A DNA stretch of 42,038 nt from an uncultured Ectothiorhodospiraceae bacterium (GTDB lineage Bacteria > Pseudomonadota > Gammaproteobacteria > JAABTG01), in the NCBI GenBank assembly GCA_937867305.1, contig CALMKJ010000053.1:1-42038 (forward strand), given 5' to 3'. The translations under genes and the position numbers were made by a program. Under the pieces are notes generated by a model. The model had not been told where the DNA came from. It ran no database searches and saw nothing but the letters and a program-made list of their open reading frames with translations. Below, one piece after another: positions 1 to 42,038 of this stretch (positions are counted from its first letter, which is position 1; each line of letters begins with the position of its first letter).

Positions 1-54
1 ATGCAGCGGCCTGCAAAGCCGTGTACCTCGGTTCGATTCCGGGCTCAGCCTCCA
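1..54 (+). tRNA. tRNA-Cys (GCA), 5' part outside window
   Basis: This is the 3' part of a tRNA gene. The anticodon stem-loop with anticodon GCA lies near position 12-14, and a T-arm with GGTTCGATTCC follows. The gene ends with discriminator T51 and an encoded CCA at 52-54. U73 as discriminator is the known identity base for cysteinyl-tRNA synthetase. The 5' half lies before the window. With the tRNA-Leu(UAA) just downstream, it resembles the glyW-cysT-leuZ cluster of E. coli, so a tRNA-Gly may lie upstream. Confidence 0.93.
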
Positions 55-131
55 AACCCCGCAGTCCCCCTCGAACCTCGTGAGGCGGCCGGACCTCTCC
101 CGTTGCCCGGGCACGCCCCGTATCTCCAACG

Positions 132-213
132 GCCCGGGTGGCGGAATCGGTAGACGCAAGGGACTTAAAATCCCTCGGCTTCGGCCATGCGGGTTCGAGT
201 CCCGCCCCGGGCA
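132..213 (+). tRNA. tRNA-Leu (UAA)
   Basis: A complete class II tRNA with a long variable arm. The seven-base acceptor strand at 132-138 pairs with 206-212, and A73 is at 213. The anticodon loop reads CTTAAAA with anticodon TAA. The T-arm is GGGTTCGAGTCCC. The variable arm around CTCGGCTTCGG is typical of leucine tRNAs. The bases after 213 are ATC, so CCA is not encoded and must be added by the CCA-adding enzyme, unlike the neighbouring tRNA-Cys. It corresponds to E. coli leuZ by position and anticodon. Confidence 0.95.
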
Positions 214-350
214 ATCAAAGGGTTAGAGACACCGCGGCAGACCCGGGGAATCAGGCTGTCGCAGCCCGCGCCCTCTCCTTGTGCTACGCTTCCGAGCGCG
301 GCAGTTGCAGAAGCATTCCTAGAATCACCTACATACATCAGGAGGGCGGC

Positions 351-1070
351 ATGGACCTTGGCAAGCGAATCGGTGCCGAGTTTATCGGCACGTTCTGGCT
401 GGTTCTCGGCGGCTGTGGGAGCGCGGTGCTCGCGGCGAAGTTCCCGGAGGTGGGGATTGGACTGGTGGGGGTTTCCCTCGCCTTCGGATTGACCGTCCTC
501 AGCGGTGCGTACGCCCTGGGGCACATCTCCGGCGGGCACTTCAACCCCGCGGTGTCGTTCGGGTTGTGGGCTGGCGGGCGCTTCTCCACCGGATACCTCC
601 TGCCATACATCATCGCCCAGGTGCTCGGTGCCATCGCCGCGGCGAGCGTGCTTCACTACATCGCCAGCGGTGCCCCCGGCTTCGACCTGGCCGGAGGGCT
701 CGCATCGAACGGATTTGGCGAGCACTCGCCCGGAAAGTACTCCCTCCAGGCTGGGCTCGTGACCGAGGTCGTGATGACCTTCATGTTCCTCATCGTGATC
801 CTCGGAGTGACGGAGCGCCGTGCCCCGGCGGGCTTTGCGCCGCTCGCCATCGGTCTCGCGCTTACCCTGATCCATCTCATCAGCATCCCGGTGACCAACA
901 CGTCGGTGAACCCCGCGCGCAGCACGGGTCCCGCACTGACGGTGATGCTGGGTGGCGGCGGAGACTGGGCGGTCCAGCAACTCTGGCTGTTCTGGGCGGC
1001 CCCCATCGGCGGGGCCATCCTTGCGGGTATCGTCTATCGCTGGCTGGGTGCCCACGAGGGCGACCGTTAG
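351..1070 (+). CDS. aqpZ: aquaporin Z, water channel
   Basis: A 239-residue inner-membrane channel of the MIP family for rapid passive movement of water. Both half-helix motifs are present: HFNPAVS with N65-P66-A67 and SVNPARS with N187-P188-A189. The selectivity filter expected for AqpZ can be read as F45, H175, T184 and R190, which favours a water channel over a glycerol facilitator. Length is close to E. coli AqpZ (231). The ATG at 351 follows a strong CAGGAGG at 339-345. The reading frame stays open back into the tRNA-Leu gene, but that extension has no plausible start. The gene stands alone between the tRNA cluster and the convergent truC. I see no convincing promoter in 214-338. Confidence 0.95.
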
Positions 1071-1108
1071 GGACGGGTCGCCTGTCCCGGTCCAGACTCT
1101 CGTCCGGA

Positions 1109-1139
1109 CTCTCCCCCGGGGCACCTCCTCGGGGGAGAG
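1109..1139. terminator. hairpin between convergent aqpZ and truC
   Basis: A nine-base inverted repeat, CTCTCCCCC at 1109-1117 and GGGGGAGAG at 1131-1139, with a 13-nt GC-rich loop, lies between the aqpZ and truC stop codons. There is no T tract on either side, so this is at best a weak bidirectional stop or a 3' end stabiliser. Confidence 0.4.
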
Positions 1140-1167
1140 GGCCGGGCACCCCCGCGAGTGCGGTCCG

Positions 1168-2025
1168 TCAGGCGTCGCCTGGAGGCCCTGCGAGCCAGCG
1201 CTCCGGGACCGCTTCCCCCCAACCGAACCTCCGCATCACCTCCGCGAATTCCCCCGTCAGGGGCGCCGTGATCACCACGGGACAGCCCGTCAGCGGGTGA
1301 GAAAAGCGCAATTCCGCGCAGGCCAACAGCAGGCGCCTGCAGCCGAGGAACTCCTGAAAGAAGCGATTGTGGCGTGCCTTGCCGTAGGTGGCGTCCCCGA
1401 TCAGCGGGTGTGAGATGTGTTTCAGGTGCCTGCGGAGCTGGTGCCGTCGGCCTGTCACCGGCTCGAGCTCGAGCAGCGCGTAGCGCGCGGTCGGATAGCG
1501 GTCGACGGGCGTGTCCAACTCGACGACCGCCAGTCGCCGGTATCGGGTCAGCGCGGGCTGGGCCTCCTCCGTGTCCGCCCGTCCCCCCGACCGCAGGGCA
1601 CCGGGGGAGGGGGGCGGGGCGTGACCCGGCTGCGCGCCCGTCCGTTCAGCCGCGGGCGACCACCGTGACCCTCGGGGCCCCTCCCGTTCATCGGGGCGGC
1701 GCCTGAGGGCGTGGTCGATCTCCCCGGCCTCCGGTGGATGGCCCCGTACGACGCCGAGGTAGGTCTTTCGCACCTCTCGGCCCTCGAACGCTGCGCCCAG
1801 CCTTTGAGCCACCTCGGGCAGGAGCCCGAACAGGAGCACCCCCGAGGTACCCCGGTCGAGGCGGTGCGCCGGGTAGACCCGTTGCCCGATCTGGTCGCGC
1901 ACCTGCTGCACGGCGAACTCCTGCTCCGTGCGGGCGAGGTCGGTGCGGTGCACCAGGAGCCCGGGGGGCTTGTCGACCGCAACCAGGTGCGGGTCTCGGA
2001 AGAGGAGGGTCAGTGCGGCGCACAT
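1168..2025 (-). CDS. truC: tRNA pseudouridine(65) synthase TruC
   Basis: Converts U65 in the T-stem of certain tRNAs to pseudouridine; cytoplasmic. The RluA-family signature HRLDRGTSG at 54-62 carries the catalytic Asp57. TruC-specific blocks are recognisable: RDQIGQ near residue 43, a RYPT..RY block and LELEPVTGRRHQLRRHL in the C-terminal half. At 285 residues it is longer than E. coli TruC (about 260). The excess is a Pro/Gly/Arg-rich insert at roughly residues 111-156, coded by 1558-1695, between two conserved blocks. The ATG at 2025 matches the family N-terminus; its ribosome site is poor (GGGACGAG). It diverges from yjgA across an AT-rich spacer. TruC is preferred over RluA or RluC because it lacks an S4 domain and has the motifs above. 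Confidence 0.9.
   Translation of the reverse strand: MCAALTLLFRDPHLVAVDKPPGLLVHRTDLARTEQEFAVQQVRDQIGQRVYPAHRLDRGTSGVLLFGLLPEVAQRLGAAFEGREVRKTYLGVVRGHPPEAGEIDHALRRRPDEREGPRGSRWSPAAERTGAQPGHAPPPSPGALRSGGRADTEEAQPALTRYRRLAVVELDTPVDRYPTARYALLELEPVTGRRHQLRRHLKHISHPLIGDATYGKARHNRFFQEFLGCRRLLLACAELRFSHPLTGCPVVITAPLTGEFAEVMRRFGWGEAVPERWLAGPPGDA
1596..1619 (+). other. G-quadruplex-type G runs inside truC
   Basis: Four G runs (3, 5, 6 and 4 bases) are separated by loops of 4, 1 and 1 nt on the plus strand. This is the template strand of truC and lies within the truC-specific insert. The run pattern fits the usual four-run quadruplex definition. Whether it folds is not known. Confidence 0.5.
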
Positions 2026-2042
2026 GCGGGGCTCGTCCCGGT

Positions 2043-2104
2043 ATAGTACCCGCGAAAGAATATTCCAGATTTAACATAATATACATTATACGAAAATACT
2101 GGAA
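2043..2104. promoter_or_regulatory. AT-rich divergent control region, truC / yjgA
   Basis: The 90-nt spacer between two divergent genes is the most AT-rich stretch of the window. It holds two nested inverted repeats with nearly the same centre: ATAAT (2076-2080) with ATTAT (2085-2089), and TTCCAG (2063-2068) with CTGGAA (2099-2104). Minus-strand -10-like hexamers for truC are TATAAT at 2085-2090 and TACTAT at 2043-2048; matching -35 boxes are weak. No clear plus-strand pair is seen for yjgA. The symmetric layout would suit a dimeric regulator. Confidence 0.5.
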
Positions 2105-2115
2105 CGAATCTCGCC

Positions 2116-2484
2116 ATGCTCCCGAACAGGAACGCTCTCGCCCCGCGCAACGACCCGCAGGAAGACGACGCGCAGGAAGACGCTGTCGACACTCGCAGCA
2201 AGACACGACGAAAGCGCGACGCCGAGGCCCTGCAGGCGCTGGGTGAGCGCTTGGTGGAATTGAAGCCCTCGCGTCTCGCCCGCGTCCCGCTGGACGAGCG
2301 CCTGCGCGAGGAGATCCTGACGGCCCAGAGAATCCAGGCCCGGGGGGCGCGCCGGCGCCAGTTGCAGCTCATCGGGAGACTCATGCGCTCGGCCGACGCG
2401 GCCGCGATCGCGAACGCGCTGGCCCGCCTGGAGGCCGGCGCCCTAACGGTCAGCGGCGACGCTGCGCCGGGCCCGGGAAAATAA
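2116..2484 (+). CDS. yjgA: YjgA/DarP (DUF615) ribosome-associated protein, C-terminally short
   Basis: The family associates with late 50S ribosomal particles in E. coli. The recognisable part is the N-terminal half: an acidic leader, then KRDAEALQALGERLVEL, PLDERLREEI..AQRI and RRRQLQLIGRLMR, ending in a segment like the E. coli QALDKL helix. E. coli YjgA has 183 residues and this protein 122. After about residue 105 the family pattern stops, and the last residues (ending GPGK) read into DNA that codes for the tatD C-terminus on the other strand, with a 42-nt overlap. The C-terminal half thus appears lost, probably by a deletion that joined yjgA to tatD. It may be a working short form or a decaying gene. 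The ATG at 2116 has only a weak ribosome site. Confidence 0.8.
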   Translation: MLPNRNALAPRNDPQEDDAQEDAVDTRSKTRRKRDAEALQALGERLVELKPSRLARVPLDERLREEILTAQRIQARGARRRQLQLIGRLMRSADAAAIANALARLEAGALTVSGDAAPGPGK

Positions 2485-3243
2485 ACGGAAGAAGTTTTCC
2501 GTGGTCGCCTCGGCCACGGTCTCCAGGGGCTCGCCTCGAAGCCCCGCGATGCGCTCGGCGACGTGGCGGACGTAGGCCGGCTCGTTGGGCTTGCCCCGAT
2601 GGGGCACGGGCGCGAGCCACGGGGCGTCGGTCTCCACCAGCAGTCGGTCCGGGGGAACGCGGCGCGCCACCTCGTGAATCGCGTGGGCGCTGGGGAAGGT
2701 CACGATTCCCGACAAGGAGACGTAGAGGCCCAGCTCGAGAAAGGCCTCGGCGGTGGCCCAGTCCTCGGAAAAGCAGTGCATGACGCCCCCCACTTCCTGC
2801 ACGCGCTCCTCGCGCAGGACACGCAGGGTGTCCGCGGCGGCGTTCCGCGAGTGAATCACCAGGGGCAGCCCTGCCGCCTTCGCGGCGGCGATGTGCCTCC
2901 GGAACCGGTTGCGCTGCCACTCGAGGTCGCCCTCGCTGCGGTAGTAATCCAATCCCGTCTCGCCGATGGCGACCACGCGGGGGTCGCGGGCGAGCTCGGC
3001 CAGGGCTTCGGTGTCCGGGTCCCTCCCCTCGACCTCGTTCGGGTGCACGCCGACCGAGGCGAACACGCCGTCGTAGCGCCCCGCCACGTCGAGCACGGCG
3101 GGCAGGCCCTCGAGGGTGACGCAGGCGCAGAGGATGTGTCGGACACCCTGCCGGCGGGCAGCCGCAAGCACCCCGTCGAGGCTACCCTCGCGGGGCGGGA
3201 TGAGGTCCAGGTGGCAGTGCGAGTCGACCAGATCGACCGACAT
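2443..3243 (-). CDS. tatD: TatD/YcfH-family metal-dependent hydrolase
   Basis: A TIM-barrel metallohydrolase; family members act as 3'-5' DNases and the YcfH branch is often encoded next to holB. Metal ligands are visible at the expected places: H9 and H11 in DSHCHLD, E95 in GETGLDYY, H131 in VIHSRN, H156 in MHCFSED and D206 in ETDAPWLAP. Length (266) is normal. I chose the ATG at 3243 because family members begin a few residues before DSHCHLD and GAGG lies 4 nt upstream. An in-frame ATG at 3270 overlaps the pilZ stop as TAATG and could also be used. It is the last gene of the long minus-strand run and its 3' end overlaps the shortened yjgA. Confidence 0.92.
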   Translation of the reverse strand: MSVDLVDSHCHLDLIPPREGSLDGVLAAARRQGVRHILCACVTLEGLPAVLDVAGRYDGVFASVGVHPNEVEGRDPDTEALAELARDPRVVAIGETGLDYYRSEGDLEWQRNRFRRHIAAAKAAGLPLVIHSRNAAADTLRVLREERVQEVGGVMHCFSEDWATAEAFLELGLYVSLSGIVTFPSAHAIHEVARRVPPDRLLVETDAPWLAPVPHRGKPNEPAYVRHVAERIAGLRGEPLETVAEATTENFFRLFSRARRSVAADR

Positions 3244-3269
3244 GTCCCCTCGGCCTGTATTCCCCTGCA

Positions 3270-3614
3270 TTACATGGTGTGCGTCTGGCGCTCGGACTTC
3301 AGTGCGGCGGCGAGATAGTTCTCGATCTTGCTGCGGGTCTGGCCCTTGTCCAGGTCACTGAACTGGACACCAATGCCCGCGCTGCGCTGCCCCTGGGCAC
3401 CCTTGGGGGTCACCCACACCACCCGTCCGGCCACCGGCAGCCTGTCTTTCTCTTCCATCAACGTGAGGAGCATGAACACCTCGTCTCCCAACCGATAGGG
3501 CTTCGGCGTCGGGATGAAGAGGCCACCGTTCTTGATGAACGGCATGTAGGCGGCGTAGAGGGCGCCCTTGTCCTTGATGGTGAGGGAGAGAATGCCCTGC
3601 TTGGTCCCGTTCAC
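3270..3614 (-). CDS. pilZ: type IV pilus assembly protein PilZ
   Basis: A small cytoplasmic PilZ-fold protein needed for type IV pilus biogenesis in Pseudomonas and Xanthomonas. The 114-residue product carries the group's typical blocks ILSLTIKDKGALYAAYMPF, KNGGLFIPT, LGDEVFMLL and TPKGAQG. No RxxxR or D/NxSxxG cyclic-di-GMP motif is seen, as is usual for pilus-type PilZ, so it should not bind that messenger. The start is a GTG at 3614 preceded by GGAGG with a 7-nt spacer, and it overlaps the holB stop as GTGA, so the two are likely translationally coupled. No other pilus genes are in the window. Confidence 0.93.
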   Translation of the reverse strand: MNGTKQGILSLTIKDKGALYAAYMPFIKNGGLFIPTPKPYRLGDEVFMLLTLMEEKDRLPVAGRVVWVTPKGAQGQRSAGIGVQFSDLDKGQTRSKIENYLAAALKSERQTHTM

Positions 3615-4648
3615 GCGCGTTCCTCCGGAAACCGGGCACCATCGGCGCGCTCGCCCCCTGCGCGTGCCCAGAGCGAGGCGAGCGTATCCAGCACCAACGG
3701 CTGGCTCAGGCTGATCCCCGCGTCGAGGGTCCGCCGGCTGTCGAGGCAGAAGTCCATGATTTCGAATAGTACCCGAATGTCGGCCGCCTTCCCTGGTTTC
3801 GGTCGCACGCCCGCAGGCTTTAGTGCGGCGTCGCCGGCACGGGACTTCGAGGCCCACGCGCGCACGGCGTCTGCGCCGAGGTGCCAGCACCATCGGCACA
3901 CCTCTGCGGCCCCCAGCTTCCCCCAGGATTCCGCCACGGCGACGGGGTCGGCTTGCGAGGCGAGGAGCGCCGAGACCCCCTCCTCCACCTTCCCCATGCC
4001 CTCCAGGGCCTCGCTCCGGGCGACGGCCAGCGCGGCCAGGGGAGCCCCCCCTGACAGTTTCAAGAACCGATCCGCGTCCCCAGGTTCGGAGAGGTGCCCC
4101 ACGAGCCAGCTCTTTGCGACGCCGTGGGGTGGGGCCCGGAAGGAGAGCCTCTGGCAACGGCTGCGCACGGTGGCGGGCAACCGGCTGGGCACGTGACTGA
4201 CCAGCAGCAGGACGCTCTCCCCCTGGGGCTCCTCGAGCGTCTTCAGCAATGCGTTGGCCGCGCTGCGGTTCATCGCCTCGGCGGGGTGGATCAGCACCAC
4301 CTTCCTCCTGCCCATGGCGCTGCGCAGGGCCAGATGGGCCGTGAGCTCCCGGATCGCGTCCACGCGCAGCGGCTTGCCCGCCTCTTCGGGGGTCAATTCG
4401 ACGTAGTCGGGATGAGCCCCCTGCCCCATCATCCGGCAGGACGCACAGGTGCCGCAGGGGGTGTCGGGGGCCCCGGGGCTCGTGCAGAGCAGCGCGTGCG
4501 CGAGCCGTCGCGCGAACGCCTCTTTCCCGAGCCCGGGGGCCCCGGCGAGCAGCACCGCGTGGGGCGTGCGCCCGCTCTCCGCCCAGGCGCGCACCTGACG
4601 CCACTGGGCCTCGTGCCAGGGCAGCGGATGGGCGAAGCTCACAGCCAT
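3611..4648 (-). CDS. holB: DNA polymerase III subunit delta'
   Basis: Part of the clamp-loader complex that places the beta clamp on DNA. The 345-residue protein has a P-loop GAPGLGKE at 36-43, a zinc module with C55, C65, C68 and C71 (C-x9-C-x2-C-x2-C), [11 protein letters not shown], and an SRC motif at 163-165. The P-loop lysine K42 is kept, whereas E. coli delta' has a degraded P-loop. The C-terminal third is the collar domain. The ATG at 4648 lies 10 nt inside the end of tmk and the stop overlaps pilZ, consistent with one operon tmk-holB-pilZ-tatD. Confidence 0.95.
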
Positions 4649-5259
4649 GGCCGCAACGCCCGCTCGACCCGCAGCCGGACCTCGTCCGGTTCGGCATCCG
4701 TGTCGATGACGCGAAAGCGCCCGGGGAAACGCTCGGCCCGGGCGCGATAGGCCGCCTGCACCCGCTCGAAGAACGCCCGCTCCTCCTGCTCGAAGCGGTC
4801 CTCGGCGCCCCGGTGGGCCACCCGGGCGAGCCCGGTGGCGATCGGAAGGTCGAAGAGCAGCGTCAGGTCCGGCTGCAGATCGCCGTGGACCCACCGCTCG
4901 AGGGTGACGATGCGCTCGGCGGGCAGACCCCGCCCACCTCCCTGGTAGGCGTAGGTCGCGTCCGTGAACCGGTCGCAGAGGACCCATTGGCCCGCGTCCA
5001 GCGCCGGGCGGATGACCCGCGCGAGGTGCTCGGCCCGCGCCCCGAAGAGCAGGAGGAGCTCCGCCTCGGGACTCATGGGCCCCAGGTCCGGGCGCAGCAG
5101 GAGCTGCCGGATCCCCTCTCCGAGGGGTGTTCCGCCGGGCTCCCGCGTCAGGAGGACGGTGTGCCCGGCGCTCTGGATGAGGTCGCGGATCGCGGTGAGA
5201 TGGGTGCTCTTTCCCGCGCCCTCGATGCCCTCTACCGTGATGAAGCGTCCCTTCGACAT
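4639..5259 (-). CDS. tmk: thymidylate kinase
   Basis: Phosphorylates dTMP to dTDP in dTTP synthesis; cytoplasmic. The 206-residue protein has the P-loop GIEGAGKST at 11-19, the substrate loop [27 protein letters not shown] and a LID segment with [11 protein letters not shown]. The ATG at 5259 matches the family start (a few residues before [13 protein letters not shown]). The open frame runs on upstream to 5505, but that part lies inside mltG. It starts 16 nt after the mltG stop, in the conserved order mltG-tmk-holB. Confidence 0.96.
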
Positions 5260-5275
5260 GGCCTCGGCGCTGCGC

Positions 5276-6412
5276 TCACGGTGCCCGGGGAGGACGAGAA
5301 GCCTCGCCGGCCGGCGCCGTTGCCCGGGGGGACTGGAATTCCGCCACCGCGCGCCGGTGGGCCTCGTAGGTATCGGAGAAGTGATGGCTGCCGTCGCCGC
5401 GGGACACATAGAACAGTGCCGTCCCCGCCTCCGGTTGGACGGCGGCCTGAAGAGAGGCCCGCCCAGGCATGGCAATCGGAGTCGGCGGCAAACCGACCCG
5501 GACATAGGTGTTGTAGGGCGTGTCGCGGGTGAGGTGCTCCCGCCGCAGGTTGCCGTCGAAGGGTTCCCCGAGACCGTAGATGACCGTCGGGTCCACCTGT
5601 AACGCCATACCCTTGCGCAGCCGGCGCACCAGCACCCCGGCGACCCGGGCCCGCTCCTCGGCGCGTCCGGTCTCCCGCTCGATGATCGATGCGAGGATCA
5701 GCGCTTCGTCCGGGCCCTTCAGATCGAGCGTGGGGCTGCGCCCCGCCCAAGCGCTCGCGAGGGCTGCGTTCATGTCCCGACGGGCACGGCGCAACACCTC
5801 GGCGTCTGTCGCACCCCTGGGGAAATGGTACGTCTCGGGAAGGAAACGGCCCTCGGGATGGACTCCTCGCGCCCCGATACGCTCCATGACGGCCTCCGGC
5901 GAAAGGCCGGCCAGGGTGGCCTTCAGGACCGGGTGCTGCTCGAGGGCATGGCGGACCTGGGCGAAGGTCCAGCCCTCCACGATGGTGAAGGAGTATTGGA
6001 CTACCCGCCCGTCCTGGAGCATCTGCAGCAGGTCGCGGGGGGTGGCCCCCGCAGGAACGCGATACTCACCGGCCTTCAGCCGGGTCGCGGCCCCGGTGAA
6101 GCGTGCGTACAGCGAGAGCCAGTGGGGCCACGGCAGCAGGCCCTGACCCTGGAACTGCCGCGCGAGCCCCTCGACGGTCTGTCCGGCCTGCAGGTCGACC
6201 AGCAGCCCTTCCGGGGGCAGGGGCAGAGGGCGGTCGAGAAACGAGCGCCAGGCGAGCACGTGGGAGCCGACGGCGCCCGCCAGGGTGATCGTGGCGAGAA
6301 GGAAGAGCGTGACCGCGGCGGCGAGGGCCGACCGAACGCGGGAACGGCGCGCCGGCGGCGCCGCCTGGGGCTCAGACGAGACGCCGGAAGACGAGGGTTC
6401 CGTTGGTGCCAC
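5276..6412 (-). CDS. mltG: endolytic peptidoglycan transglycosylase MltG
   Basis: Cuts nascent glycan strands at the inner membrane and is thought to set glycan length. With the proposed start the protein has 378 residues: a short cytoplasmic tail rich in Ser, Pro and Arg, one membrane helix at about 30-50, then a periplasmic YceG domain. The motif [10 protein letters not shown] gives the catalytic Glu245 (E218 in E. coli). [10 protein letters not shown] and QVDPTVIYG are also typical. The start is uncertain: the frame stays open far upstream inside fabF, and I chose the GTG at 6412, which overlaps fabF by 41 nt and has no good ribosome site. In most relatives pabC lies between fabF and mltG; it is missing here. 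Confidence 0.9.
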
Positions 6413-7610
6413 CGAAGCCGAAGGAGTTCGACATGGCGACCTCGATGCGCATGGAGCGGGCCGTGTGGGGCACGTAGTCCAGGTCGCACTCCGGTCCCGG
6501 GTTGTCCAGATTGATGGTCGGGGGCGCGACCTGGTCGCGGATGGCAAGCACGGAGAAGATCGCCTCGACGCCGCCCGCGGCACCGAGCAGGTGACCGGTC
6601 ATGGACTTGGTCGAGCTGACGGCGAGCCGCCGGGCGTGCTCCCCGAACGCGGCCTTCACCGCGCGGGTCTCGGCCAGGTCACCTGCGGGGGTCGAGGTCC
6701 CGTGCGCGTTGATGTAGTCCACGTCGGACGGGGACAGTCTGGCGTCGGCGAGGGCAATCTCCATGCATCGCCTGGCACCCTGCCCGTCCTCCGGCGGCGC
6801 CGTCATGTGGTAGGCGTCGCTGTTCAGGCCGAAGCCCGCCAGCTCGGCGTAGATCCGCGCCCCTCTTGCCGTGGCATGCTCGTAGGACTCCAGGACGACC
6901 ACACCCGCACCGTCCGAGAGGACGAATCCGTCCCGGTCCCGGTCCCAGGGGCGGCTGGCCCGCTCCGGCTCCTCGTTACGGCTCGAGAGCGCCCGCGCGG
7001 CGGCGAACCCCGCGAGACCGAGGGGACAGCTGGCCATCTCGGCACCGCCCGCGATCATCACGTCCACGTCACCGTGGGCGATGAGCCGGCCGGCGTCCCC
7101 GATGTTGTGGGTGCCGCTGGAGCAGGCACTCACGATGCCGTAATTCGGGCCCTTGATTCCGTAGCGGATCGAGAGGTTGCCGGCAATCATGTTGATGATG
7201 TTGCTCGGCACGAAGAAGGGAGAGACCTTCCGCGGCCCGCCATCCAGGAGCGCCTGATAGCCCTTCTCGATCCCGGGCAGCCCCCCGATGCCCGAGCCGA
7301 TGGCGACCCCTACCCGCTCGGCGTTCGCCTCGGTGATCTCCAGCCCCGAGTCCGTGACGGCCTCCACAGCCGCCGCGATGCCGTAGTGGATGAAGGGGTC
7401 CATCTTCTTCACGTCCTTGGGAGGGACGTAACGGCTCGCCTCGAACCCCTTCAGGGTGCCGGCGATCCGAACGGGGAACGCCGACGCGTCGAAATGGGTG
7501 ATGGTGGAAATACCGCTCTTGCCCGCGAGGACGCTCGCCCAGGACTCCGCCACGTTGAGTCCCACCGGCGACACGATGCCAACTCCTGTAACGACGACGC
7601 GTCTGGACAA
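6372..7610 (-). CDS. fabF: beta-ketoacyl-ACP synthase II
   Basis: Condenses malonyl-ACP with acyl-ACP during chain elongation of fatty acids. With a TTG start at 7610 the protein has 412 residues, like E. coli FabF (413), and begins with the expected [16 protein letters not shown]. The catalytic triad is Cys163 in SACSSGTHN, His303 in [10 protein letters not shown] and His340 in [12 protein letters not shown], with Lys335 nearby. The open frame extends to 7766 but that part overlaps acpP. It lies 74 nt after acpP, the usual order. The C-terminal [11 protein letters not shown] is intact. Confidence 0.96.
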
Positions 7611-7684
7611 TGTCTGGGTCCCGCAAGAGCAGCCCCCCGGATACGGGGGGCTCGCAGTGGCCAACGCCGGGCGGCGCTTCGGGC

Positions 7685-7927
7685 TCAGCCCAGGTGAGCG
7701 CCGATGTAGTCCGCGGCCTGGCGGACCGTGGTGATCTTCTCCGCCTCTTCGTCCGGGATCTCGCAATTGAACTCTTCTTCGAGAGCCATCACGAGCTCGA
7801 CCGTGTCGAGCGAGTCCGCCCCGAGGTCATCCACGAACGACGAATCCCCCGAGACCTCCTCTTCCTTGACCCCCAACTGCTCGACCACGATCTTCTTGAC
7901 TCGTTCTTCGATCTCGCTGATGTCCAC
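7685..7927 (-). CDS. acpP: acyl carrier protein
   Basis: Carries growing acyl chains on a 4'-phosphopantetheine arm. The 80-residue acidic protein has the attachment motif GADSLDTVE with Ser39. It begins with a GTG at 7927 preceded by GGAGG with a 6-nt spacer; the longer open frame upstream is not needed. It has its own likely promoter just upstream and a 100-nt gap from fabD, which fits the separate high-level expression known for acpP in E. coli. In E. coli and Pseudomonas fabG sits directly before acpP; here fabD does. Confidence 0.97.
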
Positions 7928-7967
7928 AGCTTTCCTCCGCTGAGCGCTAGCCAATGCAGCGCGCCTT

Positions 7968-7995
7968 AGTGTAGTGGAAAAGACCCCCGTTTCAA
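7968..7995 (-). promoter_or_regulatory. sigma-70-type promoter of acpP
   Basis: On the minus strand TTGAAA (7990-7995) and TACACT (7968-7973) are 16 nt apart: five of six and four of six matches to the -35 and -10 consensus. Transcription would start near 7961, about 35 nt before the acpP GTG. The short palindrome at 8003-8015, between this promoter and the fabD stop, may separate the two genes. Confidence 0.6.
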
Positions 7996-8028
7996 CACGA
8001 CAGCTCCCCGGGAGCGGCTGGCAGGGCA

Positions 8029-8964
8029 TCAGCCAGCAGTCCGGGCGAGCGCCTCCCGCAATCCTTCCGGGTCGCCCAACGGCAGGACCGTGGCCTCGGC
8101 CACGATGCGCCGGTTGAGGGCCGAGAGGACCTTCCCGGGCCCCGCCTCCACGTACGCCGAGGCCCCCCGGGAGGCCATCGCCCGCACGCACTCGGCCCAG
8201 CGGACCGGGCGGTGGAGTTGGGCGGCAAGGGCCTCCCGGATGCCGTCGGCATCGGATCGGGGGGCCGCATCGACGTTGTGTACGACGGGGATACCGGGGG
8301 CCCGGATGGCGAGTCCGGCCAGGCGCTCCGTCAGGCGGACAGCCGCAGGCCGCATCAGCGCGCAGTGGGAGGGAACGCTCACTGCAAGCACCACCGCCCG
8401 CTTCGCCCCGGCCGACCGGGCGGCCTCCACCGCCCGCTGGACCGCCGCCGCGGCGCCCGCCACGACGACCTGCCCGGGGGCGTTGAAATTGGCGGCCGAG
8501 ACCACCTCGCCCTGGGCCGCCTGCTCACAGGCCGCCAGGACCTGCTCGTCCTCCAGGCCGAGAATCGCGGCCATCGCGCCCGCACCGCGCGGCACGGCGT
8601 CCTGCATGTAACGGCCCCGGTCGGCCACCAGCGCCACGGCATCGGTGAACTCGAGCGCCCCCGCGCACACGAGCGCGGTGTACTCCCCGAGGCTGTGTCC
8701 GGCCATCATCGAGGGGGACGCCCCGCCCTGCTCGCGCCACAGCCGCCAGAGCGCGACTCCGGCCGCCAGGAGCGCCGGCTGGGTCCGCTCGGTGCGGTCG
8801 AGCTCCGTCTCGGGTCCCGCCTGCACGAGCCGCCAGAGGTCGTAGCCCAGGACCCCGGAGGCCTCGGCATAGGTCTGCCGGACGACCGGGAACGCCTCGT
8901 CGAACGCGCCGAGCATCCCGACCGATTGGGAGCCCTGCCCGGGGAATACCATCGCAAAATTCAC
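8029..8964 (-). CDS. fabD: malonyl-CoA:ACP transacylase
   Basis: Moves malonyl from CoA to ACP, supplying the elongation cycle. The serine nucleophile is Ser91 in the motif GHSLGE, with Arg116, His200 and the oxyanion Gln10 in FPGQGSQ. With a GTG at 8964 the protein has 311 residues and lines up with the E. coli N-terminus (TQFAFVFPGQ). An in-frame ATG at 8991 adds nine residues and has a GGAG farther upstream, so both starts are possible. It follows fabH by 40-67 nt depending on start and is followed by the acpP promoter region instead of fabG. Confidence 0.95.
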
Positions 8965-9031
8965 GCCTGCCCTGTCCTCCCCAGCGCCCATCTCTTGCCT
9001 TCTCCGTGACTCCGCCTGACCGGCCCGCCCT

Positions 9032-10000
9032 TCAATAGACCAGGTAAGCCGCGCCCCAGGTGAATCCGGCCCCGAAGGCCTCGAGCAACAGACGCTGACC
9101 GCGCTGCACCCGGCCGTCGCGAACCGCCGTGTCGAGCGCGAGGGGCACGGAGGCGGCCGAGGTGTTGCCGTGGACGTCCACGGTCACCACGACCCGGTCC
9201 ATGGGCAGCTTCAGCTTCTTTGCGGTCGCAGAGATGATGCGCACGTTCGCCTGATGCGGCACCAACCAGTCGATGGCGTCCCGCGTCACCCCGTTGGCCT
9301 CGAGGGTCTCGTCGACGATGCTGCCCAGGGTGTTGACCGCCACCCGGAAGACCTCGTTGCCCTGCATCCGGATATAGGCGTTGCCTCCCGCGACCCGTTC
9401 GTAGCCCTGGGATATGCCCCCGTCCACCGCCAACAGGTGCTCGTAGGCCCCGTCCGCGTGGATGTGGGTCGACAGCACCCCCGGCTCCCCGCTCGCCTCC
9501 AGCACCACCGCGCCCGCACCGTCGCCGAACAGCACGCAGGTCGCCCGGTCCGTCCAGTCGAGGATCCGGGACAGGGTCTCGGCGCCCACCAGCAGGGCGC
9601 GGCGAACCGTGCCGGATCGGATGAACTGGTCGACCACCGTCATGCCGTAGAGAAAACCGGTGCAGACGGCCTGGATGTCGAAGGCGGGGCATCCCCCCAC
9701 TCCGAGCCGTGCCTGCAGGAGGCACGCGGTGCTGGGGAACACCTTGTCGGGGGTGGTCGTGGCGACGACGATCAGGTCGAGCTCGGAGGGTGCGACACCG
9801 GCGGCATCGAGGGCCTGGCGGGCCGCCCGCTCGGCCAGGTCACAGGTGGTCTCGTCGGGCGCCGCAATGCGGCGCTCCCGGATCCCCGTCCGGGTGCGGA
9901 TCCACTCGTCGGAGGTGTCCACCATCCGCTCGAGCTCGGCGTTGGTCAGGACACGCTCCGGGAGACAACCGCCCGTGCCGGTGATGCGCGAGTAGGTCAA
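9032..10000 (-). CDS. fabH: beta-ketoacyl-ACP synthase III
   Basis: Starts fatty-acid synthesis by joining acetyl-CoA to malonyl-ACP. The 322-residue protein has the full Cys-His-Asn triad: Cys113 in [12 protein letters not shown], His249 in VPHQANVRI and Asn279 in VDVHGNTSA. The start is a TTG at 10000 overlapping the plsX stop as TTGA, with a GAGAGG a few bases upstream. Placement between plsX and fabD matches E. coli; in Pseudomonas fabH is not at this site. Confidence 0.96.
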
Positions 10001-11028
10001 GAGGCCTCTCGACGACCGACGAGCCTTGCCCCGAGGTGCTCGCTGATCCGCTGGGGCACGTTCTTTTCCACTTCCCGGGCCGCCTCTCGCAGCGCGTGCG
10101 CGAAGGCAAGCCGGTCGGCGCCCCCGTGGCTCTTCACGACGGTTCCCCGCAGACCGAGAAGGCTCGCCCCGTTGTAGCGCCGGGGGTCGATGCGGGCGCG
10201 AAGCCGACGCAGGACCGGCAGCGCCACGAGCCCCGCCAGCCGGGTGAGGGGGTTGCGGGTGAACTCCTGGCGCAGGAAATGAGAGATCATCCGCGCCACG
10301 CCCTCACTGGTCTTGAGCGCGACGTTCCCGACGAAGCCGTCGCACACCACCACGTCCACCGTCCCCGCGTAGATGTCGTCACCCTCGACGAATCCCACGT
10401 AGTTCAGGTCGCTCTGGGCGAGGAGTTGGGCAGTCTCCTTGACCCGCTCGTTGCCCTTGATGGGCTCCTCGCCGATGTTGAGGAGACCGACCCGGGGACT
10501 GGGGAGGTTGTCCACGGCGCTCACGAGCACGGACCCCATGACGGCGAACTCGAGCAGTTGCCCCGGGGTCGAATCCACGTTCGCGCCGAGGTCGAGAACG
10601 TGGGTGTGCCCTTTCATCGTGGGCAGGGCGGTCGAGATCGCCGGGCGGTCGATCCCGGGCAGCGTCTTCAGCACGAAACGCGCGGTCGCCATCAGGGCCC
10701 CGGTGTTCCCGGCGCTCACGCAGGCGTCTGCGTCGCCCCGCTTGACCAGGTCGATGGCCACGCGCATGGACGAGTCTTTCTTGTTGCGCAGGGCCACCGC
10801 GGGCGGCTCGTCCATCTCCACCCGCTGCGAGGCGTGGTGGATCCGCAGGCGCTCCCGATGGTCCGCCCGCTGCCCCACCCGGTCGATCTCGTGCCCGATG
10901 ACGGCCTGGTCGCCCACCAGCACCAGACGGATGTCGTCGATGCCCGCGAGGACGTCCAGGGCGGCGGGCACCACCACGGTCGCACCGTGGTCCCCGCCCA
11001 TCGCGTCGACCGCGATCGTGACGCTCAA
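9997..11028 (-). CDS. plsX: phosphate acyltransferase PlsX
   Basis: Makes acyl-phosphate from acyl-ACP, the first committed step toward phosphatidic acid in the PlsX/PlsY route. The 343-residue protein begins with the family pattern [11 protein letters not shown] and contains [23 protein letters not shown] and [12 protein letters not shown]. The start is a TTG at 11028, 3 nt after the rpmF stop codon; the family N-terminus leaves no room for a later start. It links L32 supply to lipid synthesis in the conserved yceD-rpmF-plsX-fab order. Confidence 0.96.
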
Positions 11029-11031
11029 GCG

Positions 11032-11223
11032 CTACTCTTCCGTCTCGGCTTCCGTCTCCGGAAGGACCTTTCTCCCGCGATAGAAGCCGTCCGTCCCCAC
11101 GTGGTGCCGGCGATGCACCTCGCCCGTGGTCTGGTCGACCGACAGGGGTGGGTTGGAAAGACCGTCGTGGGAGCGGCGCATGCCGCGCTTGGACGGGGTC
11201 TTGCGATTCTGCTGAACGGCCAT
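11032..11223 (-). CDS. rpmF: 50S ribosomal protein L32
   Basis: A 63-residue ribosomal protein that begins [19 protein letters not shown], the standard L32 N-terminus. No cysteines are present, so it is the zinc-free type. The C-terminal third is acidic (ETEAETEE), a little longer than in E. coli. The ATG at 11223 has a clear GAGGAG upstream. It is 93 nt behind yceD; a small GC hairpin (11303-11317) overlaps the yceD stop. Confidence 0.97.
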
Positions 11224-11316
11224 ACGGTTCTCCTCGGATTGGACGTCTCTATTTCTCGATGACTCTGTCTGGGTGACTCCGCACGCGTACGCCCTTCACC
11301 GAAGCGCGGGCCGCGC

Positions 11317-11844
11317 TCAGCCACTCCCCTTCGTTTCCTCGCTGTCCCGCGACCGCAGCGCCGCGAACGGACTGGAGCGCTCCGCGGGTGCCGCCTCCGC
11401 CTCCGGCCGAGCCGCCCCCCCGCAGCCCGGCGGGGGATGGGCGGGCACCTGGGGTAGCGCCAGCAGAAGCTCGTCTTCCACCATCTCTGCCAACGAGAGC
11501 GCCTGACCTTCCCCCAGGAGCAGAGGGTCCTCCTCCTCCGCCAGCCGCTCCGCCTCCGCGTCGCTGCCCACGACCACCAGGTGGACCGGCACGTCGACGG
11601 CAAAGTCGAACGGCTCGAGACAGCGCTGACAGGTCAAGCGCAGGAGCGCCCCGATCCTCCCGAGAACGACCACCCGCCCACGGCCCTCCTGGCGAAAATC
11701 CAGGCGGACCTCTGCCTCGCCCCGCCGGTCGACCAGCAACTCCGCGAGCCGGCGCAGGCGCTCGAGCGGCAAACGCCCCGCGAGCGAGCGACCGAGCTCG
11801 GCGAGTCGCACGGGTTCGATGAAGGCCGGCAACCCCCCCGACAT
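11317..11844 (-). CDS. yceD: YceD/DUF177 family protein, 23S rRNA accumulation factor
   Basis: The bacterial DUF177 family is linked to 23S rRNA accumulation and is nearly always next to rpmF. The 175-residue protein has the pair CQRC in LTCQRCLEPF near residue 70, AEMVEDELLLALPQVP, and a C-terminal PFAAL segment, all as in E. coli YceD (173 residues). The ATG at 11844 aligns with the E. coli start. The open frame extends to 11988 but includes the promoter. No ribosome site precedes this ATG, and the best promoter puts the transcript start only a few bases upstream. Confidence 0.93.
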   Translation of the reverse strand: MSGGLPAFIEPVRLAELGRSLAGRLPLERLRRLAELLVDRRGEAEVRLDFRQEGRGRVVVLGRIGALLRLTCQRCLEPFDFAVDVPVHLVVVGSDAEAERLAEEEDPLLLGEGQALSLAEMVEDELLLALPQVPAHPPPGCGGAARPEAEAAPAERSSPFAALRSRDSEETKGSG

Positions 11845-11853
11845 AAGCGGCGA

Positions 11854-11882
11854 ATAGTAGGGTTCCAGGCCCCGGGTGTCAA
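11854..11882 (-). promoter_or_regulatory. sigma-70-type promoter of yceD-rpmF-plsX-fab run
   Basis: On the minus strand a perfect TTGACA (11877-11882) is followed after exactly 17 nt by TACTAT (11854-11859). It is the best sigma-70 match I found in the window. The predicted start, near 11847, is about 3 nt before the yceD ATG. Confidence 0.7.
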
Positions 11883-11962
11883 AGAAAACAGGCCTCCCGG
11901 GAGCCCCGGGACGGGGTCCTGACCGGGACCACGGGTGTCCCGGGGATTGTGTGGCGACACCC

Positions 11963-11991
11963 TTGGCTTGACGTGTGAAAGCCTCCATACT
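11963..11991 (+). promoter_or_regulatory. possible ccmA promoter
   Basis: TTGGCT at 11963-11968 and CATACT at 11986-11991 are 17 nt apart. The match is modest. If real, transcription would begin at or next to the ccmA ATG at 12000. The rest of the divergent spacer (11883-11962) shows only GC-rich palindromic stretches. Confidence 0.35.
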
Positions 11992-11999
11992 TCAGCGCC

Positions 12000-12701
12000 A
12001 TGCTTCAGGGCGCCCTTCCCGTCGACTCCACGCACCACGACTCTCCGGGCCTCGTGAGCCCTGAGGACCCGCCCGCCGGCGTCCCTCGATTGTCCGCCGT
12101 GGGGCTCACGTGCGTGCGTGACGACCGGGTGCTCTTCCGGGACCTCAGTCTGTCCGTCTCACCCGGAGACGTCCTGCAGGTGGACGGCCGCAACGGCAGC
12201 GGCAAGACGAGCCTGTTGCGGATCCTGTGCGGCCTCAGCCTGCCCGCCGAGGGGCAGGTTCTCTGGGACGGTGAGCCGATCGCCCGCGTGCGCTCCGATT
12301 TCCTTCTCGACCTTGCCTACCTCGGGCACGCGCCGGGGGTGAAGCTCGAGCTGACGCCCATCGAGAACCTGCGCATCGCCCGGGCGTTGAAGCGGGCGCG
12401 GGAGGACGTCGGGCTGGACCAGGCCCTCGAGCGTCTGGGTCTGCTCGGCTTCGAAGACGTTCCCGCGCGGACGCTCTCCGCGGGGCAGTGCCGGCGGGTC
12501 GCCCTGGCCAGGCTGCTCGTCACGCGCGCGCGGCTCTGGATCCTGGACGAGCCCTTCACGGCCATCGACCGCCGGGGTGTGGCCGACATCGAGGCGTTGA
12601 TATCCGAGCACACCCACGAAGGCGGCATGGTCGTGCTGACCTCGCACCACCCGGTCAGGCTGACGGACTGCCGGGTCGACAGCGTTCACCTCTCCGCATG
12701 A
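12000..12701 (+). CDS. ccmA: cytochrome c biogenesis ABC ATP-binding protein CcmA
   Basis: The ATPase of the CcmAB exporter, which releases haem-bound CcmE from CcmC. It has Walker A GRNGSGKT at 63-70, signature LSAGQ at 159-163, Walker B ILDEP at 181-185 and a switch histidine in TSHHP. The 233 residues exceed E. coli CcmA (about 205) by an N-terminal stretch of about 30 residues without known similarity, so the true start might be later (GTG at 12054 is one option), but no candidate has a good ribosome site. It is the first gene of a nine-gene operon and its stop overlaps ccmB as ATGA. Confidence 0.94.
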   Translation: MLQGALPVDSTHHDSPGLVSPEDPPAGVPRLSAVGLTCVRDDRVLFRDLSLSVSPGDVLQVDGRNGSGKTSLLRILCGLSLPAEGQVLWDGEPIARVRSDFLLDLAYLGHAPGVKLELTPIENLRIARALKRAREDVGLDQALERLGLLGFEDVPARTLSAGQCRRVALARLLVTRARLWILDEPFTAIDRRGVADIEALISEHTHEGGMVVLTSHHPVRLTDCRVDSVHLSA

Positions 12702-13432
12702 CCGCCGCACTGCCCCAGGAAGACCCCACCCACGAGAGGTCCGCCGAAACGGCGGCGCCGTCGCTCGCCGACGCGTTCTGGGTGCTGTTGCGCCGTGACC
12801 TGACCCTCGCCTTCCGTCACCGGGGCGAGCTGGCGAACCCGCTCCTCTTCTTCGTGATCGTGGTTTCGTTGTTCCCGCTGGGGATCACCCCGGAGAGCCA
12901 GACTCTGCGCCTGCTGGCACCGGGCCTCATCTGGGTCGCCGCTCTCCTCGCGACGATGCTCTCCCTCGACGGGGTGTTCCGGTCGGACTACGACGACGGC
13001 GCACTCGAGCAGATCGTTCTCAGCCCGCACCCCCTCTCCGTCCTGGTGCTCGCGAAGATCCTGGCCCACTGGCTGGTGACCGGGTTGCCCCTGCTCGTGC
13101 TCGGGCCCCTGCTGGGCGTGTTGCTCGCCCTTCCGGCGCGTGCCATGGGCACCCTGTTCCTGACTCTGGCGCTCGGGACGCCGGTGTTGAGCCTGGTCGG
13201 GGCAATCGGAGTCGCCCTGACGGTGGGGCTGCGCCGCGGCGGCGCGCTGCTTTCGCTGCTGGTCCTCCCGCTCTACGTTCCCCTGCTCATCTTCGCCGCC
13301 AACGCGGTGGGTGCAGCGGGGGCCGGCCTGCCTGTGACCGGGCAACTGCTTTTCATCGGGGCACTGCTGATCCTCTCGATCACGCTTGCCCCCGTTGCCA
13401 CCGCCGCTGCCCTGCGGATCAGCCTGAGCTAG
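12698..13432 (+). CDS. ccmB: haem exporter membrane subunit CcmB
   Basis: The membrane partner of CcmA in the ABC complex of system I cytochrome c maturation. The 244-residue protein has a hydrophilic N-terminus of about 25 residues, then LLRRDLTLAFRHRGE and about six membrane helices, including LLFFVIVVSLFPLG and LSLLVLPLYVPLLIF. The motif DYDDGALEQIVLSP is typical of CcmB. It starts at an ATG overlapping the ccmA stop. The open frame running in from ccmA is a shadow. Confidence 0.94.
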   Translation: MTAALPQEDPTHERSAETAAPSLADAFWVLLRRDLTLAFRHRGELANPLLFFVIVVSLFPLGITPESQTLRLLAPGLIWVAALLATMLSLDGVFRSDYDDGALEQIVLSPHPLSVLVLAKILAHWLVTGLPLLVLGPLLGVLLALPARAMGTLFLTLALGTPVLSLVGAIGVALTVGLRRGGALLSLLVLPLYVPLLIFAANAVGAAGAGLPVTGQLLFIGALLILSITLAPVATAAALRISLS

Positions 13433-13439
13433 AAAACCC

Positions 13440-14174
13440 ATGTGGACTTGGCTTCAGCGGATTGCCTCCCCCCCCCATTTCTACCGCCTGGCGGGCCGAC
13501 TCGTGCCCTGGCTCGCGGTGCTCACGACCCTCCTGGTCGCGGCGGGCCTCGTGGGCGGGCTGGGGTTCTCCCCCGCCGACTACCAGCAGGGGGACGCCTT
13601 CCGGATCATCTTCGTGCACGTCCCGAGCGCCTGGATGTCCATGTTCATCTACGTGGTCATGGCCATCGCCGGCGCGATCTTCCTCGTCTGGAATCAGAAG
13701 GTCGCGGACGTGCTGGCAGGCGCCAGCGCCCCCATCGGGGCCTCCTTCACCTTCCTCGCCCTGGTGACCGGCGCCGTCTGGGGCAAGCCCATGTGGGGCG
13801 CCTGGTGGGTGTGGGACGCGAGGCTCACGTCGGAGCTCGTGCTGCTCTTCCTCTACCTCGGGATCATCGCGCTGCGCTCGGCCATCGAGGACCGGCGCAA
13901 CGCGGGGCGTGCTGCGGCGGTGCTCTCGCTGGTCGGGGTCGTGAACATCCCCATCATTCACTACTCCGTGATGTGGTGGAACACGCTGCACCAGGGGCCC
14001 ACGGTGACGAAGCTCGATTCGCCCTCGATTCACCTGAGCATGCTCATCCCCCTGCTGGTCATGGCGCTCGGGTTCAAACTCTTCTATGCGACCACGGTCT
14101 TGATGCGCGCCCGCTGCGATCTGCTGTCGCGGGAGCGCGAGAGTCCCTGGGCCGAGGAGGCCTCACGGTCATGA
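13440..14174 (+). CDS. ccmC: haem handling protein CcmC
   Basis: Holds haem at the outer face of the inner membrane and loads it on CcmE. The 244-residue, six-helix protein has the tryptophan-rich WWD-type loop [13 protein letters not shown] (114-126) and the two periplasmic axial histidines His60 in FVHVPSAW and His184 in WWNTLHQG, the same positions as in E. coli. It starts 7 nt after ccmB and overlaps ccmD by four bases. Confidence 0.96.
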
Positions 14175-14344
14175 CGGGCATCACGTCGTTCCTGCACATG
14201 GGCGGGTACGCGTTCTACGTGTGGACCGCCTACGGGGTGGCATTCGTCGTGCTCACGGCCAATCTGATCGCCGCCGTCGCGTGCCAGCGCCGGGTCCGCC
14301 GGGACCTGCAGCGGCGCGCCCGGCGTGCCAGGAGAACCGCATGA
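14171..14344 (+). CDS. ccmD: haem exporter protein CcmD
   Basis: A 57-residue single-helix protein that helps release holo-CcmE from CcmABC. The pattern fits: [13 protein letters not shown], one membrane helix at about 16-36, and a very basic cytoplasmic tail ([16 protein letters not shown]). The ATG overlaps the ccmC stop and its own stop overlaps ccmE as ATGA. Confidence 0.92.
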
Positions 14345-14805
14345 AATCGGGAAAGAAGCGCCTGGCCCTGGTCGGCGTGATCCTGCTCGGCGTCGGCGCC
14401 GCGGCAGCCCTCGCGTTCACGGCCTTCCGCCAGAACATGCTCTACTTCTTCAGCCCCACGCAGGTCAGCGCAGGGGAGGCACCCATCGGCCACACGTTCC
14501 GCCTGGGCGGGCTGGTGGAGACCGGCAGCCTGAAGCGTCACGCTGACGGGCTGACGGTCGACTTCGCGATCACCGACACGGCCCACCGGGTCCCGGTGAC
14601 CTACTCGGGGGTCCTGCCCGACCTGTTCCGCGAGGGGCAGGGAACCGTCGCCCTCGGCAAGCTCGGACCGGACGGCCGGTTCGCAGCCGACGAGGTCCTC
14701 GCCAAGCACGACGAGAACTACATGCCCCCCGAGGTGGCCGACGCGCTGAAGACCGCTGGCGCCGGACCCGCTGCCGTCACGGGCCGCACGGGGCGCCTGC
14801 CGTGA
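14341..14805 (+). CDS. ccmE: periplasmic haem chaperone CcmE
   Basis: Binds haem covalently and hands it to the CcmF/H ligase. The 154-residue protein has an N-terminal membrane anchor at about 8-27, an OB-fold beta domain and the haem-attachment motif [13 protein letters not shown] with His123 and Tyr127, matching H130 and Y134 of E. coli. The C-terminal tail is short and flexible. Its stop overlaps the ccmF GTG. Confidence 0.96.
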
Positions 14806-16790
14806 TCCCGGAAATCGGTCACTTCGCGCTGATCCTCGCGCTCGGGGTCGCCGCAGTTCAGGGTGTTCTGCCGCTCATCGGGACCGCCCGCGGCATCCCG
14901 GGGTGGGTGGCGACCGCCGTGCCCGCGGCGCGGGCGCAGCTCCTGCTCCTGCTCGTCGCCTTCGGCGCCCTCACCTACTCGTTCGTCGTCAGTGACTTCT
15001 CGGTGGCCTACGTGGCCCACAACTCCAATACCGAGCAGCCCCTGGTCTACCGCATCTCGGCGGTCTGGGGCGCGCACGAGGGGTCGCTCCTGCTCTGGGC
15101 GCTCCTGCTCGCCCTGTGGACCGTGGGGGTCAGCCTCTTCCGCCGGGGCCTTCCGGACGAGCTGGTCGCAAGGGTCGCCGCCACCTGTGGCCTGGTGAGC
15201 ATCGGCTTCCTGCTCTTCATGCTCCTCACGTCGAACCCCTTCGACCGGCTGATCCCCGTCCCCACGCAGGGCCGGGAGTTGAACCCCCTGCTCCAGGATC
15301 CGGGGCTCGCGCTGCACCCGCCGATGCTCTACATGGGCTACGTCGGGCTGGTCGTCCCCTTCGCCTTCGCGGTGGCCGCACTGATGGAAGGTCGGGTGGA
15401 CGCGGCGTGGGTTCGATGGTCGCGCCCCTGGACCCTGGTGGCCTGGGTCTTCCTGACCCTCGGTATCGCGCTCGGCAGCTGGTGGTCCTACTACGAGCTC
15501 GGCTGGGGCGGGTGGTGGTTCTGGGACCCGGTCGAGAACGCCTCCCTGATGCCCTGGCTCGTGGCCACCGGGCTGCTGCACTCCCTGGCCGTCACCGAGA
15601 AGCGCGGCGCGTTCAAGGCCTGGACGGTGCTCCTCGCCATCTTCGGTTTTTCGCTGAGCCTGCTCGGGACCTTCCTCGTGCGCTCGGGCGTGCTGGTCTC
15701 GGTCCACGCCTTCGCCAGCGACCCCGCAAGGGGAGTGTTCATCCTGATTTTCCTGGCGGCCGTGGTGGGTAGCTCCCTGCTCCTCTACGCCTGGCGGGCC
15801 CCGGCCGTCGCCGGCGGGGGAAGCTTCGAGCTGATGTCCCGCGAGACGCTGCTGCTCCTCAACAACGTCGTCCTGGTCGCGGCCTCGGCCAGCATCCTGC
15901 TGGGCACCCTGTACCCGCTGTTCATGGATGCCCTGGGACTCGGCAAGATCTCCGTGGGGCCACCCTACTTCAACAGCGTGTTCGTCCCTCTGGCCCTCCC
16001 GCTCGTGCTGCTCCTGGGGCTCGGTCCGCTGGTCCGGTGGAAAGAGGACAGCGCCTCCGCCCTCGCCCGCGCCCTCTGGCCCACGGCCGCGGCGGCGGTG
16101 GCGCTCGGCACGGCGCTGGTCGTGCTTCTGGGAGGGGGGACCGTGGTGGGCGTCATCCTCTCCACCGTGCTCGCCGTCTGGGTCCTCCTGACCGCGGGGG
16201 CCGGCCTCGCCCGGAGGCTTCGCAAGCGCGGGGGGCTCGCCGGCCTGTTCGGTCTCCCCCGTGCCTACCTGGGGATGGTCGTCGCGCACCTGGGGGTCGC
16301 GGTGCTGACGCTGGGGATCGCCGTCAGCTCCACGTACAGCAAGGAACGGGACGTGAACATGGGCGTCGGAGAGAGCGCCAAGGTCGGGAATCACGACTTC
16401 CGTTTCGAGGGCGTTACCCGATTGCCCGGACCGAACTACCTTGCGACGCAGGGCACGGTGCGGGTGACCCGGGAAGGTCGGGAGGTGGCGACCCTGCACC
16501 CGGAGAAGCGTCAGTACGCCTCCCAGTCCCATTCGATGACCGAGGCGGCCATCCATTCCCGTCTCACGCGAGATATCTACGTGGCCCTCGGCGAGGCGGC
16601 CCAGGGTGACGCGTGGAGCCTGCGGATCTACAACAAACCGTTCATTCAGTGGATCTGGTGGGGATCGGTGCTGATGGCGCTGGGCGGCCTCCTCGCCGCC
16701 ACCGACCGGCGCTACCGCCTCCTGGCCGAGGCTGCGCGGCAGCCGGGCGCCGGGGGACCGTCCAGGCTCGCTCTCGCGGGGAAACGCTGA
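14802..16790 (+). CDS. ccmF: cytochrome c haem lyase subunit CcmF
   Basis: Takes haem from CcmE and, with CcmH and CcmI, attaches it to CXXCH motifs of apocytochromes. The 662-residue protein has many membrane helices and the WWD signature [17 protein letters not shown] near residue 235-250; the pattern [12 protein letters not shown] is also conserved. A large periplasmic domain lies near the C-terminus before the last helix. It starts at a GTG overlapping ccmE. The final TGATG links it to ccmG. Confidence 0.96.
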
Positions 16791-17317
16791 TGGGACGCTA
16801 CGTCGCACTCGGGCTCTTCCTGATCCTGCTGATCTTTCTGGGGTACGGCCTGACCCTGAATCCTCGGGAGGTCCCCTCTCCGCTCATCGGCAAGCCCGCT
16901 CCCGCGTTCCGGCTGCCCACGGTCGCCGACCCGGCAAAATCGATGGGCACCGACGACTTCGCGGGCAAGGTGACCCTGCTGAACGTGTGGGCCAGCTGGT
17001 GCGTGTCCTGCCGGCAGGAGCACCCCCTGCTGGTGGAGTTGGCGCGCAAAGGCAGCGTCCAGGTCTACGGGTTGAATTACAAGGACACCCGGCAGGACGC
17101 CCGGCGCTGGCTCGCCTCGTTCGGCGATCCCTACGTCGCGAGTGCCTTCGACGAGGACGGCCGCGTCGGCATCGAGTGGGGCGTCTATGGCGTGCCGGAG
17201 ACCTTCGTCATCGACCGCAAGGGTGTCATTCGGCACAAGCTCACCGGCCCGGTGACCCCCGAAAACTGGGCGAAGACGCTCCAGCCGCTCATTCAACGGC
17301 TCCAGACGGCGGATTGA
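16790..17317 (+). CDS. ccmG: thiol:disulfide interchange protein CcmG/DsbE
   Basis: A membrane-anchored thioredoxin that helps keep apocytochrome cysteines reduced. The 175-residue protein has an N-terminal anchor at about 4-22, then a thioredoxin fold with active site WCVSC (Cys71, Cys74) and the cis-proline loop GVPETFVID. The ATG overlaps the ccmF stop as TGATG. The open frame upstream belongs to ccmF and is not used. Confidence 0.95.
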   Translation: MGRYVALGLFLILLIFLGYGLTLNPREVPSPLIGKPAPAFRLPTVADPAKSMGTDDFAGKVTLLNVWASWCVSCRQEHPLLVELARKGSVQVYGLNYKDTRQDARRWLASFGDPYVASAFDEDGRVGIEWGVYGVPETFVIDRKGVIRHKLTGPVTPENWAKTLQPLIQRLQTAD

Positions 17318-17320
17318 ACC

Positions 17321-17791
17321 GTGAAGAGAACCCTCCCCGCATTGTTGCTTCTCTCCTTCAGCCTGGTTGCAATCGCGGCCGGTGTGGAGCCGCGCGCGTT
17401 CGATCGCCCGGAGCAGGAGGCCCGTTACCGCGCGCTCATCGCCGAGTTGCGCTGCCTCGTCTGCCAGAACCAGAACCTGGCGGAATCCGACGCGGAGCTC
17501 GCCCGGGACCTTCGGGACCAGACCTACGAGATGATCCGGGCAGGCCGCAGCGACGACGAGATCGTCGAGTTCATGGTCGGTCGCTACGGAGACTTCGTTC
17601 TCTACCGGCCACCCGTGACGGTCACGACCGCCTTGCTCTGGTTCGGGCCCGCGGTACTGGTGACACTCGGCGCCGTGCTCGCGCTCCTTTACGTGCGCCG
17701 CAGGGCCGGGCGCACGACGGGGGCGACCCTGTCCGAGGATGAGGAGAAGAAGGCCCGGGCGTTGCTTTCCGGGAAGGCGGTGGACCCATGA
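17321..17791 (+). CDS. ccmH: cytochrome c maturation protein CcmH
   Basis: A periplasmic, membrane-anchored thiol-disulfide protein that acts with CcmG on apocytochrome c. The 156-residue protein has a signal peptide at 1-20, the redox motif LRCLVCQNQ (Cys45, Cys48), a three-helix domain ending GDFVLYRPP, and a C-terminal membrane helix at about 102-124. It starts with a GTG 3 nt after ccmG. In E. coli CcmH is fused to the next protein; here the two are separate, as in Pseudomonas. Confidence 0.95.
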   Translation: MKRTLPALLLLSFSLVAIAAGVEPRAFDRPEQEARYRALIAELRCLVCQNQNLAESDAELARDLRDQTYEMIRAGRSDDEIVEFMVGRYGDFVLYRPPVTVTTALLWFGPAVLVTLGAVLALLYVRRRAGRTTGATLSEDEEKKARALLSGKAVDP

Positions 17792-19089
17792 CAGTCTTCC
17801 TCTTGAGCGCCGCCGCCCTGCTGGTGGTGGCCCTGGCGCTGGTCCTTCCTCCGCTGCTCGGCCGCGCGGGGGCGGCGGAGGACCAGCGGGACCGCCTGAA
17901 CCTTGCGGTGCACCGGGACCGGGTCGCCGAGCTCGAGCAGCAGGAATCGGATGGCGAGCTCGGCCGGGACCAGGCCCAGGAGGCACGGCTCGAGATCGAG
18001 CGGGACCTTCTCCGGGACAGCGAGGTCCGCAGCGGCGCGCGCGCCACACGCCAGGCGCCCCGCTGGTCTGCCGTCCTGGTGGCGCTCGCGATTCCCGCGA
18101 GCGCCGTCTGGCTCTACGTGGAGCTCGGGACACCGGCGGCACTCCAGGGTACGCTCGCGGCCCCCCAGAGCGCCGCAGGGGTCCGGGGTGTGCCCGGCGA
18201 GCATTCCATGACCGACCTGATCGCCGGCCTCATCCGCAAACTGCAGGAGGACCCGAACAACCTGCAAGGCTGGGTGATGCTCGGCCGCTCCTACAACGCC
18301 CTCGAGCGCTTTGCCGAGGCGCGGGAGGCCTTCGGGGCAGCCGCCCGCCTGGCGCCCCGCGACGTCGAGGTCTTGACGGGCCTGGCCGAAGCGACGGCCC
18401 TCGCGAACGACGGCGACCTGACCGGCAAGCCCGAGGAGATCCTGCACCAGGCCTTGGCCATCGACCCCCGGGCCCCCACCGCGCTCTGGCTCTCGGGGCT
18501 GGCCGCCTCGCAGCGCCAGCAATACGCCGAGGCCATCGGCTATTGGGAGACCCTCGAGCAGGTCGTCACGAACGCGGAGGAAAAGGCTACCGTCGCGCAG
18601 TACCTCGTGGAGGCCCGCAAGCAGGTCGGGGAGAGCAAGGACTCCGCTCCCGCCCAGGCCACTCCCCCGGAGGCCTCCTCCGGCGGCGCGCCCGATCCCT
18701 CGATCTCGCCGGCGCCGACGACCCCGACCGCGGCCGTGGTCACCCCCGCCGCGGTGACCGTGCGGGTCACGCTCGCGCCCGAGCTTCAGGACCGCGTCGC
18801 CGCGGGGGATGCGGTGTTCGTGTACGCGCGCCCGGCAGAGGGTGCACGCATGCCGATCGCCATCGTGCGCCACACGGCCGCCGACCTCCCCCTGACGGTC
18901 ATCCTGGACGACCGGGCGGTCATGACCGGCGGCACGAAGCTGTCCGCGACCCCGCAGGTGGTCGTGGGGGCTCGAGTGTCCCGGTCGGGGAATGCGATAC
19001 CCCAGACCGGGGACCTGGAGGGGCAGAGTGAGGTCGTGTCCCCTTCGGAGACCCCAACGGTCGACGTCCGCATCGACCACCCGATCTGA
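17788..19089 (+). CDS. ccmI: cytochrome c biogenesis protein CcmI (TPR)
   Basis: Chaperones apocytochromes to the haem ligase. The 433-residue protein has a first membrane helix (about 4-24), a cytoplasmic segment with the pattern YRDRVAELE-like VHRDRVAELEQQ, a second helix (about 92-111), then TPR repeats around residues 150-290 (NLQGWVMLGRSYNALERFAEA is typical). A Ser/Pro/Ala/Thr-rich linker at about 290-325 leads to a periplasmic beta domain of about 100 residues ending VDVRIDHPI. The last four bases of ccmH overlap its ATG. It closes the ccm operon. Confidence 0.93.
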   Translation: MTVFLLSAAALLVVALALVLPPLLGRAGAAEDQRDRLNLAVHRDRVAELEQQESDGELGRDQAQEARLEIERDLLRDSEVRSGARATRQAPRWSAVLVALAIPASAVWLYVELGTPAALQGTLAAPQSAAGVRGVPGEHSMTDLIAGLIRKLQEDPNNLQGWVMLGRSYNALERFAEAREAFGAAARLAPRDVEVLTGLAEATALANDGDLTGKPEEILHQALAIDPRAPTALWLSGLAASQRQQYAEAIGYWETLEQVVTNAEEKATVAQYLVEARKQVGESKDSAPAQATPPEASSGGAPDPSISPAPTTPTAAVVTPAAVTVRVTLAPELQDRVAAGDAVFVYARPAEGARMPIAIVRHTAADLPLTVILDDRAVMTGGTKLSATPQVVVGARVSRSGNAIPQTGDLEGQSEVVSPSETPTVDVRIDHPI

Positions 19090-19130
19090 GCGGCCAGACC
19101 GGCGTCACCTCGCAGACGGCCGGCATCCAG

Positions 19131-19171
19131 TGCTACGATAAACCGCTTTGCCCGCCAGCCCCGGCTGCGGG
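19131..19171 (+). promoter_or_regulatory. possible extended -10 promoter and hairpin before pycA
   Basis: TGCTACGAT at 19131-19139 fits an extended -10 box; no clear -35 is seen. Just downstream the sequence can fold into a hairpin (CCCG-C-CAGCC at 19151-19160 with GGCTG-CGGG at 19163-19171). The hairpin could end ccm transcripts or sit in a pycA leader of about 100 nt. Confidence 0.4.
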
Positions 19172-19246
19172 GGTTTGCGCGTGCGCGGCGCCGGGGCATC
19201 CCCATCGGCCCGCCTGCTCCAGCCAGTCACCCACGAAAGGGCTTCG

Positions 19247-20665
19247 ATGTTCGGCAAGATCCTGATCGCAAACCGCGGCGAGATCGCGGTACGAGTGGTG
19301 CGGGCCTGTAACGAGATGGGCATCAAGCCCGTCGCGGTGTACACCGACGCCGACCGGCACGCCCTCCACGTCAAGAAGGCCGACGAGGCCTACAACATCG
19401 GCCCCGAGTCCGTCGCCGGGTACCTGAACGTCCACCGGCTCGTCAACCTCGCCGTCGCGGCGGGCTGCGACGCCCTGCACCCAGGGTACGGCTTCCTCTC
19501 GGAGAACCCTCTGCTCGCCGAGGCCTGCGAGGCCCGCGGGGTGCGGTTCATCGGCCCTACCCCGGACGTCATTCGTCGGATGGGCGACAAGACCGAGGCC
19601 CGTCGAACCATGCGTGCCGCCGGGGTTCCCGTGATTCCCGGCAGCGACCGCAACCTCGATTCGCTGGAGGACGCTCTCGGGGTGGCCGATGAGGTGGGCT
19701 ACCCGGTGATGCTCAAGGCGACCTCGGGCGGTGGCGGGCGGGGCATCCGCCGCTGCAACACCCCGGAGGAGCTCCGGCGGCACTTCGACCGGGTGGTGTC
19801 GGAGGCCCGCAAGGCGTTCGGCACCGCCGAGGTCTTCCTCGAGAAGGCCATCATCAACCCTCGCCACATCGAGGTTCAGATCCTGGCGGACCACTTCGGG
19901 CACATCGTCCATCTGTTCGAGCGGGACTGCTCGATCCAGCGCCGCCACCAGAAGCTCCTGGAGATCGCCCCCTCGCCGCAGCTCGACGACGACGTCCGTC
20001 AGCGCCTCGGGGCCTATGCCGTTCGGGCGGCTGCGGCCGTCGGCTACACGAACGCCGGCACGGTGGAATTCCTCCTGGACCAGGACGGCCAGGTCTACTT
20101 CATGGAGATGAACACCCGACTGCAGGTCGAGCACACGGTGACCGAGCAGATCACCGGCATCGACATCGTGAAGGCGCAGATCCGCATCGCAAACGACGAG
20201 CCCCTGCCCTTCCGGCAGGAGGAGATCACGCGTCGGGGATACGCCATGCAGTTCCGCATCAACGCGGAGGACCCCAAGAACGATTTCCTCCCGAGCTTTG
20301 GTTGCATCACGCGCTACTACGCACCCGGCGGGCCCGGGGTGCGTACGGACGGAGGCATCTACACGGGCTACGAGATCCCTCCCTATTACGACTCGCTCTG
20401 CGTGAAGCTCTCGGTGTGGGCGCTGTCGTGGGAGGAGGTCCTGGACCGCTCGGGCCGGGCGCTGAAGGACCTCGGGCTCGGTGGGGTCAAGACGACCATC
20501 CCGTTTCACCAGCGAATCCTGCAGGTTCCCGAGTTCCGGTCGGGCCGTTTCGACACCAGCTTCATCGAGACTCACCCGGAGCTCCTCGACTACTCCGTTC
20601 AGAGGCCGGCCCAGGAAATGGCGGCGGCCTTCGCGGCCGCGATCGCCGCTCACCTCGGGTACTGA
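19247..20665 (+). CDS. pycA: pyruvate carboxylase subunit A (biotin carboxylase)
   Basis: Carboxylates biotin on the partner subunit using ATP and bicarbonate. The 472-residue protein has the standard three-part fold: N-terminal ILIANRGEIAVRVVRAC, the ATP-grasp with the glycine loop GGGGRGIR near 165, HKLLEIAPSP-type QKLLEIAPSP, and MEMNTRLQVEHTVTE with the catalytic Arg. The ATG at 19247 follows AAAGGG; the open frame reaches to 19148 but family members start at FGKILIANRG. Because it is directly followed by a carboxyltransferase-biotin gene it is called pycA rather than accC of acetyl-CoA carboxylase. Confidence 0.92.
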   Translation: MFGKILIANRGEIAVRVVRACNEMGIKPVAVYTDADRHALHVKKADEAYNIGPESVAGYLNVHRLVNLAVAAGCDALHPGYGFLSENPLLAEACEARGVRFIGPTPDVIRRMGDKTEARRTMRAAGVPVIPGSDRNLDSLEDALGVADEVGYPVMLKATSGGGGRGIRRCNTPEELRRHFDRVVSEARKAFGTAEVFLEKAIINPRHIEVQILADHFGHIVHLFERDCSIQRRHQKLLEIAPSPQLDDDVRQRLGAYAVRAAAAVGYTNAGTVEFLLDQDGQVYFMEMNTRLQVEHTVTEQITGIDIVKAQIRIANDEPLPFRQEEITRRGYAMQFRINAEDPKNDFLPSFGCITRYYAPGGPGVRTDGGIYTGYEIPPYYDSLCVKLSVWALSWEEVLDRSGRALKDLGLGGVKTTIPFHQRILQVPEFRSGRFDTSFIETHPELLDYSVQRPAQEMAAAFAAAIAAHLGY

Positions 20666-20679
20666 GAGAGGACCGCGCC

Positions 20680-22506
20680 ATGTCCCGCGTGTACATCACC
20701 GATACCAGCCTGCGCGATGCGCACCAGTCCCTCCTCGCGACCAGGATGCGCACGGCCGACATGCTGCCCGTCTGCCCGAAGCTCGATCGGGTCGGTTACT
20801 GGTCTCTCGAGGTCTGGGGTGGGGCCACCTTCGATTCCTGCATCCGGTTCCTGAAGGAGGACCCCTGGGACCGGCTGAAGCAGTTGCGCCGGGCCCTGCC
20901 CAACACCCGCCTGCAGATGCTGCTGCGGGGTCAGAACCTGGTGGGCTACCGTCACTATTCGGACGACGTGGTGCGTGCCTTCGTGGCCCGGGCGGCCGAG
21001 AACGGGATCGACGTCTTCCGCATCTTCGACGCCCTGAACGACACCCGGAACCTGCGCACGGCGGTCAACGCGGTGCGGGCCGCCGGCAAGCACGCGCAGG
21101 GCGCGATCGCCTACACGACGAGCCCCGTGCACAGCATCGAGCAGTTCGTTGCGATGGCCCGCGAGCTCGAGGAGATGGGGTGCCAGAGCATTGCCATCAA
21201 GGACATGGCGGGCCTGCTCACGCCGCGTTCCAGCGAGACCCTGGTGCGAGCGCTCGTGCGCTCGGTCGGGGTACCCATCCAGGTACATTCCCACGCGACG
21301 GCCGGACTGGCTGAGATGTGCCAGTTCAAGGCGGTCGAGGCAGGCTGCCGGCACATCGACACGGCGATCTCGTCCCTGTCCGGGGGCACGAGCCACCCCG
21401 CGACGGAGAGCATGGTCGCGGCGTTGCGTGACACGGAGTGGGACACGGGGCTCGACCTGGCGCTCTTGCAGGAGATCGGTTTCTACTTCTACGAGTCCCG
21501 CAGGAAGTACCACCACTTCGAGAGCGAGTTCACCGGACTCGACACAAGAGTTCAGGTAAATCAAGTACCTGGAGGAATGACCTCGAATCTGGTTCAACAA
21601 CTCCGGGACCAGGGGGCACTGCAGAAGATCAACGCGGTGCTGGAGGAGATCCCCCGCGTGCGGGCCGACCTCGGCTACCCGCCCCTCGTGACCCCGACCT
21701 CCCAGATCGTGGGGACTCAGGCGGTCATCAACGTGCTGAACGGCGAGCGCTACAAGATCGTCACCAACGAGACGAAGCTCTACCTGGAGGGCCGTTACGG
21801 ACGCGCGCCCGGGCCGGTCAACGAGGTCGTGCGCAAGATGGCCATCGGGGACCGGTCGGTCATCGAGTGCCGTCCGGCAGACCTGATCGAGCCGGAGATG
21901 GAGCGCCTGCGCACCCAGGTCGGCGACCTCGCCCAGAGCGAGGAGGACGTACTGACCTTCGCGATGTTCCCGGACCTCGCCCGCGAGTTTCTGGAGGCGC
22001 GCCGTGCCGGTCGTCTGGTGCCGGAGCCGCTCGAGCCGGTCAAGCCCGGTCAGCGCCCCCAGGGAACGGTTCCCACCGAGTTCAACGTGACGGTCCACGG
22101 GGAGACCTATCACATCCAGATCCGGGGCACGGGGCATCGCACCCAGGAGAAGCGGCCGTTCTATCTGACCGTCGACGGCATGCCCGAAGAGGTCATGATG
22201 GAGTCCCTGCAGGAGGTCTCGGCCGAGCCCGGGGCAGGCGTCGCTGCCGCCCATCGCGGCAGCAAGCGCCCCCGCGCCAGCAAGCAGGGTGACGTGACGA
22301 CGTCCATGCCGGCCACGATCGTGGAGGTGCTCGTGCGCGTCGGTGACGTGGTGCGGGCGGGTGACCCGGTGATCGTCACCGAGGCCATGAAGATGGAAAC
22401 CGAGCTGCAGGCACCCATCGCCGGGGCGGTGGCGGCCGTGCACGTGGCCAAGGGCGACAGCGTCAACCCCGACGAGGCGCTGATCGAGATCCAGCCCGCG
22501 GCCTGA
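20680..22506 (+). CDS. pycB: pyruvate carboxylase subunit B (carboxyltransferase and biotin carrier)
   Basis: Transfers carboxyl from biotin to pyruvate, giving oxaloacetate. The 608-residue protein has a TIM-barrel domain starting ITDTSLRDAHQSLLATRMRT, with metal and substrate motifs such as IKDMAG and VHSHATAG, a conserved QVPGGMTSNL, a PYC-type linker domain, and a C-terminal biotinyl domain with EAMKMET and biotin lysine K571, 37 residues from the end. The ATG at 20680 has AGAGGA 7 nt upstream. It could also be named oadA, but no oadB or oadG membrane subunits are present, so a soluble two-subunit pyruvate carboxylase as in Pseudomonas is more likely. Codon use is abnormal over residues 288-308. 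Confidence 0.91.
   Translation: MSRVYITDTSLRDAHQSLLATRMRTADMLPVCPKLDRVGYWSLEVWGGATFDSCIRFLKEDPWDRLKQLRRALPNTRLQMLLRGQNLVGYRHYSDDVVRAFVARAAENGIDVFRIFDALNDTRNLRTAVNAVRAAGKHAQGAIAYTTSPVHSIEQFVAMARELEEMGCQSIAIKDMAGLLTPRSSETLVRALVRSVGVPIQVHSHATAGLAEMCQFKAVEAGCRHIDTAISSLSGGTSHPATESMVAALRDTEWDTGLDLALLQEIGFYFYESRRKYHHFESEFTGLDTRVQVNQVPGGMTSNLVQQLRDQGALQKINAVLEEIPRVRADLGYPPLVTPTSQIVGTQAVINVLNGERYKIVTNETKLYLEGRYGRAPGPVNEVVRKMAIGDRSVIECRPADLIEPEMERLRTQVGDLAQSEEDVLTFAMFPDLAREFLEARRAGRLVPEPLEPVKPGQRPQGTVPTEFNVTVHGETYHIQIRGTGHRTQEKRPFYLTVDGMPEEVMMESLQEVSAEPGAGVAAAHRGSKRPRASKQGDVTTSMPATIVEVLVRVGDVVRAGDPVIVTEAMKMETELQAPIAGAVAAVHVAKGDSVNPDEALIEIQPAA
21541..21603 (+). other. AT-rich rare-codon block inside pycB
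   Basis: Residues 288-308 (DTRVQVNQVPGGMTSNL onward) are written with ACA, AGA, GTT, GTA twice, AAT twice, CAA three times, CCT and GGA twice. These codons are rare elsewhere in the window. Bases 21541-21600 have 26 G or C of 60, far below the flanking gene. The frame and conserved motif are intact. Confidence 0.85.
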
Positions 22507-22540
22507 GGCCGGCCTCCGGTCCACTCCTCGGGGGATTGCC

Positions 22541-23128
22541 ATGCGCAGGATCGTGCTCGCCTCGACCTCGCCCTACCGGCGTGAGCTCATGGAGCGGCTC
22601 GGCCTGCCGTTCGAGGCCGCGGCGCCCCGAGTCGAGGAGTCCCCCATCGCCGGGGAACACCCGGCCGCCCTCGTGCGCCGGCTCGCCGAGTCGAAGGCGC
22701 GGGCGGTGGCCGCGGTCTTTCCGAACGCGCTCATCGTCGGGTCCGACCAGGTGGCGGTGCTGGACGGGGAGCGGTTGGGAAAGCCCGGGACGCACGAGGC
22801 CGCCGTGAAGCAATTGACGCGGGCCTCGGGCAGGCCGGTGGAATTCCTCACGGGCCTCTGCCTGCTGGACTCCGCGACGGGGAAGGCGAGCGTGGACCTG
22901 GTGCCCTCCCGGGTCGTGTTCCGGGTGCTCGGCACCGCCCAGATCGAGCGCTACCTGGAGCGGGAACGGCCCTACGACGCGGCGGGCAGCTTCAAATCCG
23001 AGGGGCTGGGGATCGCGCTTTTCGAGCGCATCGACGGTGAGGACCCGACCGCGCTGGTCGGCCTGCCCCTCATCCGGCTCACGACGATGCTGGCCGAGGC
23101 CGGCGTGGACGTGCTCACGCTGGATTGA
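22541..23128 (+). CDS. yceF: Maf-family nucleotide pyrophosphatase YceF
   Basis: The YceF branch of Maf proteins hydrolyses modified nucleoside triphosphates such as m7GTP, probably as house-cleaning. The 195-residue protein has the start motif LASTSPYRRELM, the catalytic VGSDQV, and the YceF-type ending AGSFKSEGLGI and LVGLPLI. It begins with an ATG 34 nt after pycB. In Pseudomonas this gene lies in the same strand as sppA, yceD and rpmF; here it is on the opposite strand and convergent with sppA, and apart from yceD. Confidence 0.94.
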   Translation: MRRIVLASTSPYRRELMERLGLPFEAAAPRVEESPIAGEHPAALVRRLAESKARAVAAVFPNALIVGSDQVAVLDGERLGKPGTHEAAVKQLTRASGRPVEFLTGLCLLDSATGKASVDLVPSRVVFRVLGTAQIERYLERERPYDAAGSFKSEGLGIALFERIDGEDPTALVGLPLIRLTTMLAEAGVDVLTLD

Positions 23129-23129
23129 C

Positions 23130-23150
23130 GCGCACCGCGCGCCGGTGCGC
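23130..23150 (+). terminator. hairpin after yceF
   Basis: GCGCACC (23130-23136) pairs with GGTGCGC (23144-23150) around a 7-nt loop, one base after the yceF stop. No T tract follows, so it may end or protect the pyc-yceF transcript. Confidence 0.4.
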
Positions 23151-23187
23151 GGCGATCCCAGGGTTCCTGCCGGAACGCCCCCCCTTC

Positions 23188-23202
23188 TCGGGGATTCCCC
23201 GA
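23188..23202 (-). terminator. hairpin after sppA
   Basis: TCGGGG (23188-23193) and CCCCGA (23197-23202) form a six-base stem with a 3-nt loop just past the sppA stop. No T tract follows on the minus strand. Confidence 0.35.
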
Positions 23203-23206
23203 CCCG

Positions 23207-24181
23207 TCAGCGCACCCCGGGGGTCGTCCCGAGCACTGCCGAGAACCCTTCGCCCAGGGCGATGCCGAAACGGTCCACCAGACGCTCCAGGTAATCGGGC
23301 TTGGCGGTGTGGTTCACGATCTTCTCGGCCCCGATCACCTCGCGTGCCACGTGATCGGTGCTCGCCAGGTCGTCGACCAACCCCAGGTCCTTGCCCCGGG
23401 CCCCGGTCCAGATGAGGCCACTGAACAGCTGGTCGTCCTCGACGAGCCGCGAGCCCCGCCCCTCGCGGACGCGGGCGATGAACCGCTCGTGGATTTCCTC
23501 CAGCATCTTCTCCAGATGCCGGGTCTCGGTCGGGTTCGCGGGTGAGAAGGGGTCGAACAGGGCCTTGTGCTCGCCCGAGGTCAGCAGGCGGCGCTCGACG
23601 CCGACCTTCTCCATGGCCCTGACGAAACCGAATCCGTCCATCCTGACGCCGATCGAGCCCACGATGCTGGACGGGTCGGCATAGATGCGGTCCGCGGCGG
23701 CCGCGACGTAGTAGCCGCCCGAGGCGCAGATGTCCGTGATCACGGCGTAGACGGGAAGGTCCGGGTGTTTCTCCTTCAGGCGCCGGACCTCCTGATAGAT
23801 GGACTCCGCCTGCACCGGGCTCCCGCCGGGGCTGTTGATGCGAAGGATGATGCCCTTGGCGTTCCGGTCCTCGAAGGCGGCCTTCAGGCTGCGATTCACG
23901 ACGCTCGCGCCGCCGCGGGCGTGCTCGGCGATCACCCCTTCCACGTCGACGAGGGCCGTGTGCTTCTTCGTGCTGCCGGGCGCCTCCAGGTCGCTGGGCC
24001 AGTACACCACGGCGATCGCCACCACGTAGGCGACGACCAGGAATTTGAAGAAGATCCCCCAGCGCCTTGCGCGGCGCTGCTCCTGGAGGGAAGCAAACGC
24101 CAGCCGCTCCAGGAGGTCCCGCTCCCAGCCCGGAGAGCGCTGCGCCCCTCCCCCCTCTTCCTTATCCGCCGTGTCGGTCAT
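23207..24181 (-). CDS. sppA: signal peptide peptidase SppA, 36K type (S49)
   Basis: A membrane-bound serine protease thought to degrade cleaved signal peptides. The 324-residue protein has a cytoplasmic N-tail, one membrane helix at about 43-62 and a periplasmic S49 domain. The nucleophile is the Ser in CASGGYY and the base is the Lys in SGEHKALFDPFSP. GIILRINSPGGSP and GSIGVRM are also typical. It is a single-domain form, half the size of E. coli SppA. The ATG at 24181 overlaps the upstream gene as ATGA and has GGGGGAAG before it. Order rluC-HAD-sppA matches Pseudomonas. Confidence 0.94.
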   Translation of the reverse strand: MTDTADKEEGGGAQRSPGWERDLLERLAFASLQEQRRARRWGIFFKFLVVAYVVAIAVVYWPSDLEAPGSTKKHTALVDVEGVIAEHARGGASVVNRSLKAAFEDRNAKGIILRINSPGGSPVQAESIYQEVRRLKEKHPDLPVYAVITDICASGGYYVAAAADRIYADPSSIVGSIGVRMDGFGFVRAMEKVGVERRLLTSGEHKALFDPFSPANPTETRHLEKMLEEIHERFIARVREGRGSRLVEDDQLFSGLIWTGARGKDLGLVDDLASTDHVAREVIGAEKIVNHTAKPDYLERLVDRFGIALGEGFSAVLGTTPGVR

Positions 24182-24852
24182 CGTCTTCCCCCGTTCCGGC
24201 GCCAGGCATCGAGCCACCCCGGCAGTTCGCCGATCGCGTCGAGGCACGCGAGCGGGCGGTAGTCTAGCAAACGCTCGCAATCCTTCACCCCGTAGCTCAC
24301 CCCGAGCGAGGGAACGCCCGCCTCGAGAGCCATCTGCAGGTCGTATTCGCTGTCACCGATCATCAGCGTCTCGTCCGGCCCCGTGCCCAGCGTGGCCATC
24401 AACTCGAGCAGCATCTGCGGGTGGGGTTTCGAGCGCGTCTCGTCCGCGCAACGCGTCGCCGCGAAGAGCGGAGCGAGACCGGAATCGACGAGCACGCGCT
24501 CCAGCCCGCTGCGGCTCTTGCCGGTGGCCACGGCGAGCAGGTACCCCTCCCGCCGCAGGGCGGTAAGGGTCTCGTGGGCACCCGGGAACAGCGGCATGGG
24601 GATCCCCCCCTCGGAGAGGAAGTGGAGGCGGTAGCGCTCGACCAGGGCAGCGTGGCTCTCGGGGGGCAGTTCCGGATACAACACCTGCATCGCCTCGCGC
24701 AGACCGAGGCCGATGATGTCGCGGATGGCCTCATCGCTGCGGGGCTGGAGGCCCAGGTCGACCATGGCCCCCCGCGCCGAGCCGACAATCCGGTCCTCGG
24801 AGTCCATGAGGGTACCGTCCCAGTCGAAGACCAGCAGCTGGAAAGGTCTCAC
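24178..24852 (-). CDS. HAD-family phosphatase, Gph-like
   Basis: A 224-residue HAD hydrolase of subfamily IA. Motif I is FDWDGTLMDS with the nucleophile and acid Asp pair, motif II falls in VATGKSR, motif III is the Lys in SKPHPQM, and motif IV is MIGDSEYDLQMA. The cap domain is helical. It resembles phosphoglycolate phosphatase, but the substrate cannot be read from sequence. It starts at a GTG at 24852 overlapping the rluC stop as GTGA, and its stop overlaps sppA. The same gene type lies between rluC and sppA in Pseudomonas. Confidence 0.9.
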   Translation of the reverse strand: MRPFQLLVFDWDGTLMDSEDRIVGSARGAMVDLGLQPRSDEAIRDIIGLGLREAMQVLYPELPPESHAALVERYRLHFLSEGGIPMPLFPGAHETLTALRREGYLLAVATGKSRSGLERVLVDSGLAPLFAATRCADETRSKPHPQMLLELMATLGTGPDETLMIGDSEYDLQMALEAGVPSLGVSYGVKDCERLLDYRPLACLDAIGELPGWLDAWRRNGGRR

Positions 24853-25808
24853 TGCGGAATCCCCAGCGCCCTCAGGACCGCGCGAAGCTCTTCGGGCAGG
24901 GGGGCCGTGACCTCGACGGGCTCTCCGGTGTCGGGGTGCCGGAAGCGCAGGGAGTGGGCGTGGAGGAAGAGCCGGCGCAACCCTTTCCCCCGGAGCGCAC
25001 GATTGCGCTCCGCGTCCCCGTACTTGAGATCGCCTGCCACCGGATGGCCCGTCTCGGCTGCGTGGACCCGGATCTGGTGCGTGCGTCCCGTGAGCGGCGT
25101 GGCCCGGACCAGGGTGACGTCCGGTCCGTGGCCCATGGGCTCGATTCGCGTGAAGGCCGCCTTGCCCTCCTCGCTCGCGCGCACGACCCGTTCGCCGGAC
25201 TGCAGCACGTTCTTGCGCAACGGGGCCTGCACCTCGAGTGGACCACCGAGTTTTCCGACCAGCAGCGCCACGTAGGTCTTCGTCACCTCCCCCGCGCGCA
25301 GGAGCGCGTGCAGGGCCCGCAGGGCCGGCCGGCGCTTGGCCACCATGAGACATCCGGAGGTCTCCCGGTCGAGCCGGTGCACCAACTCGAGAAACGAGGC
25401 ATGGGGGCGCAGGGCCCGCAGGGCCTCGATCACCCCGAAGGAAAGGCCACTGCCGCCGTGGACGGCGAGCCCTGCGGGCTTGTCCAGCACCAGGAGCGAC
25501 CGGTCCTCGAACAGGACCCGGTCACGCAGCAGCTGGGTGGTACGCCCGTCGGGCTGCGCCTTCTCCGTCTCAGGGCCGCGGCGCAGTGGCGGGACGCGGA
25601 CGACGTCACCGGGCTCCAGCCGATGGTCGGGCCGGACCCGGCCGCGGTTGACGCGCACCTCCCCGGTACGCAGGATTCGGTAGATGAGGCTCTTCGGAAC
25701 GCCCTTCAGCCGGGCGCGAAGAAAGTTGTCGACCCGCTGCCCTTCCGCGTCGGTCTCCACGACCAACCGATAGGCCCCTTCGGACTGCGACCGCTCCTGC
25801 GTCTCCAT
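24849..25808 (-). CDS. rluC: 23S rRNA pseudouridine(955/2504/2580) synthase RluC
   Basis: Makes three pseudouridines in 23S rRNA. The 319-residue protein has an N-terminal S4 domain (GQRVDNFLRARLKGVPKS, then RTGEVRVNRGRV) and an RluA-type catalytic domain with HRLDRETSG carrying the catalytic Asp. TGRTHQIRVH and HPVAGDLKYG are also present. The ATG at 25808 fits the E. coli N-terminus; no ribosome site precedes it. It is divergent from rne, as in E. coli and Pseudomonas. Confidence 0.95.
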   Translation of the reverse strand: METQERSQSEGAYRLVVETDAEGQRVDNFLRARLKGVPKSLIYRILRTGEVRVNRGRVRPDHRLEPGDVVRVPPLRRGPETEKAQPDGRTTQLLRDRVLFEDRSLLVLDKPAGLAVHGGSGLSFGVIEALRALRPHASFLELVHRLDRETSGCLMVAKRRPALRALHALLRAGEVTKTYVALLVGKLGGPLEVQAPLRKNVLQSGERVVRASEEGKAAFTRIEPMGHGPDVTLVRATPLTGRTHQIRVHAAETGHPVAGDLKYGDAERNRALRGKGLRRLFLHAHSLRFRHPDTGEPVEVTAPLPEELRAVLRALGIPQ

Positions 25809-25814
25809 TCGCTA

Positions 25815-25855
25815 ATGATACGTAGTTTGCCGGCCACCCCCAACGTTGCTATAGT
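25815..25855. promoter_or_regulatory. overlapping divergent promoters for rluC and rne
   Basis: Plus strand, for rne: TTGCCG (25827-25832), 17 nt, TATAGT (25850-25855), start near 25862. Minus strand, for rluC: TTGGGG (25838-25843), 17 nt, TATCAT (25815-25820), start near 25808, at the rluC ATG itself. The two interleave, so polymerase could not occupy both at once. Confidence 0.55.
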
Positions 25856-25861
25856 ATGGAA

Positions 25862-26187
25862 TTACCAGGGATTTCCTGGCCGGCGGGGTAACTGGCCGAC
25901 GCCGCGGTCGGCGCCGTGGCCTCCCATGACCCCGAAGACTTGCACAGGATTCCGATGTCGCCCGATGCGTCCGCCAACCTCCGGAGAGGCTCGGCAGGCA
26001 GCTCGGCTCGCCGGTACGCCGCCGTCTGCACGCGCGCCCGTCGCGCGCCCCGCGCAGCCGGCACTCGCCCCGCGCGCCCGTCTCCCCCGGACATGCCCTC
26101 CCTCGTGCCAGGCCGTGAGCCGGGCGACGCGGAGTCCTCTTGCCGGTCGGATGCTCGTCGAGCGCCCGACCGAGGGTAAACCGTTTC
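25862..26187 (+). promoter_or_regulatory. rne 5' leader
   Basis: About 326 nt without a convincing gene lie between the predicted rne transcription start and its ATG. E. coli rne has a 361-nt leader through which RNase E controls its own mRNA. Here, short hairpins are visible near the 5' end: CCAGG/CCTGG (25865-25869 with 25875-25879) and GCCGAC/GTCGGC (25895-25900 with 25907-25912). The rest is GC-rich. Autoregulation is inferred from position and length only. Confidence 0.5.
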
Positions 26188-28638
26188 ATGAAACGCATGC
26201 TCATCAATGCCACGCAGCCCGAAGAGCTGCGCGTGGCCCTGGTCGACGGTCAGCGTCTGCACGACCTGGACATCGAGGTGCCTTCCCGTGAGAAGAAGAA
26301 GGCCAACATCTACAAGGGGCGGATCACCCGCCTGGAGCCAAGCCTGGAGGCGGCCTTCGTCGACTACGGAGCGTCCCGGCACGGCTTTCTGCCCCTGAAG
26401 GAGATCGCCCGCAGCTACTTCCTCCAGAAGGACGTCGCCGACCCGGGCCGGATGAAGCTGAACGAGCTCCTCGAGGAGGGGCAGGAGCTCCTGGTCCAGG
26501 TGGACAAGGAGGAACGGGGCAACAAGGGAGCGGCACTCACCACCTTCGTCAGCCTGGCCGGGCGTTACCTGGTCCTCATGCCCAACAACCCGAGGGCCGG
26601 CGGGGTCTCCCGGCGAATCGAGGGAGAGGAGAGGGACGAGTTGCGGGAGTTGCTGAGCAACCTCGACGTTCCCACCGGAATGGGCCTCATCGTGCGCACG
26701 GCCGGCGTGGGCCGCAGCAACGAGGAGTTGCAGTGGGACCTCGACTACTTGTTGCACCTCTGGCGCGCCATCGAAGAGGCGAGCGAGGCGCGCCCGGCGC
26801 CGTTCCTCGTGCACCAGGAAAGCAACATCATCATCCGCGCGATCCGGGATTATTACCGGCAGGACATCAACGAGATCCTGGTCGATGACCCGACGGTCTA
26901 CGAGAACGCCCTCGACTTCATCCGGCACGTGATGCCGGACAACGTGCGCAAGGTCAAGCTCTACCAGGACCCCGTTCCGCTGTTCACGCGCTACCAGATC
27001 GAGAGCCAGATCGAGTCAGCCTACCGGCGCGAGGTGCGGCTGCCCTCCGGCGGCGCCGTGGTCTTCGACCACACCGAGGCCCTCGTGTCGGTCGACATCA
27101 ACTCGGCTCGCGCGACCAAGGGCGCCGACATCGAGGAGACGGCCCTGCAGACCAACCTCGAGGCCGCCGACGAGGTGGCCCGGCAGCTGCGCCTGCGCGA
27201 CCTGGGCGGCCTCATCGTGATCGACTTCATCGACATGACGCCCGCGCGCAACCAGCGGGAGGTGGAGAACCGCCTGAAGGACGCCCTGAAGATCGACCGC
27301 GCCCGTGTCCAGATCGGACGCATCTCCCGATTCGGGCTGCTGGAGATGTCGCGCCAGCGCCTGCGGTCCTCGCTCGGGGAATCCAGTCAGATCGTGTGCC
27401 CGCGCTGCAACGGTCAGGGCACGATCCGCAGCCTCGAGTCGCTCGCCCTCTCCATCCTGCGCATCCTCGAGGAGGAGGCGATGAAGGAGAAGACGGGGCG
27501 GGTGCTGGCACAGGTTCCGGTCGACGTCGCCACGTACCTGCTGAACGAGAAGCGCATGGCCCTCCAGGACGTGGAGAGGCGCCACGAGGTCCACGTCGTC
27601 CTGGTTCCCAATACACGCCTGGAGACCCCCCACTACGACATCCAGCGTGTCCGGGAAGACGAGACCGAGCATGGCGTGTACAGCCAACCGAGCTATCAGT
27701 TGGTGACCCAGCCCGAGGAGACGCCGGAGTTCGTGACCTCGCCGGCGCGGGGCCGCCTGGAAGAGCCTGCGGTAAAGGCCGTGCTTCCGCCGGCACCCAC
27801 TCCGCCGCCGCGGGAACCGGAGGGCGAGACTCGGCCCGGATTCATCCGACGCTTGTGGAGCGCGGTCTTCGGCGGCACCGAGCGCCAGGGCGAGAAAGAG
27901 GGGGAGGAACGGCCCTCTCCGCGCCCGCGGACTCGCGCAGGGGAGCCGCGCCGGGGACGCCAGGACGGTCCCGGCTCACGGGCTGCAGGTGCTCGGCGCG
28001 GGGGGCGTCAGCGTCCGCCGCGTGGCGGGGAGTCCGTGCGGGACAATCCGCCCACCCGTGAGGCTGCCCCCGCCCGGGAGCGAGAGCGGGAGGTCGCGCC
28101 CCCGCGGGAAACGGCCTCCACGCGCGAGTCCCCGGTCCGAAGGGAGCGGGAACGAGCGGCCCCACCACCACGGCCGACCGCGCCGGAGGCCGTTGCGGGT
28201 GCCGCGCCCGAGCGCAGCCTCGACGCCGAGGAGCAGGTGGAGCTCGAGCTCGCTCCGGCCCCGGAGGCCACGGCAGGGGAAGGCGGACAGGTTGAAAGGG
28301 CCGCGGAGACCGGGCGCCCGCCACGCTCTCACCGGGGCAGCCGCCGCGGGCGTGGCCGCCGTCGCGTCGAGGGTGCGACTCCTGGCGCACCGACGCCCGA
28401 TGTCGCTCCGGCCGGCAGCGGTGAGGCAGAGGCTGCAGCACCCCGTCCCCTTCCGGCCGAGCGGCCTGCTCGTCCGGTGAGGGAGGCCCAGGGTGAGCCG
28501 GCCGCGCCCCCCGCACGGGCGGAATCCGCGCCACCTCCGTCCGCCCCCGTGGAACGAAGCGCCACCTCCGAGGGATCCGGCACACCCTCCGGGGTGGCAT
28601 CCTCCAGCCCGGATCGCTCTCCGGAATCGGGGGACTGA
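26188..28638 (+). CDS. rne: ribonuclease E
   Basis: The endonuclease that starts most mRNA decay and processes rRNA and tRNA, membrane-associated and the core of the degradosome. The 816-residue protein begins [21 protein letters not shown]. It has an S1 domain at about 37-120 and catalytic Asp303 (VSVDINSAR) and Asp346 (IVIDFIDM). The zinc link CPRC has Cys404 and Cys407, all at E. coli numbering. The small domain ends near residue 510. From about 530 on, the chain is low-complexity, rich in Arg, Pro, Glu and Ala, with several RG/RR clusters that could bind RNA. This tail is shorter than in E. coli (1061 residues in total). The start at 26188 follows GAGGGT. Confidence 0.97.
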
Positions 28639-28682
28639 GACCGACGAAACCGGCAGGCAGGCGGCCGCGAATCAACCGTGCA

Positions 28683-28709
28683 GCGGGCCTGGCGTCACGC
28701 CGGGCCCGC
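28683..28709 (+). terminator. strong hairpin after rne
   Basis: A 12-bp stem (28683-28694 with 28698-28709, one G-T pair) closes on a TCA loop, 44 nt past the rne stop and before the convergent acpS. There is no T tract. A smaller hairpin, GCCCC-TCA-GGGGC at 28764-28776, overlaps the acpS stop. Together they probably separate the converging transcripts. Confidence 0.5.
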
Positions 28710-28768
28710 CCTGCCCGTCGTCTCGGAGGGACCCCCAGCCCATATCGCCCAACTGTCCCGAAGGCCCC

Positions 28769-29167
28769 TCAGGGGCTGGTGCTCCGGGGCTGCCTCAGGA
28801 GCGTCACGAAGGCAACGGCCAGGTCTTCCTCGTCCGCGAGACTGAGGTGACTCTCGGCGACACCGCGCGCGTCGAGCAGACCCTGGGCCACGGCGGAAAA
28901 AACGAGATACGGCCGTCCCAGCGGGTCATGGCGCACCCCGATGTCGCGCGGGCCGACGCCGAAGCGGAAACCGGTCCCGAGGGCCTTGACCAGGGCCTCC
29001 TTGGCGGCGAAACGCTTGGCCAGGAACGGCGCGGAGCGGCGCCTGGCCGGCAGCTCCTCCAGTTCCTCCCCCGTCAGGATGCGTTGCGGGAAACGCCCTC
29101 CGAATCGGTCCACGATCGACTGCATCCGCGAGACCCGCACGACGTCCACGCCAATGCCCAGGATCAC
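28769..29167 (-). CDS. acpS: holo-ACP synthase
   Basis: Attaches 4'-phosphopantetheine from CoA to the acyl carrier protein. The 132-residue protein has the N-terminal [12 protein letters not shown] with Asp8 and the metal-binding Glu57 in [30 protein letters not shown] near the end is also typical. It starts at a GTG at 29167 that overlaps the pdxJ stop. It is the last gene of the long minus-strand series, a position also seen in E. coli. Its substrate AcpP is encoded about 21 kb away. Confidence 0.95.
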
Positions 29168-29919
29168 CGCCGGGCCTCCCGCATCAGGCGCTTCATCTCA
29201 CGCACCGCCTCACCGATGCCGGTGAAGAGCGCCCGCGCGATGATGGCGTGCCCGATGTTCAGTTCGCACACCTCGCGAATGGCGGCGACCGCCTGGACGT
29301 TCTGGTAGTTCAGGCCGTGCCCCGCGTTCACCTGCAGGCCAGCGGATCGGGCAGTGGCGACCACGCTTTCGATACGGGCGAGCTCCCGGGCTCGCTCGGT
29401 GCGGTCCCGGGCGTCGGCGAACCTCCCGGTGTGCACCTCGACGACGGGGGCTCCGGCCTCCAGGGACGCCTCGACCTGGCGCGGGTCCGGGTCGATGAAG
29501 AGCGACGTGCGCACTCCCGCCGCCGCCAGGCGCTGGCAGGCGTCGCGCACCGCCGCGAGGTTTCCCGCGACGTCGAGCCCACCCTCGGTCGTCAGTTCCT
29601 CGCGGCGCTCCGGCACGAGGCAACAATCGGCCGGGCGGATTCGCTCGGCCACCGCGAGGCCGTCGGCGGTGACGGCCATCTCCAGGTTCATCCGGGTCAG
29701 CAGGACCTCCCGCAGGATCTCCAGGTCGCGCACCTGGATGTGCCGCCGATCCTCGCGCAGATGAACGGTGACTCCGTCGGCCCCGGCGAGCTCTGCGTCG
29801 ATCGCCGCCTGGACCGGGTCCGGATAGCGCGTCCCCCGGGCCTGGCGAAGGGTCGCCACGTGGTCGACATTCACACCCAGCAGGATCTCGTCCCTCTCCG
29901 ACACCGCTTCTCCCCCCAT
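29164..29919 (-). CDS. pdxJ: pyridoxine 5'-phosphate synthase
   Basis: Condenses 1-deoxyxylulose 5-phosphate with 3-amino-2-oxopropyl phosphate to make pyridoxine phosphate. The 251-residue TIM-barrel protein has [19 protein letters not shown] near the start, [15 protein letters not shown]-type [16 protein letters not shown] and NAGHGLNY. The ATG at 29919 lies 5 nt after recO; a GTG five codons in is another possible start. The recO-pdxJ-acpS order is standard for gammaproteobacteria. Confidence 0.96.
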
Positions 29920-29924
29920 GCGCC

Positions 29925-30638
29925 TTACGAATCTCGTCCCTCGCCGGGTCTCCGAAAGAGGGACCGGCTCTCCAGCGGGCGGTCTCCCAGATAGTGCTGG
30001 AGCACGTAGCGCATGAGCTGCTTGGCCTCCCGCGCCGAGCGCCGGTCACCGACCCGTTCTTCGGCCACCGCCAGCAGGGTGGCCCCCCGAACCGTCACAC
30101 CGTCACCACTCGAGTCGCCGGGGATGGCCCCCGTCTCCACCTGGTAGCGGTAGGTGCCCTCGGGGTCGAGCGGGTTCCCGGTGCAGTCGGCGCCACCGAG
30201 GACCAGGCCGTAGCCGAGAGAGCCCAGGAGCCGCTTCTCGAAGACCCGCAGGACCCCCTCCTCCCCCTCGTGCCGGGCCAGGCGGGCCAGGGCCTCCGCA
30301 TACGCGTCGTAGATCGCGGGGTGGGGGTCGAGCCGGGGCAGCAGCCGGATCAGGAGCTCGTTCAGGTAGAAGCCTGAGAGAAGCGCCCGGCCGGGAAGCG
30401 TTCCAACCCCTGCGCCCTCCGCACCGGTCAGGGACATCAACTCCTGCTGCCCGCTCCAGGAGAGGAGCAGCGGTACGAACGGCTGCAGCGTCCCCCTCAG
30501 GCGAGAGCGATCCCCCTGGGCCCCGCGCGCCACGAGGCCGACCCGGCCATGTTCCCGCGTGAGCGCCTCGACCAGCAGGCTCGTCTCCCGATAAGGCCTG
30601 CGGTGCAGGACGTAGGCCGGCTCGAGCTGAGCGCGCAT
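29925..30638 (-). CDS. recO: DNA repair protein RecO
   Basis: Works with RecF and RecR to load RecA on gapped DNA and anneals SSB-coated strands. The 237-residue protein has an N-terminal OB-fold ([17 protein letters not shown], then [12 protein letters not shown]) and a helical C-terminal domain with [13 protein letters not shown]. One cysteine (GADC) remains where some families have a zinc site, so zinc binding is unlikely. It sits between era and pdxJ with gaps of 5-7 nt. Confidence 0.94.
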
Positions 30639-30645
30639 GGGAAGA

Positions 30646-31551
30646 CTATCCGTCGTACCCCAACTGCCGCAGGGCCCGATCGTCGTCCGACCACCCCTCC
30701 CTGACCTTCACCCAGAGACCCAGATGGACCCGCTTCTCGAGCATGCGCTCGATGTCCGCGCGCGCCTCCGAGCCCACCGCCTTCAACATCTTGCCCTCGG
30801 CCCCGATGACGATGGCCTTCTGGCCGGGCTTCTCGACCCAGATGACGGCGTCAATCGTCGTCGTCGCGCCCTCCTCCGAGAAGCGCTCGATCTCGACCGT
30901 CAGACGGTAAGGGACCTCCTGCCCCAGCCGGCGCATCAGCTTCTCACGGATGATCTCCCCCGCGAGGAAACGCTCGCTGCGGTCCGTCACCTGGTCCTCG
31001 GAGAAGAGTGGCGCGGACTCCGGCAGGCGACGGCCCACCTCACGCTCCAGCACGTCGAGCTGGAGGCCCGCGCGGGCCGACACCGGGATGACCTCCGCGA
31101 AGGAGCCACGTGTGCCCAGCTCCGCCAGATAGGGCAGCAGGTCCTCCTTTCGCTGGACCCGGTCCACCTTGTTGACGGCCACAATCACCGGGACGTGGAG
31201 GTCACGCAGCCGGTCCGCGACCAGCGCGTCATCCTTGCTCCACCGCAGGGCCTCGACCACGAAGACCACGAGGTCCACCTCCTGTAGCGCCCCCAGGGCT
31301 GCGCGGCTCATGGCCCGATCGATGGCACGGCCCTTGCCCCCGTGCAGACCCGGCGTGTCGACGTAGACGGCCTGGGCACCCCCCGTCGTCTTGATGCCGA
31401 TGACCCGGTGGCGGGTCGTCTGGGGCTTGGAGGACGTGATACTGACCTTCTGCCCGACCAGGTGGTTGAGCAGGGTCGACTTGCCCACGTTCGGGCGCCC
31501 GACGATGGCCACGAACCCACACCGTGTCCCCCCCCTGCCGTCCGTGTCCAT
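30646..31551 (-). CDS. era: GTPase Era
   Basis: Binds the 3' end of 16S rRNA and assists 30S assembly. The 301-residue protein has G1 GRPNVGKS at 18-25, G3 DTPGLH, G4 NKVD, and a C-terminal KH domain with IVIGAEGKMLKAVG. The ATG at 31551 gives the usual length; the open frame running upstream to 31896 lies in rnc. It follows rnc by 20 nt, the conserved rnc-era pair. Confidence 0.96.
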   Translation of the reverse strand: MDTDGRGGTRCGFVAIVGRPNVGKSTLLNHLVGQKVSITSSKPQTTRHRVIGIKTTGGAQAVYVDTPGLHGGKGRAIDRAMSRAALGALQEVDLVVFVVEALRWSKDDALVADRLRDLHVPVIVAVNKVDRVQRKEDLLPYLAELGTRGSFAEVIPVSARAGLQLDVLEREVGRRLPESAPLFSEDQVTDRSERFLAGEIIREKLMRRLGQEVPYRLTVEIERFSEEGATTTIDAVIWVEKPGQKAIVIGAEGKMLKAVGSEARADIERMLEKRVHLGLWVKVREGWSDDDRALRQLGYDG

Positions 31552-31571
31552 CGACCGCTCGCCCCTGCCCT

Positions 31572-32279
<708 letters not shown>

Positions 32280-32286
32280 GTTCGTT

Positions 32287-32670
32287 CTACGGGCGGCTGA
32301 CCTCCTTGTCCCAGTCGGCGAGAATCGAGAGATTCCCCACCAGCGGCGCGAGCGTCTGGTACTGCATGCGGATGACGGTTCGCCCGTTGCCCTTCTCCAC
32401 CGTGAGGGAATCCTTGACCTTTTCCTCACTGTCGAAGCGGTCCACGTCATCGATGCTCATGCGCGCCACGAACCTCTTGACGATCTCGGCGCGGCTGCTC
32501 TCTGCCGTGGACGGGTCGCGAATGATCGAGCTGAGGGCCTGGTCGATCTTGAAGCTCTCCGTATACAGGGGCACGAGCCGCAGCACGAAGAGGACCCCGA
32601 AGGCCAGGACCACGAGCGTCAGGACCCAGCCGATCACTGTCATGCCCATCTGTTTACGCAGCGTATTCAT
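32287..32670 (-). CDS. DUF4845 family membrane protein
   Basis: A 127-residue protein of unknown function, regularly encoded between lepB and rnc in gammaproteobacteria. The start RKQMGMTVIGWVLTLVV looks like the N-terminus of a pilin-type or type II membrane segment, with a helix at about 12-32; the remaining 95 residues would be periplasmic. No enzymatic motif is seen. The neighbours suggest a role near export or the membrane, but this is only inference. Confidence 0.85.
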   Translation of the reverse strand: MNTLRKQMGMTVIGWVLTLVVLAFGVLFVLRLVPLYTESFKIDQALSSIIRDPSTAESSRAEIVKRFVARMSIDDVDRFDSEEKVKDSLTVEKGNGRTVIRMQYQTLAPLVGNLSILADWDKEVSRP

Positions 32671-32719
32671 GTCGTCCTCCGATGCATCCCGAGCGCGGTC
32701 GTCCGCGCCTCGCCACGGG

Positions 32720-33514
32720 TTACCGAACGGGGTTTCCGACCCGGTCGAGGTTGAATTCCCCGCCCGCCCAGTCCCAACTGAACCAGATGAGGAAGGCCTT
32801 TCCGATGAGGTTGGCGTCCGGCACCGTGCCCCAGTACCGGCTGTCGCGGCTGTTGTCCCGATTGTCTCCCATCACGAAGTAGTGGCCGTCCGGCACCACC
32901 ATCTCCCCCTCCACCGAGGGTGCGGACGGCTGCACCAGGATCTCGTGGGCCACCGGCTGGAGCGCCTCGCGACGAACGTCCGCGCCGGTCATCACGGCAC
33001 CCGATCCGCTCCCTCGATAGCTTCCGGCGGGCACCTGGGGCACTTCCTTGCCGTTTACGTACAGGGTCTTGTGGAAGTAGCCGATGCGGTCCCCGGGTAG
33101 ACCGACGACCCGTTTGATGAAGGGCACGGAGGGGTCTTCCGGGTAGCGGAACACCACGATATCGCCCCGCTGCGGAGCACCGATCTCGACGATCTTGCGG
33201 TCCACGACCGGCAGCCGGATCCCATAGGTGAATTTGTTCACCAGGATGAAGTCCCCGATGAGCAGGGTGGGCAGCATGGACCCGGACGGGATGCGAAACG
33301 GCTCGACCAGGAACGACCGCAGGAGCAGAACGGCCAGGAAGATGGGAAAGAACGAGCGGGCGTACTCGAAGAGACGGGGCCGCGGCGGCATCGGCTTGCC
33401 GCTCGCTTCGGCCTTGCGGCGCCGCGCAGGCGCGAACAACACGGCGTCGAGCAGCCAGAGAACGCCACTCGCCAGAACAAAACCGAACAGCAACGTCGCG
33501 AAATCGATCTTCAT
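32720..33514 (-). CDS. lepB: signal peptidase I
   Basis: Removes signal peptides from exported proteins at the outer face of the inner membrane. The 264-residue protein has two N-terminal membrane helices (about 5-27 and 54-70), the catalytic Ser79 in [14 protein letters not shown], Lys134 in [11 protein letters not shown] and the [14 protein letters not shown] box. The ATG at 33514 overlaps the lepA stop as ATGA, and the gene follows lepA as in E. coli. Confidence 0.96.
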
Positions 33515-35307
33515 GTCTTCTTCCCGACCTGCAGGACGGCGAGAAACGCCTCCTGCGGGATTTCGATCTTGCCGAATTGCTTCATCCTGCGCTTACCCGC
33601 CTTCTGCTTCTCCAGCAGCTTGCGCTTGCGGGTCACGTCTCCACCGTAGCACTTTGCCGTGACGTTCTTGCGCAGGGCCTTCACCGACTGGCGGGCCACG
33701 ATATGGGACCCGATCGCCGCCTGGATTGCGACCTCGTACATCTGGCGCGGGATGATCTCCTGCATGCGCTCGCAGAGGTCTCGCCCGCGCGCGTACGCCT
33801 GGTCGCGGTGCACGATGATGGAAAGGGCGTCCACCCGCTCGCCGTTCACCAGGATGTCGAGCTTCACGAGGTCCGCAGCCTGGAAACGGACGAAGTGGTA
33901 ATCCAGCGACGCGTAACCCCGGCTGAGCGACTTGAGCCGGTCGAAGAAGTCGAGCACGACTTCGCTCAGAGGCAGCTCGTACACCAACGAGACCTGCCGG
34001 CCGAGATATTGCAGCGAGCGCTGCACGCCCCGTTTCTCGATGCAGAGATTGATGACGTTGCCGAGATGCTCGGGCGGCATCAGCATATTCGCCTGAACTA
34101 TCGGCTCCCGAATCTCTGCCATGCGGTTCGCCGCGGGAAGGTCCGCCGGGTTCTCCACGCGCAGGGTCTCGCCCCCGGTGGTGACCACCTCGTAGACGAC
34201 CGTCGGCGCCGAGGTGATCAGGTCCAGATCGTACTCGCGCTCGAGCCGCTCCTGGACGATGTCCATGTGCAGCAGCCCGAGGAAACCACAGCGGAACCCG
34301 AAACCGAGCGCCTGGGAGTTCTCCGGCTCGTACTGGAGTGCGGAGTCGTTCAGGCGCAGCTTGCCGAGCGCCTCGCGAAAGGGCTCGTAATCCGCGGAAT
34401 CGACCGGGAAGAGGCCAGCGAAGACCTGGGGCTTCACGGCCTTGAAACCGGGGAGCGGCGTCTGCGCCGGGCGGCGGTCGTCGGTGATGGTGTCCCCAAC
34501 CGGCGCCCCGTGGATGTCCTTGATGCCCGCGACCAGGAACCCGACCTCACCCGTCTCGAGGACCGTCCGGTCTCGCGGCTTCGGCGTGAAGATTCCGAGC
34601 TTTCCGACCTCACCCGAGAAGCCGGTCGCCATGACCCGCACGCGCTGACCGGCGGTCACCCGCCCGTCGACGACACGAATGAGCGAAACGACGCCCAGGT
34701 AGTTGTCGAACCAGGAATCCACGATGAGTGCCTTGAGCGGGCCATCGGGGTTGCCCGCGGGAGGCGGGATCCGCACGAGGAGGGCCTCGAGCAGGTCCGG
34801 CACGCCCTCGCCGGTCTTGGCGCTCACGCGCAGGGCGTTCTGCGCCTCGATCCCGATGATCTCTTCGATCTCCTGGATGACTCGCGCCGGCTCCGCGGAG
34901 GGCAGGTCGATCTTGTTGAGCACGGGCACCACTTCCAGGCCCTGCTCGATCGCGGTGTAGCAGTTGGCGACGCTCTGCGCCTCCACGCCCTGAGCGGCGT
35001 CGACGACGAGCAAGGCCCCCTCGCAGGCGGCAAGCGATCGGGAGACCTCATAGGAGAAATCCACGTGGCCCGGGGTGTCGATGATGTTCAGTTCGTACAC
35101 CCGGCCGTCGCGCGCCTTGTAGCTGAGCGTCACGCTCTGGGCCTTGATCGTGATGCCCCGCTCCCGCTCGAGGTCCATCGAGTCGAGAACCTGCTCCGCC
35201 ATCTCCCTCTGGCTGAGCCCACCGCACGTCTCGATCAGGCGATCGGCAAGGGTCGACTTGCCGTGATCGATATGGGCGATGATGGAGAAGTTTCGAATGT
35301 GATCCAT
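33511..35307 (-). CDS. lepA: elongation factor 4 (LepA)
   Basis: A ribosome-bound GTPase that affects initiation and elongation under stress. The 598-residue protein has G1 [10 protein letters not shown]3 DTPGHVDF, G4 NKID, an EF-G-like core and the LepA C-terminal domain ending in [18 protein letters not shown]. The ATG at 35307 gives [18 protein letters not shown], the family start. The frame is open further upstream but is not conserved there. There is no ribosome site before the ATG: the bases are a terminator-like hairpin and T tract ending 8 nt upstream. It follows the degP operon but is separated by that hairpin and another one. Confidence 0.95.
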
Positions 35308-35315
35308 GCAAACGG

Positions 35316-35340
35316 AAAAAGGGCGCCATGGACGCCCTTT
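35316..35340 (-). terminator. intrinsic terminator-like hairpin directly before lepA
   Basis: On the minus strand AAAGGGCG (35340-35333) pairs with CGCCCTTT (35325-35318) around a TCCATGG loop, and the T run goes on to 35316, then CCGTTTG. It is the only hairpin with a U tract that I found in the window. It ends 8 nt before the lepA ATG, so it lies in the lepA leader instead of after a gene. A further inverted repeat joins 35339-35349 with 35401-35411 (one mismatch) and touches the base of this stem, so the two could compete. Confidence 0.6.
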
Positions 35341-35423
35341 CCCCGGTCTCTCGTGCTCAGACCGCTCTTCCGGCGCTGTCCCGCGGCCCGGCGAAGGACC
35401 AGACCCGGGAAGTGTAACCCAGG

Positions 35424-35456
35424 GGCCCGCCACCGGAAAGGCTCCGGCGGCGGGCC
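35424..35456 (-). terminator. long hairpin after degP
   Basis: A 14-bp stem (35424-35437 with 35443-35456, one mismatch on DNA that is a G-U pair in minus-strand RNA) with a 5-nt loop lies 22 nt past the degP stop. No U tract follows. A weak -10-like TACACT for lepA is at 35411-35416 on the minus strand. The stem probably ends or protects the rpoE-degP mRNA. Confidence 0.5.
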
Positions 35457-35478
35457 AGGGAAGGTGCCCCTGCCGCGC

Positions 35479-36930
35479 TCAGCGCAACTTGAGCGCGAGG
35501 AACAGCGGGTTTCCACGCCGCTGAACCAGCAGCGGCACCGACCGGTCGGACGGCAGCCCCCCGGCCAACTCCCGGAAGTGCCCCGTTCCCTTCACCTGGA
35601 CGCCGTTCAGCATCAGGAGCACGTCCCCTTGCCGGACCCCGGCCCGATGGGCAGGGCCATCGGCGACCTGCGTGACGAGCACCCCACCGTCCTTGACCTC
35701 GAGCTCCTCACGCTGCTCGCGGGTCAACTCCTGCACGGTGAGCCCGAGGCGCGAGTCCGTGACAGGGCCGCCCGAGCCCCCCGAGCGTGCCCGCACTTCC
35801 TTCTCCTCGGGCAGCTCCGCGATAGTCACCGACAAGACGACCGGCTTGCCCTCGCGCAGCACCTTGACCGGCGCCCGGGCTCCGACTCGGGCCTTGCCGA
35901 CGATGGGCGGCAGGTCCGAAGACTGCACCACTGGCTTGCCGTCGAACTCCAGCACGATGTCTCCGACGACGAATCCGGCCTCGCCCGCCGGGCTCCCGGG
36001 GAGCACGCGTGCCACCAGGGCGCCCCGCGGACGGTCCATGCCGAACGACTCCGCGAGCTCGCGGTTCACGTCCTGGATGAGAACCCCGAGCCAACCGCGG
36101 CTCACCCGTCCCTGCCCCTTCAACTGATCGACGACGTCCACCGCCACGTCGATGGGGATCGCGAAGGACAGCCCCATGAATCCACCCGTACGGCTGTAGA
36201 TCTGCGAGTTGACGCCGACCACCTCGCCTTCCAGGTTGAAGAGGGGACCGCCGGAATTCCCCGGATTGATGGCGACGTCCGTCTGGATGAAGGGAACGTA
36301 GTTTTCCGAGGGGAGGCTGCGCCCCATCGCGCTCACGATCCCGGCCGTCGCGGAGTAATCGAAGCCGAAGGGCGAACCGATGGCGAGCACCCATTCGCCG
36401 ACACGGAGCTTCGCCGAAGTGCCGAGCTTCACCGTCGGCAGGTCGGTCGCCTTGACCTTGAGCAGCGCCACGTCGCTGCGCTCGTCGCTGCCGACGACCT
36501 CCGCGGTGAACTCCCGCCGGTCACTCAGGCGCACCACGACCTCGTCGGCGGAGCGCACGACGTGGTGGTTGGTGAGAATGTAGCCATCGCTCGAGATGAT
36601 GAAGCCCGAGCCGAGAGACTGGGCATCGAACTCCTCCGCCTCGCCGCCATCCCCGAAGAAGCGGCGGAAGAACTCGTAGAGGGGGCTGTCCTCGGGGATA
36701 TCCGGGAGCTCGAGCCCCTTCGGGAGCTCCAACCCCTTCGGCAGCCCATGGGGGGACTCCTTGCTCTGGGTCGTCGAGATGTTCACCACGGCCGGACCGT
36801 ACTTGTCCACGAGCCACGTGAATTCGGGCAGACCGTCCCGTGCATGCGTCACGGGCACGGCAGCCGCCAGCCCCAGCAGCATCAGCGCGACGCGCGCTAC
36901 ACCGGCGTTTACGGCTCGAATCGCATTCAT
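35479..36930 (-). CDS. degP: DegP/MucD-type periplasmic serine protease
   Basis: Degrades or holds misfolded envelope proteins. With the ATG at 36930 the protein has 483 residues: a signal peptide (about 1-30, ending VTHA), a trypsin-like domain with His123, Asp153 and Ser226 (GNSGGPL), and two PDZ domains (about 270-360 and 385-475). The hexamer GLELPK is partly repeated at residues 62-76 in the LA loop region. A GTG start at 36966 is also in frame, but AGGA before 36930 is better. It belongs to the sigma-E operon, like mucD of Pseudomonas. Confidence 0.94.
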   Translation of the reverse strand: MNAIRAVNAGVARVALMLLGLAAAVPVTHARDGLPEFTWLVDKYGPAVVNISTTQSKESPHGLPKGLELPKGLELPDIPEDSPLYEFFRRFFGDGGEAEEFDAQSLGSGFIISSDGYILTNHHVVRSADEVVVRLSDRREFTAEVVGSDERSDVALLKVKATDLPTVKLGTSAKLRVGEWVLAIGSPFGFDYSATAGIVSAMGRSLPSENYVPFIQTDVAINPGNSGGPLFNLEGEVVGVNSQIYSRTGGFMGLSFAIPIDVAVDVVDQLKGQGRVSRGWLGVLIQDVNRELAESFGMDRPRGALVARVLPGSPAGEAGFVVGDIVLEFDGKPVVQSSDLPPIVGKARVGARAPVKVLREGKPVVLSVTIAELPEEKEVRARSGGSGGPVTDSRLGLTVQELTREQREELEVKDGGVLVTQVADGPAHRAGVRQGDVLLMLNGVQVKGTGHFRELAGGLPSDRSVPLLVQRRGNPLFLALKLR

Positions 36931-37002
36931 CTCTTCCTGGCTCCCCGCCTGCTGTCCGGGCGTCACCGCCGACGCCCCTGGTCGAAACCCACGGCCCCGC
37001 GC

Positions 37003-37461
37003 TCAGCCGGGGAAACGCCGGCTGAGCACGGGCTCGAAGCGCGCATCGCCCCTGCCACTCTTGCCTATCCACCAGGCAAGTGCAGCCCCGAGGAGGAGCC
37101 CGAACAGCCCCCCCACGGCCGCCATGCCATCCAGCGAAAGGCCGAATCGCGTGCCGAGCCAGTGGCCGATGCCTGCCCCGGCCACGAGCCCCACCAGAGG
37201 CACAGCGTATACCGTCGCCGAGCCCCGGGCGACCGCCCCCTCCTCAATCGACAGCAGCACCTTCTCGCCAGGGAGCGCACCGAGTGTGTTGCGCAGGCGC
37301 AATTGCACTTCGCGACGCCCGAACGCAGAGGACAGGGCACTGACGCCGCACGATCCCTTCAGGGTGCACGCCCCGCAGCCGCCGCCCCGCTCCACCTCGA
37401 GCAGGACGAAGTCTCCGTCCACCGCCACGACAGTCGCGACCTCCTCGAGCGCCGCCGTCAT
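37003..37461 (-). CDS. rseC: sigma-E regulatory protein RseC/MucC
   Basis: A 152-residue inner-membrane protein of the RseC family, reported to influence sigma-E activity and, in E. coli, reduction of SoxR. It has an N-terminal cysteine cluster C29-x2-C32-x5-C38 (GCGACTLKGSC), which suggests a metal or redox site, and two membrane helices (about 84-104 and 112-133). It overlaps the rseB stop by four bases, in the conserved order rseA-rseB-rseC. Confidence 0.92.
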   Translation of the reverse strand: MTAALEEVATVVAVDGDFVLLEVERGGGCGACTLKGSCGVSALSSAFGRREVQLRLRNTLGALPGEKVLLSIEEGAVARGSATVYAVPLVGLVAGAGIGHWLGTRFGLSLDGMAAVGGLFGLLLGAALAWWIGKSGRGDARFEPVLSRRFPG

Positions 37462-38465
37462 CGGCGCTGTACCGAGCGACCCACGCGGTCCACCGTCACC
37501 CGCGGGACGTCTCCGACGACCGTGACCTGGAACTCCCCGATTCGCTTGCCGTAGGCCGTGAGCGCACCCATCTGCGAGAGCCCCTCGAACGGCGAGCGCT
37601 CCCCCGTGATCCGCTCGAGGTACACGGAGAACGCCGCGAGCCCGTCACTGAAGACGAGGTGGTCCACCGGCGCCTGCCCATCCACCAGGGGCTCTCTCGA
37701 GTACCCTGTCTGGTGAAATCCCGCCGGGACCCAGCTGACAGCCCACTGCGGGGGGGCCGCTTTCGGAGCCGGCACCGGCGGGCCGGCATTGGTGTGCCGG
37801 TCGAATCCCTCACTGGCGACCTCGGGCTCGAGGACGTTGTCGGGGATCTCCTCAGGGAGCTCGATCCGCGTGAACAGGAGCTCCTCGAGGACCGCCGCCT
37901 TTTCGTCGAGCAACTGCGCCTTGAGGAGCAGACCGCTGCCCACGTCCAGCCACAGGCGGTAGCCGTAGCGAAACTCGTCCACCGGCGCCACCCGGACTTC
38001 CTGCGCGGCGCGCCCCGCGATGCGCGCGTGACCCCCCATCTCGAGGCGGTAATGCTGGCGCAGCCGGTCGTCGGCCTGAAACAGGGCGCTCCCGAGCAGG
38101 CCCCGCCTGCGGCTCTCGTCCACCAGCACGGATTTGTTGTCCGACCAGATGCACGTGACGCGCTCAGGGTCCCGCAGGACCTCGCGCCGGTCACCGTCGA
38201 GGGAGGTCAGTCTCTCCTGCTCCTTGCCGTCGACCACCCGGTGAATCACCCGGATGGTCTCCATCCCACCGGAGTGCCGGTACACGAATACGCCTTCGTA
38301 GTTCAGGGTCCGGGTGGCCACAGGCATCCGCTCGAGCCACCGCGAGGGGTCCTGGTCCCCGGCCGGGCCTGCGGTCGCCGCCTGGGCGGCCACCGCCAGG
38401 GTGATTCCCATCCAGAGCCGGCGCAAAGGACCGGCGCCCGGGACTTTGTCTCTACCGTCCCGCAT
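37458..38465 (-). CDS. rseB: sigma-E factor regulatory protein RseB/MucB
   Basis: A periplasmic protein that binds RseA and protects it from cleavage until mislocalised lipids or porins are sensed. The 335-residue protein has a signal peptide (about 14-33), the pattern LNYEGVFVYRHSGGMETIR, and a two-domain layout with a C-terminal domain including VSWVPAGFHQTGY. The ATG at 38465 overlaps rseA by 14 nt and lacks a clear ribosome site, so translation is probably coupled to rseA. Confidence 0.94.
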   Translation of the reverse strand: MRDGRDKVPGAGPLRRLWMGITLAVAAQAATAGPAGDQDPSRWLERMPVATRTLNYEGVFVYRHSGGMETIRVIHRVVDGKEQERLTSLDGDRREVLRDPERVTCIWSDNKSVLVDESRRRGLLGSALFQADDRLRQHYRLEMGGHARIAGRAAQEVRVAPVDEFRYGYRLWLDVGSGLLLKAQLLDEKAAVLEELLFTRIELPEEIPDNVLEPEVASEGFDRHTNAGPPVPAPKAAPPQWAVSWVPAGFHQTGYSREPLVDGQAPVDHLVFSDGLAAFSVYLERITGERSPFEGLSQMGALTAYGKRIGEFQVTVVGDVPRVTVDRVGRSVQRR

Positions 38466-39021
38466 CGTGGGCGACGATCCTGGCGTAGGGCAGCATTCCG
38501 TGCAGGTTCGGTCCCGCGAGCTCGCTGTGATTGATCACGTACCGACTCAGCCGCGCGTCCATGAGCACTGGCGCATCGCGCACCGAGACGAGGCCAAGCC
38601 CCGGTCCGGCCGGTAGCGGGACACCCACCTCCGGCCTCGTCTCCCGTTGCGCGACCAGGCCCGCCCCGAGCCCCGGCTCCTGGAGAAAAGAGCGAGCCCC
38701 GAGCACGGCGACCACCGCGACCGACGCCGCCAGGGCGAGCCCCGCCAGAGGGCGCAGGCTGCTGCGGCGCAAGGTGGGAAAGGGGAATCGGTAGAGCGTC
38801 GGCTCGCTCTCGACGGCACCACGGACCCGATCGAAGAGTTGCCCGGCGGGTATGGAGGGAGTCGGCTGGGCACGCATGGCGTCCCCGATGCGGTGATAGC
38901 GCTCCCAGACCCGCCGCAGATCCGGGTCGCTCTCGATCTGGCTCAGCAACGACAGGGCTTCGGCCCGGCCGAGCTCACCATCGACCAGTGCCGATATCCG
39001 CTCGTGATTGACCTCGGTCAT
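38452..39021 (-). CDS. rseA: anti-sigma-E factor RseA/MucA
   Basis: A membrane-spanning inhibitor that holds RpoE at the membrane and is cut by DegS and RseP during envelope stress. The 189-residue protein has the sigma-binding N-terminal domain (ERISALVDGELGRAEA, WERYHRIGDAMR), one membrane helix at about 91-109 and a periplasmic RseB-binding tail. It lies 15 nt after rpoE. Confidence 0.94.
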   Translation of the reverse strand: MTEVNHERISALVDGELGRAEALSLLSQIESDPDLRRVWERYHRIGDAMRAQPTPSIPAGQLFDRVRGAVESEPTLYRFPFPTLRRSSLRPLAGLALAASVAVVAVLGARSFLQEPGLGAGLVAQRETRPEVGVPLPAGPGLGLVSVRDAPVLMDARLSRYVINHSELAGPNLHGMLPYARIVAHDAGR

Positions 39022-39036
39022 GACGCGTGATGCCCC

Positions 39037-39612
39037 CTAATCCAGAAGAGGTTGCAGGCGTTTGTTGATCGCTTCGCGGGCGCGGAAGATGCGGGATCGC
39101 ACCGTGCCGACCGGACAGTCCATCGCCTCGGCGATCTCCTCGTAGCTGAGGCCCTCCAGCTCGCGCAGGGTGATGGCGACTCGCAGGTCCTCGGGCAACT
39201 GCGCGATCGCGTCCATGACGGTCTCTTCGATCTCGTCGCGCAGCAGCAGCCGCTCGGGCGTGGCATTGTCCTTGAGCTCGGTCTCGCCCTCGATCTGATC
39301 GACGTCGCCCGAGTCGATGTCCCCGTCCGGGGGCCGGCGACCCTGCGCCACGAGATAGTTCTTGGCCGTGTTGATGGCGATGCGGTAGATCCACGTGTAG
39401 AACGCGCTCTCGCCCCGGAAACTCGGCAACGCCCGGTAGGCCTTGATGAAGGCTTCCTGGACGACATCCATGACTTCGGAAGGGTCACGCACATAGCGCG
39501 AGACCAGCTTGACCAGCTTGTGCTGGTACTTGAGCACAAGCACGTCGAAGGCCCGCTTGTCGCCGCGCTGTACACGCTCGACGAGTGTCCGGTCAACGCC
39601 GTCCTCGCCCAC
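39037..39612 (-). CDS. rpoE: RNA polymerase sigma factor RpoE/AlgU
   Basis: The envelope-stress sigma factor. The 191-residue protein has the same length as E. coli RpoE and near-identical blocks: LVERVQRGDKRAFD, VVQEAFIKAYRALPSFRG, FYTWIYRIAINTAKNYL, and the region 4 helix-turn-helix DCPVGTVRSRIFRARE. The GTG at 39612 follows GGGGAG at a 5-6 nt distance. The frame stays open much further upstream as a shadow of nadB. It heads the rseA-rseB-rseC-degP operon and diverges from nadB. Confidence 0.96.
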   Translation of the reverse strand: MGEDGVDRTLVERVQRGDKRAFDVLVLKYQHKLVKLVSRYVRDPSEVMDVVQEAFIKAYRALPSFRGESAFYTWIYRIAINTAKNYLVAQGRRPPDGDIDSGDVDQIEGETELKDNATPERLLLRDEIEETVMDAIAQLPEDLRVAITLRELEGLSYEEIAEAMDCPVGTVRSRIFRAREAINKRLQPLLD

Positions 39613-39655
39613 CTGGGCTCCCCTTCTGCACGATCGGCGCTCCCTGCCTACCCCC

Positions 39656-39682
39656 GTAGACCAGGCGTGTCCGATATAGTTC
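39656..39682 (-). promoter_or_regulatory. sigma-E-type promoter of rpoE
   Basis: On the minus strand GAACTA (39677-39682) and TCTAC (39656-39660) are separated by 16 nt, close to the sigma-E pattern GAACTT-N16-TCTRA. Transcription would start near 39650, 38 nt before the GTG. A TCCGA/TCGGA inverted repeat (39670-39674 with 39681-39685) overlaps the -35 box. A plus-strand TATAGT at 39699-39704 could be the nadB -10; its -35 is weak. Confidence 0.5.
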
Positions 39683-39759
39683 GGATGTTGGCGAGGAGTA
39701 TAGTGTAAGGCGTCGCCCGCCGACCCCCCTCGCCCCGCTTCCGCAACGCAGGTTTCCCC

Positions 39760-41415
39760 ATGAACGAACCCCTGTCCAGCGACGTCCTGGTCATCGGCAG
39801 CGGGGCCGCAGGGCTCGCCCTCGCCCTGCATCTCGCTCCCCACGTGCGGGTGGCAGTGGTCTCCAAGGGCCCCCTTGCCGAGGGGAATACCTATTATGCG
39901 CAAGGGGGCGTCTCGGCCGTGCTCGACCCCGGCGACTCGGTCGAACAGCACGTGGCCGACACCCTCGCCGCCGGCGCGGGACTCTGTGAGCCGACCGTCG
40001 TTCGCCACGTGGTCGAGGGTGGCCGGAAGGCCATCGAGTGGCTGATTGCCCAGGGGGTCGAGTTCACCCGCGAGCAGCGCGCTGACGGGTCGGTCGTGCT
40101 GCACCTGACCCGCGAGGGCGGCCACAGCCGCCGGCGCGTCGTGCACGCGGCCGACGCGACCGGCCGATCGATCGAGGAGGCCCTCGTCGACCGGGCTCGT
40201 AAGAGCGCCAACATCACGGTCTACGAGCACCACCTCGCCCTGGACCTGGTCACCGCCGCGAAGCTCGGGCGCACCCCGAATCGCTGTCTCGGCGCCTATG
40301 TCTTCGACCGCGAGACCCGTCGGGTGAAGGCCTTCGCCGCCCCCGTCACGGTGCTCGCCACCGGCGGGGCCGGCAAGGTCTATCTCTACACCAGCAATCC
40401 CGACGTAGCCACCGGGGACGGGATCGCCATGGCCTGGCGCGCCGGCTGCCGGGTCGGAAACATGGAGTTCATCCAGTTCCACCCCACTTGCCTGTACCAC
40501 CCCAAGGCAAAGTCCTTCCTGGTGACCGAAGCCGTGCGTGGGGAAGGCGGGCGTCTCCTGCTGCCCGACGGCACCCCATTCATGCACCGTTTCGACCCCC
40601 GCGCCGAGCTGGCTCCCAGGGACATCGTGGCGCGGGCCATCGACCACGAGATGAAGCGCCTCGGGATCGAGTGCGTCTTCCTCGACATCAGCCACAGACC
40701 CGCAGACTTCGTCCGGGAGCACTTCCCGAACGTGTACGCCCGCTGCCTCGATTACGGAATCGACATCACCCGCGAGCCGATCCCCGTGGTGCCCGCGGCC
40801 CACTACACCTGCGGGGGCGTCCTCACGGACCTGCGGGGGGCGACGGACCTGCAAGGCCTCTACGCCATCGGGGAGACCGCGTTCACCGGCCTGCACGGCG
40901 CCAACCGGATGGCGAGCAACTCGCTGCTCGAGTGCCTCGTGTACGCGCGCAGCGCCGCCACGGACATCCTGGAGCACCTGCCGAGAACCGAGGCTCCGGG
41001 GGTCATTCCCCCCTGGGACGAAAGCCGGGTCACGGACTCCGACGAGGAGGTGGTGGTCGCGCACAACTGGGAGGAGTTGCGCCGCTTCATGTGGGACTAC
41101 GTGGGCATCGTCCGCAGCACCAAGCGCCTCGAGCGGGCGAAACACCGGGTCGACCTCCTCCTCGGGGAGATCGACGAGTACTACGGGCACTTCCGGGTGA
41201 CCAACGACCTGATCGAATTGCGCAATCTCGCGCTGGTCGCCGACCTCATCATCCGATCGGCCCTCTCGAGGCGGGAGAGCCGTGGCCTGCACTACACGCT
41301 GGACTACCCGACGCCCGACGAGACCCGTCCGCCCGTCAACACGGTCCTCTGTCCCTCGGGCTTCCGAGATTGCCGCGGAACCCTGCCGGTCGGACGGCTG
41401 GCGCCGGACGCCTAG
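39760..41415 (+). CDS. nadB: L-aspartate oxidase
   Basis: Oxidises L-aspartate to iminoaspartate with FAD, the first step of de novo NAD synthesis. The 551-residue protein has the FAD-binding GSGAAG at 13-18 and [25 protein letters not shown], and the capping-domain Arg-rich [17 protein letters not shown], followed by a helical C-terminal domain. The ATG at 39760 fits the family start. It is divergent from rpoE, as in E. coli. Its stop overlaps that of the convergent epmA by three bases. Confidence 0.96.
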
Positions 41416-42038
41416 GCCCTCTCGAGGGGAAAGGCCAGCACCTCGTCGATCCGCGCCCCACCGCGCGCCGCGAGCAACATCCGATCGAGGCCGCACGCGA
41501 CGCCGGCGCAAGGGGGCAGTCCCGCCCGCAGCGCGGCGACCAGGCGCCCGTCCATTGGGACCTCGGGAAGACCCTCCGCCCGGCGCCGGGCGAGGTCGGC
41601 TTCGAAGCGGCGCGCCTGCTCCCCGGCATCGGTGAGCTCGTGGTAACCGTTGGCCACCTCCACCCCCCCGAGGAACGCCTCGAAGCGCTCGGCCACCGGT
41701 GGGTCATCGGGCCGTATCCGCGCCAGGGCCGCCTGGGAGGCGGGATAGTCGTAAACGAAGGCGAGAGGCACCGCCGAAAGCCAGGGCTGCACGACGACCG
41801 CGAACAGGAAATCCAGGCAGGCCTCCCTGTCGCCCTCCCCGCCAGCCCCGGGGGCGGTGGCCAACCCGTGGCGAGAGGCGCGCTCGCGCAGGTCCTGCGG
41901 GGCAGAATCGAAGGGGTCGAGGCCGACGGCCGACCGGAAGGCCTCCCGGTAGGTCAGCCGCCGCGCCCCTTCCGTCCCCACCACCCGTTCGAAGAGGGCC
42001 TCCACCTCGCCCATCAGGGCCTGGTGGTCCCAGCCCGG
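41412..42038 (-). CDS. epmA: EF-P lysyltransferase EpmA (GenX/PoxA), C-terminal part
   Basis: Adds beta-lysine to a conserved lysine of elongation factor P. The last 208 codons are present. The frame stays open to the window edge (reading [16 protein letters not shown]), so the N-terminus lies outside. Class II lysyl-tRNA synthetase-like motifs are visible: [32 protein letters not shown] and [11 protein letters not shown], closely matching E. coli EpmA. There is no anticodon-binding domain in this family. An internal ATG at 42014 should not be taken as the start. Confidence 0.93.

Follow-up and report, generated by a model that had tools for sequence, protein, structure and literature searches.

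What role does a terminator-like hairpin play when it is located directly before the start codon of lepA, downstream of a gene that could also use it to end its own transcript? This question is raised by a stretch of 42,038 nucleotides from an uncultured Ectothiorhodospiraceae bacterium (the whole of it being called the window below), in which the list of open reading frames gives the minus-strand order degP/mucD, lepA, lepB, a DUF4845-like open reading frame, rnc, era and recO; we take these names from recognition of the translations, made without database look-up. The degP stop and the lepA ATG are 171 nt apart and, in the order of transcription, this gap contains a hairpin without U tract, a sigma70-like promoter whose predicted -35 overlaps that hairpin, a leader of ~60 nt and a second hairpin, this one with a U tract and separated from the ATG by five bases. 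Note that the degP GTG at 36966 is the start of the longest open reading frame, and the true start may be later. The features are the following:

35479-36966, minus strand: open reading frame of a degP/mucD-type serine protease, upstream of lepA (open reading frame call, name from the translation)
35424-35456, minus strand: GC-rich hairpin 3′ of the degP stop, 14 bp, without U tract (fold and terminator score)
35411-35439, minus strand: predicted lepA promoter, with TTTCCG at 35439-35434, 17 nt, and TACACT at 35416-35411 (promoter scan)
35346-35404, minus strand: predicted leader RNA, from the putative transcript start (~35404, placed from the -10) to the terminator
35313-35345, minus strand: leader terminator hairpin, 15 bp with a 3-nt loop (fold, rule scan and terminator score)
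35340-35331 pairing with 35327-35318, minus strand: core stem of this hairpin (fold)
35316-35320, minus strand: U tract of 5 T, 7 T in the same-genus genome (sequence and alignment)
33511-35307, minus strand: lepA (EF4), ATG at 35307-35305, 598 aa (open reading frame and translation)

Our analysis confirmed that the hairpin and U tract reported before lepA in the initial annotation are real, the tract ending 8 nt before the ATG at 35307. The hairpin reads CGGGGAAAGGGCGUC-CAU-GGCGCCCUUUUUCCG on the minus strand (35345-35313), and its 15 bp (three of them G-U pairs) and 3-nt loop fold with -24.5 kcal/mol, a stability that none of 200 shuffles equalled (z -5.2). The 131-nt stretch around it was unremarkable when folded as a whole (z -1.46), and a 198-nt stretch folded better than its own shuffles (z -3.9). 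A scan of the 42 kb on both strands with a fixed terminator rule gave four matches, among which the lepA hairpin was the sole one with at least six G-C pairs, and no match of that strength occurred in eight one-strand dinucleotide shuffles; the same rule, applied to 44 kb of the same-genus genome, found the same hairpin and two weaker matches. Using a terminator score with a formula from the literature, we obtained +18.5 for the lepA hairpin and +17.0 for the rimP-leader terminator of the window's own genome. The 14-bp hairpin at 35456-35424, which had been presented as the degP transcript's own, is also a real fold, but it has no U tract and a terminator score of -13.5. Like an intrinsic terminator, the lepA hairpin has a G-C-rich stem followed immediately by a U-rich tract. 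Note that the five U's of this tract (35320-35316) are also base-paired in the lower stem, and that a lower stem using up the tract could favour pausing or structure over release. The hairpin was absent from the listing of a consensus scan of the window, a probable consequence of its stem extending into the U's. As a side observation, the window (1-42038) is almost without intrinsic terminators at gene or operon ends (three of the four rule matches being weak), and this scarcity suggests other modes of transcript ending in a GC-rich genome.

The position of the hairpin relative to a promoter is of particular importance for its interpretation. When the 130 nt ahead of the hairpin were scored with a promoter weight matrix, TTTCCG-17 nt-TACACT came out best, and only 1 of 200 shuffles scored as high (p = 0.010); its -35 is weak, with 3 of 6 matches. 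Between the hairpin and the lepA ATG there are only 5-10 nt, and therefore no space for a promoter. The predicted order is promoter, terminator and lepA start codon, and the hairpin most likely lies in lepA's own leader, in which, ahead of the hairpin, no ATG, GTG or TTG was read in the sequence. The signature TANAMTTCCCGG, which comprises the -10 and the following bases (35416-35405), has a single occurrence in the window, and 100 shuffles produced none. Over 266 lepA loci (917 kb, both strands) it was found in 12, always on the sense strand and 60-109 nt upstream of lepA: the window, the same-genus genome, L042 and nine Pseudomonas loci. Since the pattern was written after inspection of the window and Pseudomonas sequences, the evidence is its restriction to lepA leaders and not the match itself. 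One of 30 further lepA loci (L246-L275) contained it, namely L249, and among 374 loci a single match was near a gene other than lepA (L124). Another layout was seen in L032, where a TATACT box is separated from the lepA ATG by 10 nt, which suggests from the sequence that this lepA mRNA may be leaderless or nearly so.

Conservation was assessed in an order sample of five genomes, which provided four lepA leaders since one contig (G002) ends inside lepA. Compared to the same-genus genome (G001), the stretch 35330-35442, whose limits were chosen after viewing the alignment, displayed 2 differences in 113 nt (98.2% identity) and ranked among the best 3.2% of equal-size windows (1,330 of 41,617, coding windows included). 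Only this inner stretch stands out, as the entire degP-lepA gap of 171 nt is 93.6% identical, little over the window mean of 91.7%. Sixteen stretches, compiled by hand and in some cases partly coding, served for comparison, and among them two gaps of 3 and 15 nt were 100% identical and the acpP region 97.2%. Third codon positions were 75.8% identical in degP and 86.6% in lepA. Inside the gap, the leader between the predicted start and the hairpin is identical at 58 of 59 positions, the hairpin at 29 of 33 (i.e., below the leader preceding it), and the final 20 nt ahead of lepA at 16 of 20. Three of the four stem changes keep the pair (one G-U to A-U, two G-C to G-U) and one end pair is lost, the U tract has 5 T in the window and 7 T in G001, and the sole arm change in the degP-side hairpin also retains its pair. 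In the two leaders that could be read from a second genus of the family (G003 and G004), the terminator is GGGGCGT-AAACA-ACGCCCC-TTTTT, different in sequence from that of the window and with its stem end located 12 nt from the lepA ATG; the best promoter is again upstream of the terminator, and alone it is not significant (p = 0.154 and 0.095, respectively). All four family leaders score as terminators, with a U tract of 5-7 T throughout.

Terminators near lepA recur in other Gammaproteobacteria. The survey covered 200 distinct lepA loci for which 150 nt or more of upstream sequence existed; like the held-out loci below, they were picked by LepA similarity and hence do not give unbiased frequencies. 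Strict terminators within 100 nt of lepA were found on the sense strand in 36 of them, compared to 7 on the antisense strand and a shuffled mean of 3.6, while 164 had no strict terminator nearby. Fifteen of these 36 terminators are at most 30 nt from the lepA start and therefore too near for an intervening promoter. The best promoter was located upstream of the terminator in 34 of the 36 loci, but the searched stretch is mostly upstream anyway, and for this reason we relied on shuffle tests, in which 12 of the 36 loci reached p < 0.05 (combined 6e-10, related loci not being independent); coding stretches of the first-set loci, used as control, gave 1 of 35 (combined 0.83). In a held-out set fixed beforehand (71 loci, of which 66 were usable, 3 unreadable and 2 duplicates), a terminator within 110 nt of lepA was identified in 19 of the 66 loci (antisense 6), the other 47 having no strict terminator nearby, and the promoter tests were weaker, with 2 of 18 at p < 0.05 (combined 0.006) and a coding control of 0 of 18 (combined 0.37). 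Two stem motifs were considered as signatures and rejected. GGYGC/GYGCC, present in 19 of 33 leader terminators vs 6 of 65 others, had been picked after seeing the data and occurred in only 4 of 18 held-out terminators vs 6 of 65 (p = 0.21), and GGGC/GCCC did not qualify as a lepA-wide signature (11 of 33 vs 13 of 65, p = 0.21). The hairpin, the U tract, the promoter signature, the promoter-terminator-gene order, the conservation and the recurrence in relatives are all supported by computation.

Structured lepA leaders seem to be wider in occurrence than terminators at lepA. In Pseudomonas-type loci, a leader of near-constant length comes after the lepA promoter and contains one hairpin, whose arms seem to co-vary across species when judged by eye rather than by a formal covariation count. 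A stem of at least five pairs was present in 32 of 38 distinct leaders, the six without one including L046, which is not Pseudomonas-like. Leader hairpins with seemingly co-changing arms were observed in L038, L050, L055, L058, L067, L070-L074, L081 and most of L246-L275; the hairpin lies ~10 nt past the predicted transcript start, and mostly GAGUGUU-like letters precede a GTG start. These leaders, which belong to no named family, share with the window the promoter signature in some loci and the single leader hairpin, but they are shorter (52-57 nt from the -10 to the start), with a poorer U tract and, in the five that were scored, a negative terminator score.

Regarding translation, the initial annotation had reported that lepA lacks a ribosome site, which was confirmed by an anti-SD pairing of -1.5 kcal/mol. 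Such weak pairing is ordinary for lepA, with a median of -3.05 over 266 loci and 12.8% of them reaching -6. The AUG bases have an unpaired probability of 0.07-0.23 in the folded leader transcript, i.e., they are mostly paired. No later lepA start is plausible because a start after the ATG at 35307 would presumably truncate the conserved GTP-binding region. In the upstream direction, no stop codon interrupts the lepA frame as far as a GTG at 35433, which lies in the degP-side hairpin. An N-terminally extended LepA starting there was rejected, as three of the four codons that differ from the same-genus genome would alter the residue and the open frame in the other genus extends only 11-12 codons upstream; an out-of-frame ATG in the hairpin loop, which opens a 93-codon frame running into lepA, was unsupported as well.

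Altogether, we consider it likely that the hairpin is a leader terminator that limits lepA transcription and perhaps also ends degP. RNA polymerase would start at lepA's own promoter, between degP and lepA, make a leader of ~60 nt and then meet the terminator 5-10 nt before the start codon. We infer that the predicted promoter is active and that termination occurs and is partial: part of the transcripts would end at the hairpin and leave a short leader RNA of ~90 nt, and the read-through fraction would yield the lepA-lepB-rnc-era-recO mRNA. The same hairpin would stop many transcripts coming from degP and, in the read-through mRNA, it would lie under the ribosome footprint and slow initiation. 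By analogy with rimP, NusA would be a candidate modulator of the read-through. The earlier view, in which the element looks like something other than a mere degP end and sits where it would gate lepA, is supported by the predicted promoter between degP and the hairpin (p = 0.010), the terminators located 12 nt before the ATG in the other genus and the conserved leader (35330-35442), but the attenuator with competing structures that was attached to it is not.

Other explanations must be weighed against this one. The hairpin could serve the degP stress unit as its 3′ terminator and border on lepA by coincidence, with lepA expressed by read-through and an order without regulatory meaning, a reading that is possible but that we find unlikely. 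Indeed, the rule identified no other terminator between degP and lepA, the degP-side hairpin being excluded as such by its negative score and missing U tract, and -24.5 kcal/mol is strong, whereas 5′ terminators average weaker than 3′ ones (-16.5 and -20.2 kcal/mol, respectively, in the searched text of PMC2965389). However, the promoter signature lies upstream of the hairpin, the promoter-hairpin stretch is unchanged at all but one of its 59 positions, which a plain 3′ UTR need not be, and several Pseudomonas loci (e.g., L050, L072 and L073) have an upstream-gene terminator, a promoter and a second leader hairpin. A leader hairpin that acts in the mRNA with little termination, by hiding the start, shielding the 5′ end or being cut (e.g., by RNase III, encoded in the same operon), would agree with the missing Shine-Dalgarno site, with the mostly paired start codon and with the Pseudomonas-type hairpins, which vary in sequence, are fixed in place and, in the five scored, are non-terminators; nevertheless, the U tract is kept and every family leader scores as a terminator, and we judge this option distinctly improbable. 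As for an independent small RNA gene of ~90 nt between degP and lepA, ended by the hairpin, its anatomy (promoter, conserved body and terminator with U tail) is indeed present, but the promoter signature is linked to lepA in distant genomes with different leader sequences, and two Rfam small-RNA families, despite E-values of 0.02 and 0.04, were rejected with 16.6 and 16.4 bits, far under their cut-offs of 123 and 39. The small RNA gene is the least probable of the explanations. A leader RNA with a second job may nonetheless be compatible with a lepA-linked promoter signature.

A true two-state attenuator, in which an antiterminator competes with the terminator, appears very unlikely, only slightly less so than the small RNA gene. 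The pairing of 35411-35401 with 35349-35339, which had been proposed to compete with the hairpin, exists with 10 of 11 pairs and a central G-G mismatch, but it reaches only the base of the stem and leaves the terminator core untouched. In addition, an RNA polymerase starting at the predicted site would leave 35411-35405 uncopied, and with it half of this pairing, which by eye has no counterpart in the other genus of the family. The broader claim of attenuation by competing structures was not supported either, since the pairing of the 5′ arm with the upstream leader was reached by 61 of 200 shuffles in the window and, in ten leaders, no arm-to-leader pairing above shuffles was found (61 to 186 of 200 shuffles reached the values). 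The clearest antiterminator-like layout, seen in one lineage, is the L185 lepA leader (80 nt before the ATG), in which AGAGGUGCCCA...UGGGCGUCUUU can form another strong hairpin that takes in the terminator's 5′ arm; this favours a two-state switch, whereas the arm-pairing score of L185, one of the ten leaders, is not above shuffles either (119 of 200). The window leader consequently does not display the alternative antiterminator structure by which a leader attenuator is recognised. A protein-dependent switch would need no such structure.

What LepA does in the cell has been uncertain for a long time. More recent results point to 30S maturation (PMC12787274). In this context, a leader terminator at lepA would help to show when cells want LepA, and it would put lepB, rnc and era under that switch as well. 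Moreover, a terminator this near the start codon could act on both transcription and translation, a dual action that had not been demonstrated as of 2010 according to the searched text of the survey of that year (PMC2965389). We also propose, as a tentative idea that is more likely wrong than right and about as doubtful as the degP-terminator reading or slightly more so, that lepA in Gammaproteobacteria is repeatedly controlled at the gene level by a leader terminator of its own, much as rimP is by the rimP-leader, with rimP-nusA-infB and lepA-lepB-rnc-era both braked by a terminator at the start codon and possibly sharing a signal. If true, a single elongation factor, or one state of ribosome assembly, could act on two 30S-maturation operons.

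In the literature searched, no description of a lepA leader terminator was found, and the word lepA is absent from the searched text of PMC2965389, PMC8297930 and PMC7815308; the element looks like a built-in brake of a known kind, at a gene for which that literature does not describe one. Rfam gave no match above the gathering score at the lepA leader. It did not flag the rimP leader of the window's own genome either, and since no rimP-type family was listed at either place, Rfam cannot decide on rimP-leader membership. With classical attenuators (amino-acid leader peptides, riboswitches and rnk/greA leaders) the lepA leader would share a terminator downstream of the gene's promoter, which is here a predicted one, but it differs from them in having no start codon ahead of the hairpin, no antiterminator above chance and no Rfam match.

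The closest known kind is the rimP-leader, the 5′ terminator of rimP-nusA-infB (Naville and Gautheret 2010, PMC2965389). As characterized in the searched text of that survey, it is a short hairpin with a GGGc...gCCC stem and a U stretch, lies 4-130 nt before the start and shows no visible antiterminator; the same text counts 15,930 predicted 5′ terminators in 302 genomes, and this kind of element is therefore well known. A rimP-leader-type terminator was found before rimP in all four genomes searched (G000, G001, G003 and G004), its stem ending before the fitting ATG by 20 nt in G000 and G001, 39 nt in G004 and 12 nt in G003. In the window's own genome, two tandem terminators precede rimP (L282, reverse strand 1355-1370 and 1432-1450), the second being of the GGGC...GCCC rimP-leader type with its stem end 20 nt before the ATG. 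The lepA element likewise combines a G-rich 5′ arm and a C-rich 3′ arm (GGGCGUC/GGCGCCC, with the core stem 10 nt from the ATG) with a U stretch and no visible antiterminator, and like the rimP-leader it precedes a ribosome-maturation gene. In contrast, lepA and not rimP lies downstream, and the remaining stem sequence is unlike. Because its downstream gene is lepA, the element is not filed as a rimP-leader: it is alike in anatomy but not a member.
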